Source: Zoogloea sp.
Lineage (GTDB): Bacteria > Pseudomonadota > Gammaproteobacteria > Burkholderiales > Rhodocyclaceae
Reading direction: 5' to 3'
Assembly (NCBI RefSeq): GCF_030157465.1
Contig: NZ_JAOAUU010000147.1
Coordinates: 1-64,000, forward strand
DNA length: 64,000 nucleotides
Shown: positions 1 through 64,000 of the stretch, piece by piece
Numbering within the stretch: position 1 is the stretch's first letter
Layout: each line of letters opens with the position of its first letter
Made by a program: the position numbers and the translations under genes
The notes under the pieces: generated by a model
Database searches by the model: none
What the model was told of the DNA's origin: nothing
What the model saw: only the letters and a program-made list of their open reading frames with translations

Positions 1-2797
1 CGGCGCTGATGGCGAAGTCGATCATCATGATGGCGTTCTTCTTGACGATGCCGATCAGCAGGATGATCCCGATGATGCCGATCATGCCCAGCGGCCGGCC
101 CGACAGCAGCAGGGCCAGCAGGGCGCCGACGCCCGCCGAGGGCAGCGTGGACAGGATGGTGACCGGGTGGACGGTGCTCTCGTAGAGCACCCCGAGCACG
201 ATGTACATGGTGACCACCGCGGCCAGGATCAGCAGCAGGGTGTTGTCCAGCGAGGCCTGGAAGGCCAGCGCAGCGCCCTGGAAGCTGCTGCGGATGCCGC
301 GCGGCAGGCCCAGCTCGGCTTCGGCGGCACGGATCGCGCTGACCGCGTCGCCCAGTGCCACGTCCGGCGCCAGGTTGAAGGACAGGGTTACCGCCGGGAA
401 CTGCCCCAGGTGGTTGATGGCCAGCATCGTGCGCCGTTCGCTGATGCGCGCCACCGACGAGAGCGGCACGCTGCCCCCGCCGGCGGCCGGAATGTGGATG
501 TGTTCCAGCGCGGCGGGGCTTTGCTGGAAGTCCGGCCCCACCTCCAGCACCACCCGGTACAGGGCCGACTGGGTGAAGATGTTCGACACCTGGCGCTGAC
601 CGAAGGCGCTGTAAAGGGCGTTGTCGATGGCGGCCGGGGTGACGCCGAGGCGGCCGGCGCTGTCCCGGTCGATGTCGATGAAGGCCATGGCGCCCTGGTC
701 CTGCAGGTCGCTGGCCACGTCGGCGAGCTGGGGCAGGGTGCGCAGCTTTTCGGTGAGCCTGGCCGACCACTGGGCCAGTTGCACTTCATTGGCGCCTTCC
801 AGGCTGAACTGGTACTGGGTGCGGCTGGCCCTGTCCTCGATGGAGAGATCCTGCACCGGCTGCATGAACAGCCGGGTATCGAGGCGGTGCTCTTGCAGCC
901 GCGCCTGCAGGCGGCGGATCACCTCGGTGGCGCTGGCATCCCGCTCGTCCTTCGGCTTCAGCCGGATCAGCATGCGGCCGCTGTTGAGCGTGGTGTTGGT
1001 GCCGTCCACGCCGATGAAGGAGGACAGGTTTTCCACGGCGGGGTCTTCCAGCACGATACCGGCGAGGGTTTGCTGGCGCTCGGACATGGCAGTGAAGGAA
1101 ATGTCCTGGGGGGCTTCCGAGATCGCCTGGATCAGGCCGGTGTCCTGCACCGGGAAGAAGCCCTTGGGGATGAACACATAGAGCAGAACCGTGAGCGTGA
1201 GGGTGCCGAAGGACACCAGCAGGGTCAGGCGCTGATGCCGGAGCACCCATTCGAGCATCACCGCGTAGCGGTCGACGATGGCCTGGAAGAGGGCGCCGTT
1301 TTGCGCGTGCTGAGGGCCGACCGGCTTGAGCAGGCGCGCCGACATCATCGGGGTGAGGGTAAGCGACACCACGGCCGAAATCAGGATGGCCACCGCCAGG
1401 GTGATGGCGAATTCGCGAAACAGGCGGCCAACCACGTCGCTCATGAAAATCAGCGGAATCAGCACCGCGATCAGCGACACGGTGAGGGAGATGATCGTGA
1501 AGCCGATCTGCTTGGCGCCCTTGAGCGCGGCCTCCAGCGGGGTTTCGCCGTCTTCCACGTGGCGACTGATGTTCTCGATCATCACGATGGCGTCGTCCAC
1601 CACGAAGCCGGTGGCGATGGTGAGGGCCATCAGGGTCAGGTTGTTGATGCTGAAGCCGGCGGCGTGCATCACCGCAAAGGTGCCGATCAGCGACAGGGGC
1701 ACCGCCACCGCCGGAATCAGCGTTGCGGTGAAACTGCGCAGGAACAGGAAGATCACGCCCACCACCAGCGCCACGGCCAGCACCAGCTCGAACTGCACAT
1801 CCTTGACCGAAGCCTGGATCGAGAGGGTGCGGTCGGTCAGGAGGCGCAGGTCCACCGAGGTGGGCAGGTCGTCCTGCAGCTGGGGCAAGAGGGCGCGCAC
1901 CCGCTCGGCGGTTTCGATGACGTTGGCCCCGGTCTGGCGGTGGATGTTGATGATCACCGCCGGGCTTTTGTCGGCCCAGGCGGCCAGGCGGGTGTTCTCC
2001 ACGCCTTCGACCGTTTCGGCCACGTCGCCCAGGCGGATCGGGGCGCCGTTGCGCCACGCGATCGTCAGCTTGCGGTAGTCCTCGGCGGATTTGAGCTGGT
2101 CGTTGGCGTCGAGGGTGGTGGCCTTCACCGGGCCGTCGAAGCTGCCCTTGGCCATGTTGACGTTGGCGTTGGAGATGGCGCTGCGCACGTCCTCGAGGCT
2201 GAGCCCCGCCGACGCGAGTGCCTGCGGGTTGACCTGCACGCGCACGGCCGGGCGCAGCCCGCCGCCGATGGTGACAAGCCCGATGCCCGGCAGTTGCGAG
2301 ATCTTCATGGCCATGCGCGTATCCACCAGATCGGCCAGCCTTGCCATGGGCAGGCTGGTGGAGCTGACGGCGAGGGTCAGGATTGGTGCGTCGGCCGGGT
2401 TGATCTTGCTGTAGACCGGCGGCATCGGCAGATCCTGCGGCAGGAAGCTGCTGCTGGTGTTGATGGCGGCCTGCACCTGCTGTTCGGCCACGTCCATGGC
2501 CAGTGCCAGGTCGAACTGCAGGGTGATCACCGAAATGCCCTCGCCACTGGTCGAGGACATGCGCTTGAGCCCCGGCATCTGGCCAAACTGGCGCTCGAGC
2601 GGCGCGGTGATGGCCGACGTGGTGACTTCAGGGCTGGCGCCGGGGTAGCGGGTGGCGATCTGGATCGTCGGGTATTCCACCTCGGGCAGGGCCGATACCG
2701 GCAGCAGCCGCATGGCGATGAGGCCGATCAGCAGGATCGCCACCATCAACAGCGAGGTGGCGACGGGGCGGAGGATGAAGGGGCGGGACGGGTTCAT
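1..2797 (-). CDS. RND efflux inner-membrane transporter (MdtB/MdtC-like), 3' end off the window
   Basis: Proton-driven resistance-nodulation-division pump of the inner membrane that takes drugs from the periplasm or membrane to an outer-membrane channel. About 932 codons are visible, against roughly 1,030-1,040 for the family, so only the last ~100 residues are missing beyond position 1. The N terminus ([20 protein letters not shown]) is the typical first helix. The hydrophobic block around [12 protein letters not shown] matches TM4 with the paired aspartates of the proton relay. Its ATG overlaps the stop of the upstream adaptor gene (ATGA), so the two are translationally coupled. The MdtB/MdtC resemblance comes from the [15 protein letters not shown] and MSSTSGEG stretches. 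Substrates cannot be read from sequence. Confidence 0.93.
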
Positions 2798-4044
2798 GCC
2801 GGCTTCTTGCGCTCGCGGCGTTCGCCACCGGGGCCTCCCTCGGGGCCGCCCTTGCGGGATTCCGGCGAGCTGAGTTCAACGGGGGCGCCATCCCGCAGGC
2901 GGTCGACGCCTTCGACGACGATCTTCTCGCCGGCGCTCAGGCCTGATTCGATGGCCACGGTGTCGGTGGTGGCGGTGCCGGTGACCACCGGGCGCATGTG
3001 GGCGGTCTTGTCCTGTTCATTCACCACATACACAAAGCTGCCCTGGGCGCCTTTCAGGATGGCCGCCGAGGGCACCAGCACCACGTCGCGGCGGGTGTCG
3101 ATGCGCAGGCGGGCGCTGACGAACTGGTTGGGAAAGAGGGCGCCGTCCCGGTTGTCGAACTGGGCCTTGAGCTTGACGGTGCCGGTGCTGGTGTCGATCA
3201 GGTTGTCGGTGCTGATGAGGCGTCCGCTGGCCAGCTGGCGGCGCCCGTCCCTGTCCCACGCCTCGACGGCGAGGCCCTTGCCGGCCCGGATCTGGGCTTG
3301 CACGGCGGGCAACTGGGCGGCCGGAATCGCGAACATGACCGAGATCGGCTGGGTCTGGGTGACGATCACCAGCCCCCCGGCGTCGCTCGCCCGCACCATG
3401 TTGCCGGCGTCAACCTGGCGCAGGCCGAGGGTGCCGGATACCGGGGTGGTGACCCGGGTGAAGCTCAGGTTGAGGCGGGCGGTGTCCACCAGCGCCCGGT
3501 CGGTCTGCACGGTGCCTTCCAGCTGGCGCACCTGGGCTTCCTGGCCGTCCACCTGCTGGCGGGCAATGGAATCCTTGGCCAGCAGGCCCTTGTAGCGCTC
3601 CAGGTCGAGGCGGGCGTTGGCGAGAAGGGCTTCGTCGCGCTTCAACTGGCCGCTGGCCTGCTCCAGCGCGGCGGCGATGGGGCGGGGGTCGATCTCGGCA
3701 AGCAGGTCACCGGCCTTGACGGTATGTCCGTCCTGGAAGGCGATGCGCTGGAGCAGGCCGTCGACCCGCGGCTTGATGGTGACGGTTTTGAAGGCCGTGA
3801 CCGTGCCGATGGCGTTGAGGCTCACGTCGATGTCGCCGGACCGGCTGGCGGCGGTGAGGACGGGCGCCGGGCGATTGGCGGCGTCGCGGTTGCGCCCGCC
3901 CGGGCCGCGTCGGCCGCTTTCCGGTGCGGGCGCCTTTTCGGCGGCGCGGGCTTCGGGGGCCGGCAGGCTGCGAAAATAATAAGCGCCGCCGGCGGTGGTG
4001 GCGGCGAGCAGGGCGAGGGTGGTCCAGACGTACGTCTTTTTCAT
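2794..4044 (-). CDS. RND efflux periplasmic adaptor (membrane fusion protein, MdtA-like)
   Basis: Adaptor of 416 aa linking the RND pump to an outer-membrane factor. It has one N-terminal membrane anchor or uncleaved signal (residues ~5-27), then a Gly/Pro/Arg-rich linker. Next come the lipoyl half-motifs ([20 protein letters not shown] near 90-110 and [20 protein letters not shown] near 200), separated by an alpha-hairpin ([19 protein letters not shown]) and followed by a beta-barrel and membrane-proximal domain. This is the standard HlyD/MdtA order and length. It is the first gene of the operon and its stop overlaps the pump start. No outer-membrane factor gene is present on this side, so the partner channel lies left of the window or elsewhere. 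Confidence 0.92.
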
Positions 4045-4364
4045 GGAGTTCGGATTCAGGATAAAGCGCGGTGCAGGGCGGTTCCGGGCGCCGGGGGAGC
4101 GTGCCCAATTGATTCGTTTAATTGCAGGTTTCGTGCCGACCTTAATGTTTTATTTCCGGATTGCTTTTCCGGAATTGGAATAAGGCCTCAAGCGCTTGAA
4201 TTGAAATGAATCGCGGCGCTATTTTTTGGGTGCGCCAAATTGCGGCGGGCAATCACCGTGGGTGGTGCGGACGCAGGGTCGGGCGCGTTTTCGGGTTGCG
4301 TGTTCAGCACCGCTGTTGCCGGCCTGCTGGCTGGGCAACAGCGGGCAGGCCCTGTTGCCACGGA
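4045..4364. other. Non-coding gap upstream of the efflux operon
   Basis: About 320 bp with no convincing gene in any frame. It should hold the efflux operon promoter. The stretch 4110-4230 is visibly AT-richer than its surroundings. It contains an inverted repeat with perfect 7-bp arms, TTCCGGA (4154-4160) and TCCGGAA (4168-4174), separated by 7 bp. This sits about 110-130 bp upstream of the adaptor start and could be a repressor site. No TetR or MarR regulator gene lies next to the operon. Confidence 0.5.
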
Positions 4365-4691
4365 TCAGGCGTCCGGGCGGAAGCCCCATTTGGGCGTGAG
4401 CAGCAGGGCCAGCATCGAGGCGACACTGCAGCCGATGGCCGCCCACAGAATCAGCGGGTTCTCGTTGATCCGCTCGGGGTAGATGCTCAGGCCGGCGGCC
4501 AGGCCGATGCCATTGCCGCCGGCCACCAGCACGACGGCGGCCAGATCGTGGTAGCGCCGGGCCTTGTTGGCGCCGGTGGCCCAGCCGGGGTCGGTGTTGT
4601 AGCTGGGCAGGCCGTGGTGGTTACGCTCCAGCCGTTCAAGGGTAGAGAGAAAGCGACGCAGATTGGTGATGGCCCGCTCGGCCTTGAAATC
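4365..4691 (-). pseudogene. C-terminal half of a split four-helix membrane protein
   Basis: Reading the minus strand from 4691 gives 108 residues starting DFKAERAITNLRRFLSTLER, with two hydrophobic segments (around AAVVLVAGGNGIGLAAGL and ILWAAIGCSVASMLALLL) and a normal TGA at 4365-4367. There is no start codon or ribosome-binding site at this point. The matching N-terminal half, with two more helices, lies 9.2 kb away at 13860-14087 on the same strand, directly beyond the other end of the restriction-modification island. Joined, the halves would make a protein of about 183 aa: basic/polar N terminus, TM1-TM2, charged loop (NNLRR-type coil), TM3-TM4. The frame is intact, so the disruption looks recent. 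Function unknown. Confidence 0.8.
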
Positions 4692-4695
4692 AAGA

Positions 4696-4710
4696 GCTTG
4701 TCCGTGAATA
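4696..4710 (+). repeat. Left inverted end of the R-M island
   Basis: GCTTGTCCGTGAATA. The inward-facing partner at the other end differs at two positions. It directly abuts the C-terminal fragment of the disrupted gene. It resembles insertion-sequence terminal repeats in style, but I cannot assign a family. Confidence 0.6.
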
Positions 4711-4789
4711 AGAGGCCGAGGCCCCGGAGCGTAGAGGAATTGCCGTCCGGTGCCGCGTGTGATGCGACTTCATTGAAGCACTTTGAGGT

Positions 4790-6406
4790 TCACGGCAAGG
4801 CTGGCAGGCCCAGCTCTTTGAGGAAGGTATTGTGTTTGTCCCGTGCATCCTTAATGGTTTGTGCCAGGGTGACCAGCTCGGTATTGATTAACTGCAAATC
4901 GACTTCGGCCTCGCCTACGGCCGTGCTGATATAGCGTGAGATATTCAGGTTGAAGTCGTTCTTCTCGATCTCCGCCATTTCCACGCGGCGGGCATAGCGC
5001 TCGATTCGTTCCGGGCGTTGCTGGTAGGTGTCGATGATCTTGGCGATGTGCTCGTCGCTCAGTTGGTTCTGGCGTTTGCCTTTCACGAAGTGCTCGGCGG
5101 CGTTGATGAAGAGCACGTCGTCGGGCTTCTTGCACTTCTTGAGCACAAGGATGCAGACCGGGATGCCGGTGGAGTAGAAGAGATTGGCGGGCAGGCCGAT
5201 GACGGTGTCGATGTGGCCGTCCTTGAGCAGCTTGGTGCGGATGCGTTCCTCGGCTCCTCCACGGAAGAGCACGCCGTGCGGCAGGATGATCGCCATCACG
5301 CCCTCGTCTTTGAGGAAGTGGAAGCCGTGCAGCAGGAAGGCGAAGTCGGCAGCGGATTTGGGGGCGAGGCCGTGGCTTTTGAAGCGCACGTCGTCGGCCA
5401 TCGCGGCGGTCGGCGCCCAGCGGTAGCTGAAGGGCGGGTTGGCGACGATGGCGTCGAAGCTCGGCTTTTTCGCCGGGTTCTGCTCGCGCATCATGTCCCA
5501 CTCATTAAGCAGCGTGTCGCCGTGAAAGATGTCGAACTCCGTGTCCTTCACCCCGTGCAGCAGCATGTTCATGCGCGCGAGGTTGTAGGTGGTGATGTTC
5601 TTCTCCTGGCCGAAGATCTTGCCGATGGTGCCGCCGGCCTTGTTCACCTTCTTGCGCACGTTGAGCAACAGCGAACCGGAGCCACAGGCAAAGTCCAGCA
5701 CGCTCTCCAGGCGCTTCTTGGTCCCGGTTTTCGGTTCCTGGCTGTCCAGCGTGACGATGGCGGAGAGGATGTCGGAAATCTGCTGCGGGGTGTAAAACTC
5801 GCCCGCCTTCTTGCCGGACCCGGCAGCAAACTGGCCGATCAGGTATTCATAAGCATCGCCCAGCGCATCGATGGCCGTGGAGAACCCCGCCAGTCCCTCG
5901 GCAATCTTCTGGATGATGGTGCACAACTTGGCGTTTCGGTCGGGGTAGGTCTTGCCCAGCTTGGGGGAGCCCAGGTCAATCTCGGAAAACAGACCCTGGA
6001 AGGTGCTCTCGAAAGACTCCGTCTCGATGTACTTGAAGCCCGCTTGCAGCGTGTTGAGCAGCTCCGCATTCTGCGTGCGGGCCAGGTTGGCGATGCTGTT
6101 CCAGAGGTGCGCGGGCTGGATGACGTAATGCACCTTGCGCCGCATCTGCTTCTCGAACGCCGGGATGTCGTCCACGTTGTTCGCATACCAGAGCGCCAGC
6201 GGCACCTTGCGGGTGTCGCCGTCCACATCGGGGTAATCCCGCCCCAGCTCCTTCTTCGCCGCCGTCTCGTAGTTGTCCGAGAGGTAGCGCAGGAAGAGGA
6301 AGGACAGCATGTAGTCGCGAAAGTCGTCCGCATCCATCGCCCCGCGCAGTTGGTCGGCGATGCTCCAGAGGGTGTTGCCCAGTTGTTTCTGGTTTTGTTC
6401 AGTCAT
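4790..6406 (-). CDS. hsdM: Type I restriction-modification system, DNA methyltransferase subunit HsdM
   Basis: N6-adenine methyltransferase subunit of the M2S (methylase) and R2M2S (restriction) complexes; 538 aa, a normal length. N-terminal HsdM domain at residues ~5-160. SAM-binding motif I is DFACGSG (238-244) and the catalytic motif IV is NPPF (323-326). The C-terminal part carries the helical tail that contacts HsdS. It is the last gene of the island's operon, 262 bp after dinD. That makes it the only gene of the operon not overlapped by its neighbour, and it may have its own promoter in that gap. The leader has a purine-rich AAGAAGAG just before the ATG. Confidence 0.96.
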   Translation of the reverse strand: MTEQNQKQLGNTLWSIADQLRGAMDADDFRDYMLSFLFLRYLSDNYETAAKKELGRDYPDVDGDTRKVPLALWYANNVDDIPAFEKQMRRKVHYVIQPAHLWNSIANLARTQNAELLNTLQAGFKYIETESFESTFQGLFSEIDLGSPKLGKTYPDRNAKLCTIIQKIAEGLAGFSTAIDALGDAYEYLIGQFAAGSGKKAGEFYTPQQISDILSAIVTLDSQEPKTGTKKRLESVLDFACGSGSLLLNVRKKVNKAGGTIGKIFGQEKNITTYNLARMNMLLHGVKDTEFDIFHGDTLLNEWDMMREQNPAKKPSFDAIVANPPFSYRWAPTAAMADDVRFKSHGLAPKSAADFAFLLHGFHFLKDEGVMAIILPHGVLFRGGAEERIRTKLLKDGHIDTVIGLPANLFYSTGIPVCILVLKKCKKPDDVLFINAAEHFVKGKRQNQLSDEHIAKIIDTYQQRPERIERYARRVEMAEIEKNDFNLNISRYISTAVGEAEVDLQLINTELVTLAQTIKDARDKHNTFLKELGLPALP

Positions 6407-6668
6407 GTCTCTTCTTCAATGGATTGGGCTGTGGCTGCAGCTTCATCGCCTGCTCAAAATCGCGATCCAAGTGATCGGCCTTGGCAATCTGTCGGAATTG
6501 CCGACAGGTTGCCGTGCATGAACAAGATCTGCGCTACTGGCCGAGCAGTTGCCGAGGAATCCTCGGTAACTCGCTTACACCGCAACTCGGTTTGAACCGT
6601 CAAGGATTCCTTGACAGTTGCCGCCAGGATCAAACCTCGAACCACAGCAGGATGGGAAATCAGGCCGT
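6407..6668. promoter_or_regulatory. Gap between dinD and hsdM with three successive palindromes
   Basis: This 262-bp gap contains three imperfect palindromes. The first, 6483-6513, has 13-bp arms with one mismatch around CTGTCGG/CCGACAG. The second, 6548-6570, has 11-bp arms around a central A with core GAGGAATCCTC. The third, 6595-6619, has 12-bp arms with one mismatch and core AAGGATTCCTT. Centres are 61 and 48 bp apart and all three have a GGA(A/T)TCC-like middle. They could be operators controlling hsdM, or transcript hairpins between dinD and hsdM. None is followed by a T tract in the direction of transcription, which argues against simple terminators. A 72-codon frame (6454-6672) starts on the dinD stop but runs through all three palindromes; I do not call it a gene. 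Confidence 0.5.
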
Positions 6669-7535
6669 TCATTCTTCGTGTGATGGCTTCGGCAAACGTC
6701 CGGCCTGCTTCTCCAGCTTTTTTTCTTCAGCTTTGACGCGGCGCTCCAGTTTCTTGATGTCCTGCTCGGGCGGCAGGGCTTCCGGCTTGATGCCACGCTC
6801 GCCGAGCATCTGGCGCACGCTGGTGTTGTTCTGCAGATGTTCCTTGGTGATGGCGGGTTCCCCGCGCAGGTCGGCCTGCTGCACGTTGTGATTGGTCATT
6901 TCCGTTGCCAGGTTCTTGGCGGCAATCGTCAGGGTCGGCAAAAAGTCCGCCAGCGGGCGGGACTGGGTGATGCCAAACTTGTCCTTCATAGCCTGCGTGG
7001 TGTGGCCGCCGAAGAGGGCGGCGTCACCTTTGGAGCGGATGCGGCCAAACCCTGCATCGTCCACGCCGCGCTCGAAGATATTGTCGGAAAGCGCCTTTTC
7101 CGAGGCTCGCAGCTTGTCGCGGGCCTCCAGTCGATGCAGCAGTTGCAAACGCTCTTCGATCAACTCCAGCTTGCGTGTCTGGATGGCGAAATAACTCTGG
7201 GCAAAGGCAATCGGCTCTTTGCGTGGGTCGCCGTTCTGGGCGATCAGGTAGCACGCGTAGCGAGTGAGCATGAAATCCTCGATCTCACGCTGCCCGCCCT
7301 TACCGTGAGTGATCAATTTCGTGACGCCACGAAAATGATGCCCGGCCTCGTAACCCGTTGTTTTGCAAGACTCGATGGCACGCTGGATGGCGGTCAAAAA
7401 ATTCTCCCACCGGGCGTAGCCCAGCGGTTCCTGCAAATCACGGGCGAACCAGAACTCAAGGTCGGCCGCCTCGGGATGGGTTTGGGCCAGCGCGTCAAAC
7501 TGGCTTTGCATCTGGACGATGAGTTCTTTGTTCAT
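6669..7535 (-). CDS. dinD: DinD-like protein (BRO-N domain)
   Basis: A 288-aa protein of the DinD / damage-inducible protein D family. The N-terminal region (FWFARDLQEPLGYARWENF at ~25-45, then MLTRYACYLIAQNGDPRK) is the BRO-N-type DNA-binding fold seen in phage antirepressors, and the remainder is the DinD-specific helical half ending in a charged coiled coil (EQDIKKLERRVKAEEKKLEK). In E. coli, DinD is LexA-regulated and inhibits RecA strand exchange. Homologues are often carried inside R-M operons. I chose the ATG at 7535 because it overlaps the hsdS stop (ATGA) like the other joints in this operon; an upstream in-frame extension of 40 codons lies inside hsdS and is not convincing. Its role here is unknown. 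Confidence 0.85.
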   Translation of the reverse strand: MNKELIVQMQSQFDALAQTHPEAADLEFWFARDLQEPLGYARWENFLTAIQRAIESCKTTGYEAGHHFRGVTKLITHGKGGQREIEDFMLTRYACYLIAQNGDPRKEPIAFAQSYFAIQTRKLELIEERLQLLHRLEARDKLRASEKALSDNIFERGVDDAGFGRIRSKGDAALFGGHTTQAMKDKFGITQSRPLADFLPTLTIAAKNLATEMTNHNVQQADLRGEPAITKEHLQNNTSVRQMLGERGIKPEALPPEQDIKKLERRVKAEEKKLEKQAGRLPKPSHEE

Positions 7536-8842
7536 AGATCGATGGTTTCCTCCGGCGATGGGAAAAGCTGCTGCATCAGCCCTTTCTTGTGGGTCTTGAG
7601 GGCTTCGAGCTTTTGGGTTTCGGCGGCGATCAGGGCATCGAGGCTGCTTAGGCATGAGGCGATACGTTGTTGTTCGTCGGGTGGAATAAGCGGGATCTTG
7701 AGCTGGGCAAACGTCTCACGCGTGAGGTGCTTGATGCCTCCGCCAGTGAAGAGCATTTCAAACTGGGTTGTGCCTGCAAGGTTCTCAAGGTGGAAGACGA
7801 GCAAGCAGGGTTCAAAAGGCACATTGAACCGGACGCGGTGAATGGCCTTCTGAAACTTGAGGTCTGGCAAACGTCCGTCCCAGACGGCAGCACGCCCCGG
7901 TTCTCCACCCTCGCAAACAACGACATCACCCGCTTTCAATCCGAAGCGATCAAGTTCACCGTCGTTGAAATACATTTCGGGCAGATTTGACGTGTTCACT
8001 TCATTCCAGCGAACGGACAAGTTATTGAGGTATGGCAGAAACCGACCTGTTGTGTGCTTTTGTTTGTCGAGCATTTTGCCAAGCTTGATCTCGGCGATGT
8101 CTCCCAAAGCCACTTCCTCCCACTCCCCGGCGTTTTGGAATTCGGGGAAGCGGAGGCGGGGTTGGGTTTCGCCTTCGCGGGGGAAAAGCTGCTGCATCAG
8201 CCCTTTTTTATGGGTCTTGAGCGCGTCCACTTTCCGCGCTTGCGCGGCCATCAGTTCGTCCACCGAACTCAGGCACTCGGCGATTTTTTGTTGTTCGGCG
8301 GGTTTTGGGAATCTGACCGGTAGGGCTTTGATGATGTCAGCGTTAAGATTCTGAACGCCACTTCCGGCAGCGTTATCAACAAAGTAGCTTTGGCTGCCGG
8401 GTGCCGAAATCGAATAATAGAGAAAGTCTCTATCAGCCTTCTTGGAGATGTCCGTGATGGCAATCCAGCCGTCATGAATGCATGTTTCAATCTGAAGAAT
8501 GTAGGGCCGTCCGAAACTCATCGAGTTTGAGAGAATTAAGTCTCCGGGTTTTACGACTCTGGTTTTGCTCAGTGCTTCAGGGCGGACTTTCTCGGCAGTT
8601 CGAGTGACGTATTTGGCTTCTTTATCCACATCGCCAATCTTGAGCCAGTTGAGGCCGTTCGCATCGGTGGTGAGGAAACCATCAATTGGACGTGGAGAAC
8701 CGCCACGAACGACTTCCGACAAATCACCCAAGATGGAGTTATCCCACCCCTCTGCCTCCCGAAACTCCGGAAACCGCAGCTTCGGCACCAGCGCAGGCTT
8801 TGCCTCTGCCGTCAGAACGGGGCTTGGCGTTTGGGGGTTCAT
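7532..8842 (-). CDS. hsdS: Type I restriction-modification system, specificity subunit HsdS
   Basis: The DNA sequence-recognition subunit, 436 aa, with the standard arrangement of two target-recognition domains (about residues 20-170 and 215-385), each followed by a conserved coiled-coil spacer. The spacers are near-duplicates: DALKTHKKGLMQQLFPREGE in the middle and EALKTHKKGLMQQLFPSPEE at the end. At DNA level this gives a 40-bp repeat with two mismatches (7561-7600 and 8182-8221), a substrate for recombination that could swap or delete a recognition domain. The start ATG overlaps the stop of the upstream 118-aa gene and its stop overlaps the dinD start. The target sequence cannot be predicted. 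Confidence 0.95.
   Translation of the reverse strand: MNPQTPSPVLTAEAKPALVPKLRFPEFREAEGWDNSILGDLSEVVRGGSPRPIDGFLTTDANGLNWLKIGDVDKEAKYVTRTAEKVRPEALSKTRVVKPGDLILSNSMSFGRPYILQIETCIHDGWIAITDISKKADRDFLYYSISAPGSQSYFVDNAAGSGVQNLNADIIKALPVRFPKPAEQQKIAECLSSVDELMAAQARKVDALKTHKKGLMQQLFPREGETQPRLRFPEFQNAGEWEEVALGDIAEIKLGKMLDKQKHTTGRFLPYLNNLSVRWNEVNTSNLPEMYFNDGELDRFGLKAGDVVVCEGGEPGRAAVWDGRLPDLKFQKAIHRVRFNVPFEPCLLVFHLENLAGTTQFEMLFTGGGIKHLTRETFAQLKIPLIPPDEQQRIASCLSSLDALIAAETQKLEALKTHKKGLMQQLFPSPEETIDL
7561..7600 (-). repeat. hsdS internal repeat, distal copy
   Basis: Encodes the terminal KTHKKGLMQQLF spacer of HsdS. It matches 8182-8221 at 38 of 40 positions in direct orientation, 621 bp apart. Confidence 0.85.
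8182..8221 (-). repeat. hsdS internal repeat, central copy
   Basis: Encodes the central KTHKKGLMQQLF spacer between the two recognition domains. It is the direct-repeat partner of 7561-7600. Confidence 0.85.
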
Positions 8843-9195
8843 GGCGCCACCTCGTCGGTGAGGTTCTGGTCATCGGCATCCCACATCTCGCGGTAGGCGT
8901 GGACATAAGCCGCGGTGGCCTGGGGGTCCAGCGTCCAGTAATGGCGGCAGAGGGTTTTGAAGAGGGCCAAGCCCTCCGGCAAGCAGGCGTGGTCCAACAG
9001 TTGGTCGAGTGTGTGCTCGATGCGTTGAACATCGCGGCTGCCGCTGCGCACCATGTCTTGCGCGGTGGGCGTCAGTGCTTCGATGGCCTGTTCGTGCAGT
9101 GTTTGCAGCCCGGCCGCGGTCGTCTTCAACTCAGCGAGCAGGTCTTGGTAGGTGGCTGCGCGCGGCCTTGCGGTGTGCTGGTCCTGGGTGGTCAT
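8839..9195 (-). CDS. Uncharacterised 118-aa protein embedded in the R-M operon
   Basis: A small acidic, mostly helical soluble protein beginning MTTQDQHTARPRAATYQDLL and ending DDQNLTDEVAP. It has no signal peptide, membrane segment or catalytic motif that I recognise. The middle is rich in amphipathic helix (LAELKTTAAGLQTLHEQAIE, then QRIEHTLDQLLDHACLPEGL), and a HYWTLDPQATAAYVHAYREM segment follows. The ATG at 9195 overlaps the stop of the AlbA_2 gene and its stop overlaps the hsdS start, so it is translationally coupled on both sides. That argues it is real. It could be an accessory factor, an antirestriction-type regulator or a partner of the AlbA_2 protein. No function is assigned. Confidence 0.72.
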   Translation of the reverse strand: MTTQDQHTARPRAATYQDLLAELKTTAAGLQTLHEQAIEALTPTAQDMVRSGSRDVQRIEHTLDQLLDHACLPEGLALFKTLCRHYWTLDPQATAAYVHAYREMWDADDQNLTDEVAP

Positions 9196-10661
9196 TTCAA
9201 CAAGGCCTTTCCTTGTGCAGTCAGTCGGTATTGCTGCAGGCGGCTGTTGGGTTTGTCGGGGATGGTGGGTTCGATCAGGCGGGCTTGCAGCAGCTTGGTC
9301 ATGGCGGCCTTGTAGTTGCCTGTGGGTTGGCTGTAACCGAGTGCGCTGAGCAAGGGGCTGCGGCCCAGCGGCTGGGCAGCGAGCGCGGTCAAAATTTTCT
9401 GGTCGGTGTCGGTCAAGGCGACTGGGGCCTCGACTGAGGCCTCGACTGGGGCCTCGACTTGTTCGGTCACGTGTTCGCCCGCGCCCTCCCATTGCGCCCC
9501 GGGCCGCTTCACACGGGCGGTGAACTGGTTCCCGCTGACCTCGCTGATCAGTTCAATTTGGGGCCACTCGCCCAGCGCCCGGGGTATGCCGCTGCCCATG
9601 CCACGGTAGGGCAGCAAGCGGAAGGCGTGTTCGCTCAGCGTGGGATTGCGGCGGTTGGTTTTGCCGTGGCGTATGTCGTCAATGCTCAGGCTGTCGGGAA
9701 GGGGGCCTGGGCTGATGATCTCGATGCGGTCGCGAAACACCAGAATGCGGATGGACGCGCTGGTGAAGTAGTCGCGGTGTACCAGAGCATTGACCAGCAG
9801 CTCTTGGAGAGCCACCTCTGGCACCTCCAGGATGCCCGGTGAGTTGAAGCCCTGATCGCCCTGCACGCGACGCAGGTTGCGTTTGATGAAGGCCATCGCT
9901 TCGGTGTATTGGGCAGACAGAGTGCCGTTGAAGTCCTGGCTGTCCTGGTAGTGGCTGTCGGCAATGCTGGTGCCGAAGAAGGCCACGGCCTTGATCGTGA
10001 ACGCCGGCCGCCAGCGCAGCGGGTTGCGGCCAAACAGCATGAGGCCAGCCAAGGTCAGTTCGCGGCCATCGCCCAGACCCAGGTTTTGCAACACGGCATC
10101 CAGCGGCAGCCCGGCTTGGGCGTCATCTGCGCTGTAGTGCTGGGCCAGGTAGCGGCGAAAGGTGGGCTCGTTGATGTCTGCGCTGGAGGTACCCGCCACG
10201 GGCACCACATCCGCATAGACCAGGCCGCCACTCTGAAACATGCGCTGCATTTCTTCGCGGGCGGTCACATGGCGTTTGTCAGCACCTTGCTTGACCCAGA
10301 TGCGCCCTTGATGGTCCAGATAGGGTTTGGCCAGGCCATTGGGCACGGTCACCACCATCACCAGCCCGTCGTGGGTCTTGACGTTTTCGGTGAGGGGGTG
10401 AATGGGCGGGCGCACCTGCTGGCTGCTGGCGTTGCTGAGCATTTGGTTGAGGTGGCGAATATCGGCGGCGCTCAGCCCAGTGATGGTGCCGTCGTCTTCC
10501 ACGCCGATCAGCAGCGTGCCACCCCCACTGTTGGCAAAGGCGGCCAATTCGGCGGCCAGTGCGTCGGGGCTGTTGAAGTGGCGCTTGAATTGCTGGCGGG
10601 TGTGTTCGCCCAGGGCGATGCGCTCCAGCAGCGCGGTTTCAGTGAGCGGTGTCTCATTCAT
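9192..10661 (-). CDS. AlbA_2 (Schlafen-type) domain ATP-binding/wHTH protein, RecG-like family
   Basis: A 489-aa protein often annotated 'ATP-dependent DNA helicase RecG-like' or 'transcriptional regulator', although it is not a helicase. Residues ~10-130 form the AlbA_2 / Schlafen-related domain (ELAAFANSGGGTLLIGVEDD). Residues ~290-400 resemble the GHKL-like C-terminal domain (ALQELLVNALVHRDYF, then RDRIEIISPGPLP and YRGMGSGIPRAL), and a winged helix closes the protein. Between them is a short repeat-encoded linker (EAPVEASVEAPV) made by three 12-bp DNA repeats at 9422-9457. The ATG at 10661 overlaps the hsdR stop by 8 bp and its own stop overlaps the next gene. Such genes recur inside type I R-M loci (R-linked ORFs). 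Role unproven. Confidence 0.85.
   Translation of the reverse strand: MNETPLTETALLERIALGEHTRQQFKRHFNSPDALAAELAAFANSGGGTLLIGVEDDGTITGLSAADIRHLNQMLSNASSQQVRPPIHPLTENVKTHDGLVMVVTVPNGLAKPYLDHQGRIWVKQGADKRHVTAREEMQRMFQSGGLVYADVVPVAGTSSADINEPTFRRYLAQHYSADDAQAGLPLDAVLQNLGLGDGRELTLAGLMLFGRNPLRWRPAFTIKAVAFFGTSIADSHYQDSQDFNGTLSAQYTEAMAFIKRNLRRVQGDQGFNSPGILEVPEVALQELLVNALVHRDYFTSASIRILVFRDRIEIISPGPLPDSLSIDDIRHGKTNRRNPTLSEHAFRLLPYRGMGSGIPRALGEWPQIELISEVSGNQFTARVKRPGAQWEGAGEHVTEQVEAPVEASVEAPVALTDTDQKILTALAAQPLGRSPLLSALGYSQPTGNYKAAMTKLLQARLIEPTIPDKPNSRLQQYRLTAQGKALLK
9422..9457. repeat. Three tandem 12-bp repeats in the AlbA_2 gene
   Basis: CTGGGGCCTCGA, CTGAGGCCTCGA, CTGGGGCCTCGA in direct tandem. Because the unit is a multiple of three, copy-number change would lengthen or shorten the protein linker without a frameshift. 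Confidence 0.85.
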
Positions 10662-13600
10662 ACGCACTGAGCCCAGAAATGTCGCGGCCACCGGCTCGTT
10701 TGACCAGGTAGGGTGCGCAGTCCTGCATGAGGCGGAGTTCCTTTTCAGTGCGGTCTTTCCAGCCGAGGTCATACGGGGCGTAGAGGTCACTGAGTTTGTC
10801 GCCATCGAAAATCATGCGGTCCAGGGTGCCGTCCACAAAGCTTTGCAGTGCGGCGGGGTCAAGACCGTGCCTGGCGGCGATGGCGGCGAGTTCCTGGGCG
10901 TTCTTCTCCGCCTTGAAGCGGGTGTAGCCGTCGCGGATGGCGGCCTCAGAGAGGCCCTCGCCGGCCTTGAGCGTGCCGATGTATTCGGCAATGTCGTCGC
11001 GCTCGTTGATGAACTTGGCGTCGGCGCTGATGAGGCCGATGAGTTCCTCGCGGGTCATTTTCGACTTGCCCGGCCCCTTTTCCGAGAACTTGGCGATGAG
11101 GCCCATGATGTAGTCGTAATCAATGACGGCTGAGGCAAAAAGGACGAACTCGAAGTCAAGCTGATCCACGGGATCGGTGGTGCCGGGTTTGTCGCCGCCC
11201 TTGCCCTGCTGCTCTCTGAGCTTTTTGGCGGTTTCCAGATACTGGCCTTTGAAGCCGCGCAGGTTTTCCTCCGGCAGCACCTGCTCGATGGTGGCTTTGT
11301 TTTCCCCGGTGAGGTCGGTGTATTGGTCGAGCTGGGTCTTGAGGCGCTGGACTTCCTTGAAGTGGCTGATGAAGGCGGCGCGGGCGGCGTCACCCTTCAA
11401 ATTGGCCACGGCAGAGGGCGTGCAGGCCAGGCCCTGGGACTGCATGAATTCGCCGAGCTTCTGCACGGCGGTCTCCAGTTTCTTGATCACCACAGGCGCC
11501 TTGTCTACGAGCCAGATTTCCCGGGCCTGCTCGCCGGTCTTCTCGCCGGAGAAAAGGGCGATGGCGGCATCGACGGAATCCCGCTGCTGGCGGAAGTCGA
11601 GGATGTTGCCGTAGGGCTTGGTGCCGTTGAGCACGCGGTTGGTGCGGGAGAAGGCCTGGATCAAGCCGTGGTGCTTGAGGTTCTTGTCCACGTAGAGCGT
11701 GTTCAGGAACTTGGAATCGAAGCCGGTGAGCAGCATGTCCACCACGATGGTGATATCGATCTTCTGCGCCGGGGGGTAGTCGGCATTCGGCCACTGCTGG
11801 TCTTTGATGCGCTTCTGCACGTCCTGGTAGTAGAGGTCGAACTCGCTGAGGCGGTGATTGGTGCCGTAGCGGGCGTTGTAGTCGGCGAGGATGGATTTGA
11901 GCGCGGCTTTCTTGCCCTCGGGGTCTTCCTCGTTGTCCGCCTGCTCCTGCGGCAGGTCTTCCTGTATCTGCTTCACATCCGGATCGCCCTCGGCGGGCGG
12001 GGAGAAGACGCAGGCGATGTTGAGCGGCTTGAAGTCGGGATCGGCGGCCGCCTTTTCTCCTTGCATGGTCTTGAACAGCGCGTGGTATTCGATGGCGTCG
12101 TTGATGGACGCGGTGGCGAGAATGGCATTGAAGCGGCGTCCGCCGGTGGCGGCATCGTGCTTGGCAAGAATGGCTTCGATGACCGCCTTCTTGGCGATGG
12201 CTTCGCCGGGTTTCGGCGGGTTCTTGCCCTCGGGCTTGAAGAAGTCGATGTGGAAGCGCAGGACGTTGCCGTCCTCAATGGCGTGGGTGATGGTGTAGGC
12301 GTGGAGCTGCTGCTGGAAGAGCTCTTCGGTGGTTTGGTATGAAGCCACCTCGCCGTCGATTTTTACGCGACTGGCGTTGCCCTTAGGTCCACCAAATATT
12401 GGTGTTCCAGTGAAGCCAAAGAGCTGCGCCTTGGGAAAGAAGGCTTTTATGGTTTTGTGGTTCTCGCCAAACTGCGAGCGGTGGCATTCGTCGAAGATAA
12501 ATACGACGCGCTTGTCCTTCAGTGCTTCGAGCTGCTCTTTGTAGGTGGCCTGGCCGTTTTTGCTGCGCTGCTTGTTGCGCTTGCTGTTTTCATCGAGCGC
12601 GAGGCCGAGCTTCTGGATGGTGGTGACGATGACCTTGTCGGCGTGGTCCTCGGAAAGCAGGCGACGCACGAGGGCGGCGGTGTTGGTGTTTTCTTCGACG
12701 CAGCCTTCCTGGAACCTGTTGAATTCTTCCCGCGTCTGGCGGTCGAGATCCTTGCGGTCCACGACGAAGATGCACTTGTGGATGTGCTCGTTTTCCTTCA
12801 GCAGTGTGGAGGCTTTGAAGGAGGTGAGCGTCTTGCCGCTGCCGGTGGTGTGCCAGATGTAGCCATTGCCGTTGTCGTCATCGATGCACTTCACCATGTG
12901 CTGCACGGCATAGACCTGGTAGGGCCGCATGATCATGAGCTTTTGCTCGCCCGCGAGCAGCACCATGTAGCGGCTGATGGTCCGGCCGAGATCGCACTTT
13001 TTCAGGAAGCGCTCGGCGAACTCGTCGAGGTGGGTGATCTTGCGGTTGTCCTCGTTTGCGAACTCATAGATGGGCAGGAAGCGCTCGTCGGCATTGAAGG
13101 CGAAGTGGCGGGCGTTGTTGTTGGCGAAGTAGTAGCTGCGGTCGCGGTTGCTGACGATGAACAGCTGCATGAAGCAGAGCAGCGTCTTGGTGTAGCCGTT
13201 GCCGGTGTCGTGCTTGTATTCGACGATCTGTTCCATGGCCCGGCGGGGATTGACGCCGAGGGTCTTCAACTCGATCTGCACGACCGGCACGCCGTTGATG
13301 AGAAGAATCACATCGTAGCGGTGGTGGCTGTTGTTCGTGTTGATGCGGAGCTGGTTGATGACCTCGAAGTGGTTTTTGCACCAGTCCTTGAGGTTCACCA
13401 GTGTGTAGTTCAGCGGCGTGCCATCGTCACGGGTGAAGGCATTGATGCTGCGCAGGGTTTTGGCCGCGGTGAAGACATCCGGGGTGACGATTTCATCCAG
13501 CAGCCTGGCGAACTCTGAATCCGTGAGGCGGACCCGGTTCAGGGCTTCGAATTTCTCGCGGAAGTTTTTCTCTAGTGCGGCCCGGTCAGTGATGTCCGAG

Positions 13601-13665
13601 CGGTATTCGTATTTAAGCCCCGTCAGTTTGTCGATGAAGCTTTGTTCGATTTGTTGTTCAATCAT
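10654..13665 (-). CDS. hsdR: Type I restriction-modification system, endonuclease/translocase subunit HsdR
   Basis: ATP-driven DNA translocase and nuclease, 1,003 aa, in the size range of the EcoR124I (type IC-like) subunits. N-terminal PD-(D/E)xK nuclease: D118, then E132-L-K134. Superfamily 2 motor: Walker A HTTGSGKT (272-279), motif II DECH (392-395), motif III GFTGTP (~417-422), and the second RecA fold with LLTGFDSKFLNTLYVDKNL. The C-terminal helical region binds HsdM. I start at the ATG of MIEQQIEQSFIDKL because upstream in-frame sequence is not family-like. It is the first gene of the operon, and its stop overlaps the AlbA_2 start. All key residues are intact, so the system looks functional. 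Confidence 0.95.
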   Translation of the reverse strand: MIEQQIEQSFIDKLTGLKYEYRSDITDRAALEKNFREKFEALNRVRLTDSEFARLLDEIVTPDVFTAAKTLRSINAFTRDDGTPLNYTLVNLKDWCKNHFEVINQLRINTNNSHHRYDVILLINGVPVVQIELKTLGVNPRRAMEQIVEYKHDTGNGYTKTLLCFMQLFIVSNRDRSYYFANNNARHFAFNADERFLPIYEFANEDNRKITHLDEFAERFLKKCDLGRTISRYMVLLAGEQKLMIMRPYQVYAVQHMVKCIDDDNGNGYIWHTTGSGKTLTSFKASTLLKENEHIHKCIFVVDRKDLDRQTREEFNRFQEGCVEENTNTAALVRRLLSEDHADKVIVTTIQKLGLALDENSKRNKQRSKNGQATYKEQLEALKDKRVVFIFDECHRSQFGENHKTIKAFFPKAQLFGFTGTPIFGGPKGNASRVKIDGEVASYQTTEELFQQQLHAYTITHAIEDGNVLRFHIDFFKPEGKNPPKPGEAIAKKAVIEAILAKHDAATGGRRFNAILATASINDAIEYHALFKTMQGEKAAADPDFKPLNIACVFSPPAEGDPDVKQIQEDLPQEQADNEEDPEGKKAALKSILADYNARYGTNHRLSEFDLYYQDVQKRIKDQQWPNADYPPAQKIDITIVVDMLLTGFDSKFLNTLYVDKNLKHHGLIQAFSRTNRVLNGTKPYGNILDFRQQRDSVDAAIALFSGEKTGEQAREIWLVDKAPVVIKKLETAVQKLGEFMQSQGLACTPSAVANLKGDAARAAFISHFKEVQRLKTQLDQYTDLTGENKATIEQVLPEENLRGFKGQYLETAKKLREQQGKGGDKPGTTDPVDQLDFEFVLFASAVIDYDYIMGLIAKFSEKGPGKSKMTREELIGLISADAKFINERDDIAEYIGTLKAGEGLSEAAIRDGYTRFKAEKNAQELAAIAARHGLDPAALQSFVDGTLDRMIFDGDKLSDLYAPYDLGWKDRTEKELRLMQDCAPYLVKRAGGRDISGLSAYE

Positions 13666-13842
13666 TGTTGGTGCTCTGCAATCCTGATGCCGCTCCTGGC
13701 CACACATGACACTGGCAAATTTCCACAAATGGCCACCTCTTACAACCGTTGAGCATTCTGAAGCATTTCACTTCAGGATGCTCTATCCGCGACCACCGCG
13801 CGGAATCAGAGGTCTAGCGCGAGAGCGGTTTAGTCCAGGGGC
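13666..13842 (-). promoter_or_regulatory. hsdR upstream region with a long inverted repeat
   Basis: About 180 bp from the island end to the hsdR start; it should hold the operon promoter. It contains a 33-bp inverted repeat at 13751-13783 with 13-bp arms (GAGCATTCTGAAG / CTTCAGGATGCTC, one mismatch) around a 7-bp spacer, 86 bp upstream of hsdR. There is no T tract beside it, so an operator is more likely than a terminator. No controller-protein gene is present in the island. Confidence 0.5.
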
Positions 13843-13857
13843 TATTTGCGGACAAGC
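13843..13857 (-). repeat. Right inverted end of the R-M island
   Basis: On the minus strand this reads GCTTGTCCGCAAATA, pairing with the left end at 4696-4710. The TAG that closes the N-terminal gene fragment (13860-13862) lies only 3 bp outside it, so the fragment's stop is created at the junction. Confidence 0.6.
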
Positions 13858-13859
13858 GT

Positions 13860-14087
13860 CTAAAACGCCAGGCAGGTGGAGGCGACCGGAAAGCCGAGAA
13901 TCAGCCATTCGACCGGCACGTGACCCGCCGTGGCGCCCGGCTTGAGCGCCACCAGCGCGGCCAGAATGCTCACCACCAGTGTGACGTAAAGGGCCAGCGC
14001 ATGCTGGCGCTGGGCAATACGGGCATTGACCTCCTGATAAGCGGCGATGAAACGGTAATTGGCATCGACCCATGATCTTCCGGACAT
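13860..14087 (-). pseudogene. N-terminal half of the split four-helix membrane protein
   Basis: 75 codons starting MSGRSWVDANYRFIAAYQEV, with two hydrophobic segments (ALALYVTLVVSILAALVAL and VEWLILGFPVASTCLAF), then an abrupt TAG 3 bp outside the inverted end of the R-M island. The ATG is 4 bp after the stop of the sigma-54 activator gene, so the intact ancestor was probably co-transcribed with it. The missing C-terminal half (two further helices) is at 4365-4691. The truncated product could still be made as a two-helix peptide, but the original protein is lost. Family unknown to me. Confidence 0.8.
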
Positions 14088-14091
14088 GGGC

Positions 14092-15147
14092 CTATTCGAT
14101 CAGTTTCATGCGCTTGAGGTGGGTGCGCAGCACATTGCGCGAAATGCCCAGCAGGCGCGCGGTGCGCACCTGGTTGAGGTGTTCCCACTGGTAGGCGGTG
14201 TTGATGGTGTGGTCGACAATGTGATCGAACAGGCCGTCGCGCCCTTCCTCGAACAGGCTTTTGAGGTGGCGGGTGAAGCAATCCTGCAGATCCGCCGGCG
14301 TGGACGGCTGCTCACGGGGCGTGCGGTTGATCTCGGTGGACAGCAGGTGCAGGTCGTCCGCCTCGATCTGCTTGCCGTGAAAGACCAGCAGGGCGCGGTG
14401 AATCACGTTTTCCAGCTCGCGGATGTTGCCGGGCCATTGGTAATCGAGCAGGGTCCGTTCGGCCTGGGGTGACAGGCCGGGCTCGGCAATTTCGAGGCGC
14501 TTGGCGTATTTGCTGATGAAATGGCGGGCCAGCGGAATGATGTCGCGGGGGCGATCCCGCAGGATGGGAAGGTCGAGGGAGACGACCTTGAGCCGGTAAT
14601 AGAGATCCTCCCGGAAACGCCCTTCGGCAACGGCTTTTTCCAGATCCACGTTGGTGGCGGCAATCAGGCGGACATCCACCTTGATCGGCTTTCTGGCCCC
14701 GATCCGGACAACCTCGCCCTCCTGCAGCACGCGCAGCAGCTTGACCTGCATGTGCAGGGGCAGATCGCCGATTTCGTCGAGGAAAAGGGTGCCGCCATTG
14801 GCGGCCTCGAACCAGCCGGCCTTCGAATTGAGGGCGCCGGTGAAGGCGCCTTTTTCGAAGCCGAACAATTCGCTCTCGAAGAGGGTTTCGGAGAAGGCTC
14901 CGCAATTGATGGCCAGAAAGGGTTCGGACGCCCGCAGGCTGGACAGGTGCACCTGACGGGCCACCAGCTCCTTGCCCGTGCCGGTTTCGCCGATGATCAG
15001 GATATTGGCATTGCTCGGGGCAACCCGGTCGATCAGGGACAGCAGTTGCAGGGATTTGGGGTCGGCGAATACGACCGCGCTGGCACGGATCGACAGGGAA
15101 ACCGACCGTGGGTCCGGGAAGGTAATGATATGGGGCGAATAGTCCAT
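14092..15147 (-). CDS. Sigma-54-dependent transcriptional activator without a sensory domain (PspF-like)
   Basis: A bacterial enhancer-binding protein of 351 aa that uses ATP to open sigma-54 promoters. Only ~25 residues precede the AAA+ domain, so there is no receiver, PAS or GAF domain. Walker A GETGTGKE (53-60), the sigma-54-contacting GAFTGA loop (100-105), Walker B LFLDEIGD (121-128). The C-terminal Fis-type helix-turn-helix is [19 protein letters not shown]. The gene is divergent from exbB-exbD-exbD-tonB, and a strong -24/-12 promoter plus upstream palindromes lie in between, so that operon is its likely target. With no sensor domain, control may come from a partner protein. The disrupted membrane-protein gene just downstream is a speculative candidate. 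Confidence 0.9.
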
Positions 15148-15230
15148 TTTTTTTCTGCCGGCTTGGGTATGTTTGAATTGTATGGATTTGGTTCCTTTTG
15201 CAAAAACAAGATTTTCTGATTTCCATATAT

Positions 15231-15248
15231 CTGCTCATTGTTGAGCAG
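15231..15248. promoter_or_regulatory. Candidate activator-binding palindrome upstream of the exbB promoter
   Basis: CTGCTCA-TTGT-TGAGCAG, perfect 7-bp arms, about 107-124 bp upstream of the -24 element, a normal distance for a sigma-54 enhancer site. A smaller palindrome TGCTG-TTT-CAGCA follows at 15255-15267, so two sites may lie side by side. Binding by the adjacent activator is inferred. Confidence 0.5.
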
Positions 15249-15353
15249 TTCTGCTGCTGTTTCAGCAATTGCCATGCCTCTGATGCAGCAGGATGCCCTT
15301 TTTGATCCCGGGCCTGTTTTTCAAGTTTATGAATTTAAAGATTTATGTGGTTC

Positions 15354-15369
15354 TGGCACGGCCCATGCA
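15354..15369 (+). promoter_or_regulatory. Sigma-54 (-24/-12) promoter of the exbB-tonB operon
   Basis: TGGCACGGCCCATGCA. The GG (15355-15356) and GC (15367-15368) are separated by exactly 10 bp and the first block TGGCACG is the full consensus. Only the first T of TTGCA is replaced by A. Transcription would start near 15380, leaving a leader of about 165 nt before exbB. A divergently encoded sigma-54 activator lies directly upstream. Confidence 0.75.
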
Positions 15370-15545
15370 AATGCTTTGGCATTGGCGCAAACGGCCGGCC
15401 TGAACCCGCTATCTTTCTTCGGATTGTTTCTGCGAGCGGGTTTTCAGGTGGCTTCAAGCCCGGTGTTGGCCGAATTGAGTTCGGCTTCGGTAACCCCGTT
15501 GGTAACCCCGTTTATCCGTCTTCTTTATCTGTCCGGAGAATTAGC

Positions 15546-16427
15546 ATGTTCAATTTTGATATAAGCAAGGGCCGCTCCCGTATTTCGGCCGTTCTGGCAA
15601 GCGCCGTGATCGCCGCCTCCGGCGCAAGCTTTTCGGGCGTCGTGATGGCCCAGTCCGCACCGGCCGTGACCACGTCCGCCGAAGCCGCTGCCGCCGCACC
15701 GTCGGCGCCCGCGACGGGCAGTCTTCCGGCTGCAGGCGCCGGCAAGGCGGCCGCCACCGAAGCGGTAGAGAACCCCTATGGCCTCGAGGCCCTGTGGAAG
15801 ACCAGCGATGCCGTGGCCAAGACCGTGCTGCTGCTGCTGCTGATCATGAGCGTCGGCAGCTGGTACGTGATCATCGTCAAGCTGCTCGAGCAATCGAAGA
15901 TCGGCCGCCAGGCCAAGAAGACCACCAGCCAGTTCTGGAATGCCGGCTCCGTGCAGCAGGGCGCCGAGAACCTGGAAAGCACCAGCCCCTTCCGCTTCAT
16001 CGCCGAAGCCGGCATCGAAGCCACCAAGAAGCACGACGGCCTGCTCCAGCACGTGGGCTTCAATGACTGGGTGACGCTGTCCATCCAGCGCGCCATCGAG
16101 CGCATCCAGAGCCGTCTGCAGGGTGGCCTGGCCTTCCTGGCAACGGTGGGTTCCACGGCGCCGTTCGTCGGTCTCTTCGGCACGGTGTGGGGTATCTATC
16201 ACGCGCTGACCGCCATTGGCGTTGCCGGCCAGGCATCCATCGACAAGGTGGCCGGCCCGGTGGGCGAGGCGCTCATCATGACCGCCATCGGCCTGGCCGT
16301 TGCGGTGCCCGCGGTGCTTGGCTACAACTGGCTGGTGCGTCGCAACAAGAGCGTTCTGGACGATGTGCGCGCCTTCGGCAGTGACCTGCACTCGGTCATT
16401 CTGGCCTCCTCGGCCACCAAGGCCTGA
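15546..16427 (+). CDS. exbB: ExbB/TolQ-family proton channel protein of a TonB system
   Basis: The inner-membrane motor subunit that, with ExbD, converts proton flow into TonB movement. 293 aa. A signal-like N terminus (VLASAVIAASGASFSGVVMAQ) is followed by an Ala/Pro-rich periplasmic stretch to about residue 75, and then TM1 (TVLLLLLIMSVGSWYVIIV), a cytoplasmic loop, and TM2-TM3 (FLATVGSTAPFVGLFGTVWG and ALIMTAIGLAVAVPAVLGYN). I use the ATG at 15546 because an in-frame upstream extension would run back across the sigma-54 promoter. First gene of exbB-exbD-exbD-tonB. Confidence 0.93.
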   Translation: MFNFDISKGRSRISAVLASAVIAASGASFSGVVMAQSAPAVTTSAEAAAAAPSAPATGSLPAAGAGKAAATEAVENPYGLEALWKTSDAVAKTVLLLLLIMSVGSWYVIIVKLLEQSKIGRQAKKTTSQFWNAGSVQQGAENLESTSPFRFIAEAGIEATKKHDGLLQHVGFNDWVTLSIQRAIERIQSRLQGGLAFLATVGSTAPFVGLFGTVWGIYHALTAIGVAGQASIDKVAGPVGEALIMTAIGLAVAVPAVLGYNWLVRRNKSVLDDVRAFGSDLHSVILASSATKA

Positions 16428-16445
16428 TCGCCGGAGCAACTGAAA

Positions 16446-16874
16446 ATGGGAATCAGCGCAGCTCCCGCCGAGGGAGACGACGAAGTCATCGCCGCGATCA
16501 ACACCACGCCGCTGGTGGATGTGATGCTGGTGCTGCTGATCATCTTCCTGATCACCATTCCGGTCGTCACGACTTCCGTGCCGGTGGAACTCCCCAAGGA
16601 GACCATCGAGATGCGGGAGACCAAGCCCGAGAACCTGGTGATCTCGGTGGACAGCGCCAACGGCATCTACATCCAGGACGCGAAGGTCGCAAATACGCGG
16701 GCGCTGGTGGAGCACCTCAAGAAGGTTTCGGTGCAGCGCCCGCAGCCCGAGGTGCAGATCCGGGGTGACATGAGCGCGCAGTACGAGGGTGTCGGCAAGA
16801 TCCTCTACGCGTGCCAGCTGGCCGGCATCGGCAAGGTGGCCTTCATTACCGAACCGCCGGCGCGCGGCGGCTGA
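16446..16874 (+). CDS. exbD: ExbD-family biopolymer transport protein (first copy)
   Basis: 142-aa single-span inner-membrane partner of ExbB. The membrane helix carries the essential proton-translocating aspartate, Asp25, in NTTPLVDVMLVLLIIFLIT, followed by a periplasmic peptidoglycan/TonB-interacting domain. It lies 18 bp after exbB. Tandem, non-identical exbD genes as here occur in several Xanthomonas- and Azoarcus-type TonB systems. Confidence 0.92.
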   Translation: MGISAAPAEGDDEVIAAINTTPLVDVMLVLLIIFLITIPVVTTSVPVELPKETIEMRETKPENLVISVDSANGIYIQDAKVANTRALVEHLKKVSVQRPQPEVQIRGDMSAQYEGVGKILYACQLAGIGKVAFITEPPARGG

Positions 16875-16887
16875 GAGGAGCAGGAAA

Positions 16888-17319
16888 ATGGCAATGAACG
16901 TGGGAAGCAGCAGTGGCAGTGGCGATCCCGAGGTGATGATGGACATCAACACCACGCCCTTGATCGACGTGATGCTGGTGTTGCTGGTGATGCTGATCAT
17001 CACCATCCCGATCCAGCTGCATTCGGTCAATCTCAATCTGCCGGTCGGTACGCCACCGCCCAGCGATGTGAAGCCCGAAGTGCTCAAGATCGATGTCGAT
17101 GCCAGGAGCGTTGTGCATTGGCAGGGCACACCGGTGGTGAGCGGGGCCGACCTGGAGCTGAAGATGAAGGAAGTCTCGGAACGGGCCGTGCAGCCCGAGG
17201 TGCATCTGCGCCCCGACAAGCACGCCCGCTATGAAGTGGTGGCGAGCGTACTGGCGGCAACCAAGCGGTCGGGGCTCACCAAGATTGGCGTCATTGGAAG
17301 CGAGCAATTCATAGAATGA
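16888..17319 (+). CDS. exbD: ExbD-family biopolymer transport protein (second copy)
   Basis: 143 aa, starting at the ATG at 16888, which has a GAGGAGCAGG ribosome-binding region just upstream. A longer reading frame exists but lies inside the preceding gene. Key Asp27 sits in NTTPLIDVMLVLLVMLIIT. It is divergent in sequence from the first copy (periplasmic domain shares little), so the two are probably not redundant and may form mixed ExbD pairs. Its stop overlaps the tonB start (ATGA). Confidence 0.92.
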   Translation: MAMNVGSSSGSGDPEVMMDINTTPLIDVMLVLLVMLIITIPIQLHSVNLNLPVGTPPPSDVKPEVLKIDVDARSVVHWQGTPVVSGADLELKMKEVSERAVQPEVHLRPDKHARYEVVASVLAATKRSGLTKIGVIGSEQFIE

Positions 17320-17963
17320 GCACGATTACCGCAAACTACCATTTCCAGCCCAAGGACCCGTCCCGGAACCTCACCGGTCTGGTCGTCGTCGTCGGGCTGC
17401 ACGTCGTCCTCGGCTATGCGCTGGTTTCCGGCCTGGCGCGGGATATCGTCAAGGTCATCAAGAAGCCGCTGGATGCGGCGGTGATCCAGGAGGTGAAGCT
17501 GCCTCAACCACCGCCACCGCCGCCCAAGATCGTCAAGGTCGAGCAGGCGCCTAAGGTTCGCACGCCGCCGCCGCCGGCCTATGTGCCACCGCCCGAGGTG
17601 GCGCCGCCAGTGGCCGCTCCGGTGATCGCCGCGGCATCGCCGACGCCTCCGCCGGCACCGCCGGTGATCGCCCCGCCGGCACCCCCTCCGGCACCGGTGG
17701 CGGCGCCCAAGCCCGTGCGACTGGATATCGCAGCCAGCTGCCCGAACCAGGTGCGCCCCGAAGTGCCCCGCGGTGCTGAAGGCGTCAGCGGCATCATCAA
17801 GGCGCAGGCGGTGATCCGTGAAGGTGCCGTACGCGAGGTGACCATTCTGTCCGGCCCGAAGGTGTTCCACTCGGCGGTGCGCAGCGCCATGCTCCAGTAC
17901 AAATGCGTGTCCGGCGATGCGGACATCGTGGCAACCCAGCAGTTCGTCTTCGAGGCGGGCTGA
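17316..17963 (+). CDS. tonB: TonB family energy-transducing protein
   Basis: 215 aa. N-terminal cytoplasmic tail and single membrane helix (LTGLVVVVGLHVVLGYALVS at ~19-38, including the conserved histidine of the TonB helix). A long Pro-rich periplasmic spacer covers residues ~63-130 (repeated PPPPPP and PAPP runs). The C-terminal TonB domain (GVSGIIKAQAVIREGAVREV to the end) contacts TonB boxes of outer-membrane receptors. Two cysteines in the C-terminal domain (ASCPNQ and YKCVSG) could pair. It is the last gene of the operon, with a strong terminator 37 bp on. No TonB-dependent receptor gene is in the window, so the substrate is unknown. Confidence 0.92.
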   Translation: MSTITANYHFQPKDPSRNLTGLVVVVGLHVVLGYALVSGLARDIVKVIKKPLDAAVIQEVKLPQPPPPPPKIVKVEQAPKVRTPPPPAYVPPPEVAPPVAAPVIAAASPTPPPAPPVIAPPAPPPAPVAAPKPVRLDIAASCPNQVRPEVPRGAEGVSGIIKAQAVIREGAVREVTILSGPKVFHSAVRSAMLQYKCVSGDADIVATQQFVFEAG

Positions 17964-17994
17964 GCAGACGGGATATCCGGTGGCAGCAAGCATG

Positions 17995-18036
17995 AAAAAA
18001 GGGCTGCAGAACTTTACGGTTCTGCAGCCCTTTTTT
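17995..18036. terminator. Bidirectional intrinsic terminator between tonB and ribA
   Basis: A perfect 12-bp stem (GGGCTGCAGAAC at 18001-18012 and GTTCTGCAGCCC at 18019-18030), loop TTTACG, followed by TTTTTT at 18031-18036 and preceded by AAAAAA at 17995-18000. It therefore serves the convergent tonB and ribA transcripts. Confidence 0.93.
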
Positions 18037-18093
18037 CTTGGGTACTTGCCGCCGCTGCGGCCCTCGGGCAAGCGCTGCCGGATGGACGCTGGG

Positions 18094-18759
18094 CTAAGCC
18101 GCGCTCAGATCCGACTTTTTGGGCGCCTCGTCCGCGGCCCAGTCGGGCACGGCATGCCCCATGCGCTGGCGCTTGGTCTGGATGTACGCAAAGGAGTGCG
18201 GGTTGGGCCGGGTGATCACCGGGAGACAGCCCTCGATCTTGATGCCCAGGTTTGTCAGCTTTGCGAGCTTGTCGGGGTTGTTGGTCATCAGCCGGATGCT
18301 CGGCACATCGAAATGCGCAAGCATTTCGGGCACGACTTCGTAAGAGCGCGCGTCGTCGGGCAAGCCGAGCTGGCGGTTTGCATCCACGGTGTCGTAACCC
18401 TGTGACTGCAGGTGATAGGCCCGGACCTTGTTGGAAAGACCAATGCCGCGGCCTTCCTGGCGAAGGTAGAGCACCATGCCTGCGCCCAGGCGAACCACTT
18501 CCGAAAGGGCCTTGTCGAGTTGATCCCGGCAATCACACTTGAGGGAGCCGAACACCTCGCCGGTCAGACATTCGGAATGCACCCGTACCGGCAGTCCGGC
18601 TTTGCCTGCGACATCCCCATAAACGAGTGCAACGTGTTCCCGGTAGCCTTCCGTGATGTCAGCAACCGTTGTACGAAAGACGTGCATGGCAAAAACGCCG
18701 TGCGACGTGGGCAATTCGGTTGAGGCCAGCCATTCTGAATGTCGGGACGAGGTGTTCAT
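18094..18759 (-). CDS. ribA: GTP cyclohydrolase II (riboflavin synthesis)
   Basis: Opens GTP to 2,5-diamino-6-ribosylamino-4(3H)-pyrimidinone 5'-phosphate, the first step of flavin synthesis. 221 aa. Zinc ligands lie in CLTGEVFGSLKCDC (~65-78), with GTP-binding RQEGRGIGL and the dinucleotide-loop region following. I start at MNTSSRHSEWLAST, because upstream in-frame sequence is poor and this matches the family length. Stand-alone RibA type, without a fused DHBP synthase (RibB) domain. It stands alone between convergent tonB and a 256-bp gap. Confidence 0.94.
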   Translation of the reverse strand: MNTSSRHSEWLASTELPTSHGVFAMHVFRTTVADITEGYREHVALVYGDVAGKAGLPVRVHSECLTGEVFGSLKCDCRDQLDKALSEVVRLGAGMVLYLRQEGRGIGLSNKVRAYHLQSQGYDTVDANRQLGLPDDARSYEVVPEMLAHFDVPSIRLMTNNPDKLAKLTNLGIKIEGCLPVITRPNPHSFAYIQTKRQRMGHAVPDWAADEAPKKSDLSAA

Positions 18760-19015
18760 GGGTCGGGATTGTATTGCGCTGCGTTTCAGCGCTTTATTAA
18801 GACCAGACTGAAACGCATCTGTGGGGTTGTACGGGGAGGGCGCCAATGCCTTATTTCGAACAATCCTAGCATGAACGCTCAATGCGCCGCTGCGGCCCGG
18901 ATCAAGCCGTCCCGCAGCCTGGGGCTCCCCATATACCCATATTGGATCGATATTGCTGTTTCAATTCACCCCGCTATTGCTGACGGGCCTGGAGCAATGA
19001 CTTTGCTGTCAAAGC

Positions 19016-19768
19016 TCAGGCGGCGTGCAGCCAGCGCTTGTGCAGCGTGCGGGCGGCGTGGTCGAGCAGGTAACCCAGAAAGCCGATGACAAGAATGGCG
19101 GCCATCAGGTCGGAATAGGCCAGGCGGTCGCGGGCGTCGAGGATGAAGTAACCCAGGCCGGCCGACACGCCGAGCATCTCTGCCGGCACCAGCACGATCC
19201 AGATGATGCCGATGGCGAGGCGCACCCCGGTGAGGATCTGCGCGGTGATGCCCGGCAGGATCACATGGACGATGGTTTCGCGCCGGGTGGCCGAGAGGCT
19301 GCGGGCCAGCAGCAGCCAGTTCTTGTCCAGCTGGGCAACGCCAGCGGCCGTGTTGAGCAGGATCGGCCATACCGCCGCAAAGGCCAGCAGGAAATACACC
19401 GGGGCATTGCCCACGCCCAGCACCATCACCGCCAGCGGCATCCACGATAGCGGCGAGATCATCCGGGCAAACTGGAACAGCGGCGTCGTGCTGCGCGAGA
19501 ACAGGGGCGACAGGCCGGTGAGCACCCCGAGCGGAGTCCCCAGCAGCAGCGCTACGCCGAGGCCCACGGCAACGCGCTCCAGGCTGACCGCGACGTGCTC
19601 CCACAGCTCGGCGCCCTGCAAGAGGGCGAGCAGCGCGCGGGCGGTTTCGAGCGGGGCGAAGCTGGCCGCGATGGGGGTGACCCCGGCCAGCCAGACGCTG
19701 CCGGCGGCCCAGGCCAGTGCCGCGAGCACGAGGCCGGAGAGCGGCAGAAGCAGGTTCGCGCCCATCAT
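19016..19768 (-). CDS. ABC transporter permease (nitrate/sulfonate/taurine type, SsuC/TauC-like)
   Basis: 250-aa inner-membrane permease with about six helices and the BPD_transp_1 signature loop that docks on the ATPase (ATRRETIVHVILPGITAQIL, ~155-175). The ATG overlaps the stop of the substrate-binding protein gene (ATGA), making it the last gene of the unit. The specificity subgroup (sulfonate, taurine, nitrate, pyrimidine) is not fixed by the permease. Confidence 0.9.
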   Translation of the reverse strand: MMGANLLLPLSGLVLAALAWAAGSVWLAGVTPIAASFAPLETARALLALLQGAELWEHVAVSLERVAVGLGVALLLGTPLGVLTGLSPLFSRSTTPLFQFARMISPLSWMPLAVMVLGVGNAPVYFLLAFAAVWPILLNTAAGVAQLDKNWLLLARSLSATRRETIVHVILPGITAQILTGVRLAIGIIWIVLVPAEMLGVSAGLGYFILDARDRLAYSDLMAAILVIGFLGYLLDHAARTLHKRWLHAA

Positions 19769-21012
19769 GCGGCCAGCACTTCCTTGCGCAGCAGGTCCGC
19801 CGGCAGGCCGAACGCCTGCGGGCCGCCCACCGAGGCAATGGCCTTCTTCACAAAGCGGTCGTCCACCAGATCGCGCGCGGCAAAACGCGGGTCGAGCTTT
19901 TGCAGGAAAGTGTTGTCGCCCTCGAGCCGGGTTTTTTGCAGCGCCCGCACCAGTTCTTCGGTGTAGGACGGGAAGGGATAGGGCTGGAAGTCGATGCGCC
20001 GCTGCTGCCAGATCTTGTTGCGGACGGCGCCGCTGGCTTCGTAGCTGGCGGTGTCGGTGGCCGCCAGCACCTTGGCGAGCACCTGCGGGCTGTGGGGCGT
20101 GTAGCGGTTGTCGTCGGCGCTTGAAAGCAGCTTGGCGGCGTCGAGTTGGTTGCCGCGCGTCCACAGCTGGGCCTTGACGATGGCGTTGGTGACACGCTGG
20201 GCCCATTCGGGGCGCTCGGCGATGTCGCGTTCGGAAAGGAAGGTGACGCAGCAGGCGTGGTTCTTCCAGACATCGCCCGACAGGCGCAGCACCTTGCCGA
20301 CGCCGGCGGTTTCGGCCGCGGCGTTGAAGGGTTCGGCAACGATGAAGCCGGCGATGGATTTGCCGGCCAGCGCCGACACCATTTCGGCCGGCGGCATCAC
20401 CACGAGGTTCACCTCGTTGGGCTTGATGCCGTCCCGGTTGCGGTTGACCGGCACCAGCCCGTTGGCCTGCAGGAGCTGTTGCAGGATGACGTTGTGGATC
20501 GAATACCAGAAAGGCACCGCCACCGTCTTGCCGCCCAGCTCCGAGACGCTGTTGATGCCGGGCGCCACGGTCAGTGCCGAACCGTTCACGTGGTTCCAGG
20601 CCACGACCTTGGCCGGGAAGCGGGTGCCGTAGCGCACCCACAGGGTGGCCGGCGAGAGCAGGTGGATGACGTTGACCTGACCGGCCACGAAGGCCTCGAT
20701 GACCTGGGCCCAGCTGCGGAACAGGCGCGGCTTTTCGGTGCGCAGCCCTTCGGCCTCGAAGAGCTTGCGGGCGTGGGCCACCAGCAGCGGGGCCGCGTCG
20801 GTGATGGGCAGGTAGCCGATCTTGACCGGCTGATCGTTGCTGGCGGACTGGGCCAGCGCGTCGCCGGCCGACAGCAGCGGGGCGGCGATGCTGGCGGCGC
20901 CGAGTGCCGAGATGCGCAGGAAATCCCGCCGGGTCAGGCCGCAGCCGCAATCGGGCGACTGGCAGATGTGGATGGGGCGGCGGGAGAGGTCGCTGTCGTT
21001 ATCGTGCTTCAT
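19765..21012 (-). CDS. ABC transporter substrate-binding protein (SsuA/NrtA/TauA-like, Tat-exported)
   Basis: 415 aa. The N terminus has a cysteine cluster (CQSPDCGCG) directly before a twin-arginine signal (LTRRDFLRISALGAASIAAP). Tat export suggests folding or cofactor/metal loading before secretion, which is unusual for this family. The mature part has the NMT1/SsuA-like fold (VKIGYLPITDAAPLLVAHAR, the start of domain 1) and is somewhat longer than most. Gene order is CMD, flavoprotein, ATPase, this gene, permease, most joints overlapping. It could bind an aliphatic sulfonate, a sulfur ester or another small anion; the ligand is not evident. Confidence 0.88.
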   Translation of the reverse strand: MKHDNDSDLSRRPIHICQSPDCGCGLTRRDFLRISALGAASIAAPLLSAGDALAQSASNDQPVKIGYLPITDAAPLLVAHARKLFEAEGLRTEKPRLFRSWAQVIEAFVAGQVNVIHLLSPATLWVRYGTRFPAKVVAWNHVNGSALTVAPGINSVSELGGKTVAVPFWYSIHNVILQQLLQANGLVPVNRNRDGIKPNEVNLVVMPPAEMVSALAGKSIAGFIVAEPFNAAAETAGVGKVLRLSGDVWKNHACCVTFLSERDIAERPEWAQRVTNAIVKAQLWTRGNQLDAAKLLSSADDNRYTPHSPQVLAKVLAATDTASYEASGAVRNKIWQQRRIDFQPYPFPSYTEELVRALQKTRLEGDNTFLQKLDPRFAARDLVDDRFVKKAIASVGGPQAFGLPADLLRKEVLAA

Positions 21013-21038
21013 CGGGATGGGTCTCCGGGCGGTTCGGG

Positions 21039-21842
21039 TTAGCTGGCGTGGCGCAGGGCGCCAAGAATCGCGAGGCGCAGCGCGCCAACGGCTTCCGGGT
21101 GGTCTTCCCGGTTGCGGGGAATATCCACCGTCCATTCGTGCAGCAGCCGGCCGGGGCGGCCACCCATCAGCACGATGCGGTCGGCCACCAGGATGGCTTC
21201 GTCGATGTCGTGGGTGACGAGCAGCGCGGCGGTGTGCCAGCGGTGCACCACGTCCACCAGCAGGCTTTGCATTTCGGCGCGGGTAATGGCGTCGAGGGCC
21301 GAGAAGGGTTCGTCGGCAAAGAGCAGTTCGGGTTGGCGGGCCAGGGCGCGGGCCAGCGCGGTGCGCTGGGCCATGCCGCCGGATAGCTGGGCCGGGTAGG
21401 CGCCTTCGCGGCCGGCCAGGCCCACTGCGGCGATGGCGGCCTTGATGCGTTCATCGCGGGCGGCCTTGCCGGTTTGGGGCTGATGGGCAAAGTCGAGGCC
21501 GAAACCCACGTTGTCGGCCAGGTTGAGCCAGGGCAGCAGGCTGGCTTGCTGAAACACCAGCGCGCTGCGCGGATGGGGTGCCGCCTGCACGGTGTCGAGA
21601 AAGCGCACTTCGCCCTTGGCCGGGCGCGCAAGACCAGCGAGCACCCGCAGCAGCGTGGATTTGCCACACCCGCTGCCGCCCAGCAGCGCAACGATTTCGC
21701 GCCGCCGGATCGACAGGGACAGGTGGCTGAACACCGGCCCGGCAGCGCCGTGGGCGTAGCTCAGGCCGCGGGCTTCGAGCACGGCGGGGGCATCGGCTGC
21801 AGCGGCAATGGCAAGCGCGGGTTCGGGCAGGGGGCTGTTCAT
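21039..21842 (-). CDS. ABC transporter ATPase (SsuB/TauB/NrtD-like)
   Basis: 267 aa. Walker A GGSGCGKST (~55-63), Q-loop FQQASLLPW, signature LSGGMAQR, Walker B LLFADEPFSALD and switch His in LVTHDIDEA are all intact. It begins at the ATG overlapping the stop of the flavoprotein gene; the C terminus matches the SsuB/TauB length. It energises uptake through the neighbouring permease and binding protein. Confidence 0.92.
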   Translation of the reverse strand: MNSPLPEPALAIAAAADAPAVLEARGLSYAHGAAGPVFSHLSLSIRRREIVALLGGSGCGKSTLLRVLAGLARPAKGEVRFLDTVQAAPHPRSALVFQQASLLPWLNLADNVGFGLDFAHQPQTGKAARDERIKAAIAAVGLAGREGAYPAQLSGGMAQRTALARALARQPELLFADEPFSALDAITRAEMQSLLVDVVHRWHTAALLVTHDIDEAILVADRIVLMGGRPGRLLHEWTVDIPRNREDHPEAVGALRLAILGALRHAS

Positions 21843-22924
21843 GCGGCCCTCAATGCGGCCTGGCGTTCGAGTTCGCCGTGGAGCTGGGTAAGGCTGGGGG
21901 TGACCACCGGAACGAAGGCGGCTTCCAGCCAGCGGCGGGCGAAATCGCCGGTGGTGGCCACCAGATAGGCGCGGCCGCCGCTGGCGTCGAGTTCCAGATC
22001 CATGGCTTCGCGCACGATGCCGGCGAGGCGGATGCGCACGCGGAACAGCGGTGCGGCCTGCGCGGCAAAGCTGCCGCTGGCGAGGCCGGCCTTCAGCTCG
22101 TCGATGGCATGGGCGAGGCCGCTTTCCAGCGCGTCGATGCGCGACTGGAGCCCGGCACGCACGGCGCTGCCGGATGCCTTGGCCGCAGCGATGCAGGCCC
22201 GCGCCAGCCCGATCGACATGCCGCATTGCAGGCCCAGAAAGCCCGGCCGCACCCGCGGCAGAAAGCTGCGCGCATCGGCGTGGATCAGTTCTGCCGCGCC
22301 GGAGGCGACGCCCTGGATGTCGATGGCCGCGGTGTTGCTGCCGCGCAGGGCCAGCAGTTGCAGATCGACCGTGCGCGTGATGCCCGGCGTGTCGCCAAAA
22401 AAGGCCACCACCGCCGGGGGCTGGCCGTCGGTCGGCTCGACCGCGGCGGCAACCGCAAAGCCCGCGCGGCGCAGGTTGGTCACCCACGGCAGCGTGCCGT
22501 CGAGGCGCCAGCCGTCGCCGGCCGGCGTGGCGGAAATCGACAGGCTTTCAATGCCCGACAAAAACTTCATCGCGTTGGAAAGGCCGGTGGCGCCGGCCAG
22601 CTCGCCGGCCAGCAGCGCCGGCAGGCGGCTTTCGCGGAGGCCCGCATTGGGGCTTTGCAGCAGGTATTCGATGAAGGTGCGCTGGCCCCAAAAGACGAAG
22701 GCGGCGGTGAGCGAACGCTCGGCAACCCGGGCAATGGCGTCGATGGCGTCTGCGGTGCTGCCACCACTGCCGCCCAGCTCCGGCGCCACGCCGATGCGGA
22801 AGAATCCGGCGGCGCCGAGCACCGATACGATTTCATCGGCGTGGTCGGTGCCGTCGTTGAGCGACTGGGCGTGGGCCGAAACCCAGGCCAGCGCGTCGTC
22901 CTGATTGCGGATCGCGGTGTTCAT
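21839..22924 (-). CDS. Acyl-CoA dehydrogenase-like flavoprotein
   Basis: 361 aa with the N-terminal helical domain (GFFRIGVAPELGGSGGSTAD), middle beta domain (LSISATPAGDGWRLDGTLPW) and C-terminal four-helix domain of the acyl-CoA dehydrogenase superfamily. Related proteins next to sulfonate/sulfone transporters (SfnB/SfnC and DszC type) use reduced flavin for oxygenation instead of dehydrogenation, so a role in breaking down the imported compound is plausible but inferred. I do not see an obvious catalytic glutamate of classical dehydrogenases. Start and stop both overlap neighbours by ATGA. Confidence 0.8.
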   Translation of the reverse strand: MNTAIRNQDDALAWVSAHAQSLNDGTDHADEIVSVLGAAGFFRIGVAPELGGSGGSTADAIDAIARVAERSLTAAFVFWGQRTFIEYLLQSPNAGLRESRLPALLAGELAGATGLSNAMKFLSGIESLSISATPAGDGWRLDGTLPWVTNLRRAGFAVAAAVEPTDGQPPAVVAFFGDTPGITRTVDLQLLALRGSNTAAIDIQGVASGAAELIHADARSFLPRVRPGFLGLQCGMSIGLARACIAAAKASGSAVRAGLQSRIDALESGLAHAIDELKAGLASGSFAAQAAPLFRVRIRLAGIVREAMDLELDASGGRAYLVATTGDFARRWLEAAFVPVVTPSLTQLHGELERQAALRAA

Positions 22925-23481
22925 GATTCGAGTGCTCCCGGCCGGAAGCCTTGCAGCTCGGGGTTGATGCCGGTGCCGGCCAGGTTGTTGGCGAAATTGC
23001 ACAGCGTGGCGAGGCTGATGCCGAGCAGCACTTCCAGCACCTGCTGTTCGTTGAAGCCGGCGGCCAGAAAGTCGGCCAGTTCGCCCTTGGCCACGTTGCC
23101 GCGGGTGAGGATCACGGCGCGGGTGAAGGCCACCAGCGCGTCGAAGCGCGGGTTGCCGGTGCTGCCGCGCTCTTGCAGGGCGCGTACCAGATCGCGTTCG
23201 AGGCCGGCTTTCTTGAGGGCGATGGCGGTGTGGCCGGCGACGCAGAAGTCGCAGCCATGCACGCTGGCGGCGGTGATCTGCACCACTTCGCGCTCGGCCA
23301 GGCTAAGGCTGCCGCGGGCATTGATGCCCGACACGGTGAAATAGGTTTCGACCGCCACCGGGGCGTTGGCGAGCACGCCGATCAGGTTGGGCAGAAAGCC
23401 GTTGTTGGCGAGCGCCGTGTCGATGAAGGGGCGGCTTGCGGCGGGGGCGGTGTCGGCAGTGTGGAGCGTGAGGCGGGTCAT
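22921..23481 (-). CDS. AhpD-like / carboxymuconolactone decarboxylase family protein
   Basis: 186 aa, start taken at the ATG of MTRLTLHTADTAPAA; a TTG 11 codons upstream is the alternative. The redox CxxC motif of the AhpD fold is present in VHGCDFCVAGHTAIALKKAG, with the conserved His just after. Such peroxidase-like proteins (YciW, AhpD type) occur with organosulfur or flavin oxygenase genes and may remove peroxide made by the neighbouring flavoprotein. First gene of the transporter unit; a regulator of the AraC type is encoded directly upstream on the same strand. Confidence 0.85.
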   Translation of the reverse strand: MTRLTLHTADTAPAASRPFIDTALANNGFLPNLIGVLANAPVAVETYFTVSGINARGSLSLAEREVVQITAASVHGCDFCVAGHTAIALKKAGLERDLVRALQERGSTGNPRFDALVAFTRAVILTRGNVAKGELADFLAAGFNEQQVLEVLLGISLATLCNFANNLAGTGINPELQGFRPGALES

Positions 23482-23574
23482 GGAGGGTGTCCGGATGGTT
23501 TTGCGATCGGTCAATTGTGCCTATCTTGTTTGCGCCGCTATATGCACAGATGTCGCGCTTTTTTGTTCGATCGT

Positions 23575-24489
23575 CTAAAGCTGAAGGGCGCTGCGCCGGG
23601 CGCGCTGAAAGGCGCCGGGCTGCTCGCCAATCACCTTCTTGAAGGCCCGGGTGAAGGCGGCCTGGGAGTGGTAGCCCACGTGCTCGGCGGCGCGCAGCAC
23701 GCTGTCGCCGGTCTGTAGCCGGCGGGCGGCGATCTTCATGCGGATCTGCAGCAGGAACTGGGCTGGCGGCTGGCCGCTGGTTTCAACGAAATGCCGGCAG
23801 AAGCTGGCCCGCGACATGCACGCCACCCGGGCCATGTCGTCCACCGACCAGGCCTTGCCGGGTGCTTTGAGCAGGTCGTCGAGGAGCGGCGCAAACTCCG
23901 GGCGGCGCGCCACGGCCAGCAGGCCGGCCGCCACCTCGTCGCGGCGGGCCACGTCGCGAATCACATAAAAGAACAGCAGCTCGGTAAGGCGCTCGATGAG
24001 CGGCGACGAGGCGTTGGCGTTGCGCCCGGCTTCGGCCAGGATCAGCTGAAACAGCGGCGTGATGGCCGACTGAGCGGGGTCGTCGGCGCGGATCGTCACG
24101 TAGGCCGGGAAGGCGCTGGTGAACAGTTCGCCCAGCAGGCCCTTGAACTGGAAGAAGCCACAGGCCAGCCCGCAGGCACCGGGCTGGGGCGGATTCATCG
24201 GCAGCATGGCGCGGGGCTGAAAGCTGGCGTCGACGACGGCTTCGGGGGTGAGGCAGTGGGGAATGTCGCGCAGAAAGAAAACCCCTTCCCGCTCGCGCAG
24301 CAGGATGGGCGCCTGCCCTTCAAGGTGCAGCCACGACTGGCCGCGCAGCACGAGGTGAAAGCTGGCCCGCTCGCGCCCGGCCGTGGACGCCCGCCACGGG
24401 CCGCAATACTGCCCCACGTGAAAAATCGTGGTGTCGAGTTCAAGCCCGCTGACAAGCCAGTGGGCAAGGCGGTCGGTGTCGCTGTTCAT
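23575..24489 (-). CDS. AraC-family transcriptional regulator (cupin_6 type)
   Basis: 304 aa. The N-terminal AraC-type cupin sensing domain covers ~1-200 (FHLVLRGQSWLHLEGQAPIL), and the C-terminal double helix-turn-helix ~205-300 includes SVDDMARVACMSRASFCRHF and the second HTH GYHSQAAFTRAFKKVIGEQP. Start at MNSDTDRLAHWLV. It lies 93 bp upstream of the CMD-flavoprotein-ABC transporter genes and in the same direction, so it probably regulates them, with or without co-transcription. Confidence 0.9.
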   Translation of the reverse strand: MNSDTDRLAHWLVSGLELDTTIFHVGQYCGPWRASTAGRERASFHLVLRGQSWLHLEGQAPILLREREGVFFLRDIPHCLTPEAVVDASFQPRAMLPMNPPQPGACGLACGFFQFKGLLGELFTSAFPAYVTIRADDPAQSAITPLFQLILAEAGRNANASSPLIERLTELLFFYVIRDVARRDEVAAGLLAVARRPEFAPLLDDLLKAPGKAWSVDDMARVACMSRASFCRHFVETSGQPPAQFLLQIRMKIAARRLQTGDSVLRAAEHVGYHSQAAFTRAFKKVIGEQPGAFQRARRSALQL

Positions 24490-24588
24490 GGGACGTTTCC
24501 AGGCTGGTCTGGCGCCAAGTCTCGCCAAGCCGGCACTTAAAACGAACCAATAAAAAGTGCTTTGCTTATCGGGTGGAGCGCTGCCGGC

Positions 24589-25233
24589 TTAGAACGGAAC
24601 CGCGCTTTCGAAGCACGCCGGCACCCGGGTTTGCGGGTGAATCAGGGCGAGGCCGGCCGCGTGCAGGTGCATGCGCGGGTAACGCGCCGCGCTTTCGGGC
24701 GGGGCGTAGAGCGGATCGCCGATGATGGCGTGGCCGATCGACATCAGATGAACGCGCAACTGGTGCGTGCGGCCGGTGACGGGCCGGAGTTCGACGCGGG
24801 AAACGGCGTTGTTGCCGGCGCCGCTGCGCGAGATGACGCGATAGCGGGTGAGCGCGCGCCGGCCGCGCAAGGGGTCGACGATCTGGCGCGGACGATTGTC
24901 AGGGTCGTCGCCCAGCGGCAGGGCAATCTCGCCGGCATCGCTGGCAAGGTGGCCATGCACCAGCGCAATGTAATGCTTGCCGATGATGCGCTGCTCGAAG
25001 GCCAGGCTGAGGCGGCGCAGCATCTCGGGCCCACGGGCAAGCAGCACCAGCCCGGAGGTGGCCATGTCGAGGCGATGAACGATCAGCGCGTCGGAATACA
25101 GCGCCTGAACCCGGCCCGCCAGACAATCCTGCCGACCCTCGCCACCCGCCGGCACCGAGAGCAGCCCCGCCGGCTTGTCGGCAACAATCAGCGCGTCGTC
25201 TGCGTAAAGGATGGTGGGGGAGAGTTGCGGCAT
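24589..25233 (-). CDS. RluA-family pseudouridine synthase
   Basis: 214 aa. Isomerises uridine in rRNA or tRNA. The catalytic aspartate is in HRLDMATSGLVLLAR (~53-67), and the GRTHQLRVHL motif (~158-167) is intact. There is no S4 domain, so it belongs to the short RluA-like branch rather than RluC/D. I place the start at MPQLSPTILYADD; the longer reading frame starts within the divergent toxin-antitoxin promoter region. Exact target nucleotide unknown. Confidence 0.9.
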   Translation of the reverse strand: MPQLSPTILYADDALIVADKPAGLLSVPAGGEGRQDCLAGRVQALYSDALIVHRLDMATSGLVLLARGPEMLRRLSLAFEQRIIGKHYIALVHGHLASDAGEIALPLGDDPDNRPRQIVDPLRGRRALTRYRVISRSGAGNNAVSRVELRPVTGRTHQLRVHLMSIGHAIIGDPLYAPPESAARYPRMHLHAAGLALIHPQTRVPACFESAVPF

Positions 25234-25338
25234 GGGGTGGAACGGGTGAGGGGTTGGGCCAGGTGCGTCCGCTGTCGTTACTTTTTTATGCACTGTATTA
25301 TGTACAAAATCGTGCAACTAAAGACAACGAGGTTTGCC

Positions 25339-25641
25339 ATGTCGATCTCTGCCAGTGACGTCATCCCCTTCTCGCAAGCCCGCGCCAATCTTTCCGACCT
25401 GGCAGACCAGGTCAAAGCCGGTGCCGAGAAGATCATCACCAAAAATGGTGAAAGCTATGTGGCCCTGATCGATTCGGATCGACTGGATTACTACCACCGG
25501 CTCGAACGGGAACATATCCATCTGCTGCTCATCACCGAAGTCGCCAAGGGGCTGGACGATGTAGCGGCTGGCCGCACCAAGGATGCGCGCACCGCTCTGC
25601 AAGCCATCAAGCGCAAGCGTGCCGCCAACGCGGGAGGCTGA
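25339..25641 (+). CDS. Antitoxin of the Phd/YefM family
   Basis: 100 aa. N-terminal Phd/YefM DNA-binding fold (VIPFSQARANLSDLADQVKA and KIITKNGESYVALIDSDR), followed by a C-terminal extension that would wrap the toxin. It is encoded 2 bp before the toxin gene. A TATTAT-type -10 lies in the AT-rich stretch TGCACTGTATTATGTAC about 40 bp upstream, where such antitoxins repress their own promoter. Confidence 0.9.
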   Translation: MSISASDVIPFSQARANLSDLADQVKAGAEKIITKNGESYVALIDSDRLDYYHRLEREHIHLLLITEVAKGLDDVAAGRTKDARTALQAIKRKRAANAGG

Positions 25642-25643
25642 GC

Positions 25644-26012
25644 GTGGCAGTCAAGCTCACCGCAAACTTTGAGCGCAATCTCGAGGAAATCGAGCAATTC
25701 CTGATCGACGCGGAAGCCGCACCGGCCTACGACGGGTTGCTTGATGAACTGCTTGAAACCGTCATCCCCAATCTTGAACGTTTCCCGGCGATGGGCCCTT
25801 CATTCATGGGCCGCCCGCTTCGCTCGGTCGAGACCAGCAACGGAATCGACGGGCTGCAGGCCAAGCTGGGCAAGATCGATGCAAATGCCGAAATTCGCGA
25901 ATACGTGCTGCAGAACTATCTGCTGCTGTACGCAATCACCGGCAAAGAAATCTTCCTGCTCGCCATCCGCCACCACAAACAGCTTTCATTCGATTTCAAA
26001 GCCTTGTGGTAG
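25644..26012 (+). CDS. RelE/ParE-family toxin
   Basis: 122 aa starting at GTG. The compact RelE/ParE-like fold is seen in LTANFERNLEEIEQFLIDAE, GRPLRSVETSNG and the C-terminal basic strand LLAIRHHKQLSFDF. It is probably an mRNA interferase or gyrase poison held by the upstream antitoxin. The start is 2 bp after the antitoxin stop. Subfamily not determinable by eye. Confidence 0.88.
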   Translation: MAVKLTANFERNLEEIEQFLIDAEAAPAYDGLLDELLETVIPNLERFPAMGPSFMGRPLRSVETSNGIDGLQAKLGKIDANAEIREYVLQNYLLLYAITGKEIFLLAIRHHKQLSFDFKALW

Positions 26013-26349
26013 CGGAGGACTTGCTGATTTGGTTGACGCGGCGCGCTTCAAAAGCTGCTCCCTATTCCAAATGTCCCAAAAAACCAGATCGCCCAGGTTG
26101 GCCAGATTCCTGCCGGGATTCGCCGCGAGCAGGCAGGGGGGCAGGCCTGCTGCTATTTGAAGATCGGCGTTTTAAGAGAGCCGATGTTGGTGGGATGGGG
26201 GGCTTTGCTTTGGCCGGAGTGGATCGTCATGCTTATGAGCTAAAATGGCAGTTGTCGGTTGTGGAATCAACCAGTGGATGCAACACACTAGAATCTGTGC
26301 AGACAGAACTAGTTATACATCGCGGTTCTTAATTTATGGGAGGTAGTTA
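26013..26349. other. Non-coding, compositionally mixed gap
   Basis: 337 bp between the toxin gene and the HExxH-protein gene. No frame gives a family-like protein. Composition drops to clearly lower GC after about 26160 (AT-rich, e.g. TTATGAGCTAAAATGG), matching the following gene. GGGAGG at 26339-26344 is a good ribosome-binding site for the next gene. I see no terminator or repeat. Confidence 0.5.
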
Positions 26350-28002
26350 ATGAATCTAGATGGTTTATTCGTCGAATTCGTTGACGAAACCACTCCTTTG
26401 TCCAGTTTACATGGGGCAACAAGTCTTGAGGCTCAAGGCTCTTACAACACGCTGGACTTCGTTGTACGCCTTAGACCAGACCTCCATCAAATCCTTGAGG
26501 CCCAAGGTGGCGAGCTTTCCATGCGCAAATGCGACTCTTGGGATGCTGCCAAAGCTTTTTCGACCTACTTTCATGAAACGGTCCATTGGTGGCAGCACGT
26601 AGGAACTAGCGCAGGACTCATGTTGAGTTTTCTACAGCCAGCCCACGCACATATGAACCGACAGCGGCTGGGTGAAGTGCTTGTAGCGCATGGACCTGTG
26701 AAGCCCCTGATAGGCCTCGCCGCCAAGCTTCTCGATGCTAACGACAAACAAGACGAGTCCCTCAATTTCGTACTCAACAATTGGCACGACCTGGAGTTCT
26801 TCCGAAAGCTTGTTCTTAACCCAGTTGACCTTGCGAAGGTTGTAGCAAATGACCCCTATTTTATGAGCGTTGGCCACTCCTATCACATGGCTATTGGCGC
26901 TACCAGTTGGCTGATTGGCGCGACAGTAGATCCAGAATATGAGGTATTGCCTCACCCGTGCGATTGGGAAGCCTCAATGGCCGAGTTGCGAGCAACCAGA
27001 ACTGAAGGCTTTTACCTCGGGTCGCCCATAAAGGTCCCGCCGCTTGGAGCAAGAGAAATCTTCGAGGGTCAGGCGCGCTTTTCGCAGTTGCAGTACCTCT
27101 TTGGGGCTAGCGGAGGAAAGCTTGCCTGGAACGATATTCGCAGAACAGGAATGCTCAGCGGCGTATATGTCCGCGCTTTTGAGGTCTTTCTGGACTTTGT
27201 AGAAGATGATTGGCCTGCAACAGTCGACGATCCCATCGTGGGACTCTTTCTCCTCATTTGTGACGTCGCTTTATCGCCATCAGAAGGTATCTTTTTGCCG
27301 ATGACGGATCCCTCGGCTTTAATTTGGTCTACTGATCCAGCTTGGCGGTTTATTTTTCTTTGCCGGGCCGCCAAGGAGCAAGGGCATGATTTCAAGCGGT
27401 CGATCCAAACCTACAGCGCGCAAGAATATTGGGATGTAAGTCAGCGGCTCAGCGACTTGATACTTAGCCCCAGTCCAAGAAAGCTTGCAGAAGCTGTTGT
27501 GCGCAACTCCGATTCACACCCTTCATGGAGTCAATTAGTAGAGGAAGATCAATCATTTGAGTACCGAGAGGGAAACTTTCCCATACGCGTGCTTTTAGGA
27601 CGGTTCACTCGCATGCAGCGAGATAAACTGGCATCGCCCCAATTCTTTTGCTGGCCCGGGATGTGCCTCACAAGCTATCGCCAACCACTCCCCCCTGAAA
27701 CGGTTGTTTCGCTCTTCAGCGAACATCAAGCATTGTTCCTTGATCGTGCCGATAGGGATGTCTATCCACGACTGGTACCCGGGAAGGATGAGATGACACT
27801 TCAGCACTTATTGGACGAATTCTACGTATGGGTGTCCACGTACGAGATGACTCGGCAATGGCTGGTAGAAGATGGTCCGTTCGATTATGATTATTTATGG
27901 CTGACTAGCAAATTCACCAGTTCTGAAATTAAGGCTTGGGCGGATAACAACTTCCAAATTGGCACGGGTGTACACCCAGACGTTTTCTCAATTTTGCGGT
28001 GA
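26350..28002 (+). CDS. Hypothetical protein with a zincin-like HExxH motif (putative metallopeptidase)
   Basis: 550 aa, start ATG with GGGAGG 5 bp upstream. I do not recognise the family. HETVH (residues 75-79) fits HExxH of zinc metallopeptidases, and a possible third ligand lies in an EGxA context (E239-G-Q-A), the pattern of several Peptidase-MA-like families. There is no signal peptide or membrane helix, so it would be cytoplasmic. Base composition and codon use are AT-richer than the window (TTT, AAA, TTA are common), suggesting recent transfer. It lies between a toxin-antitoxin pair and a decayed REP transposase. A defence, toxin-like or proteolytic regulator role is possible, but none is shown. 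Confidence 0.75.
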   Translation: MNLDGLFVEFVDETTPLSSLHGATSLEAQGSYNTLDFVVRLRPDLHQILEAQGGELSMRKCDSWDAAKAFSTYFHETVHWWQHVGTSAGLMLSFLQPAHAHMNRQRLGEVLVAHGPVKPLIGLAAKLLDANDKQDESLNFVLNNWHDLEFFRKLVLNPVDLAKVVANDPYFMSVGHSYHMAIGATSWLIGATVDPEYEVLPHPCDWEASMAELRATRTEGFYLGSPIKVPPLGAREIFEGQARFSQLQYLFGASGGKLAWNDIRRTGMLSGVYVRAFEVFLDFVEDDWPATVDDPIVGLFLLICDVALSPSEGIFLPMTDPSALIWSTDPAWRFIFLCRAAKEQGHDFKRSIQTYSAQEYWDVSQRLSDLILSPSPRKLAEAVVRNSDSHPSWSQLVEEDQSFEYREGNFPIRVLLGRFTRMQRDKLASPQFFCWPGMCLTSYRQPLPPETVVSLFSEHQALFLDRADRDVYPRLVPGKDEMTLQHLLDEFYVWVSTYEMTRQWLVEDGPFDYDYLWLTSKFTSSEIKAWADNNFQIGTGVHPDVFSILR

Positions 28003-28126
28003 GCCGGGACCCCGTAGCTAAAGCGATGAGGCTGGCTGCGAGATGTCATATAAACAGGTAATGGCAAAATCGAGTGTTGCTGTTGGAATACATACGCATT
28101 TCTTCTAGTTCAGGTAGTTCAGGTAG

Positions 28127-28152
28127 GTCGGGTTAGCGCAGCGTAACCCGAC
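28127..28152. repeat. REP-type palindrome next to the transposase remnant
   Basis: GTCGGGTTAGCGC-A-GCGTAACCCGAC; arms match except for one extra base. It is the form typical of REP elements mobilised by RAYT transposases, and one lies directly downstream here. Confidence 0.7.
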
Positions 28153-28171
28153 ATTCCCCATACAATAGCGA

Positions 28172-28539
28172 CGTGCCATCGTTTCCGGCGGAACCTTCTT
28201 CTTCAGCCTTGTGGCGGATCGTCGCCGACCTGTTCTTACTTCGAATGAAACTGTCGATGTCCTGCGCAATGCCTTCCGATCCGTTCGCCAATCGCGTCCA
28301 TTCGAATAGATGTGATTGTCGTCATGCCTGATCATCTTCACTGCATTTGGACTTTACTGCCTGAAGGTGTCGACTTCTCCACCCGCTGGCGCCTGATCAA
28401 AACCGGATTCACCAAACATTGCCCGGAAACTCTCTGGTGCGCACCTAACACAGCGCAGCTGAAAGAAGGCGAACAAGCCATATGGCAACATCGATATTGG
28501 GAACGTCAAATACGGGATGAAACCAACTTTTCCCGTTAG
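28172..28539 (+). pseudogene. REP-associated tyrosine transposase (RAYT, IS200/Y1-like), decayed
   Basis: Translation from about 28172 gives RRAIVSGGTFFFSLVADRRR through FRSVRQSRPFE, then a one-base frameshift near 28300 continues as IDVIVVMPDHLHCIWTL to a premature stop at 28537-28539, ending RQIRDETNFSR. The HLH of MPDHLHC is the metal-binding HUH motif of Y1 transposases. The intact family continues with a domain such as HWNPVKHG, which is absent. At least one deletion, a premature stop and an unclear start make it non-functional. A REP palindrome sits ~20 bp upstream. Confidence 0.8.
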
Positions 28540-28764
28540 CAGAAACGCGCAGGTCTCCTCGAAAAATTTAGCCCGGATATGTGGCAGATTTTCGCTACAG
28601 CCCAAAGTCTGCCGTTCAGGACGCAGTAAGGCGCAAGGCGCAGCGAGGAGACGTAATACAAAAGGTGAAATTTGATTCGCGTTTGCGCAGGGGAGGCGCT
28701 TGCGGCCCGGCGATTCAAGGTGGGTGTTTGATCCACCGAGTTCGGGGCGAGGGGCGGGAAGATT
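28540..28764. other. Non-coding gap between the RAYT remnant and tRNA-Gly
   Basis: 225 bp. No gene-like frame. It includes GCGCAAGGCGCAGCGAGGAG, a short simple-sequence-like stretch often seen near REP debris, and no clear tRNA terminator on the minus strand. I see nothing else. Confidence 0.4.
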
Positions 28765-28840
28765 TGGAGCGGCAGAAGAGTCTCGAACTCTCGACCTCAA
28801 CCTTGGCAAGGTTGCGCTCTACCAACTGAGCTACTGCCGC
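28765..28840 (-). tRNA. tRNA-Gly(GCC)
   Basis: Cloverleaf on the minus strand, 76 nt including an encoded CCA. Acceptor GCGGCAG / CTGCCGC, D-loop AGCTCAGTTGGTAGAGC, anticodon arm CAACC-TTGCCAA-GGTTG (anticodon GCC), T-arm GAGAG-TTCGAGA-CTCTT. Third in the tRNA cluster in transcription order. Confidence 0.96.
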
Positions 28841-28861
28841 TTCCGGGTACTGCTTGAATGT

Positions 28862-28938
28862 TGGCGGAGTGGACGGGACTCGAACCCGCGACCCCCGGCG
28901 TGACAGGCCGGTATTCTAACCAACTGAACTACCACTCC
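28862..28938 (-). tRNA. tRNA-Asp(GTC)
   Basis: 77 nt with encoded CCA on the minus strand. Acceptor GGAGTGG / CCACTCC, anticodon arm CCGGC-CTGTCAC-GCCGG (anticodon GTC), T-arm CGCGG-GTTCGAGT-CCCGT. Middle gene of the Leu-Asp-Gly cluster. Confidence 0.96.
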
Positions 28939-29026
28939 AATTTTGCTGCTATTGCAAAGACGTTTTTCTCAAAACGCTTTTGCCAAAAAATCAGCCCTTT
29001 AAAGGGGCCGGACTTTTTGTATTTTT

Positions 29027-29111
<85 letters not shown>

Positions 29112-29241
29112 AGGCACAGAAGGAGGCGGATTGTATTGGAAACCGAATAAGAACTCCAGCAATTTTTAATCGTCGGGCGTTTGTGGCCGGTTGGTGGTTT
29201 GGATGGGCTATTGCCTTGGTGTGCTTGCAGAAATCTGCCGT

Positions 29242-29940
29242 TCACGACTCGTCCCGGCCGGGGTGGCGGAAATCGCTTTCTATCCAGGTTTGCGCCACGG
29301 CCGCGGTGAGCTTGAAGTCTGGGGCGACGCGTTCTTGGGTGATCAGCTCGCCGTGTTCGTCGAAGGCGGTGAGCAGGGCGTGTGCTTCGTATTCGTCGGG
29401 CACGATTTCGAGTGTCACTTCCCACTGGCTGTCGGCGGTGCTTACCGTAAGGCGCTTGTGAAGCCGGGCGTGGATCTGCTGTTCGTGGCGTTGCTGGATT
29501 TCCGAGGCAGTTTTAACCAGCCCGTTGAACGCGGATTGATCCAGCGGTCTGGGGTTGCGGAGGTCGTGATCGGTGTTCCAGGGGGCGAGCAGCAGGGGTT
29601 CGGATTTGTTGTCCCGGCGTATCTCCACGGCCCAGCCGTCGTCGTCTTCGTTCTTGATGACACGGGCGGTCCATCCGTTTTCGCTCCACAGCCGGGCTTC
29701 GCGGATGCCAGTGGCGCTGTCCGTGCTGTTTTGGGTGCTGGCGGGGGCGGTGAAGGGGATGCGCGGCTTGATGGGAGGCCGGGTTTCCAGGCGCGGGCTG
29801 GGGGGCGCAAGGGGCAGCTGGTGCGGCGCCAGGGTCTGGTAAGGAGGCATCGCCGTACTGCGTTTGCGCGTGGCGCGGGGAATGCGGCCGGGGGGAGGGG
29901 CGTCGCCTTGTGCGAATTCGAAACTCATTTGTTGGCTCAT
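29242..29940 (-). CDS. Conserved-looking hypothetical protein, 232 aa
   Basis: Soluble protein without signal peptide or membrane segment. The first ~75 residues are Pro/Arg-rich and probably disordered (APPPGRIPRATRKRSTAMPP). The rest is a compact mixed domain beginning IREARLWSENGWTARVIKNE and including WAVEIRRDNKSEPLLLAPWN, then a helix (AFNGLVKTASEIQQRHEQQI) and strands. I do not recognise a family. It is alone between the tRNA cluster and a divergent exporter gene. Confidence 0.75.
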   Translation of the reverse strand: MSQQMSFEFAQGDAPPPGRIPRATRKRSTAMPPYQTLAPHQLPLAPPSPRLETRPPIKPRIPFTAPASTQNSTDSATGIREARLWSENGWTARVIKNEDDDGWAVEIRRDNKSEPLLLAPWNTDHDLRNPRPLDQSAFNGLVKTASEIQQRHEQQIHARLHKRLTVSTADSQWEVTLEIVPDEYEAHALLTAFDEHGELITQERVAPDFKLTAAVAQTWIESDFRHPGRDES

Positions 29941-30180
29941 GGGCGTGATTCCATGGGGCCGGCAAGACCGGCGCGGTGTGTCAGGGCTGTGCTCGATGGG
30001 GCTTGGTTTGCGATACTGTACAAAATAACACTAACAGGTTCAAGCCTGGCGGCGGGGATGAGCCTGGCGGGCGAGGGCAGAACGCTGTTGTCAGCCACCT
30101 GAGTGGCCGGATTGCCCGACCTCGACCTCATCTCCCGGCGGGCTTATGATCCGCGCCTGTCTTGCCGGAAACCCCTGCCA

Positions 30181-31047
30181 ATGCCGCACCTGATCGTCGT
30201 CAATCTGCTCTGGGCCTTTTCTTTCAGTCTTATCGGTGAATACCTTGCCGGGCGGGTGGATAGTGATTTTGCCGTGCTGATCCGGGTGGCCATTGCGGCG
30301 CTGGTGTTCATCCCCCTGACTCGTTGGCGTGGCTTGCCGCGGCAGCTGGTGGCCGGGCTGTGGCTGGCCGGGGCGCTGCAGTTTGGCGTGACTTACCTGT
30401 GCCTTTACCGCAGTTTCAGCGTGCTGACGGTGCCGGAGGTGCTGCTCTTCACGGTGCTTACGCCCATCTACGTCACCTTGCTGGACGACGCGCTGGTGCG
30501 GCGCTTCAGCCCGTGGGCGCTGCTGGCGGCGCTGGTGGCGGTGGCGGGCGGGGTGCTGATCCGCTTCCAGCCCCTCGAGGGGGACTATCTGGTGGGCTTC
30601 TTGTTATTGCAGGTGGCCAACGCCACCTTTGCGGCCGGGCAGGTTTTGTGTCGCCATTTGCTGGCCCGCTATCCGACGGAATTGCCGCTGTACCGCTTTT
30701 TCAGCCATTTCTTTCTTGGCGCGCTGCTGGTTGCGCTGGTGTCGTTTGCGATTTTTGGCAACACTGCCCGCTTGCCGCAGACGGCGGTGCAGTGGGGCGT
30801 GCTGGTGTGGATGGGGCTGTTTGCCACCGCGCTGGGCATGTTCTGGTGGGTCAAGGGCAGCACCCGGGTGGACGCGGGCACGCTGGCGGTGATGAACGAG
30901 CTGCATGTTCCGCTGGGGCTGGTGGTGAATCTGCTGATCTGGAACCGGGATGCAGACCTGCCGCGCATTGCGCTCGGGGGCGGGGTGATCGTGCTGTCCC
31001 TGTGGCTCAACCGGATCGGGCGTTCCCGGCGGGCGCTGCCGGTCTAG
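30181..31047 (+). CDS. EamA/DMT-family transporter
   Basis: 288-aa ten-helix drug/metabolite transporter; two EamA repeats (about 5-130 and 145-283). The first Met at 30181 gives the standard N terminus MPHLIVVNLLWAFSFSLIGE. Close in type to the carboxylate/amino-acid exporter YedA/RarD group; the substrate is unknown. The gene converges on the aldo-keto reductase gene, with a stem-loop between. Confidence 0.9.
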   Translation: MPHLIVVNLLWAFSFSLIGEYLAGRVDSDFAVLIRVAIAALVFIPLTRWRGLPRQLVAGLWLAGALQFGVTYLCLYRSFSVLTVPEVLLFTVLTPIYVTLLDDALVRRFSPWALLAALVAVAGGVLIRFQPLEGDYLVGFLLLQVANATFAAGQVLCRHLLARYPTELPLYRFFSHFFLGALLVALVSFAIFGNTARLPQTAVQWGVLVWMGLFATALGMFWWVKGSTRVDAGTLAVMNELHVPLGLVVNLLIWNRDADLPRIALGGGVIVLSLWLNRIGRSRRALPV

Positions 31048-31060
31048 GCGGAGGGCGCCG

Positions 31061-31083
31061 CCGTGGGCAGGGCCTGCCCACGG
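31061..31083. terminator. Possible stem-loop between convergent exporter and reductase genes
   Basis: CCGTGGGCAG-GGC-CTGCCCACGG, perfect 10-bp arms with a 3-base loop, 13 bp after the exporter stop and 17 bp from the reductase stop. It has no T tract, so termination would be weak or factor-assisted. Confidence 0.45.
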
Positions 31084-31100
31084 GGTGAATCAGTTAAAGC

Positions 31101-32153
31101 TCAAGAGCAAAGGTTCGGGCGGCTGGTGTGAATGCGCTCGATCTCGTCGAGCACTTCGGCGGGCAGGCGAACATCGATGCTGGCGATGTTCGTCTTGAGC
31201 TGCTCCATGGTGGTTGCGCCGATGATGTTGCTCGTCACGAAGGTGCGGCTATTTACATAGGCCAGCGCCATCTGTGCCGGATCAAGGCCGTGCTTTCGGG
31301 CAAGGCCCACGTAGCTTGCGATGGCGGCATCTTGCGCTTCGCCCTTGTAGCGGGCGAAGCGCTCCCACAGGGTCATGCGCGCACCGGCGGGCTGGGCGCC
31401 GTTCAGGTATTTGCCGGTAAGGGCGCCGAAGGCCAGCGGTGAATAGGCCAGCAGGCCCACTTTTTCGCGGATGGCCTGCTCTGCAAGCCCGATCTCGAAA
31501 GTGCGGTTGAGCAGGTTGTAGGGGTTTTGCACGCTCACCACGCGCGCCAGTCCGGTGGTTTCGGCCAGCTTGAGAAACTGGCTGATGCCCCACGGGGTTT
31601 CGTTCGAAAGCCCGATGTGGCGCACCTTGCCTGCCCGCACAAATTCATCCAGCACCGTGAGGGTTTCAAAGATGGGCACGCTGTCTTCATCGGCCACGTG
31701 CTGGTAGCCCAGCTGGCCGAAGTGGTTGGTTGAGCGGTCGGGCCAGTGGAGCTGGTAGAGATCGATGACGTCGGTTTGCAGGTTCTGGAGGCTGCCGTGC
31801 AGGGCCGCTTCGAGGTTGGCGCGATCGAGCCGCGTGTTGCCGCCGCGAATGTGCCGGGCCTGGACGAGCCGCCCGGTGGAGGGGCCGGCGGCCTTGGTGG
31901 CAATCAGAACCTTGCTGCGGTTGCCGGGCTTGGCAAGCCAGCTGCCGATGTAGCGCTCGGTCGAGCCCTGGGTTTCGGGGCGCGGCGGCACCGGGTACAT
32001 CTCGGCGGCGTCGACCAGGTTGATGCCGTGGGCGACGGCGTAATCCAGCTGCGCGTGGGCCTCGGCCTCGGTGTTCTGCTCGCCCCAGGTCATGGTGCCC
32101 AGCGTGATGAGGCTGATGTCGATATCGGTATTGCCTAGTTTTCTGTATTCCAT
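31101..32153 (-). CDS. tas: NADP(H)-dependent aldo-keto reductase (Tas-like)
   Basis: 350-aa (beta/alpha)8 reductase of the Tas group. The N terminus MEYRKLGNTDIDISLITLGT and the NADP-binding IGATTMEQLKTNIAS near the C terminus are characteristic. Catalytic Tyr is in DAAEMYPVPPR, Lys in ATKAAG, and His in LYQLHWPD. Physiological substrate unknown. The gene is convergent with the exporter and lies in the same direction as the dodecin gene, from which it is separated by about 107 bp. Confidence 0.92.
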   Translation of the reverse strand: MEYRKLGNTDIDISLITLGTMTWGEQNTEAEAHAQLDYAVAHGINLVDAAEMYPVPPRPETQGSTERYIGSWLAKPGNRSKVLIATKAAGPSTGRLVQARHIRGGNTRLDRANLEAALHGSLQNLQTDVIDLYQLHWPDRSTNHFGQLGYQHVADEDSVPIFETLTVLDEFVRAGKVRHIGLSNETPWGISQFLKLAETTGLARVVSVQNPYNLLNRTFEIGLAEQAIREKVGLLAYSPLAFGALTGKYLNGAQPAGARMTLWERFARYKGEAQDAAIASYVGLARKHGLDPAQMALAYVNSRTFVTSNIIGATTMEQLKTNIASIDVRLPAEVLDEIERIHTSRPNLCS

Positions 32154-32260
32154 GGGTTCGTCTGGATGGTTACGGTTGGGCTTCGGCCGCGATTGTAGCG
32201 AGGGGCCGGCACGGGCTGGGCGTTTCTCTTTTCACCCGCGCCAGGGCGTTCGCCACGCGT

Positions 32261-32470
32261 TCATGCGGTAAGCGCAAAGCCGATTTTCAGCGTGACCTGC
32301 CAGTGGGCGACCTTGCCGTTTTCGATATGCCCACGCGTTTCGGTGACCTCGAACCAGCGCAGGCCCTGGTGGGTTTCGGCCGCCTTGGCGATGGCGTTTT
32401 CAATGGACTCCTGGAGGCCGGTGGTGGACGAACCGGTGATTTCGAGCTTTTGGTAAATGTGGTCGGGCAT
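32261..32470 (-). CDS. Dodecin (flavin-binding)
   Basis: 69 aa, start at [18 protein letters not shown]. Forms a hollow dodecamer that stores or buffers FMN/FAD. The flavin-stacking tryptophan is in [11 protein letters not shown] (~37-47) and the last strand is [12 protein letters not shown]. The upstream AGGAG is well placed. A 14-codon in-frame extension upstream lacks family similarity. Confidence 0.93.
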
Positions 32471-32808
32471 GGCGGACTCCTTGGAAATAAACGCAAAAAC
32501 AGGGTGGAACACGCGTGGCCAGGTGGGCCGGATGCCTCGTCGGCGGGCCGTTGCCGGTGCGTGTTTTCGCCTGTCGATGGCGGGCGGTGTTTTCTGCCCG
32601 CCAGTGAGTGAAAGACTCCGGCGGCGCGGGTTTCGTTCCGGCGGGCCGTACTGTTGAATTCCCGACCGTTGCGCCCCGCCTTTAAGGTCCGCTTAAGTTG
32701 GTCCGACCAGAATTGTTTCGCCCGATCAATTCTGGATGGCCGGGCGGGCTTCTTCACCAAGCCCGATCCAGGCCTCCGTCCTCACCCTGTTCAACGCAAG
32801 GAATCCGC
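32471..32808. other. Gap before the heme lipoprotein gene, with an operator-like repeat
   Basis: About 338 bp without a gene. Its main feature is the inverted repeat at 32707-32735 (listed separately). The other DNA is ordinary GC-rich sequence with no terminator seen for either side. Confidence 0.5.
32707..32735. promoter_or_regulatory. Inverted repeat upstream of the lipoprotein-cytochrome gene
   Basis: CCAGAATTG (32707-32715), an 11-bp spacer, CAATTCTGG (32727-32735). Perfect 9-bp arms, total 29 bp, 73 bp upstream of the lipoprotein start. This looks like an operator for a dimeric regulator. No regulator gene is adjacent. Confidence 0.5.
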
Positions 32809-34041
32809 ATGACAACCGACAGACTTACCCGTGGTGCCGGCACGCACGGTTTATTGGCAAGCGCCCTGGCTGCCGCCTTTCTTGCTGCATGCGGCGGCGG
32901 TGGAGGCGGTGGCGGCACGACCGCTGCGCCGGCGGGCCCGGCAACGGTGCTGAACGGCGTGGCCGTGGACGGCTACCTGAAAGGCGCCACGGTGTTTCTG
33001 GATCTCAACGGCAACGGCCTGCAGGACGCTGGCGAGCCGTCAAGCATCACCAACGATACCGGGCGTTACGCGCTGAACTACAGCGGCGTTGCCGATTCGA
33101 TCGCCGGCAAGATGATCGTGGTGACGGGCGGCATTGATACCGACACCGGCTACGCCTTTGGCGGCCGGCTGACCACCCGCGCCGAACAGGCAGCGAGCGG
33201 CCAGGTGGTTTCGCCCTTCACGACCCTGGTCGATGCCCTGGTTGCCCAGGGGCTGACGATCGATGCGGCCCGCAGCCGGCTGGCCGCAGCCCTCGGCCTG
33301 AGCGTCGCGGATCTCGCCACCGACCCGCTGGCGGCGCTGGCAAACCAGCCCGCCATCTACACCCAGCAAGTGGCGTTGCAGCGCAGCATCCAGCTGCTGG
33401 CCGCGGCCAACACCCGTGAGGGCGATTCGGCGTACGCGGCCCAGCAGCGCATCGTCGACGCCCTGGCGGTGGCGATCAAATCGGGCACCGGGCAGGTCAG
33501 CGTGGGAGGCCTCGTTGCGCAGATCAATGCCACCAACACCGCTGCCGGCCGCCAGCTGGCCGATGCTCTCCACGATGCCCTGGAAGCCGCGCTGAAAACC
33601 CCGGGCGGCCATCAAAGCGCCAAGGCGGTGCTGAAGGCCATGGACCAGATGCGTACCCGCATGGAAAACACCCACGACTACAACCTCGGCACCACGGCCA
33701 GCCAGCTCGACACCGAACACGGCACGGCGGCCTTCGCCAAGCTGACCAACACCGATCACTCCGATGACGACGACGCCATCAACTCGGTGACCCGCAAGCT
33801 GGGCAGCACCACCAGCGCGATCACCCAGCCGGCCAGCACCAGCGGGCGCCTCCTGGCATCCAACTGTTTCCAGTGCCACGGCACGGGCGGCGTTGGCGGG
33901 TTTGAAAGCATTCGCGGCTCCGACGCCGGCGAGCTGAGGGAGTACCTCGGCAAACCTGCGGGCGACGACATCATGGCGGCCCACGCCCAGGGCTACACCA
34001 GCGCCCAGCTCGACGCGATCATCGCCTACCTGAAGCAGTAA
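32809..34041 (+). CDS. Lipoprotein with C-terminal cytochrome c domain (sulfide dehydrogenase-like heme subunit)
   Basis: 410 aa. Lipobox LAAC with acceptor Cys28, followed by a Gly-rich tether (eight glycines). Residues ~46-135 form a carboxypeptidase-regulatory-like beta domain with an acidic DLNGNGLQDAGE loop. A long helical middle runs from ~135-320. The C terminus is a single class I heme domain with CFQCH (353-357) and a probable axial Met389. The next gene is the flavoprotein of a flavocytochrome c sulfide dehydrogenase-like enzyme, 15 bp on, so this is its electron-accepting partner. Normal FccA/SoxE partners are 10-21 kDa; the ~330-residue lipid-anchored addition is unusual. Confidence 0.85.
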   Translation: MTTDRLTRGAGTHGLLASALAAAFLAACGGGGGGGGTTAAPAGPATVLNGVAVDGYLKGATVFLDLNGNGLQDAGEPSSITNDTGRYALNYSGVADSIAGKMIVVTGGIDTDTGYAFGGRLTTRAEQAASGQVVSPFTTLVDALVAQGLTIDAARSRLAAALGLSVADLATDPLAALANQPAIYTQQVALQRSIQLLAAANTREGDSAYAAQQRIVDALAVAIKSGTGQVSVGGLVAQINATNTAAGRQLADALHDALEAALKTPGGHQSAKAVLKAMDQMRTRMENTHDYNLGTTASQLDTEHGTAAFAKLTNTDHSDDDDAINSVTRKLGSTTSAITQPASTSGRLLASNCFQCHGTGGVGGFESIRGSDAGELREYLGKPAGDDIMAAHAQGYTSAQLDAIIAYLKQ

Positions 34042-34056
34042 GACCGGAGACCCGAC

Positions 34057-35472
34057 ATGAAATCCGACAACAACAACACCCTCAAATCCCGTCGCCGCCT
34101 CATGCTGCTCGCCACCGCTGCGCTGGGCGCCGGGCTGGTGCCGTCGCTGGGCCGCCTGGCCTTTGCCGATTCCGACGGAGACGATGACGACAACCATTAC
34201 GAAGAAAGCGCCAACACCAGCTTTACGCTGGCCAACACCGGCCTCAACGCGAAAATCGTGGTGGTCGGCGGCGGCATGGCCGGCGCCACCCTGGCCAAGT
34301 ACCTGCGCCTGTGGGGCGGCAGCGGCGTGGCGGTCACGCTGGTCGAGCCCAATGCCAGCTACACCTCGAACATCATGAGCAACCTGGTGTTAAGCGGCAG
34401 CCGGTCGCTCTCCACCCTTGGCTACAGCTATGGCAGCCTGGCCGCCAAGTTCGGGGTGACGGTGAAGCAGGCCTTTGTCACCGGTATCGACAAGACCGCC
34501 AAAGCCGTGCTGCTGTCCGATGGCACCCGTTTGGCCTACGACCGGCTGGTGCTCGCGCCGGGCGTTGAGTTCATGAACGCCTACGGCCTCACCCAAGGCG
34601 ACTACGCCGGCACCACGCCCCACGCCTGGCAGGCCGGGCCGCAAACCGCCGAGCTGGCTCGCCAGCTGGCCGGCATGAGCAACGGCACCTTCGTGATGAC
34701 GATTCCGAAGGCCCCTTACCGTTGCCCGCCCGGCCCCTACGAGCGCGCCTGTATCGTGGCCGACTATCTCAAAACCTACCGGGGCGCCGCGTCGAAGGTG
34801 ATCGTGCTTGACGAAAACGCCAGCATCCAGGCCGAAAGGGAAACCTTCACCACGGCGTTTGGCGTCACCCACGCGGGCGTCGTCCAGTACGAAGCCGGCG
34901 TCACGGGCATTGCGATCGACCCGGTGACAAAGGTCGTCAGCTACCTCGACGCCGTGGGCACGCCCCGTACGATCAACGCCCAGGTGGTCAATCCCATCCC
35001 GCCGCACCGCGCCACGGGCAGCAGCGCCGGTGGCTGGCTTGCCGGTGCAGAGCTCAACAACAGCGCCGATGGCCGCTGGTGCGTGGTTGATGTGCTGAGC
35101 TACGAATCCACCGCCGTGCCCGGCATCCACGTGATTGGCGACGCGGCCAGCTGCGGCTTGCCCAAGGCCGGCCATGTGGCCAACCAGGAGGCCAAGATCT
35201 GCGCCGACGCCATTGTTCGCCTGCTGGCCGGCCAGCAGCCCGATCCGGCACCGGTGGCCAACTCGGCCTGCTATTCGCCGATCACCGCTTCGACTGCTTC
35301 GTGGCTGACGGCGGTCTATCAGTACGACGCCGTGAACCGCAAGATGGTGGTGGCCGCCAACGGTGGCAATCCGCTGGGCGCTGTACCCACGGCATCGGCA
35401 ACGGTGAGCAACAAGAACTACAAAAACATGAGCACGTGGTTCAACACCCTGATGGGCGACAGCTTCGCCTGA
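34057..35472 (+). CDS. Flavocytochrome c sulfide dehydrogenase-like flavoprotein (FccB/SoxF type)
   Basis: 471 aa. Oxidises sulfide or a reduced sulfur/carbon compound through FAD and a redox disulfide and passes electrons to the upstream heme lipoprotein. A twin-arginine-like leader (SRRRLMLLATAALGAGLVPS) is followed by an acidic linker (DSDGDDDDNHYEE). FAD-binding VVVGGGMAGATLAKY starts at ~68. Cys223 in APYRCPPGPYERAC matches the first cysteine of the FccB redox disulfide; Cys232, or a later Cys in GDAASCGLPKAG, could be the partner. The C-terminal FCSD domain extends to the end. Substrate is inferred from family, not proven. Confidence 0.88.
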   Translation: MKSDNNNTLKSRRRLMLLATAALGAGLVPSLGRLAFADSDGDDDDNHYEESANTSFTLANTGLNAKIVVVGGGMAGATLAKYLRLWGGSGVAVTLVEPNASYTSNIMSNLVLSGSRSLSTLGYSYGSLAAKFGVTVKQAFVTGIDKTAKAVLLSDGTRLAYDRLVLAPGVEFMNAYGLTQGDYAGTTPHAWQAGPQTAELARQLAGMSNGTFVMTIPKAPYRCPPGPYERACIVADYLKTYRGAASKVIVLDENASIQAERETFTTAFGVTHAGVVQYEAGVTGIAIDPVTKVVSYLDAVGTPRTINAQVVNPIPPHRATGSSAGGWLAGAELNNSADGRWCVVDVLSYESTAVPGIHVIGDAASCGLPKAGHVANQEAKICADAIVRLLAGQQPDPAPVANSACYSPITASTASWLTAVYQYDAVNRKMVVAANGGNPLGAVPTASATVSNKNYKNMSTWFNTLMGDSFA

Positions 35473-35513
35473 GCCAGGCCCGCCCGTTGCCGGGTACGCC
35501 GCCGTCCGTGCCC

Positions 35514-35552
35514 GCGAAAAAGCCACGCCCAGATCGGGCGTGGCTTTTTCGC
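35514..35552. terminator. Intrinsic terminator after the flavocytochrome genes
   Basis: Two perfect 17-base arms (35514-35530 and 35536-35552, core AGCCACGCCC / GGGCGTGGCT) around loop AGATC. The ends are GCGAAAAA and TTTTTCGC, so a T run follows the GC stem in both directions. Confidence 0.92.
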
Positions 35553-35659
35553 TTTGGCCGTGGATGCGCAGAAAATGGGTTCGTTCACCCTTGTCTGTGG
35601 AATCTTTGCGTCGGTTTCAGGTGCGTTGTTGCGCCTTTGCGGGGGCTGGATGTGGGGGC

Positions 35660-35745
35660 TGGATGTGGGGGCGACTTCAGTCGCCCATCGGTGGTTGATC
35701 AACGCAAAGGCGGGCGACTGAAGTCGCCCCTACAGGATGCGCATC
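35660..35745. repeat. Pair of facing REP-like palindromes
   Basis: GGGCGACTTCAGTCGCCC near 35671 and GGGCGACTGAAGTCGCCC near 35712, each a near-perfect palindrome with GGGGC-side flanks pointing outward. Just before them GGGGGCTGGATGTG repeats twice. This is typical of dispersed extragenic repeats. It is unlike the REP next to the RAYT remnant at 28127. Confidence 0.7.
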
Positions 35746-35774
35746 GCAGGGGTGATGCATTTCGCTGACAGAGC

Positions 35775-35805
35775 AAAAAAATAGCCGCAGATCGCTCTGC
35801 GGCTA
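35775..35805 (-). terminator. Intrinsic terminator of the encapsulin operon
   Basis: TAGCCGCAG (35782-35790), loop ATCGCT, CTGCGGCTA (35797-35805). On the minus strand this stem is followed by TTTTTTT (35775-35781), about 73 bp after the cysteine desulfurase stop. Confidence 0.92.
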
Positions 35806-35877
35806 AAGGTGTTGCTGCCAGATTCCGGGCCCGGCTTGTGCTGGAGCGCAAGCCGGGTTAATCGATTGCCCTGCTGC

Positions 35878-37764
35878 TCAGCGGCCGATGCGCCCCTTGC
35901 CGCGGGCGAGCCGGTGCAGCACTGCGACGAGGGTGTCGACCTCTTCGCAGGTGTTGTAGAAGGCCAGCGAGGGCCGCACCGTGGCTTCCTGCCCGAAACG
36001 TCGCAGGATGGGCTGGGCGCAGTGGTGGCCGGAGCGCACCGCGATGCCTTCTTCGTTGAGCGCTTTGCCCACCTCTTCGGGCCGGTAGCCGTCGAGGACG
36101 AAGGACAGCACGCTGGCCTTGTCCCGGGCGGTGCCGATCAGCTTGAGGCCGGGCACGGTGAGGAGGCCGCGCGTGGCATACACCAGCAGGTCGTGCTCGT
36201 AGCGGGCGATGTTCTCCATGCCGATGCGCTCCACGTAGTCGAGCGCCGCGCCAAGGCCTAGCGCATCCGCGATGTTGCCGGTGCCGGCTTCAAAGCGGGT
36301 GGGCGCGCCGTGGTAAACGGTTTTCTCGAAGGTGACGTCGGCGATCATGTTGCCGCCGCCCTGCCACGGGGGCATGTCTTCGAGGATGTGCCGCTTGCCG
36401 TACACCACGCCGATACCCGTCGGGCCGAAGATCTTGTGGCCCGAGAAGACGAAGAAGTCGGCGTCGATGTCCTGCACATTCACCCGCATGTGCGATACCG
36501 ACTGGGCGCCATCCACCACCGCCACGGCGCCGGCCCGGTGGGCCAGGTCAACGATTTCCTTTACCGGCACCACGGTGCCGAGGGCATTGGAAACCTGCGT
36601 CACCGAGACGATTTTGGTGCGATCAGAGAGCAGTTTGCGGTACTCGTCGAGTCGCACCTGGCCGGTGTCGTCCACCGGGATCACCTTGAGCTTTGCGCCC
36701 TTGGCGGCGGCGAGCTGCTGCCAGGGAACGATGTTGGCGTGGTGCTCCAGGTTGGACACGATGATCTCGTCGCCTTCGCCCACGTTCTGCCAGCCCCACG
36801 TCTTGGCGATCAGGTTTATGCCTTCGGTGGTGCCGCGCACGAAGATGATCTCCTCGCTGGATGCCGCACCCAGGAAGCGGGCAACCTTGTTGCGCGCGCC
36901 CTCGTAGGCGTCCGTTGCGCGGGCGGCGAGTTCGTGGGCGGCCCGGTGGATGTTGGAGTTTTCGTGCTGGTAGAAGTAAGCCAGCCGGTCGATCACTGCC
37001 TGAGGCTTGTGGGTGGTGGCGGCGTTGTCGAACCAGATCAGCTGCCGGCCATTCACCCGCTCCTGCAGGATCGGGAAATCGCGCCGTACGGCGTGCACGT
37101 CGAAGGCCGGATGGGCTGCGCTGGGCGTGGCGGGCAGGTCTGCTTCCGGCTTCGGCACGTTGTGTGTGTCGAGGAAGTAATACGGGCTCGCTGCGCTGCT
37201 GCCGGGCACGGAGGCCGTGCGCCGCTCGCCGGCCAGTTCGGCCAGGATGCTGTGGAGTTCCGCTTCGCCGGGAAGGCCGAAGGATTGCGCGGCAGTGCGG
37301 TTCTCGGCCCGCGGTGCGGCATGTGCCGCCTGCTGCGGTGCGGACTGGAAGGCGCCGGCTTCACCCAGGAAGTAATAGGGTGTCGACGGTGCCAGCGGCG
37401 GTGGCGATACCGGCGGGCTGAAGGTGGGCAGCGCGGCTGCGTAGGCCTCGGGCACGCCGAGGGCCGGCGCACCGGGCCGGCCGGCCGCGCTGGCGTGGTC
37501 GATCGGCACGGATTCTGCCCGCACGGGCGCTACCGGCGCGGCGGCGGTCAGGGTCGGGCCGACGTTGCCGGGCGGAATGATTTCCGGCGCCGGGGCGCGC
37601 GGGGCATTCGGCAGCGACAGCGCGGATGCGCCGCCGAAGCCGGTCGGCAGCGCGGCGAAGAATTCACCCGCGAGCCGTGCCAGCGTCACCTCGTCCGGCA
37701 AGCCGGCAGGAACTGCGCCGGCCAGGCCGGCGAGCCCCTCACTTGTAGGTGTCGGGATAGTCAT
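35878..37764 (-). CDS. Cysteine desulfurase with encapsulin cargo-loading N terminus (SufS-like, family 2A CyD)
   Basis: 628 aa. Residues ~222-628 are a complete SufS/CsdA-type desulfurase: PLP-lysine Lys444 in FSGHKIFG, active-site Cys582 in RSGHHCAQP, PLP-contacting HH at 341-342. It releases sulfur from cysteine. Residues 1-220 are low-complexity, Ala/Pro-rich and disordered, with conserved islands: LARLAGEFF (28-36) and two YYFL motifs (130-133 and 195-198). This is the hallmark of desulfurases packed inside family 2A encapsulin shells. The shell gene lies directly upstream and overlaps by 26 bp. The pair should form a cysteine-derived sulfur store or reactor. Start ATG at 37764. Confidence 0.95.
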   Translation of the reverse strand: MTIPTPTSEGLAGLAGAVPAGLPDEVTLARLAGEFFAALPTGFGGASALSLPNAPRAPAPEIIPPGNVGPTLTAAAPVAPVRAESVPIDHASAAGRPGAPALGVPEAYAAALPTFSPPVSPPPLAPSTPYYFLGEAGAFQSAPQQAAHAAPRAENRTAAQSFGLPGEAELHSILAELAGERRTASVPGSSAASPYYFLDTHNVPKPEADLPATPSAAHPAFDVHAVRRDFPILQERVNGRQLIWFDNAATTHKPQAVIDRLAYFYQHENSNIHRAAHELAARATDAYEGARNKVARFLGAASSEEIIFVRGTTEGINLIAKTWGWQNVGEGDEIIVSNLEHHANIVPWQQLAAAKGAKLKVIPVDDTGQVRLDEYRKLLSDRTKIVSVTQVSNALGTVVPVKEIVDLAHRAGAVAVVDGAQSVSHMRVNVQDIDADFFVFSGHKIFGPTGIGVVYGKRHILEDMPPWQGGGNMIADVTFEKTVYHGAPTRFEAGTGNIADALGLGAALDYVERIGMENIARYEHDLLVYATRGLLTVPGLKLIGTARDKASVLSFVLDGYRPEEVGKALNEEGIAVRSGHHCAQPILRRFGQEATVRPSLAFYNTCEEVDTLVAVLHRLARGKGRIGR

Positions 37765-38668
37765 GGTACTTGCCGATCTCCACATCATCGAGGACAGCCA
37801 GTGCATCGTCGGTCAGCACGGCCAGCGAGCAATACAGGGAAATCAGGTAGGACGAGATGGCGTTGCGGTTGATGCCCATGAAACGCACGGACAGGCCCGG
37901 GGTCTGCTCGCCGGCAAGGCCCGGCTGGAACAGGCCGACCACGCCCTGACGCTTTTCGCCGGTGCGCAGCAGGATGATCTTGGTTTTGCCGTCTTCAACC
38001 GGAACCTTGTCCGACGGGATCAGCGGGATGCCGCGCCAGGTGAGGAACTGGGCGCCGAACAGGCTGACGGTGGGGGGCGGCACGCCGCGGCGGGTGCATT
38101 CACGGCCAAAGGCGGCGATGGCCAGCGGGTGGGTCAGGAAGAAGCCGGGTTCCTTCCAGACCTTGGTGATCAGGTCGTCGAGGTCGTCCGGGGTCGGGGC
38201 GCCGGTCAGGGTGGAAATGCGCTGCTCATCGGTGACATTGGCCAGAAGGCCGTAGTCGGGGTTGTTGATGAGTTCGGATTCCTGGCGTTCCTTGATCGTC
38301 TCGACGGTGAGGCGCAGTTGCTCCTTGATCTGGTCGTGGGGGCTGCTGTACAGATCGGAGACGCGGGTGTGCACGTCGAGGATGGTGGTGACGGCGTTGA
38401 GGAAGTACTCGCGGGGGGCTTCGTCGTAGTCGACGAAGGTTTGCGGCAGTTCGGACTCGTCGCGCTGGGAGCAGGCAACACGCACATCGCGGGGGTTCTT
38501 GACCTTGTTGAGGCGGTAGATACCGGCTTCGACCGGCAACCATTGCAGCAGGTGCACCAGCCAGCGCGGCGAGATGGTGGACAGCTGGGGAACGGTTTTG
38601 GTGGCATTGGCCAGTTGCCGCGCGGCGTTATCGCCAAGGGCTGTGGGGACGTCGTGGTGATCGGACAT
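37739..38668 (-). CDS. Family 2A encapsulin shell protein (SrpI-like)
   Basis: 309-aa HK97-fold protein that self-assembles into a closed nanocompartment. I recognise it as the sulfur-starvation SrpI/family 2A type by its length and signature segments (PRWLVHLLQWLPVEAGIYRL, FVDYDEAPREYFLNAVTTIL, LFGAQFLTWRGIPLIPSDKV, GLSVRFMGINRNAISSYLIS), and by the downstream desulfurase with matching cargo domain. The 96-bp upstream gap is AT-rich and has AAGGAG before the ATG and probably its own promoter, because the XRE gene stop lies at the other end of it. No cyclic-nucleotide-binding domain is seen, so it is family 2A, not 2B. Confidence 0.95.
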   Translation of the reverse strand: MSDHHDVPTALGDNAARQLANATKTVPQLSTISPRWLVHLLQWLPVEAGIYRLNKVKNPRDVRVACSQRDESELPQTFVDYDEAPREYFLNAVTTILDVHTRVSDLYSSPHDQIKEQLRLTVETIKERQESELINNPDYGLLANVTDEQRISTLTGAPTPDDLDDLITKVWKEPGFFLTHPLAIAAFGRECTRRGVPPPTVSLFGAQFLTWRGIPLIPSDKVPVEDGKTKIILLRTGEKRQGVVGLFQPGLAGEQTPGLSVRFMGINRNAISSYLISLYCSLAVLTDDALAVLDDVEIGKYHDYPDTYK

Positions 38669-38764
38669 GGATGGGCTCCTTATTCCTGCAGGTGGAAAGC
38701 TTATGAAAAAATCAGATAAAGAATTCTGGTTGTGCGGTGCATCAACTTCAACCGGCTATAGCCG
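38669..38764 (-). promoter_or_regulatory. Probable encapsulin promoter region
   Basis: 96 bp between the XRE gene and the encapsulin start, with an AT-rich centre (GATAAAGAATTC, TTTTTTCATAAGC on the minus strand) and ribosome-binding AAGGAG. A perfect palindrome CGGCTATAGCCG lies at 38753-38764. AGCTTATGAA (38698-38707) repeats exactly the arm of a palindrome upstream of the operon's first gene (40662-40685), suggesting a shared regulator. Promoter position not determined. Confidence 0.55.
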
Positions 38765-39007
38765 TCAACTGCGTGCCTGGCCGGTGCTGGCGGATTCAAA
38801 ACGGGCGACCAGCGCCGAGGGTTGCAGGCCGAGGGCCGCGGCGAGCTTGGTCAGCGTGGCCAGCGAGGGCATGGCCCGGCCGCGCTCGAGATCGCCGATA
38901 TAGCTGCGGTTGAGATCGGCGTGCTCGGCGAGGCGCTCCTGCGACCAGCCCCGTTCTTCGCGAACCTGGCGTACGGCGTTGCCGAAGCTGCGCGAAAGCT
39001 CAGTCAT
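38765..39007 (-). CDS. XRE-family transcriptional regulator
   Basis: 80 aa, a single helix-turn-helix domain (QVREERGWSQERLAEHADLN, then RSYIGDLERGRAMPSLATLT). Start ATG overlaps the serine acetyltransferase gene by 8 bp. It sits inside the encapsulin operon, between the acetyltransferase and shell genes, so it probably regulates the locus, perhaps through the inverted repeats found upstream of the rhodanese gene and upstream of the shell gene. No ligand domain is visible. Confidence 0.88.
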   Translation of the reverse strand: MTELSRSFGNAVRQVREERGWSQERLAEHADLNRSYIGDLERGRAMPSLATLTKLAAALGLQPSALVARFESASTGQARS

Positions 39008-40013
39008 CGATAGGCTCTCCGCTGGCGGGTGCCTGCTGCCGGGTGGTGGCCTGGGTAACCTGGCTGCCGGGCGGGACGCTGTGGGTGAGCCACACGTTGC
39101 CGCCGATGCTGGAGCCGCGGCCGATGGTGATGCGGCCGAGAATGGTGGCGCCGGCATAGACCACCACGTCGTCCTCGACAATGGGGTGGCGGGCGAGGCC
39201 TTTTTCGAGGCTGCCGTCGGCACCCACCGGAAAGCGTTTGGCGCCGAGGGTGACGGCCTGGTAGAGGCGCACGCGGCGCCCGATCACCGCGGTTTCGCCA
39301 ATCACGACGCCGGTGCCGTGGTCGATGAAGAAGCTCTCGCCGATGTCGGCGCCCGGATGGATGTCGATGCCGGTGGCCGAATGGGCCAGCTCCGAAACGA
39401 TGCGGGCGATGAGCGGCACGCCGAGGCGATACAGCTGGTGGGCCAGGCGGTGATGGATGACGGCCAGGATGCCGGGGTAGCACAGCACCACTTCGTCCAC
39501 GCTGCCGGCGGCCGGGTCGCCGTGGTAGGCGGCTTCGACATCGCTGTCGAGCAGCTCGCGGATGCGCGGCAGGGCGGCGGCAAAATCACGCACGATGCGC
39601 TCGGAGGCCACGTGGCTGGCATCGATGTCGGGGTGACCGTGGCGCAGCTGGTAGTCGAGCTCCAGCGCCACCTGCTCACGCAGGCCGTTGAGGGCGGCGT
39701 CGAGGGTGTGGCCGACGTAGAAATCCTCGTTTTCCTGGCGCAGGTCGGCCGGGCCGAGGCGCATCGGAAAGAGCGCGCCGCGCAGGCCGTCGACGACGAC
39801 GCGCAGGGCTTCGCGGGAGGGCAGCTCGCGGCCGCCGTATTCGCGCTGGCGCTGCTGGGCGTGGCGCCAGCGTTCGCGCACGGCGCGCAGCCCGGTGACG
39901 ACGCTGTCCAGATCCCACGAGTTGCGCGCGGGCGCTTGCGAGTGCAGCGGGGCGACCTTGGCCGGGCGGGTGCCGGTGGTGGCGTCGGAGTGGTTTCGGC
40001 TGGCCTGGAGCAT
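39000..40013 (-). CDS. Serine O-acetyltransferase (EpsC/CysE type)
   Basis: 337 aa. Makes O-acetylserine, the carbon precursor to which sulfide is added to give cysteine. The N-terminal helical domain (~30-200) is followed by left-handed beta-helix hexapeptide repeats (HPGADIGESFFIDHGTGVVI, then IGRRVRLYQAVTLGAKRF and later LGRITIGRGSSIGGNVWL), with the catalytic His in DHGTG. It lies in the operon that also encodes the desulfurase and shell. This enzyme is a regular neighbour of family 2A encapsulins. Start ATG 40013 is 4 bp from the rhodanese stop. Confidence 0.93.
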   Translation of the reverse strand: MLQASRNHSDATTGTRPAKVAPLHSQAPARNSWDLDSVVTGLRAVRERWRHAQQRQREYGGRELPSREALRVVVDGLRGALFPMRLGPADLRQENEDFYVGHTLDAALNGLREQVALELDYQLRHGHPDIDASHVASERIVRDFAAALPRIRELLDSDVEAAYHGDPAAGSVDEVVLCYPGILAVIHHRLAHQLYRLGVPLIARIVSELAHSATGIDIHPGADIGESFFIDHGTGVVIGETAVIGRRVRLYQAVTLGAKRFPVGADGSLEKGLARHPIVEDDVVVYAGATILGRITIGRGSSIGGNVWLTHSVPPGSQVTQATTRQQAPASGEPIDD

Positions 40014-40017
40014 GGTT

Positions 40018-40536
40018 TCAGTCCTGGATCCAGGGCAGGGCGTGGTAGCGCCAGCCGCCCAGGCTGCCCCGCCGGGTGTCGGCATCCAGATCGCCCTCGA
40101 AGCCTTCGAGAATGTTGAAGGCGTTGGCGAAGCCGGCCTTGCTTGCGGCTTCTGCGGCGGCCGCCGAGCGCTTGCCGCTGCGGCACAGGAAGAGCACCAC
40201 GGCGTCTTTCCTGACCTTGGCTTCGAGTTCCTTCACGAAGCGCGGGTTGCGCGTCATGGCGGTGCCGGTCATCCAGGCCACGTGCAGGGTGTCGGGCACG
40301 TGGCCGACAAACTTGCGCTCTTCGTTGGTGCGTACGTCGACCAGCACGGCATAGCCGGCACTGGCCAGCTCCCAGGCTTCGGTCGGGCTTACGCCACCGG
40401 CGAAGGGAAGGCCTTCGGCGCGGGCGCGTTCGCGGGCTGTTGCAAGCAGGGTGTCCAGCTCATCGGGCTGGCTGGTGGCGTTCTGGGCACTCAGGTGCTG
40501 GTTCGAGGCGAGGTCGCTGTGCTGGGTGTCGAGCAT
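40018..40536 (-). CDS. Rhodanese-like sulfurtransferase (encapsulin operon)
   Basis: 172 aa. The single rhodanese domain is in the C-terminal two thirds, with active-site loop CRSGKRSAAA (Cys~118). It can carry a persulfide sulfur from the desulfurase to thiophilic acceptors, matching the family 2A encapsulin gene set. First gene of the operon. The upstream region carries two likely control motifs (listed separately). Confidence 0.92.
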   Translation of the reverse strand: MLDTQHSDLASNQHLSAQNATSQPDELDTLLATARERARAEGLPFAGGVSPTEAWELASAGYAVLVDVRTNEERKFVGHVPDTLHVAWMTGTAMTRNPRFVKELEAKVRKDAVVLFLCRSGKRSAAAAEAASKAGFANAFNILEGFEGDLDADTRRGSLGGWRYHALPWIQD

Positions 40537-40624
40537 GGTGGGTCTCCACTGGCGGTTTGCTGTTGGACGTTTGACTGCACGTCCTGTCCGGGTGGAGACA
40601 CATTAGCGGGCTGCTGTGCGTGCG

Positions 40625-40635
40625 CGAACCAAGAA
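40625..40635 (-). promoter_or_regulatory. Shared 11-bp motif upstream of the rhodanese gene
   Basis: TTCTTGGTTCG on the minus strand, about 90-100 bp before the rhodanese start. The identical 11-mer lies upstream of the sulfate-binding protein gene (42596-42606). Probably an element of sulfur-responsive control such as CysB-type regulation, but the factor is not identified. Confidence 0.5.
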
Positions 40636-40661
40636 GAATGTGAATGGATTTCACCGCTTGA

Positions 40662-40685
40662 TTCATAAGCTATGCAGCTTATGAA
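40662..40685. promoter_or_regulatory. Perfect inverted repeat upstream of the encapsulin operon
   Basis: TTCATAAGCT-ATGC-AGCTTATGAA, perfect 10-bp arms, 126-149 bp upstream of the rhodanese start. Half of it (AGCTTATGAA) recurs before the encapsulin gene at 38698-38707. This suggests an operator or activator site controlling both parts of the operon. Confidence 0.6.
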
Positions 40686-40781
40686 TTGGCGTGGCGGGGC
40701 TGATTGGCCGCCATAAAACACGAAAGCGAAGCCGGCTGGCTTCGCTTTCAGGGCTGCAACCCGGGGCGGGCGCCGCGGCGA

Positions 40782-41465
40782 TCAGTTGAGCGGGTCGAAG
40801 AGCAGGGCTTCGTTGCGCGTGCGGTGACGCAGCCTGGCGAGGGCGCCATGGCGGCCCCTGCGGGTGATTTTCTGTTCATCGATGCTGCCCAGCGGCAGGT
40901 CGTCGCCGGCCGCCTGCAGGGCCAGGAGGAGTTCCAGCCCGCGCGGCCAGGGGCCGTGGCCGGAATCCACGTTGATGTGGCCGGCGGCGCCGATCTGCTC
41001 CAGGTGGCTGCCCCAGCAGTCGGCCCAGTAGGCCGCGGACGACAGGCGTACCCATGGATCGTCGGTACTGGCCACGACGAGGCTGGGCACGCCGAGGGGT
41101 TCGCGCGGAATCCAGCGGGCGGTGCTTTCCTGGTCCGGGTGGGCGTTGGCATCCCGCAGGCCGCGCGGGGTGAAGCGCTCCGGATCGGCGGGGGCGACGA
41201 GCATGAGGCCGGCAACGCGGTGCAGGCGGTCGGCTGCCGCGACCACCGAGGCGAGACAGCCGAAGCTGTGGGCAACCACCCACACCGGCCCGGGCGACTG
41301 GTCGATGGCATCGCGCACGGCATTGGCCCAGCGGGCCAGCACCGGCTGCTCCCAGTCGATCCCGGTGACACGACGGGCGTCTGGTACTTGCTGTTCCATC
41401 CAGCTTTGCCAGTGTGTCGGGCCGCTGCCGTGGAGCCCGGGCACGATGAGGGTGGTGTGGTGCAT
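40782..41465 (-). CDS. RBBP9/YdeN-family alpha/beta hydrolase
   Basis: 227-aa serine hydrolase. Nucleophile elbow VVAHSFGC (~70-77) with Ser, and the catalytic His region GHINVDSGHGPWP (~166-178); Asp in DDPWVR. Start at MHHTTLIVPGLHGSGP. It is encoded 65 bp after the sulfate-binding protein gene and may share its transcript. Substrate unknown. Confidence 0.88.
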   Translation of the reverse strand: MHHTTLIVPGLHGSGPTHWQSWMEQQVPDARRVTGIDWEQPVLARWANAVRDAIDQSPGPVWVVAHSFGCLASVVAAADRLHRVAGLMLVAPADPERFTPRGLRDANAHPDQESTARWIPREPLGVPSLVVASTDDPWVRLSSAAYWADCWGSHLEQIGAAGHINVDSGHGPWPRGLELLLALQAAGDDLPLGSIDEQKITRRGRHGALARLRHRTRNEALLFDPLN

Positions 41466-41529
41466 GGCCTTGTCTCGGAAAAGAGGTGGGCGGCGGGGCC
41501 GGATTCGGATGGCCCGGCCGGCGCCCGGT

Positions 41530-42537
41530 TTACCTGGCGCTGATCTGGTCGAACACGCCGCCATCGGCGAAGTGGGTCTTCTGGGCTGCGGTCCAGCCGC
41601 CGAAGGCGTCGTCGATGGTGAAGAGTTTCACCGGCGCGAACTGTTTGGCGTACCTGGCGGCGATTTTGGCGTCACGCGGGCGGTAGTAGTTTTCGCCGGC
41701 GAGGGTCTGGCCTTCGGGGGAGTACAGGTATTCGAGATAGGCGGTGGCGACTTTGCGGGTGCCGCGTTTGTCGACGACCTTGTCGACAATGCTGACCGGC
41801 GGTTCGGCAAGGATGGAGACCGACGGCGTGATCAGATCGAACTTGTCGGGGCCGAGTTCCTTGAGCGCCAGGTAGGCTTCGTTTTCCCAGGCGATCAGCA
41901 CGTCGCCAATGCCGCGCTCGACAAAGGTGGTGGTCGAGCCGCGGGCGCCGGAATCCAGCACCTTGACGTTGGCGAACAGCTTTTTGACGAAATCCCTGGC
42001 GCCGGCCTGGGTACCGCCCGGCTGCTTGAGCGCGTAACCCCAGGCCGCGAGGTAGTTCCAGCGGGCGCCGCCGGAGGTCTTGGGGTTGGGGGTGATGACG
42101 GCTACGCCGGGTTTGACCAGGTCGTTCCAGTCATGGATTTTTTTGGGGTTGCCCTTGCGCACCAGGAACACGATGGTCGAGGTGTAGGGCGAGGCGTTGT
42201 GGGGCAGGCGTTTTTGCCAGTCGGCGGGGATCAGCCGGCTCTTGTCGGCGAGCGCATCCACGTCGTAGGCCAGGGCCAGGGTGACGACATCGGCTTCAAG
42301 CCCGTCGATCACCGAGCGCGCCTGCTTGCCCGATCCGCCGTGGGATTGCTTGATGGTGACCGTCTCGTTGGTCTTGTTCTTCCAGTATTTGGCGAAGGAC
42401 GCGTTGAAATCCTGGTAGAGCTCGCGGGTCGGGTCGTAGGAAACGTTGAGAAGGCTGACCTGCGCCTGGGCCGTGCCGACGAAGCCGATGGCGAGGAGGG
42501 TGGCGAGCAGCTTCTGGGTGATGCGTCGGAGCGGCAT
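41530..42537 (-). CDS. sbp: Periplasmic sulfate/thiosulfate-binding protein
   Basis: 335 aa, cleavable signal ([17 protein letters not shown], ~9-25). Characteristic Sbp/CysP sequence: [60 protein letters not shown]. Delivers sulfate to the CysTWA permease, whose genes are not in the window. Together with the neighbouring encapsulin-cysteine desulfurase operon it points to sulfur supply. A GATTTTTCTTGGTTCG stretch upstream contains the 11-bp motif shared with the encapsulin operon. Confidence 0.95.
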
Positions 42538-42595
42538 GGGATTTTTCCTGGAATGGCATTCGATGAGGCAAGTCTAGGTATGACGGGCCGCGGAT

Positions 42596-42606
42596 CGAAC
42601 CAAGAA
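42596..42606 (-). promoter_or_regulatory. Shared 11-bp motif upstream of sbp
   Basis: TTCTTGGTTCG on the minus strand, 59 bp upstream of the sbp start. It equals the sequence at 40625-40635 before the encapsulin-operon rhodanese. A sulfate-limitation-type regulon element is the simplest reading. Confidence 0.5.
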
Positions 42607-42686
42607 AAATCGCGAAGCTAATTCATGGGGGTGGAAAGGGGCGTGTGGCGCGGCGCCTTCGCCGGCGGGAAGGCGCAAGCCCCGTT

Positions 42687-43115
42687 TTACGTTCCGGCCC
42701 GCTTCCTCACCGCCTCCACATATTCCCGCCCGTCCAGTGGCGCCTTGTCGCGCTGGGCGCGCCAGATGGTTTCGCCGAGGGCTTCGAGCACGTCGTGCAG
42801 GGCGGCGTGGCGGTCGCCGCGTTTGGCCTGGCATTGCTCGAAGGCTTCGCGGATGCCGGGGGGCTGGTTGATGGAGAGTTGTTCCTCGATGGCCAGGTGC
42901 AGCGAAAGGTGCAGGAAGGGGTTCACCTGCCCGTCTTCGGGGCTGAAATCTTTCTGCACGGCGTCGGGGTCTTCCAGCAGCGGCTGGTATTCCGGGTGGT
43001 GAGCGACGAGATCGGAGGCGATGATCTCGAGCTGGGTCAGCACTTCACGGCTCTTGTGCTTGCGCCAGGATTCAACGAAAAACTGGCGGGCCTGGTCTCG
43101 GGAGGGATCGAACAT
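42687..43115 (-). CDS. DUF1841 family protein
   Basis: 142-aa soluble protein conserved in beta- and gammaproteobacteria, N terminus MFDPSRDQARQFFVESWRKH, with the family segments HHPEYQPLLE and NPFLHLSLHLAIEEQLSINQ. Function unknown; usually near housekeeping genes. It lies 6 bp after nth, in the same direction, and so is probably the last gene of the rsx-nth transcription unit. Confidence 0.9.
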   Translation of the reverse strand: MFDPSRDQARQFFVESWRKHKSREVLTQLEIIASDLVAHHPEYQPLLEDPDAVQKDFSPEDGQVNPFLHLSLHLAIEEQLSINQPPGIREAFEQCQAKRGDRHAALHDVLEALGETIWRAQRDKAPLDGREYVEAVRKRAGT

Positions 43116-43121
43116 GGGGTT

Positions 43122-43763
43122 TTATTCCGTCTTGTCGCGGTTGAGGCAGAGGTCGCGGATGATGCATTCGCCGCACCGGGGTTTGCGGGCGGTGCAGACG
43201 TAGCGGCCGTGGAGGATGAGCCAGTGGTGGGCGTCGCGCAGGTATTCCTTGGGGATGCGGCGCAGCAGGCGTTTTTCGACTTCGAGCACGTCCTTGCCGG
43301 GGGCGAGGCCGGTGCGGTTGGCCAGCCGGAAAATGTGGGTATCCACGGCCATCGTCGGTTCGCCGAAAATGGTGTTGAGCACAACGTTGGCTGTTTTGCG
43401 GCCGACCCCGGGCAGGGCTTCGAGGGCTTCGCGGTCGTTGGGCACTTCGCCGGCGTGGCGTTCGAGCAGTTGCCGCGAGAGCATCGCGGTATTTTTGGCC
43501 TTGTTGCGGAACAGACCGATGGTCTTGATGTGCTCGGCAATGCCCGCTTCGCCGAGATCTGCCATGGCCTCGGGCGTGGGCGCGAGGGCAAAGAGCTTGC
43601 GGGTGGCGATGTTCACGCCCTTGTCGGTGGCCTGGGCCGAGAGCACGACGGCCACCAGCAACTGGAAGGGCGAGGCGAATTCCAGCTCGGTGGTGGGCGT
43701 CGGGTTGGCGTCCCGCAGGCGGCGGAAGACTTCGGCGACCGCCGCGAGGCGCATGTCAGGCAT
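43122..43763 (-). CDS. nth: Endonuclease III (DNA glycosylase/AP lyase)
   Basis: 213 aa. Removes oxidised pyrimidines. Helix-hairpin-helix LPGVGRKTANVVLN with catalytic Lys, catalytic Asp in VDTHIFRLANR, and a C-terminal [4Fe-4S] loop C-x6-C-x2-C-x5-C beginning CTARKPRCGEC. It follows rsxE by 9 bp, the familiar rsx-nth order. The start could be Met1 or Met4. Confidence 0.97.
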   Translation of the reverse strand: MPDMRLAAVAEVFRRLRDANPTPTTELEFASPFQLLVAVVLSAQATDKGVNIATRKLFALAPTPEAMADLGEAGIAEHIKTIGLFRNKAKNTAMLSRQLLERHAGEVPNDREALEALPGVGRKTANVVLNTIFGEPTMAVDTHIFRLANRTGLAPGKDVLEVEKRLLRRIPKEYLRDAHHWLILHGRYVCTARKPRCGECIIRDLCLNRDKTE

Positions 43764-43772
43764 GTCGGCGGA

Positions 43773-44459
43773 TCAGGCTTCGGCCGGCGTATCGGTGATG
43801 GCCGGCGGATTCATCCTGGCGCGTGCCAGCTTGCGGGCTTCCAGCCAGTTGCGCCCGGCGATCAGGCAGCCCAGGGCGAAGAAGGCGCCCGGCGGCAGGA
43901 TGGCGATCAGGAAGCCGGGGTAGTCGTCGCCGAACACGTGAATGGCCTCGGCGCCGGGGAAGAGCATTTCGATGCCCGACAGCAGGGTGCCGCTGCCGAT
44001 GAGTTCGCGGATGGCGCCCAGTACGGCGAGCACCAGCGTGAGGCCGATGCCCATGGCGATGCCGTCGATGGTCGAGCCGATGGGTTCGTTCTTGGCGGCG
44101 AAGGCTTCGACACGGGCGAGCACGATGCAGTTGGTGACGATCAGCGGAATGAAGATGCCGAGCACCAGGTAAAGCTCGTGGAGATAGGCGTTGAAGGCCA
44201 GGTCAACAACGGTGGTGAGCGCGGCGATGATCAGGATGAACACCGGAATGCGGATTTCGTAGGGGATGAAGTTGCGCAGCGCGGCAATCACCAGGTTGGA
44301 CATGGCCATGACCAGAATGGTGGCGAGGCCGAGGCTGACCGCATTGACGATGCTGGTGCTGATGGCGAGGATGGGGCACAGGCCGAGGATCTGCACGACC
44401 CCGGTGTTCTGCTTCCAGATCCCGTTCCAGGCGATATCACGATAGGCTTTGATGTCCAT
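43773..44459 (-). CDS. rsxE: Electron transport complex subunit RsxE
   Basis: 228-aa, six-helix integral subunit of the Rnf/Rsx ferredoxin-linked Na+/H+ pump and SoxR-reducing complex. Matches RsxE in length and in segments NTGVVQILGLCPILAISTSI and FIPLIVTNCIVLARVEAFAA. The N-terminal half mirrors RsxA, as expected. It is the sixth gene of rsxABCDGE. Confidence 0.95.
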   Translation of the reverse strand: MDIKAYRDIAWNGIWKQNTGVVQILGLCPILAISTSIVNAVSLGLATILVMAMSNLVIAALRNFIPYEIRIPVFILIIAALTTVVDLAFNAYLHELYLVLGIFIPLIVTNCIVLARVEAFAAKNEPIGSTIDGIAMGIGLTLVLAVLGAIRELIGSGTLLSGIEMLFPGAEAIHVFGDDYPGFLIAILPPGAFFALGCLIAGRNWLEARKLARARMNPPAITDTPAEA

Positions 44460-44473
44460 GACGGGGGCTCCGG

Positions 44474-45127
44474 TCAGAGCTTGTCGCCGCTGGGGGCGGC
44501 AAACAGGCGGTCGTGGTTGGCGGCGGCATAGCCGGCGGCGCGGGCCACGGCCTGGGTGACGGCGCGGGCGCTGATGGTGGCGCCCGTGTGATAGGCGATC
44601 TGGCCGCCGTCTTTGGTGAGCTTGCAGCGGGGCAGGTCGGCGGCTTTGAGTTCGGCGAACTGGGTGATCCAGGGCGACTTTTTGTTCTTGTCTTTCTTGG
44701 GGTCGATGTAGTCGCCGAGGCCGGGGGTTTCCCGGTGGGTGACGGCACGCACGCCGGACACGCCGCCGTCGGCGCGCACTGCGACGATCAGCTCGATGCG
44801 GCCGCTGTAGCCGTCGGGAGCCGTGGCTTCGAGGAGCAGCGCCGCGGGCTGGCCGGCCTTGCGGGCCCGGTAGATGTGGCCACCGTCGTCGAGGCCCAGC
44901 TCGCGGGTCGGGCCGACGGTGATGACGTCGTCGAGGAGCACGTTGTCGTAAGCCGTGGCGGGCAGCACTTCGGAGATGAGTTTCATCTTCTCTTCGGTGG
45001 CCGAGGCTTCGATCTGGGTTTTGGTGGCGCCGTAGGTGAAGGCCATGACCGCGGTGAAGATCACGGTAAAGGCCACCATCACCGAGCCGGTGCGGGCGGA
45101 GAGGCCGAGGGCGGTTGTTTCACTCAT
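44474..45127 (-). CDS. rsxG: Electron transport complex subunit RsxG (flavinylated)
   Basis: 217 aa. N-terminal membrane anchor (~17-36) and periplasmic FMN-binding domain. The FMN is covalently bound to Thr in the TGATISARAV motif near residue 179, which matches the S/TGAT site. It is preceded by rsxD (67 bp) and followed by rsxE (15 bp). Confidence 0.95.
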   Translation of the reverse strand: MSETTALGLSARTGSVMVAFTVIFTAVMAFTYGATKTQIEASATEEKMKLISEVLPATAYDNVLLDDVITVGPTRELGLDDGGHIYRARKAGQPAALLLEATAPDGYSGRIELIVAVRADGGVSGVRAVTHRETPGLGDYIDPKKDKNKKSPWITQFAELKAADLPRCKLTKDGGQIAYHTGATISARAVTQAVARAAGYAAANHDRLFAAPSGDKL

Positions 45128-45193
45128 GCTCAGGCCTTCCGCCGGGCCGCCCCGGCGGGCTGCGAATTCAGTGAGCGTGGTGGCTGTTTCATT

Positions 45194-46216
45194 TCAGTCT
45201 TTCTTGTGGCCGAAAACCGGCGCCTGGGTCTTCATGTCGATCAGCGGCACGAGGATGTTCATCAGCAGCGTGGCGAAGGCAACGCCATCGGGAAAGGCGC
45301 CGAAGCTACGGATCACGTAGGTGAAGATCGCTGCGCCGGCGGCAAACAGCAGCTTGCCGCGGGGGGTGGTGGCACCGGAAACGGGGTCGGTCAGGATGAA
45401 GAAGGCACCGAGCATGGCGCCGCCGGATGCCAGGTGGAACAGCGGCGAGGCGAAGGCGTCGGGGCGCATGCCCCACAGCAGCAGCGCAGAGGCGAAGAGC
45501 GCGCCGCAGAAGGCCGCCGGAATGTGCCAGGTGATGATGCGCTGCCTGATCAGCCACAGGCCGCCGACGAGATAACCCAGGGCGATCCATTCGCTGCCCT
45601 TGCCACCGAGCAGGCCAAAGGCCGGGCCGTCCATCAACTGGCTGGTGCGCAGGCCGTGAAGCTGGGAGTCGGGGTTTGCGGCGCTGCGCAGCGCGGTGCG
45701 CAGGGCATCCAGCGGCGTGGCGCCGGTGATGGCGTCCACCTGGCGCAGGCCGCCGAAAATCAGGTCGAGCTGGGTTTTGAAATCGAGCTGCCCGGCGGCG
45801 GGCCACTGGGACATCAGCGCCGGGTAGGCGACGATCATCAGGCAGAAGGCGGCCATTGCCGGGTTGAACGGGTTTTGGCCGAGCCCGCCGTAAAGCTGCT
45901 TGACCACGACCACGGCGAGCAGCGTGCCGGTGACGGTGAGCCACCAGGGCGCGATGGGGGGAAAGGTGAGGGCGATCAGCCAGGCGGTGACGACAGCCGA
46001 GAGGTCGGTGAGGAAAAGCGCCTTGGGCTTGCCGCGGATGGCCAGCATGGCGGCCTCGCCGGCAAGGGCGGCGGCGGAGGCGATGGCGAGCTGCACCAGG
46101 ATGCCGGCGCCGAAGAACCACACGTAGGCGGCGATGGCTGGCACGAGGGCGAGCAGCACCTGGAGCATGACGCTCTGGACGCTGGCCGCTTTGCGGACGA
46201 AGGGGGAATTGTTCAT
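45194..46216 (-). CDS. rsxD: Electron transport complex subunit RsxD (flavinylated)
   Basis: 340-aa integral subunit with ~10 helices. Start taken at the ATG 46216, giving MNNSPFVRKAASVQSVMLQV. Covalent FMN site TGAT (164-167), in VDAITGATPLDALR. It is the fourth gene of the operon. The 60 codons upstream of this start in frame belong to rsxC coding DNA and are not family-like. Confidence 0.95.
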   Translation of the reverse strand: MNNSPFVRKAASVQSVMLQVLLALVPAIAAYVWFFGAGILVQLAIASAAALAGEAAMLAIRGKPKALFLTDLSAVVTAWLIALTFPPIAPWWLTVTGTLLAVVVVKQLYGGLGQNPFNPAMAAFCLMIVAYPALMSQWPAAGQLDFKTQLDLIFGGLRQVDAITGATPLDALRTALRSAANPDSQLHGLRTSQLMDGPAFGLLGGKGSEWIALGYLVGGLWLIRQRIITWHIPAAFCGALFASALLLWGMRPDAFASPLFHLASGGAMLGAFFILTDPVSGATTPRGKLLFAAGAAIFTYVIRSFGAFPDGVAFATLLMNILVPLIDMKTQAPVFGHKKD

Positions 46217-46238
46217 CGGTAGGCGGGTCGGGTGGTGC

Positions 46239-47930
46239 TCAGGCGTCCGGGGTGTCGGCGGCCCTGGCGGGCGCGGCGTTCCGGCGGGCGTCGATGGCGG
46301 CGATGTCGGCTTCCACGTCCGGCGCGAGGTGGTCGGTGTTCTTCGGGGCGACCTGGGCTTTTTGCTGGCGGGCTTTTTCCATGGCGGCTTCAATCAGCGC
46401 GCGCTTGGCGTCGTCGCCGGAAGGCTTGGGTTTGGGCGCGGCTTCGCCGTCGGCCGCGGCCGGTGTGGCAGCGCCTTCGGTGGCGACCTTTTCACGGGTG
46501 GCGGCGGCCTTGGCAGCGAGCTTTTCGGCTTTTTCCTGCTTCTCGCGTTCCTGGCGGAAGTTCTTGAACTCGAAGCGGTCGCGGGCGCCGTCGGCGGATT
46601 CCTTCTCGCGCTCGCGGGACCAGATTTCGCTTTTGGAAAAGCGGAAGTAGTCCACGAGCGGAATGTGCGAGGGGCAGACGAAGCTGCAGCAGCCGCATTC
46701 GATGCAGTCGAATAGGTGGTATTCCTGGGCCTTGCCGAAGTTCTTCGAGCGGGAAAACCAGTACATCTCGAAGGGGGCGAGATCGGCCGGGCAGGCCTTG
46801 GCGCATTCGCCACAGCGGATGCACGGCATTTCGGGCGGCGGCGCCGGGAACATGGTCGCGCTGCCGACGAGCACGCAGTTGGTGGCCTTGACCACCGGCA
46901 CGTCGAAGCCCGGCATGCGCACGCCCATCATCGGGCCGCCCATGATGTAGCGGTCGGTGTCGGGGCGGGGGCCGGCGAGACGCACGAGGTGGTCCATCGG
47001 CGTGCCGATTAGCACGTCGTAGTTGCGCGGTGCGGTGACGTTGCCGGCGACAGTGACAAGGCGCGAGATCAGCGGACGGCCGTGTTCGAGCGCTTCGAAA
47101 ATGCTGAAGGCGGTGCCCACGTTGAAGCACTGCACGCCGAAATCGGTGGAGCGGCGGCCGTGAGGCACTTCGATGCCGGTGAGGACACGAATCAGCTGCT
47201 TGGCGCCGCCAGCCGGATAGCGGGTGGGGATGGCAACGGCTTCGATGCCCGTCTCGCCGCTGGCTTTGATGGCGGCCTGAACCGATGCGACGGCTTCGGG
47301 CTTGTTGTCCTCGATGCCGATCAGCACTTCTTCGGCCTGCAGCATGTAGCGCATGGCGACGATGCCCTTGAGCATGTCGCTGGCGCGCTCGCGCATCAGC
47401 ATGTCGTCACAGGTGATGAAGGGCTCGCACTCGGCACCGTTGATGACGAGTGTCTTGAGCTTGCCTTCTTTGCCCGGCTTGAGTTTGGCGTAGCTGGGAA
47501 AGACGGCGCCGCCGAGACCGACGACACCGGCGTCGCGCAGGAAGTCGCGCAGTTCGTCGGGGGGTGTGCTGCGGTAATTGACCTTTTCAAGTTCGCACCA
47601 GCGGTCTTCGCCGTCGGGCTCGATGATCACCGACAGGGTGGTGAGCCCGGAGGTGTGGGGCATCACGGCCTGGGCCACGTCGCGCACGATGCCGGAGGTG
47701 GATGCATGCACTGCCGATGACAGGTTGCCGTCGGCACCGCCGATACGCTGGCCCTTGAGCACGTGATCGCCGGGCTGAACCAGCGGGCGCGGATGACCGC
47801 CTACCGCCTGGTGCAGCGGAATGACGAGACGATCCGGCAGCGGCACGGAGGCGATCGGTTCGGTGGTGGATTGCGTCTTGTTGGTTTGCGGCTTGACGCC
47901 ACCATGGAACTTGAAGAGTTTGCGCAGCAT
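46239..47930 (-). CDS. rsxC: Electron transport complex subunit RsxC
   Basis: 563 aa. Start at MLRKLFKFHGGVKPQTNKTQ. NADH/FMN-binding N terminus (LVINGAECEPFITCDDMLMR and GVPHGRRSTD region), two [4Fe-4S] clusters (CIRCGECAKACP and CIECGCCSFVCPS), and an Ala/Lys-rich C-terminal tail of ~130 aa. The tail is shorter than in E. coli RsxC. The ATG follows the rsxB stop by one base. Confidence 0.95.
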   Translation of the reverse strand: MLRKLFKFHGGVKPQTNKTQSTTEPIASVPLPDRLVIPLHQAVGGHPRPLVQPGDHVLKGQRIGGADGNLSSAVHASTSGIVRDVAQAVMPHTSGLTTLSVIIEPDGEDRWCELEKVNYRSTPPDELRDFLRDAGVVGLGGAVFPSYAKLKPGKEGKLKTLVINGAECEPFITCDDMLMRERASDMLKGIVAMRYMLQAEEVLIGIEDNKPEAVASVQAAIKASGETGIEAVAIPTRYPAGGAKQLIRVLTGIEVPHGRRSTDFGVQCFNVGTAFSIFEALEHGRPLISRLVTVAGNVTAPRNYDVLIGTPMDHLVRLAGPRPDTDRYIMGGPMMGVRMPGFDVPVVKATNCVLVGSATMFPAPPPEMPCIRCGECAKACPADLAPFEMYWFSRSKNFGKAQEYHLFDCIECGCCSFVCPSHIPLVDYFRFSKSEIWSREREKESADGARDRFEFKNFRQEREKQEKAEKLAAKAAATREKVATEGAATPAAADGEAAPKPKPSGDDAKRALIEAAMEKARQQKAQVAPKNTDHLAPDVEADIAAIDARRNAAPARAADTPDA

Positions 47931-47931
47931 C

Positions 47932-48480
47932 TCAGGCGGCCTTGATTTCAACGACCGGGTAACGCCATTTCCAGGTGTCCACGGTTTCAGTGATGGCTTC
48001 CATCGTGATGCAATCCACCGGGCAGGGGGCAAGGCAGAGTTCGCAGCCGGTGCATTCGGCGGCGACGATGGTGTGGAGCTGCTTGGCTGCGCCGACGATG
48101 GCATCCACCGGGCAGGCCTGGATGCACAGGGTGCAGCCGATGCAGGTGGCCTCGTCGATGACTGCCACGGATTTGGGCTTTTCAACGCCGTGTTCTTCGG
48201 AGAGCGGCTTGAATTCACGGCCGAGGAGGTCGGCCAGCTTGCGGATGCCTTCCTCGCCGCCGGGCGGGCACTGGTTGATTTCTGCCTCGCCGTCGGCAAT
48301 CGCGGTGGCGTAGGGCCGGCAGCCGGGGAAGCCGCATTGCCCGCATTGGGTTTGCGGCAGGATGGCGTCGATTTTTTCGACCAGCGGATCGCCTTCGACC
48401 TTGAACTTGATCGATGCGAAACCGAGCACCGCCCCGAGGACGAGGGCAATGCCCGTCATGACCAGAAGTGCAGTAATCAT
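47932..48480 (-). CDS. rsxB: Electron transport complex subunit RsxB
   Basis: 182 aa. N-terminal anchor ([20 protein letters not shown]), a [4Fe-4S]-binding CGQCGFPGC motif (~47-55), and two ferredoxin clusters ([12 protein letters not shown] and [12 protein letters not shown]). It carries electrons inside the Rnf complex. The stop is followed after one base by rsxC. Confidence 0.95.
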
Positions 48481-48484
48481 GGTG

Positions 48485-49069
48485 TCAGTGGAACTTGTCG
48501 AGGCCGGCGAAGCCCATGAAGGCGAGACTCATCAGTCCGGCGGTAACCATTGCGATGGCTGTTCCCTTGAACGGGACGGGCACGTCGGCGCCGTCGAGAC
48601 GTTCGCGGATGCCGGCAAACAGCACGAGCGCCAGGGAGAAGCCAACCGAGCTGCCGAAGCCGAAGAGCAGGGATTCGAGCAGGTCGTGGTGCAGGGCCAC
48701 GTTGAGCAGCGGAATGCCGAGCACGGCGCAGTTGGTGGTGATCAGCGGCAGGTAGATGCCGAGCACCTGGTGCAGCATCGGGCTGGTTTTCTGGATCACC
48801 AGCTCGGTGACCTGCACGATGGCGGCGATGATGACGATGAAGGCCAGGGTGCGCAGGTATTCGACGCCTGCCGGCATCAGCACGTAGTGGTCGACGAGGT
48901 AGCTGGTGCCGCAGCCCAGAGTGAGCACGAAGGTGGTTGCCGCGCCCATGCCGACAGCGGTTTCCAGTTTCTTGGAAACGCCCATGAAGGGGCACAGGCC
49001 GAGGATGCGGACCAGGACGACGTTGTTCACAAGAACGGCGCCGAGGATCACGAAGAGGTAGCTGGTCAT
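48485..49069 (-). CDS. rsxA: Electron transport complex subunit RsxA
   Basis: 194-aa, six-helix integral subunit and first gene of rsxABCDGE. Family segments [20 protein letters not shown] and [20 protein letters not shown] are typical. The complex couples NADH/ferredoxin oxidation to ion flow and, in some bacteria, keeps SoxR reduced or feeds nitrogenase. Upstream 70 bp to the edge of pyrD downstream sequence should hold the operon promoter. Confidence 0.95.
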
Positions 49070-49181
49070 GGCTGCCGGAGGCTTAAGGGGCTGGGGTGGG
49101 AGCGGAAGGCCGGATTATCCCGTGCTGGCAGGCTGGCACTCAAGCCTGCTGGCGGTGTGGGCATCTCCGGCATGGTGTGCT

Positions 49182-50195
49182 TCAGGCGTAATCGCGGGTT
49201 TCGGCAACGGCTTCGCGTACCAGGGCCGGGCCGCGGTAGATGAGGCCGCTGTACACCTGGACCAGTCTGGCGCCCGCATCGAGCTTGGCCCGCGCTTGAC
49301 GGCCGTCGAACACTCCGCCGGCTGCGATGATCGGCAGTTCGTTTTGCAGGGCCGTGGCCAGTGCGGCGACGACGGCCGTGGAGGCTTCGAACAGCGGGGC
49401 GCCGGAGAGGCCGCCTTGCTGGTCGCCGAAGGGGATGCCCTGCACTTTGTCGCGAGCGAGGGTGGTGTTGGTGGCGATCACGCCGTCGATGCGGTGGCGG
49501 CGCAGCGCGTCGGCGATATTGGTGATCTGGGCACTGTCGAGGTCGGGCGCGATCTTGAGGGTGATCGGCACGTAGCGCCCGTGCTTGTCGGCGAGCTGGG
49601 CCTGGCGGGCCTTGAGCTGGCCGAGGAGGGCGTCGAGTTCGGACTCGCCCTGCAGCTGGCGCAGGTTCTTGGTGTTGGGTGACGAGATGTTGACGGTGAT
49701 GTAGCTCGCCAGCGGATAGGCCTTGTCGAGGCAGATCAGGTAATCGTCGGCCGCGCGCTCGATGGGCGTGTCGGCGTTCTTGCCGATGTTGATGCCGAGG
49801 ATGCCCTTGAACTTCATTTGTTCCACGTTGCCGAGCAGTGCATCGATACCGTGGTTGTTGAAACCCATGCGGTTGATGATGCCTTTGACTTCCGGCAGGC
49901 GGAACATGCGTGGCTTGGGGTTGCCGGGCTGGGCACGCGGCGTGATGGTGCCGATTTCGATGAAGCCGAAACCCATTCGGGCCAGGCCATCGATGGCTTC
50001 GCCGTTCTTGTCGAGGCCGGCGGCAAGGCCGATGCGGTTCGGAAACTGCAGGCCCATGACTTCGACTGACTTGGCGGGCAGCGGCTTGGCGGCGGGGAGC
50101 AGGCGTCCGGCCAGATGCAGGCCGGCGAGAGCGGTTTCGTGGGCGGTCTCCGGATCAAGGGAGAACAGCACCGGGCGGGCGATTTGGTAGAGCAT
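49182..50195 (-). CDS. pyrD: Dihydroorotate dehydrogenase (quinone)
   Basis: 337 aa. Class 2 enzyme that oxidises dihydroorotate with ubiquinone (pyrimidine synthesis), attached to the inner membrane by its N-terminal helices. FMN and substrate motifs: [40 protein letters not shown] (catalytic Ser), and [13 protein letters not shown]. Start at [20 protein letters not shown]; an upstream in-frame Met is less family-like. Confidence 0.96.
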
Positions 50196-50236
50196 GCAGC
50201 ATTCTACCGCAGTGCGGCAAAGTCTTGTTTCTACGA

Positions 50237-50716
50237 TCAATCCAGAGCGAAACGAAGCTGCAGCCCAAGGTAGCCGCTGTAGCCCGGCAGGTTGGGCAGG
50301 GCGATCAGGTTGGCGCCGACCCGCCCGATTTGTGCCGATACCGCCGGCAGCACGAGCACCGGCGACGGGTAGCCGGTGGCGAGAAGCCCGAAAGCGCCAA
50401 AGCGGAAGGGGCCTGCCGCAAGCGGCATCCAGCGGCCGCCAATGTAAAAGGTATTGCGGTCGTAACTGTTGCGGAAGTAGCCGGCCGAGGCCGTCCAGGG
50501 GGTGCCGGTGAATTCCCGCTCGAGCCCGGCGCCTGGATTGACTTGGCGCCAGTCGCGGCGGTCGGGCTGAAAATGGTGGGAGAGCCCCGCGAGGGTCAGC
50601 CAGTCGCGGTGAGCTGCGGTGTGGAAGTCGTCGAGTGCTGGCAGGGCATGGGCCGCAGGGCTGACCAGCACGCAGGCGGCGATGGGCGCCAGGATGCGCG
50701 CCAGGGTTCGAGTCAT
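50237..50716 (-). CDS. Exported probable outer-membrane beta-barrel protein
   Basis: 159 aa with signal peptide ([20 protein letters not shown]). The mature part has alternating hydrophobic/aromatic strands ([55 protein letters not shown]), resembling a small 8-stranded barrel of the PagP or lipid A-modifying kind. I cannot assign an activity. It lies between pyrD and bpt on the same strand; its ATG is 23 bp from the bpt stop. Confidence 0.72.
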
Positions 50717-50738
50717 GGTGGGAAGTCGCCGGGAAGGG

Positions 50739-51479
50739 TTAGTCGGACTGTGCGAAGTCGGCGTCCGTGAGGGCACGCCACAGGCCGTCGACGCGGCCTT
50801 CCATCGGGCGGAAGCGTGCCTTGTAAGCCATTTTGCGGCTGTCGCGGATCCAGTAGCCGAGATAGAGGTAGGGAAGCTTGAGTTCCCGGCACACTTCGAT
50901 CTGCCACAGCACGCCGAAGGTGCCGAGGCTGCTGCCGGGAAGGTCCGGATCGTAAAAAGTGTAAACGCTCGACAGGCCGTCGGTCAGGCAGTCGATGACG
51001 CTCACCATGCGCAGGATGCCGTTTTCGCGGAACTCCACGAGGCGGCTGTCCACATGGCTTTGCAGCAGGAAGTGGGCGTACTGCTCGCGGTTGTCTTCGT
51101 CCATGCCGCCGCCTGAGTGGCGGCTGGCCTGGTAGCGTTGATAAAGGGCGTAGTGCTCTTCAAGGAAGGCCAGTTCCATCTCCCGTGGATGGAGGTTGGC
51201 GTGGGCGTTCCAGGCGCGGCGCTGGCTGCGGTTTGGATTGAAGGAGGCGACCGGGACGCGTACCGGAACGCAGGCATGGCAGGCGTCGCAGTGAGGGCGG
51301 TAGGTGAAGATGCCGCTGCGCCGGAAGCCGCTGCGCACGAGTTCGCTGTAAAGCGGCGTGTCGATCAGGTGGCTGGGCGTGGCGACCTGGGAGCGGGCCT
51401 GCCGCTCGGGCAGGTAGGAGCACGCGTAAGGGGCCGTGGCGTAGAACTGCAGCAGGGAGTATGGGTAATCCTTGAGCAT
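50739..51479 (-). CDS. bpt: Aspartate/glutamate leucyl-tRNA-protein transferase
   Basis: 246 aa. Adds leucine to N-terminal Asp or Glu for ClpAP degradation (N-end rule). Start [20 protein letters not shown]. Family sequence [20 protein letters not shown] (Cys-rich) and [20 protein letters not shown]. It is paired with aat, 6 bp away, in the classical bacterial arrangement. Confidence 0.95.
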
Positions 51480-51485
51480 CGTGCG

Positions 51486-52190
51486 CTACGTCCAGGAGGC
51501 TTGGGCACCATTTTGTGGCCAACGGGCAGGAGGCGGGCCTTCGCGGGTGAGGGTGCCGAGCATTTTCACGAAAACCTCGCGTGGAATTTCCGTGCCACCC
51601 AGCGAGGCCAGATGGCGTGTTGTCATTTGACAATCTAGCACGCGAAAATCGTGTTGCTCAAGAAAGCGTGCCAGGTGGGCAAAGGCGATTTTCGAGGCAT
51701 CGGTGCGCCGGCTGAACATCGATTCGCCGTAAAAGACGTGCCCCAGCGCCATGCCATAGAGTCCTCCGGCCAGCTCTCCGTCGATCCAGGTTTCCACCGA
51801 ATGGGCGTAGCCGAGTTCGTGCATGCGGATGTAGGCTGACTCAATGGCGGGCGTGATCCAGGTGCCGACGTTCGATTGGCGGGATTCGGCGCAGGCGCGG
51901 ATCACGGCGGCGAAGTCGTGGTCCAGGCGCACTTCGTAGTGGCCCCTTTTGAGCGTCTTGCCCAGCGAGCGGGTGATGCGGATATGGTTGGGTACGACCA
52001 CCATGCGCGGGTCGGGGCTCCACCACAGAATGGGCTCGCCCTGATTGAACCAGGGGAAGATGCCGTGCCGATAGGCTGCAAGGAGCCAGTCGGGCGCAAG
52101 GGAGCCACCCGCCGCGAGCAGGCCGTTGGGCTCGCGAAGGGCGCTGGCGGCGGGAGGGAATACAGGGTGGTCGCCGAGCCAGGGAATCAT
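51486..52190 (-). CDS. aat: Leucyl/phenylalanyl-tRNA-protein transferase
   Basis: 234 aa. Transfers Leu or Phe to N-terminal Arg/Lys. Start at MIPWLGDHPVFPPAASALRE; typical SGGSLAPDWLLAAYRHGIFP-like segment (GGSLAPDWLLAAYRHGIFPW region), WWSPDPRMVV, GESMFSRRTDASKIAF and the late QMTTRHLASLGG. Upstream of bpt in the same transcription unit. Confidence 0.95.
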   Translation of the reverse strand: MIPWLGDHPVFPPAASALREPNGLLAAGGSLAPDWLLAAYRHGIFPWFNQGEPILWWSPDPRMVVVPNHIRITRSLGKTLKRGHYEVRLDHDFAAVIRACAESRQSNVGTWITPAIESAYIRMHELGYAHSVETWIDGELAGGLYGMALGHVFYGESMFSRRTDASKIAFAHLARFLEQHDFRVLDCQMTTRHLASLGGTEIPREVFVKMLGTLTREGPPPARWPQNGAQASWT

Positions 52191-52245
52191 GTGGAGGGCA
52201 CCTGGCTGTTGGCGCAACGAGCCGGTCTGAAACCGGCTGGCGGGA

Positions 52246-52782
52246 TCAGTTGGCTTGCGGCTGGCGCGACTGGCCGGTCGGCAATACGCGCCGGGCGCCG
52301 TCGTAGCGGGCTGCCCAGTAGCTTATGCGCATGTCTTCTACGCGAACCACGCCGCCCGATGAAGGTGCATGGACGAACTGGTTGTTACCGAGGTAGATGC
52401 CGACATGGGAAAAAGCGCGACGCATCGTGTTGAAGAACACGAGATCGCCGGGCTTGAGTTCGTTGATCTTGACCTGTTCGCCCATCTGGGACATTTCGGC
52501 GGCCGTGCGAGGCATGCCGAAACCGAGGGCGTCGGCGAATACCTTGCCGACAAAGCCGCTGCAGTCGAAACCGGTGAGTGGGCTGGTGCCGCCAAACCGG
52601 TAGGGCACTCCCAGGAAATTCAGGCTGCGGTCGACAAGCGAGCGGATGGAATCGGTATAACGCTCGAAAACGGAAGCGGGCGGCGCTTCGTCAACGGCAA
52701 TGAAGGGGGGCTCAGACGCAAGGACCGCACCGGAAAACGCGATCGCTACTAAAAAGCCGAGTATCGTCTTTTTGATAGGCAT
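52246..52782 (-). CDS. Exported NlpC/P60-family peptidoglycan endopeptidase
   Basis: 178 aa with a signal peptide (TILGFLVAIAFSGAVLA, ~6-22). Cys74 in FDCSGF, His125 in FSHVGIYLG and His137 in VHAPSSGG form the C40 catalytic triad. Cleaves peptide bonds in the cell wall; no wall-binding domain. It lies 55 bp upstream of aat on the same strand. Confidence 0.92.
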   Translation of the reverse strand: MPIKKTILGFLVAIAFSGAVLASEPPFIAVDEAPPASVFERYTDSIRSLVDRSLNFLGVPYRFGGTSPLTGFDCSGFVGKVFADALGFGMPRTAAEMSQMGEQVKINELKPGDLVFFNTMRRAFSHVGIYLGNNQFVHAPSSGGVVRVEDMRISYWAARYDGARRVLPTGQSRQPQAN

Positions 52783-53031
52783 CGAATCAGTCTACCGAAT
52801 GGTGGAATAAGTGTAAAGAATTTCGACACTTGCCGGTGCTGCATGGCGCCATGTGAAATCCGGCACAGTTCAAGCATTTTGGCATCTGTAGTATTTGTCA
52901 GGCACTGGTCGCGAACAGCAACGCTCGGGAGGCCGCGCGGAAAACATGCGGAACCGGACCGCTTGTTTTCATGAAAGGGCCCTTCGGCTTTCCGCAGCGG
53001 AGCGCTCGCGCCAGTCGCACTAATTTCGCCA

Positions 53032-53862
53032 TCAGGCAAATAGGTTCAGGATGCCGTCCAGGCCGCTGTGGTTCAGCGCGTAGGTGGCGTGTTCCCGAAC
53101 CACGGGTTTTGCATGATAGGCAATTCCTACGCCCGCCGCGCTGAGCATGGGCAGGTCATTGGCGCCGTCACCTGCAGCAATCACGGTTGCGGGTGCGAAG
53201 CCGTGGTGCTTGCGTACCAGTTGCAGCGTGTGACGCTTGGCTTCGCCGTCGATGACGTCGCCCTTTACCTTGCCGGTCAGCTTGCCGCCACGGATTTCCA
53301 GTTCGTTGGCCACCGCGTAGTCGAAGCCGAGTTGTTTCTGGAGGCGTTCGGTAAAATAAGTGAAGCCTCCCGACACGAGCACCGTGACGATGCCTGCCTG
53401 CTTGAGCCCGGCGAGCAGCGCCCGGGCGCCCGGATTGAGCTGCAGACGTTCGCGAAAGACCCTTCCGAGCGCTTCTTCGGGAAGGCCTTCGAGCAGGGCT
53501 ACACGGCGGGTCAGGGATTCGCGGAAATCCAGCTCGCCGCGCATGGCGGCTTCGGTGATCGCGGCAACCTCGGCTTTCAGGCCCTGCATGTCGGCAATTT
53601 CGTCGATGCACTCGATGTTGATCAGGGTCGAATCCATGTCGGTAACGAACAGGCGGTAATTTGCCAAGCTGCCGTCTTCGGGAACGAAGGCGTAATCCAG
53701 TTCGTGGGCGTCGCAGTAGCTTGCGAGTTCCGGGTGCTGCCCGGCGCCAATCAGCCGGACGGCGGTGCTGCCGAGGCGCTTGACACCCCCGGCGCCGGTG
53801 AGGCCGGTGATCTCTTTCAGGGCACGGGCTTCAATCTTGGGGCCCTGGACGACCAGGTTCAT
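53032..53862 (-). CDS. serB: Phosphoserine phosphatase
   Basis: 276 aa. HAD nucleophile motif DMDST (75-79), VLVSGGFTYF and DGANDLPML complete the active site. The N-terminal ~70 residues are a regulatory extension. Produces L-serine, the precursor of the O-acetylserine used by the encapsulin-operon acetyltransferase. ATG overlaps the aroG stop by one base (TGATG). Confidence 0.95.
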   Translation of the reverse strand: MNLVVQGPKIEARALKEITGLTGAGGVKRLGSTAVRLIGAGQHPELASYCDAHELDYAFVPEDGSLANYRLFVTDMDSTLINIECIDEIADMQGLKAEVAAITEAAMRGELDFRESLTRRVALLEGLPEEALGRVFRERLQLNPGARALLAGLKQAGIVTVLVSGGFTYFTERLQKQLGFDYAVANELEIRGGKLTGKVKGDVIDGEAKRHTLQLVRKHHGFAPATVIAAGDGANDLPMLSAAGVGIAYHAKPVVREHATYALNHSGLDGILNLFA

Positions 53863-54938
53863 CAGGCCGCGCTCCGCTTTTGAAGGCAGTCGCGGAGAAT
53901 CTCGCCGGTGTTGCGGATCATCGTTTCGGTTGCTGCCCAGTCGACGCAGGCGTCGGTGACGGAGCAGCCATAGCGCAGCTGGGAGAGGTCGGCCGGGATC
54001 GGCTGGTTGCCCGCTTCGATGTTGCTTTCGATCATCAGGCCGACAATCGAGGTGTTGCCTTCGCGGATCTGGTGGGCCACGTCGCGCATCACCAGGGGCT
54101 GATATTCGGGGTTCTTCCACGAGTTGGCGTGGGAGCAGTCGACGACGATGTTGGCGGTGAGCTTGGCCTTGGCCAGGGCCTTTTCGGCGAGTGAGACGGA
54201 AACTGTGTCGTAGTTGGGGCGTCCGCCGCCGCCACGCAGGACCACGTGGCCGTACGGGTTGCCTTGCGTGCGGATGATGGACGACTGGCCCTGGGCGTTG
54301 ATGCCGAGAAAACTGTGGGCGTGGGATGCGGACAGGATGCCGTTGACCGCGGCGTCGAGGGAGCCGTCAGTGCTGTTCTTGAAGCCGACGGGGGTGGACA
54401 GGCCGGAGGCCATTTCACGGTGGGTCTGGGACTCGGAAGTGCGGGCGCCGATGGCAGTCCAGCTGATGAGGTCGCCGTAATACTGGGGCGCGATCGGGTC
54501 GAGGGCTTCCGTGCCTGCGGGCAGGCCGATTTCATTGACGTCGAGGAGGAAGCGGCGGGCCTTTTCCATGCCTTCGTCAATGCGGAAGGAGTCGTCCATG
54601 TACGGGTCGTTGATGTAGCCCTTCCAGCCGGTGGAGGTGCGCGGCTTTTCGAAGTAGACGCGCATGACCAGCACCATGGTGTCGGCGACTTCGTCGGCGA
54701 GCTTTTTCAGGCGGCGGGCGTAGTCGAGGCCGGCAACCGGGTCGTGGATGGAGCAGGGGCCGACGACGACGAAAATCCGCGGATCCGTGTGGTCGAGAAT
54801 GGCCTGCAGGGTCTGGCGGCCCTTCATGACGACTTCAGCGGCGGCGTCGGACAGCGGCACGCGGGCGACGATTTCTTCGGGGGACGGCATGCGGTCGAAA
54901 GCCGCAATGTTCAGGTTCTCGGTCTTGGCGTGGGGCAT
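53862..54938 (-). CDS. aroG: 3-deoxy-D-arabino-heptulosonate 7-phosphate synthase
   Basis: 358 aa, class I (AroG/F/H-type). First step of aromatic amino acid synthesis. VVGPCSIHDP, MRVYFEKPRTSTGWKGYIND, RGGGGRPNYD and DCSHANSWKNPEYQ include the metal and PEP ligands. The Phe-sensitive type cannot be proven by eye. Followed directly by serB. Confidence 0.95.
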   Translation of the reverse strand: MPHAKTENLNIAAFDRMPSPEEIVARVPLSDAAAEVVMKGRQTLQAILDHTDPRIFVVVGPCSIHDPVAGLDYARRLKKLADEVADTMVLVMRVYFEKPRTSTGWKGYINDPYMDDSFRIDEGMEKARRFLLDVNEIGLPAGTEALDPIAPQYYGDLISWTAIGARTSESQTHREMASGLSTPVGFKNSTDGSLDAAVNGILSASHAHSFLGINAQGQSSIIRTQGNPYGHVVLRGGGGRPNYDTVSVSLAEKALAKAKLTANIVVDCSHANSWKNPEYQPLVMRDVAHQIREGNTSIVGLMIESNIEAGNQPIPADLSQLRYGCSVTDACVDWAATETMIRNTGEILRDCLQKRSAA

Positions 54939-54974
54939 GGCGGTTACGCGTCTGAAAATGCGGAATTGAATATT

Positions 54975-55622
54975 TTACCCCGAAGCGTGGCTGCCGATTG
55001 CGCGCCGGGCAAGGCCAAGCACGGAAGTTAGCCGGAAATCGACGTAATGGGGCTTGCGCAGGCTGCGGCTGATCCACACCGTGGTCATGCCGAGGCGTTT
55101 GGCGGTGCGCAGGTTTTCGGCGCTGTCTTCGACGAGGATGCAGCGGGCCGGGTTGAGACGGTGATCCTTGAGCAGATGCCGGAAGCCGGTCATGCCGGGT
55201 TTGGGGTTGAAGCGCATCTGTTCGACCGCGTATACGTCTTCGAAGTGACGGCGAATGCCCATGATCTCGAGTACGGCTTCGGCGTAGCGGCCGGGGCCGT
55301 TGGAGAAGACGATCTTCCGGCCGGGCAGGCGAGCCAGCATGTGGTGCAGGGCGTTGTCGAAGACGACCATCCGGGCAAGGTCGGGGAACTGGTGGGTGTC
55401 GTGCAGGAAGTGGCGCGGGTCGGTGCCGTGGTGACGCATCAGGCCCCGCAGTGTGGCGCCGTAGCGCCGCCAGTAGTCGACGCGCAGGCGGTTGGCGGCG
55501 GGTTCGTCCAGCTCGAGGTGCTGCATGAGGTAGGCCGTCATGCTGCGGTTGATGTGCGGAAAGATGTGCGGGCTGGCGTTGTGCAGGGTGTTGTCGAGGT
55601 CGAACAGCCAGACGGGGTGCAT
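54975..55622 (-). CDS. Pyrimidine 5'-nucleotidase (HAD superfamily, SDT1-like)
   Basis: 215 aa. HAD motif DLDNTLH (~8-14), FSNGPGRYAEAVL and KPGMTGFRHLL with catalytic lysine, then VEDSAENLRTAKRLGM. Dephosphorylates pyrimidine nucleotides in related proteins. It lies 20 bp downstream of bioC. Confidence 0.9.
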   Translation of the reverse strand: MHPVWLFDLDNTLHNASPHIFPHINRSMTAYLMQHLELDEPAANRLRVDYWRRYGATLRGLMRHHGTDPRHFLHDTHQFPDLARMVVFDNALHHMLARLPGRKIVFSNGPGRYAEAVLEIMGIRRHFEDVYAVEQMRFNPKPGMTGFRHLLKDHRLNPARCILVEDSAENLRTAKRLGMTTVWISRSLRKPHYVDFRLTSVLGLARRAIGSHASG

Positions 55623-55642
55623 GGCTTGGCCGGTCCTGTCGT

Positions 55643-56527
55643 TCAGGCGGGCTTGCGTTCGAAGCGCACGATGGCGCGGCCGTCATCCGCCACCTTGGGC
55701 GCCGCCTTCCAGGCGTGACCATAGACGACTTCGACGGTGGAAGGCAGGCGGCCGTCGCGGCGCAGGGCCTCGTAGGCGGCGCGCATCTGTTGCCAGTGGT
55801 TCTTGCCGACGAGGCCGCGCGGGCGGCTCAGGGCGGCGTTGGTGGACCCGCTCGCACGCAGGTCGTGGAAGAGATCGTCGAGTTTTGTGTAGGTGACGGT
55901 AAGCATTTCCATGTCCATCACCGGGTCTGAGAACCCGGCGCCGACGAGGGCGTCTCCCAGATCATGCATGTCGATGAAGCGGTGCAGGTGTTCGGCGCTG
56001 GAGGCGGGCAGCGAGGCGCGGAGTTCCTTGAGGGTGTCCGGGCCGAGGGTGGAAAACATCAGCAGGCCGCCGACTTCCAGCACCCGGTGGACTTCCTTGA
56101 GGGCCGGCAGCGGATCGTGCAGCCACTGAAGCATCAGGTTGGACCACGCAAACGAGACACTGCCCCGGGCGAGGGGCAGGGCGCTTGCGTCAGCGCAGAC
56201 GAAATCCGGCTCGGCCGGCTTGCCGAAGCTCATCAGGCGCTTGAGCAGATTTTTTTCGCCGCGGGCCTGAGCGAGCATGGCCGGGGCGCTGTCGATGGCG
56301 ATGCGGGCGACGCCGGGATAGCGCGTTGCAAGGGTGGCGAGGTCTGCTCCGGGGCCGCAGCCCAGATCGAGGATCCGCTTCGGTTCGATGCGGATGTACT
56401 CGAGGCGTTCGGCCATGCGCCGGGAGATTTCCCGGGCGAGGGTGTCGACGCCGGAGTAGCCGGTTGCGGCCCGCCCCGCCCGGCGACGCACGAGACGCGG
56501 GTCGAGCTGAAAATCCGGTGCGCTCAT
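55643..56527 (-). CDS. bioC: Malonyl-ACP O-methyltransferase (biotin synthesis)
   Basis: 294 aa. Class I SAM methyltransferase that caps malonyl-ACP at the start of pimelate synthesis. SAM motif ILDLGCGPGADLATLA (~52-67), GFSDPVMDMEMLTVTYTKLD and HAWKAAP typical of BioC. Follows bioB by ~21 bp. Confidence 0.92.
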   Translation of the reverse strand: MSAPDFQLDPRLVRRRAGRAATGYSGVDTLAREISRRMAERLEYIRIEPKRILDLGCGPGADLATLATRYPGVARIAIDSAPAMLAQARGEKNLLKRLMSFGKPAEPDFVCADASALPLARGSVSFAWSNLMLQWLHDPLPALKEVHRVLEVGGLLMFSTLGPDTLKELRASLPASSAEHLHRFIDMHDLGDALVGAGFSDPVMDMEMLTVTYTKLDDLFHDLRASGSTNAALSRPRGLVGKNHWQQMRAAYEALRRDGRLPSTVEVVYGHAWKAAPKVADDGRAIVRFERKPA

Positions 56528-56548
56528 CGGGGCGGGTTCAGGCGAGGC

Positions 56549-57535
56549 TCAGATGGACTTGAGGCCGAGACGTGCGAAGAGCTTGTCGTCGGCGTCGGCA
56601 TCCGGGTTGTCGGTGGTGAGAAGGCGCTCGCCGTAGAAGATCGAGTTGGCGCCGGCCATGAAGCACAGGGCCTGGGTGGCGTCATCCATCTGCTGGCGAC
56701 CGGCCGAGAGGCGCACGTAGCTTTCCGGCATGGTGATGCGGGCGGCGGCGATGGTGCGAATGAAGTCGAAGGGGTCGATGGGCTTAGCTTGATCGAGCGG
56801 GGTGCCTTCTACCTGCACCAGGTTGTTGATGGGCACGGACTCCGGAGGAGGGCTCATGTTGGCCAGCTCGGCGATCAGGGCGGCGCGGCTCTTCTGGGTT
56901 TCACCAAGGCCGACGATGCCGCCGCAGCACACGTTGATGCCGGCGTCACGCACCTTGTCGAGGGTGTCGAGACGATCCTGGAGGGTGTGGGTGGTGATGA
57001 TCTGGCCGTAGAATTCCGGCGAGGTGTCGATGTTGTGGTTGTAGTAATCGAGGCCGGCGTCCTTGAGCTGGGATGCCTGGCCTTCCTTCAGCATGCCGAG
57101 GGTGACGCAGGTTTCGAGGCCGAGCTTCTTGACTTCGCGAACCATGTCGAGAACCGGGGCGAGATCCTTTTCTTTCGGGCCGCGCCAGGCGGCGCCCATG
57201 CAGAAGCGGGATGCACCTTTGGCCTTGGCGGCGCGGGCGTTTTCCAGCACTTCATTGAGCGGCAGCAGGGATTCCTTTTCGAGGCCCGTGTCGTAGCGGG
57301 AAGATTGCGAGCAGTAGCCGCAGTCTTCCGAGCACCCGCCGGTCTTGATCGACAGCAGGGTCGAGCGCTGGATGGCGTTCGCGTCGAAGTGCTCGCGGTG
57401 CACCTGTTGGGCGCGGAACAGCAGGTCATTGAAGGGCAGCGCGAACAGGGCCTCGATTTCGGCGACGCTCCACCGCTTGCGGGCGGGGGTGTTTGCGGTC
57501 GGAGCGCTCTCTGCGCGGGCGACGGTGGCGGTCAT
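56549..57535 (-). CDS. bioB: Biotin synthase
   Basis: 328 aa. Radical-SAM enzyme inserting sulfur into dethiobiotin. Cluster motif [15 protein letters not shown] (CxxxCxxC), conserved [20 protein letters not shown], GVGETxxxR-like [13 protein letters not shown], and [14 protein letters not shown]. Divergent from comF; a palindrome covers the 5' region (listed separately). Confidence 0.96.
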
Positions 57536-57558
57536 TGTGATGAACCCTTATTTTGGCT

Positions 57559-57573
57559 GTAATTTATAATTAC
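57559..57573. promoter_or_regulatory. Palindrome in the bioB-comF intergenic region
   Basis: GTAATTTATAATTAC, a perfect palindrome. It lies 24 bp upstream of the bioB start, and a -10-like TATAAA (minus strand) falls in it. The position suggests an operator for biotin control. It does not match the TTGTAAACC-type BirA site. Confidence 0.5.
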
Positions 57574-57606
57574 GAAGCCTTTTAGTTTCCCTGAAGGGGT
57601 CTGGAT

Positions 57607-58317
57607 TTGTCAAATCAAGCGCCTGCCTGGCGCCGCTGGATGGAGGGTGCAGCCACCGCAGTCTTCCCGCAACAGTGCTTTGCCTGCGGGGTGGCGAGCG
57701 GCAGCGACGTGCTGTGTCGCGCGTGTTTCGCAGGATTGCCCGGAATTGGGGCGGCACGCTGTCCGGTTTGCGCGATTCCCCAGCCGCTTGGCGAAACCTG
57801 CGGCGACTGCCTGCGCCATCCGCCATCCTTTGATGCGACCCGTGCCGCACTCGACTATGGCTTTCCTGTCGACAAGCTGGTGCAGGCCCTGAAGTACGGC
57901 CATCGGCTGGCGTCGTCGCGTCTGTTTGTCGACCTGATGGCTGTGCTGCCTGTGCCGAAGGCCGATCTGGTGATGCCGATGCCGCTCCATTCGGTGCGCC
58001 TCGCGTCGCGTGGATTCAACCAGGCGGCAGAACTGGCGCGACCGCTGGCGAAATGCTGGGGGCTGCCCGTGCTCCTTGACGGGATTGTGCGTGACGTAGA
58101 CACGCGCCCGCAGGCAAGCCTGCCATGGAAAGAGCGGACGGCCAACGTGCGTGGCGCGTTTCGCGTGGCAGGCGGCGTGGAGGGCTTGCGTGTCGTGGTG
58201 GTGGATGACGTGATGACAACGGGTGCAACGCTTGCAGAACTGGCTCGAACGCTGAAAGACGTGGGCGCGGTGAGCGTGGAGAACCGGGTCGTCGCCCGAA
58301 CGCCGGCTCCGGCTTGA
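57607..58317 (+). CDS. comF: ComF-family phosphoribosyltransferase-like protein
   Basis: 236 aa, start TTG at 57607 with an AAGGGG 10 bp upstream; an ATG 11 codons in is the alternative. N-terminal zinc-finger cysteines (CFACGVASGSDVLCRACFAG, then CPVC and CGDC) and C-terminal phosphoribosyltransferase motif VVVVDDVMTTGATL. Required for DNA uptake in competent species; here the role is inferred. Divergent from bioB. Confidence 0.92.
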   Translation: MSNQAPAWRRWMEGAATAVFPQQCFACGVASGSDVLCRACFAGLPGIGAARCPVCAIPQPLGETCGDCLRHPPSFDATRAALDYGFPVDKLVQALKYGHRLASSRLFVDLMAVLPVPKADLVMPMPLHSVRLASRGFNQAAELARPLAKCWGLPVLLDGIVRDVDTRPQASLPWKERTANVRGAFRVAGGVEGLRVVVVDDVMTTGATLAELARTLKDVGAVSVENRVVARTPAPA

Positions 58318-58350
58318 TTGGCTTGAGTGGGGCGGGCACAATCCGGCCCC

Positions 58351-58815
58351 ATGTTCCATGTCGTCCTCCATCAGCCGGAAATTCCTCCGAATACCGGCAA
58401 CATCATGCGCATGTGTGCCAATTCCGGCGCCCGATTGCACCTTGTCAAACCCCTTGGTTTCACCCTCGAAGAGAAGCAGCTGATCCGTGCCGGCCTGGAT
58501 TACCGGGACATGGCGGTGGTTACCGTGCACGAAGACTGGCCGAGTTGCCGTGCCGGTTTTGCTGGCCAGCGTATTTTTGCGCTGACCTCCCACGGTGGGC
58601 GCAGCTATGCCGAGGTGGCTTTCGAGCCGGGGGACGTTTTTGTGTTTGGTTCGGAATCCCGTGGCTTGCCGCCGGAACTGCACACCGAATTTGGCGATGA
58701 CCGTCGCCTGCGCATTCCGATGCGGCCGGGTAACCGCAGCCTCAATCTTTCGAATGCGGCCGCGGTGGTCGTCTATGAAGCGTGGCGACAGGCGGGGTTT
58801 GACGGCGGGGCCTGA
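58351..58815 (+). CDS. trmL: tRNA (cytidine/uridine-2'-O-)-methyltransferase TrmL
   Basis: 154 aa SPOUT methyltransferase acting on the wobble base of tRNA-Leu. MFHVVLHQPEIPPNTGNIMR N terminus, FGSESRGLPPE and IPMRPGNRSLNLSNAAAVVV knot motif. Follows comF by 33 bp; convergent with gpsA (6 bp gap). Confidence 0.95.
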   Translation: MFHVVLHQPEIPPNTGNIMRMCANSGARLHLVKPLGFTLEEKQLIRAGLDYRDMAVVTVHEDWPSCRAGFAGQRIFALTSHGGRSYAEVAFEPGDVFVFGSESRGLPPELHTEFGDDRRLRIPMRPGNRSLNLSNAAAVVVYEAWRQAGFDGGA

Positions 58816-58821
58816 GCCGCC

Positions 58822-59802
58822 TTATTCCTGTTTCGGATCGCGGGCGAGAAGCTGCTCGACTGCGTCGCGGGCCAGCAAGGTGCCGCGCAGAACGCCATCT
58901 ACCGAGTTGGTGATGGGCATGTCCACACCCAGGCGTGCAGACAACGCGGCGACTTCCCGTGTCGTGCTGACGCCTTCGGCAACGTGGCCGAGGGTAGCGA
59001 GGATGTCCGGCAGGGTTTTGCCTTCGGCCAGCAGCAGTCCGACGCGGCGGTTGCGGGACAAATCACCGGTGCAGGTGAGCACCAGGTCGCCGAGGCCGGC
59101 GAGACCCATGAAGGTATCGCGCTTGCCCCCTAGGGCCAGGCCGAGGCGAGTGATTTCGGCGAGACCGCGGGTGATGAGGGCCGCGCGGGCGTTGAGGCCG
59201 AAGCCCATGCCGTCGGCTACGCCGGCTGCGATCGCCATGATGTTCTTGACTGCCCCACCGACTTCGGCCCCGATAAGGTCATCGTTGGCGTAAAGGCGCA
59301 GCCGGTTGTTGTGCAGCGCCTGGACCCAGTAGCGGGCGAATTCGATATCACGGGCGGCGATCGTCACGGCAGCGGGCAGCCCCTGGGCGACTTCGGCGGC
59401 GAAGCTGGGGCCGGTGAGTACGCCGCAGGCGGCATCTGCCCCGAGTTCTTCGGCAACGATCTGGTGCGGCAGCTTGGCTGTGCCGGCTTCAAGGCCCTTG
59501 CAGGCCCACAGCAGCGGCGTTCCCGGGGCTGCGGCCTGCAGCGCGCGGGCTGTCTCGCGCAGGCCGGCCAGCGGCGTGACGATGAGGTGAAGATCGGCGC
59601 GGGCAGCATCCTGCAGGCTGTCGGTCAGCTGGAGGTTGGCAGGCAGCGGGATGCCTGGCAGGTAGCGGCGGTTTTCACCGTCGGCCCGCATCGCGGCAAC
59701 GTCGTCGGATTCACGACTCCACAGGACCACGTCGTGGCCGCGACTGAAGGCCAGAGCGAGGGCAGTGCCCCACGCTCCGGCGCCGAAAACGGCAATACGC
59801 AT
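58822..59802 (-). CDS. gpsA: Glycerol-3-phosphate dehydrogenase [NAD(P)+]
   Basis: 326 aa. Makes sn-glycerol-3-phosphate for phospholipids. NAD(P)-binding [10 protein letters not shown] (~7-16), catalytic Lys in [16 protein letters not shown] and second Lys in the CKG region, [20 protein letters not shown]. Start at [12 protein letters not shown]; the longer in-frame extension lies in the upstream SH3 gene. Confidence 0.95.
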
Positions 59803-59806
59803 GGCG

Positions 59807-60259
59807 TTACAGCCCCCAGACCTGGTTGATGCGGACGAACCCGCTGGCGCCATCCCGGTGCCGGACCTTGACCCAGCCGTCGGCCGGCTTGTCGGCAAGC
59901 TCGAGAACCACGTCCTTGGCCGCTTCGAAGGCCAGCGGACTGCCGGTATCGGGTTTCTGGCGGATGTCGGCGCGGGCTGCGGTGATGATCACGGTGCGCT
60001 TCTCGGCGAGCTGGCGGCGTTCGAGCCACAGCAGGCTGCCGGCCGGTTCGCGCACTTTCACCCAGCGGTCGATGCTTACAACCATCTCTACGGGCGTGTA
60101 GCGCTGGATCACGAAGAGCGGCTTGCCCTGCTTTGACGGCGCATCGTAAAGAATGGCCGGTTCGGCAAGGGAGCGGAAGTCCGAGGCGCCGGCAACTGCC
60201 GCCGCGAGGGCGAGCGGCAGGCCAAGCAGCGCCGCAGCGGCAAGGCGGCGCATTTTCAT
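59807..60259 (-). CDS. Exported SH3-domain protein
   Basis: 150 aa with signal peptide ([20 protein letters not shown], ~1-26). Two SH3-like segments ([20 protein letters not shown] with [20 protein letters not shown], and [20 protein letters not shown] with [19 protein letters not shown]). Probably envelope-associated. Its ATG shares one base with the secB stop (TAATG). Confidence 0.87.
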
Positions 60260-60723
60260 TACTGGATCGGCAGATCTGTGCCGGCCTGAGCTTCGGCTTG
60301 CTGACGGTTCTGCTGGTACAGAGCCTCGAAGTTCACCGGAGCGAGCAGCACGGGCTGGAAACCGGCGCGGGACACCGCGTCGGAAACGGCCTCGCGGGCG
60401 TACGGGAAGAGGATGTTGGCGCAGCCGATCATCATGATCGGATCGAGGTCTTCCTGCGGAACGTTGCGGATCTGGAAGATGCCCGCCTGGGCCACTTCAA
60501 CCAGGAAAACGGTCTTCTCGTCGGGCAGCTTGGCGGTGACAGTGACAGTCAGGGCCACTTCGAACACGCCTTCGTCAACGCCGCTGCCGTCGGTGCGCAG
60601 CTGGACGTTGATCTGGGGGGCTTCGCGCTCGAGGTAGATCTGGGGTGCATTCGGCACTTCGACGGACAGATCCTTGACGTAGAGCTTTTCAATGGAGAAG
60701 ACGGGTTGCGCGTTTTCGGACAT
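60259..60723 (-). CDS. secB: Protein-export chaperone SecB
   Basis: 154 aa. Tetrameric chaperone that delivers preproteins to SecA. Family sequence: [20 protein letters not shown] and [20 protein letters not shown]. Downstream of grxC by 48 bp, a common neighbourhood. Confidence 0.96.
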
Positions 60724-60771
60724 GGTGGTTTTTCCGGTTGAAAAAATGGAAGAAGCGAAGTGAAGCGGTGT

Positions 60772-61044
60772 TCAGGCAGGTTCGCCGCGCAGCAGCGGCT
60801 CGAGCTTGCCTTCGTGATCGAGGGCGAAGAGGTCGTCGCAGCCACCTACGTGGTAGTCGCCGATGTAGATCTGGGGAACGGTGCGGCGGCCGCCGGTGCG
60901 CTCCATCATCTCGTCGCGACGGGCCGGATCGGTGTCGATGCGGACCTTCTCGATCTCGGTAACCCCCTTGCGGCGCAGCAGGCCTTCGGCACGGACGCAG
61001 TAGGGGCAGACGGCGGTGGCGTACATCAGGATTTTGGGCTGCAT
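60772..61044 (-). CDS. grxC: Glutaredoxin 3
   Basis: 90 aa. Dithiol active site CPYC (13-16), GSH-binding TVPQIYIGDYHVGGCDDL. Reduces protein disulfides with glutathione. Two bases from the rhodanese stop. Confidence 0.95.
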   Translation of the reverse strand: MQPKILMYATAVCPYCVRAEGLLRRKGVTEIEKVRIDTDPARRDEMMERTGGRRTVPQIYIGDYHVGGCDDLFALDHEGKLEPLLRGEPA

Positions 61045-61046
61045 GA

Positions 61047-61457
61047 TTATTTCTTCTTCCGGCTGACTGGCATGCCGGCCTGTTCCCAGGCTGCGATGCC
61101 GCCTTCAAGGTTGTGGACGCTGGCAAAGCCGGCCTTCTGCAGGATGCTGCAGGCCGAGGCCGACCGGCTGCCGCTCTGGCAGCTAAGAATAACAGGCTTG
61201 TTCTTCAGTTTATCGAGCTCGCCGATGCGCTTGTCCAGTTCTCCGAGCGGTATGTGGCGGGCGTTCAGGAGATGGCCGGCGGCGAATTCACCTGCCTCGC
61301 GAACGTCAATGACGATCGCATCTTCGCGGTTGATGAGTGCGGTTGCCTGAGCCGGTGAGAGGCCACGACCGCCGCCGCGCAGGGTTTGGACGACGAGCAG
61401 GGTGCCGCTGACGGCAGCCAGCGCTGCCCAGTACCAGTTTTGCTGGATGAATTCCAC
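61047..61457 (-). CDS. Membrane-anchored rhodanese-like protein (YibN-like)
   Basis: 136 aa. N-terminal membrane helix (WYWAALAAVSGTLLVVQTL, ~8-26) and a rhodanese domain with the active-site loop SCQSGSRSAS. Typical in a secB-grxC-rhodanese gene string. Next upstream gene encodes a BigR/SqrR-like repressor, so it may handle persulfide sulfur at the membrane. Confidence 0.9.
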   Translation of the reverse strand: MEFIQQNWYWAALAAVSGTLLVVQTLRGGGRGLSPAQATALINREDAIVIDVREAGEFAAGHLLNARHIPLGELDKRIGELDKLKNKPVILSCQSGSRSASACSILQKAGFASVHNLEGGIAAWEQAGMPVSRKKK

Positions 61458-61506
61458 GAAACGAACTCCAGGTGGGAGAAAAAAGGGGGACGATTGAAAA
61501 GGAAGG

Positions 61507-61827
61507 CTATTCGGGAGCGACGCCGCAGAAGACCTCGCGCATCAAGGCGATGAGTTGCAGCGTGCGTGGATCGCCCACACGGTAAAAAACCCGGTTGGCA
61601 TCCTTGCGGGTCAGCAGTACTTCCTTGTCGCGAAGAATCGCCAGATGCTGGGAAATATTGCTTTGCGAGGTGCCGACGGCGTCGACGATGTCCTGGACGC
61701 AGGCTTCTTCGGCACCGATCACGCACAGGATTTTGAGCCGCAAGGGATGCGAGATCGCCTTCAGGGCCCGCGCAGCGGTTTCGATGTGCTCTTGCTTGGC
61801 GATGAGATCGACGGTGGGTGTTTTCAC
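61507..61827 (-). CDS. ArsR-family repressor with a BigR/SqrR-like cysteine pair
   Basis: 106-aa winged-helix repressor, recognition helix SQSNISQHLAIL. Cys35 (RLKILCVI) and Cys101 (REVFCG) sit where the sulfur-sensing cysteines of BigR and SqrR lie; a third, Cys43, is in EEACVQD. It lacks the metal-binding CVCDL of classic ArsR. The gene is followed by a membrane rhodanese and glutaredoxin, so a persulfide or sulfide sensor is plausible. A candidate operator AATATTCTAAAATAACATT lies 27 bp upstream. Confidence 0.83.
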   Translation of the reverse strand: MKTPTVDLIAKQEHIETAARALKAISHPLRLKILCVIGAEEACVQDIVDAVGTSQSNISQHLAILRDKEVLLTRKDANRVFYRVGDPRTLQLIALMREVFCGVAPE

Positions 61828-61853
61828 GAAATCAGCGGGTTTTGACGCAGGTT

Positions 61854-61872
61854 AATATTCTAAAATAACATT
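61854..61872. promoter_or_regulatory. Candidate operator upstream of the ArsR-type repressor
   Basis: AATATTCTAAAATAACATT, an AT-rich imperfect inverted repeat (AATaTTcT / AtAAcATT) about 27-45 bp before the repressor start. AT-rich partial palindromes of this kind are used by BigR-type repressors. No binding data. Confidence 0.45.
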
Positions 61873-62109
61873 TTTTCGCCTGGACGGTGAGGCCGGCCAG
61901 GCGGATGCGCTCGCGGAGGCGTTTCAAGGCGGCTCAGGATGAGGCCGGGGCCAGACGGTGCAGACCATTTTTCGGGTGCCTAATTTCGGTCGGGCGGGTC
62001 GGGAACCTTTCCGGTTTATACTCATCAGCCTATTCAGAACCGGCCCGATTCCGGGTGGGGAATGGCGTCGTCTACGGGCCTGGGGCCCCGGCGTCCTGAC
62101 GGAGATTTT
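61873..62109. other. Divergent gap before ctpA
   Basis: About 237 bp without a gene. It contains a GGTTTATACTCATCAGC stretch (62014-62030), a possible -10-type box for ctpA. In related genomes I would expect gpmA near here, and it is absent. No other feature seen. Confidence 0.4.
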
Positions 62110-63537
62110 ATGCGCAGCAAGATGCAACAAGCCGGCCTGCTCTTCACCGGGCTGTGTGCCGGCGTCCTGATCAGTCTCAACTTCTCGGCCAACGCGGACA
62201 AGTCGCCGCTATCCCCGTTGCCCGTGGAGGAATTGCGCAACCTGGCCGACGTTTTCAACGCCATCAAGCAGGGCTACGTGGAGCCTGTTGACGACAAGAA
62301 GCTGATCACCCACGCGATCAGCGGAATGCTCTCGAATCTTGATCCTCATTCGGCCTATCTCGACGCTGAGGCCTTCAAGGAATTGCAGGTGGGCACCCAG
62401 GGCGAATTTGGCGGCCTGGGCATCGAGGTCGGCTCCGAGGATGGTGTCGTCAAGGTGATTTCGCCCATCGAGGACACGCCCGCCTTCCGTGCCGGCGTCA
62501 AGGCTGGTGACCTGATCATCAAGCTCGACGAGACTTCCGTGAAGGGCATGGCTCTCAATGATGCGGTCAAGCGCATGCGCGGCAAGCCGAAGACGAGCAT
62601 CGTTCTCACGATCGTGCGCAAGGGTGAGGCCAAGCCGCTTGTCGTAACCCTGGTGCGTGAAGTCATCAAGGTGCAGAGCGTCAAGTCCAAACTGGTCGAG
62701 CAGGGCTATGGCTACGTACGCGTCGTTCAGTTTCAGGAGCAGACCGCTGCCTCCCTCGTGCAGCACCTGGAAAAACTGGTCAAGCAGGGTGAGTTGAAGG
62801 GCTTGGTACTCGATCTGCGTAACGACCCGGGCGGCCTGTTGCATGGTGCGGTCGGTGTGTCCGCAGCCTTCCTGCCTCCGCAGGCTCTGGTGGTGTCCAC
62901 TGATGGCCGTGCAGAGGATTCGAAGCGCAAGTATCTGGCTACACCCGAGGATTACCTGCGCGGCTCTCGCGAGGATTTCATCAAGAGCGTTCCCGCCTCG
63001 ATCAAGACTGTTCCGATGGTGGTGCTGGTTAACGGTGGATCTGCGTCGGCGTCCGAAATCGTTGCTGGTGCATTGCAGGACCACAAACGCGCCGTTGTGA
63101 TGGGTACGCAGAGCTTTGGCAAGGGTTCGGTCCAGACCATTCTGCCGCTCAACAGCAATGCCGCCATCAAGCTGACGACGGCGCGCTACTTCACGCCGAA
63201 TGGGCGTTCCATCCAGGCCAAGGGTATCGTGCCCGACATCCTGGTCGAAGAAACGCAGGGTGGGGCTTCTCGCGAGCGTTTGCGCGAGGCCGATCTTGAC
63301 CGTCATCTGGGTAATGGCAAGGAGCCCGAAGTGGTTAAGGCTGTCGAGCCTGCGCCCCGGAAAGAGGCCGCACCGAAGGGCAAGGAAAAAGACAAGGAAA
63401 AAGACAAGGACAAGCCCAGGGACGAGCCCGAGGATGTGAAGCCGCCCTTCGAGATTGCCGGCAAGGACGACTACCAGCTGGCCCAGGCTGTCAATTTGCT
63501 CAAGGGCCTGCAAATCCTCCAGAATAACGCCAAGTAA
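62110..63537 (+). CDS. ctpA: Carboxy-terminal processing protease (S41 family)
   Basis: 475-aa periplasmic protease. Signal-like N terminus (AGLLFTGLCAGVLISLNFSA), PDZ domain (~85-170, GGLGIEVGSEDGVVKVISPI), then the catalytic region with Ser in NGGSASASEIVAGAL and Lys in TQSFGKGSVQTILPLNS. A C-terminal Lys/Glu/Asp-rich stretch (KEKDKEKDKDKPRDEP). Trims or degrades envelope proteins. Confidence 0.93.
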   Translation: MRSKMQQAGLLFTGLCAGVLISLNFSANADKSPLSPLPVEELRNLADVFNAIKQGYVEPVDDKKLITHAISGMLSNLDPHSAYLDAEAFKELQVGTQGEFGGLGIEVGSEDGVVKVISPIEDTPAFRAGVKAGDLIIKLDETSVKGMALNDAVKRMRGKPKTSIVLTIVRKGEAKPLVVTLVREVIKVQSVKSKLVEQGYGYVRVVQFQEQTAASLVQHLEKLVKQGELKGLVLDLRNDPGGLLHGAVGVSAAFLPPQALVVSTDGRAEDSKRKYLATPEDYLRGSREDFIKSVPASIKTVPMVVLVNGGSASASEIVAGALQDHKRAVVMGTQSFGKGSVQTILPLNSNAAIKLTTARYFTPNGRSIQAKGIVPDILVEETQGGASRERLREADLDRHLGNGKEPEVVKAVEPAPRKEAAPKGKEKDKEKDKDKPRDEPEDVKPPFEIAGKDDYQLAQAVNLLKGLQILQNNAK

Positions 63538-63561
63538 ATTCACGACAGATCGGGAGACGCC

Positions 63562-64000
63562 ATGCGACGCGAAACCGCTTACAAGCTGGCCGGACGCAAG
63601 CATGACAGCGCGTCGCACCACGGCGGAAGCGGTCTTGCCAAGACACGGGAAATCCGCTTTAAGGCTTTTCCGCCCGGTCAGACGGCACAGGCCTGGAGAT
63701 CCCTCGCGGCCCTGCGTGGTGTGCAGGTGGAGGCCGGGAGTGATGCGCTTTCTCTGGTTGTGCATTACAACGTGCTCGACTTCACGCTCGAGCTGCTGGA
63801 TGAGGCGCTTGTCGGGGCTGGTTTTCACCTCGACCGCAGCCTTTTCATCCGCCTGCACCGGGCGCTGATCTATTACCTCGAGGAAACGCAGGTGCATAAC
63901 CTGCGTTCTCCAGAGCGGCTCATCAAGCAGTCCCACGAAGTTTACATGCAGGCCTACGCGCATCATCCCCATGGCGATCACGACGATACGCCCCCCGATC
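63562..64000 (+). CDS. Hypothetical protein, 3' end off the window
   Basis: Frame MRRETAYKLAGRKHDSASHH continues open to the edge (146 codons seen). It includes a patterned helical segment (LDFTLELLDEALVGAGFHLD) and a His-rich end (YAHHPHGDHDDTPP) that may bind a metal. Starts 24 bp after ctpA with GGGAGA before the ATG, so probably in its operon. Family not recognised. Confidence 0.7.
   Translation, partial: MRRETAYKLAGRKHDSASHHGGSGLAKTREIRFKAFPPGQTAQAWRSLAALRGVQVEAGSDALSLVVHYNVLDFTLELLDEALVGAGFHLDRSLFIRLHRALIYYLEETQVHNLRSPERLIKQSHEVYMQAYAHHPHGDHDDTPPD

Follow-up and report, generated by a model that had tools for sequence, protein, structure and literature searches.

A Predicted Lipid-Anchored Heme Partner in an FCSD-Like Gene Pair of Zoogloea and in a Clade of Related Loci

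Introduction

The described systems closest to the gene pair considered here are FccAB, represented by the proteins of Allochromatium (1fcd), Thermochromatium (3vrd), and Thioalkalivibrio (5n1t), and SoxEF, a combination of an FccB-like flavoprotein with a monoheme cytochrome. One report on FCSD describes a thioether that joins FAD covalently to a conserved cysteine, as well as a cysteine pair, and has the known enzymes purified from the periplasm (PMC12010331). Another relevant system is PgcA of Geobacter sulfurreducens, which is presented as a lipid-anchored protein whose first domain, lacking a predicted cofactor, is followed by three monoheme domains (PMC11520253; PMC5732950); its Geobacter homologs vary from one to six hemes (PMC5732950), so that heme number alone is a soft criterion of relationship. 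For Rhodoferax sediminis, an FSD gene and soxF have been reported, with no such architectural detail (PMC7074706). In titles and abstract openings of the openly licensed literature we found no account of a lipoprotein or membrane-anchored flavocytochrome c partner of the layout presented below, nor was this architecture described in those on non-covalent FCSD, DUF5666, or DUF6502.

The Zoogloea pair shares with FccAB the flavoprotein domains, the redox cysteine pair, the CPPGPYER motif, and a neighboring c-type heme protein whose domain has the form CxxCH...IM. It differs from FccAB in having Asn in place of the covalent-FAD cysteine and in its heme partner, which is small and soluble in FccAB but here is a predicted lipoprotein of 410 residues carrying a single heme on a putative stalk. 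An FccB-like flavoprotein with a monoheme cytochrome is equally found in SoxEF; however, the genome under study has no SoxB over cut-off (a sox cluster being judged by SoxB alone), and in four other Zoogloea draft genomes the corresponding pair lies on a different contig from SoxB. With PgcA the heme partner has in common a lipid anchor (here a predicted lipobox) and a monoheme c-type domain; its N-terminal non-heme domain resembles that of PgcA in predicted fold, without sequence match. In contrast to PgcA, it has a single CxxCH instead of three heme domains, lacks (PT)x linkers and the mineral-binding bis-His domain, and is paired with a flavoprotein.

Organization of the Locus

The window, that is, the whole stretch of 64,000 nucleotides analyzed, belongs to a 4.7-Mb draft genome, and the nearest named relatives of the 410-residue protein are from Zoogloea. 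The two reading frames of interest lie on the same strand with a gap of 15 bases (table 1). A first-pass annotation of the sequence had read the upstream frame as a large lipoprotein-cytochrome and the downstream one as its FCSD-like flavoprotein partner. Both readings hold: the LAAC lipobox with Cys28, the eight glycines, the DLNGNGLQDAGE loop, the helical middle, and the one CFQCH motif are all in place, and the second frame is FccB-like with strong matches to FCSD structures. The same annotation regarded this layout as unlike that of characterized FCSD partners, and indeed none with such a layout emerged from PDB sequence searches or from the titles and abstract openings of the literature listings. 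Since orthologs keep the same architecture, the joining of a long spacer to the heme domain (the fusion, hereafter) is not a product of frameshift or misassembly. The strong hairpin that follows the pair was missed by the terminator scan, probably because its T run sits within the stem.

Table 1. Features of the gene pair, in window coordinates
Feature	Coordinates	Strand	Basis or remarks
Perfect inverted repeat CCAGAATTG-N11-CAATTCTGG (9+11+9), possible operator	32707..32735		Upstream of the gene pair
AAGGAA just 5' of the ATG of the 410-aa frame	32798-32803		Read from sequence
Lipoprotein-cytochrome c, heme partner, 410 aa	32809..34041	+	Open reading frame; layout kept in orthologs
Predicted signal peptide, lipobox LAAC, lipid-acceptor Cys28, Gly29-36 tether	32809..32916	+	Sequence; lipobox of relatives
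Beta domain, residues 46-135, transthyretin/SdrD_B-like	32944..33213	+	Pfam matches below cut-off; predicted model
Acidic loop DLNGNGLQDAGE, residues 65-76			Within beta domain
DTDTG, residues 110-114, with the acidic loop a possible Ca2+ site			Within beta domain
Helical middle, residues 136-316	33214..33756	+	With the beta domain, aligns to PgcA non-heme domain 9i0d
Class I cytochrome c domain, residues 344-410	33838..34038	+	C353-x-x-C356-H357; Met389 likely second ligand
FccB-like flavoprotein, 471 aa	34057..35472	+	Twin-arginine (Tat) signal SRRRLMLLA; acidic stretch at the N terminus
Bidirectional terminator-like hairpin, 14-bp arms AAAAAGCCACGCCC / GGGCGTGGCTTTTT	35517..35549	+	After the two-gene unit; read directly from sequence

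The Flavoprotein and Its FAD Site

The flavoprotein matches the Pfam families FCSD_central (89.3 bits) and FCSD-flav_bind (28 bits) above their cut-offs, and its structural matches are 3vrd_B (E 8.3e-71), 5n1t_A, and 1fcd_A, all at E 2.2e-66 or better. The redox cysteine pair is kept in all 89 rows of our FccB alignment, including the 32 rows of the clade that contains the window, and the CPPGPYER motif is retained in the flavoproteins of this clade. The position of the covalent-FAD cysteine is less constant. It is Asn in the window protein and N, S, or H (25, 5, and 2 of 32 rows) across the clade; in the sister group it is N in 12 of 12 rows. Cysteine, as in 3vrd_B and 5n1t_A, occupies it in six of 32 other rows, in all four rows of the group L103-L106, and in each of the nine outer or known rows. 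Measured against the published description (PMC12010331), the flavoprotein is homologous to FCSD but lacks one of its defining features, and because this cysteine is missing we do not class the pair as canonical FCSD. The pair would probably work like the canonical enzyme, with a redox potential, or even a substrate, that may differ from those of known FCSD given the loss of this cysteine.

The Heme Domain

The monoheme partner adjoins the FccB-like gene and resembles the heme subunits of FCSD in sequence and fold. Its heme domain scores 26.2 bits against the Pfam family Cytochrome_CBB3, just below the cut-off of 27 bits (E 9.8e-6), and its best PDB sequence match is 5n1t_B, the heme subunit of Thioalkalivibrio flavocytochrome c (E 2e-4 as a single sequence, 5.8e-7 as a profile); 3vrd_A and 1fcd_C are matched too. 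Fold comparison, based upon a low-confidence model (pLDDT 37-59), gives Z 6.3 with 5n1t_B and 5.6 with 1fcd_C, behind 4o1w and 2zzs (Z 6.8), and in profile scores the cbb3 subunit 8smr_G and the cytochrome 8yts_A rank among the FCSD subunits: non-FCSD class I cytochromes match nearly as well. Heme domain I of PgcA (8qj6) has 31% identity and Z 4.7 in the fold alignment. In 90 of the 91 cytochromes examined, the heme motif is followed by an [IVL]M pair, whose Met is the likely ligand; L046, the exception, has MM. The genome encodes CcmE, consistent with cytochrome c maturation by System I, and a search for ResB of System II did not find it.

In the clade loci examined a cytochrome frame stands directly upstream of FccB. 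A variation on this arrangement is seen in L025 (5980-8644), where two cytochrome frames precede one FccB, the first with lipobox and spacer module and the second, in between, of 135 aa.

The Spacer Module

The first-pass annotation had left the region between tether and heme domain as an unknown adhesive or scaffolding domain and had proposed a family search for it. This search, conducted with Pfam, yielded no match above cut-off, the weak ones below it being SdrD_B-like and CarboxypepD_reg-like. An AlphaFold2 model built from an alignment of 11 sequences (mean pLDDT 78.5) shows seven strands followed by eleven helices, with the heme domain poorly modeled. Foldseek gave no match for this model at E <=0.001. 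The top match in VIA-align was 9i0d, the non-heme domain of PgcA, at Z 10.3 (common helical arrangements can reach Z of about 10) and rmsd 4.2 over 159 of 201 residues, the alignment spanning model residues 2-272, or 46-316 of the protein; the next non-heme row had Z 5.6. PDB sequence searches with a profile of the full protein, with the window spacer, and with a 30-member alignment of its N-module reached neither 9i0d nor any other plausible relative of the spacer. Given this lack of a sequence-profile link to PgcA and the caveat on helical scores, the likeness to 9i0d is a lead, not proof, and one of fold only. The spacer may thus tie a widespread, unnamed lipoprotein module to the non-heme domain of PgcA.

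That the module is widespread follows from the 69 distinct sequences found among the loci examined, eleven of which are fused to heme domains. In the available part of the other 58 proteins, 30 of which have frames cut by the locus edge, no CxxCH was found, and in 37 of the 58 the module is preceded, within 60 residues, by a lipobox. Eight of these non-heme proteins were scanned: two carry MbnP, one PKD, and one RTX repeats. One of the two with MbnP is encoded on contig C44 of the same genome (L119:3754-5562, minus strand); it resembles the heme partner in lipobox, glycine stretch, and N-module, with 44% identity over residues 18-176, and differs in having MbnP (108 bits) in place of the heme domain. 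The other is the equivalent protein of another Zoogloea (L090).

Invariant or nearly invariant positions of the module comprise a DGY turn, a DxNxN...EP loop, DxD, and the P..T of SPLTT, a pattern that suggests a metal-stabilized module, perhaps with bound Ca2+. Conservation in nine full-length relatives decreases from the heme domain (70-82%) to the beta part (58-68%) and the helical part (42-55%). This weaker conservation of the spacer, along with the presence of the module on many other proteins, favors a function as stalk.

Distribution and Phylogeny

Our search of the genome collection confirmed 169 relatives, the best 80 of which, ranked by similarity to the window protein, were analyzed; given this ranking, the clade sizes reported below hold for this sample only. 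The check for similar fusions in other genomes that the first-pass annotation had recommended was fruitful. Among these 80, the full architecture occurs at nine loci (L005-L013), five from Zoogloea (two of them from one MAG) and one each from Comamonadaceae, Burkholderiaceae, Burkholderiales, and Limnohabitans, and a Thiotrichales MAG (L025) has a shorter version of the fused protein. Within the genus, five of 23 Zoogloea genomes, several of which are incomplete, carry the fusion, the window genome included and one having it twice. Wider searches, with scoring limited to five candidates per genome, covered the order (399 genomes) and the phylum (398), where the full-length protein was seen, among the matches listed, only in the window's own genome, and the class (274 genomes, E 1e-100), where only more distant flavoprotein copies of 50-53% identity appeared. 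All 121 plasmid records with a match are below 60% identity.

The FccB tree has 89 rows and derives from a short search with SH-aLRT support only; cut or short matches (L004, L036, L044, L068, L076, L081, L107) and duplicates (L003, L085-L089) were left out. The window falls in a group of 32 rows with support of 99. Eleven of its heme partners have the module of the window (the window itself, L005-L013, and L025), six have a different one that we call the VATFID module, fourteen have a short linker, with 37-81 residues separating the lipid Cys from that of the heme motif, and one has no recognizable lipobox. A lipobox, on which the predicted membrane anchor of the window protein is based, is likewise present in 30 of the 31 relatives. 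Partner classes, which were assigned by motif and by eye, require 13 changes on the whole tree versus 42.7 when labels are shuffled, indicating that partner type is clustered, and the window module alone needs at least two changes. In the sister group of 12 rows, eight heme partners were labeled by eye as containing Ig-like repeats; the L040 protein, the single one put to a test, has a match to Pfam PF13629. Among partners farther away in the tree, many are simple cytochromes about 100 aa long.

The VATFID module was considered as a relative of the window module and set aside: there is no detectable sequence relation, the full proteins align only over the heme domain, and with the VATFID model Foldseek found nothing at E 0.001, while VIA-align scores did not exceed Z 4.3.

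The architecture seen in the window recurs in a clade of FCSD-like pairs, none of them characterized, whose heme partners almost all carry a lipobox while their spacers vary. The observation is more than a curiosity: the pair belongs to a group that also has in common the lack of an FAD-linking cysteine. The clade is supported, and its sample comes largely from Burkholderiales and Zoogloea. It opens two questions to experiment in strains that can be cultured, Zoogloea ramigera among them: Why would a sulfide-type oxidase be tethered, and what does covalent FAD do in FCSD?

Functional Interpretation

The interpretation that we favor, and hold to be rather likely, is that of an FCSD-like flavocytochrome c tethered to the membrane and encoded by the two genes: an oxidase of sulfide, a sulfane, or a thiol, whose FAD is bound non-covalently and whose heme subunit stands on a stalk. 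The flavoprotein would fold with its FAD, non-covalently bound as presumably throughout the clade, before export by the Tat system. The heme partner would be exported by Sec, be lipidated at Cys28, and reach the outer membrane, in all likelihood on its periplasmic side; the '+2' rule, as we take it to apply here, should sort this lipoprotein to that membrane. Its beta domain, perhaps stabilized by Ca2+, and its helical middle would form the stalk that holds the heme domain, and hence the enzyme complex, off the membrane. Sulfide, or a related sulfane or thiol, would be oxidized at the conserved cysteine pair beside FAD, and electrons would pass singly from the flavoprotein to the heme domain, which could hand them to soluble periplasmic c-type cytochromes.

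Against this interpretation, the genes adjoining the relatives do not point specifically to sulfide. A DUF6502 gene lies upstream in six of 31 clade loci (L005, L008, L010, L013, L016, L022; 23 of the 31 have at least 3.5 kb of upstream sequence) and is followed in five of the six by a gene for a DUF5666 lipoprotein, none being detected in L008. DUF1924, the diheme cytochrome DHC, cytochrome b561, and a two-component pair, labels that derive in part from Pfam for L013 and L040 and otherwise from BLAST, occur together near L013, within the clade, and near L040, L082, and L083, outside it, the four belonging to different lineages. Such neighbors, taken with the absence of the covalent-FAD cysteine from all 32 rows of the clade and the lack of SoxB over cut-off in the window genome, could mean that the tethered architecture serves another thiol or sulfane instead of sulfide, or redox sensing or the control of envelope stress in concert with DUF5666, DUF6502, and two-component proteins. 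We consider this possible though somewhat unlikely, since the catalytic cysteines and CPPGPYER are conserved in the clade and none of the neighbors just mentioned is found at the window locus at E 1e-8. Moreover, SoxB (TIGR04486), over cut-off in 10 of the 23 genus genomes, occurs in all fusion-bearing Zoogloea genomes but that of the window, four of five, indicating that sulfur oxidation is common in these hosts. A point against the favored interpretation is that in these four draft genomes the FCSD copy within about 8 kb of SoxB lies on a contig other than that of the fused pair.

Other alternatives concern the location of the enzyme and the role of its spacer. PgcA is described as lipid-anchored and moved through the outer membrane (PMC11520253), and the VIA-align score of its non-heme domain, far above the next non-heme row, together with that of its heme domain 8qj6, raises the prospect that the lipoprotein crosses the outer membrane too and shows its heme, perhaps also the flavoprotein, on the surface for PgcA-like exchange with extracellular sulfur, minerals, or biofilm matrix. 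This appears quite improbable, as a Z of 10 is within reach of common helical arrangements, sequence profiles reach no PgcA entry, and the protein has a single heme with neither (PT)x linker nor bis-His mineral-binding domain; the Tat signal of the partner places the flavoprotein in the periplasm at some stage, and the module is also found on many unrelated proteins without heme motif. Extended to the whole clade, surface display would define a previously unrecognized class of FCSD-like flavocytochromes with non-covalent FAD, held outside the outer membrane by PgcA-style lipid-anchored stalks that lineages swap to suit their envelope; its members would either oxidize sulfide or sulfane sulfur outside the cell or connect the cell electrically with external partners, a speculation to which we accord little chance. 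As for the spacer, the weak SdrD_B- and CarboxypepD_reg-like matches and the occurrence of the module in very long proteins, with open frames of up to 9909 aa, would suit an adhesin or a module for protein binding, through which the enzyme would dock to one particular surface partner. We regard this as very unlikely: clade relatives have an unrelated module or the short linker instead, and a spacer that can be so replaced is more in keeping with a stalk than with an indispensable binding site. The adhesive or scaffolding domain first proposed has turned out to be a common lipoprotein module with a predicted fold like that of the PgcA non-heme domain, for which a stalk seems likelier than an adhesin.

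Surroundings of the Gene Pair

The inverted repeat upstream of the pair, initially noted as operator-like, is present, and its arms have no second occurrence in the genome with spacers of 8-14. The expectation of a conserved operator found no support, the repeat not being found in the ten fused relatives examined: upstream of nine there is no perfect inverted repeat of 8 bases, and the one in L005 is different. Furthermore, when the 296-base upstream region was shuffled by mononucleotides 2000 times, 35 of the shuffled sequences contained a perfect repeat of at least 9 bases (spacer 3-16).

Directly downstream of the pair, on the minus strand (35878-40085), lie genes for a type 2A encapsulin shell (SrpI-like, 353 bits), a cysteine desulfurase-like protein with a long N-terminal extension (Pfam Aminotran_5), and a hexapeptide transferase, presumably a serine acetyltransferase. 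Encapsulin shells of this kind store sulfur, and a functional link with the oxidase was considered. Among the loci compared, with flanks of up to about 6 kb, encapsulin and desulfurase matches are confined to the window, and the adjacency is therefore probably coincidental. Family 2A desulfurase operons are described in an earlier study (PMC8346489).

Finally, the order DUF6502, DUF5666 lipoprotein, heme partner, and FccB recurs among loci including L116. The window genome itself has five FCSD_central matches. The FCSD copy on contig C135 is likewise adjoined by DUF6502 and DUF5666, and two of the matches lie about 2.4 kb apart on contig C167 (L118), with a protein between them that we take to resemble YeeE/YedE sulfur transporters.
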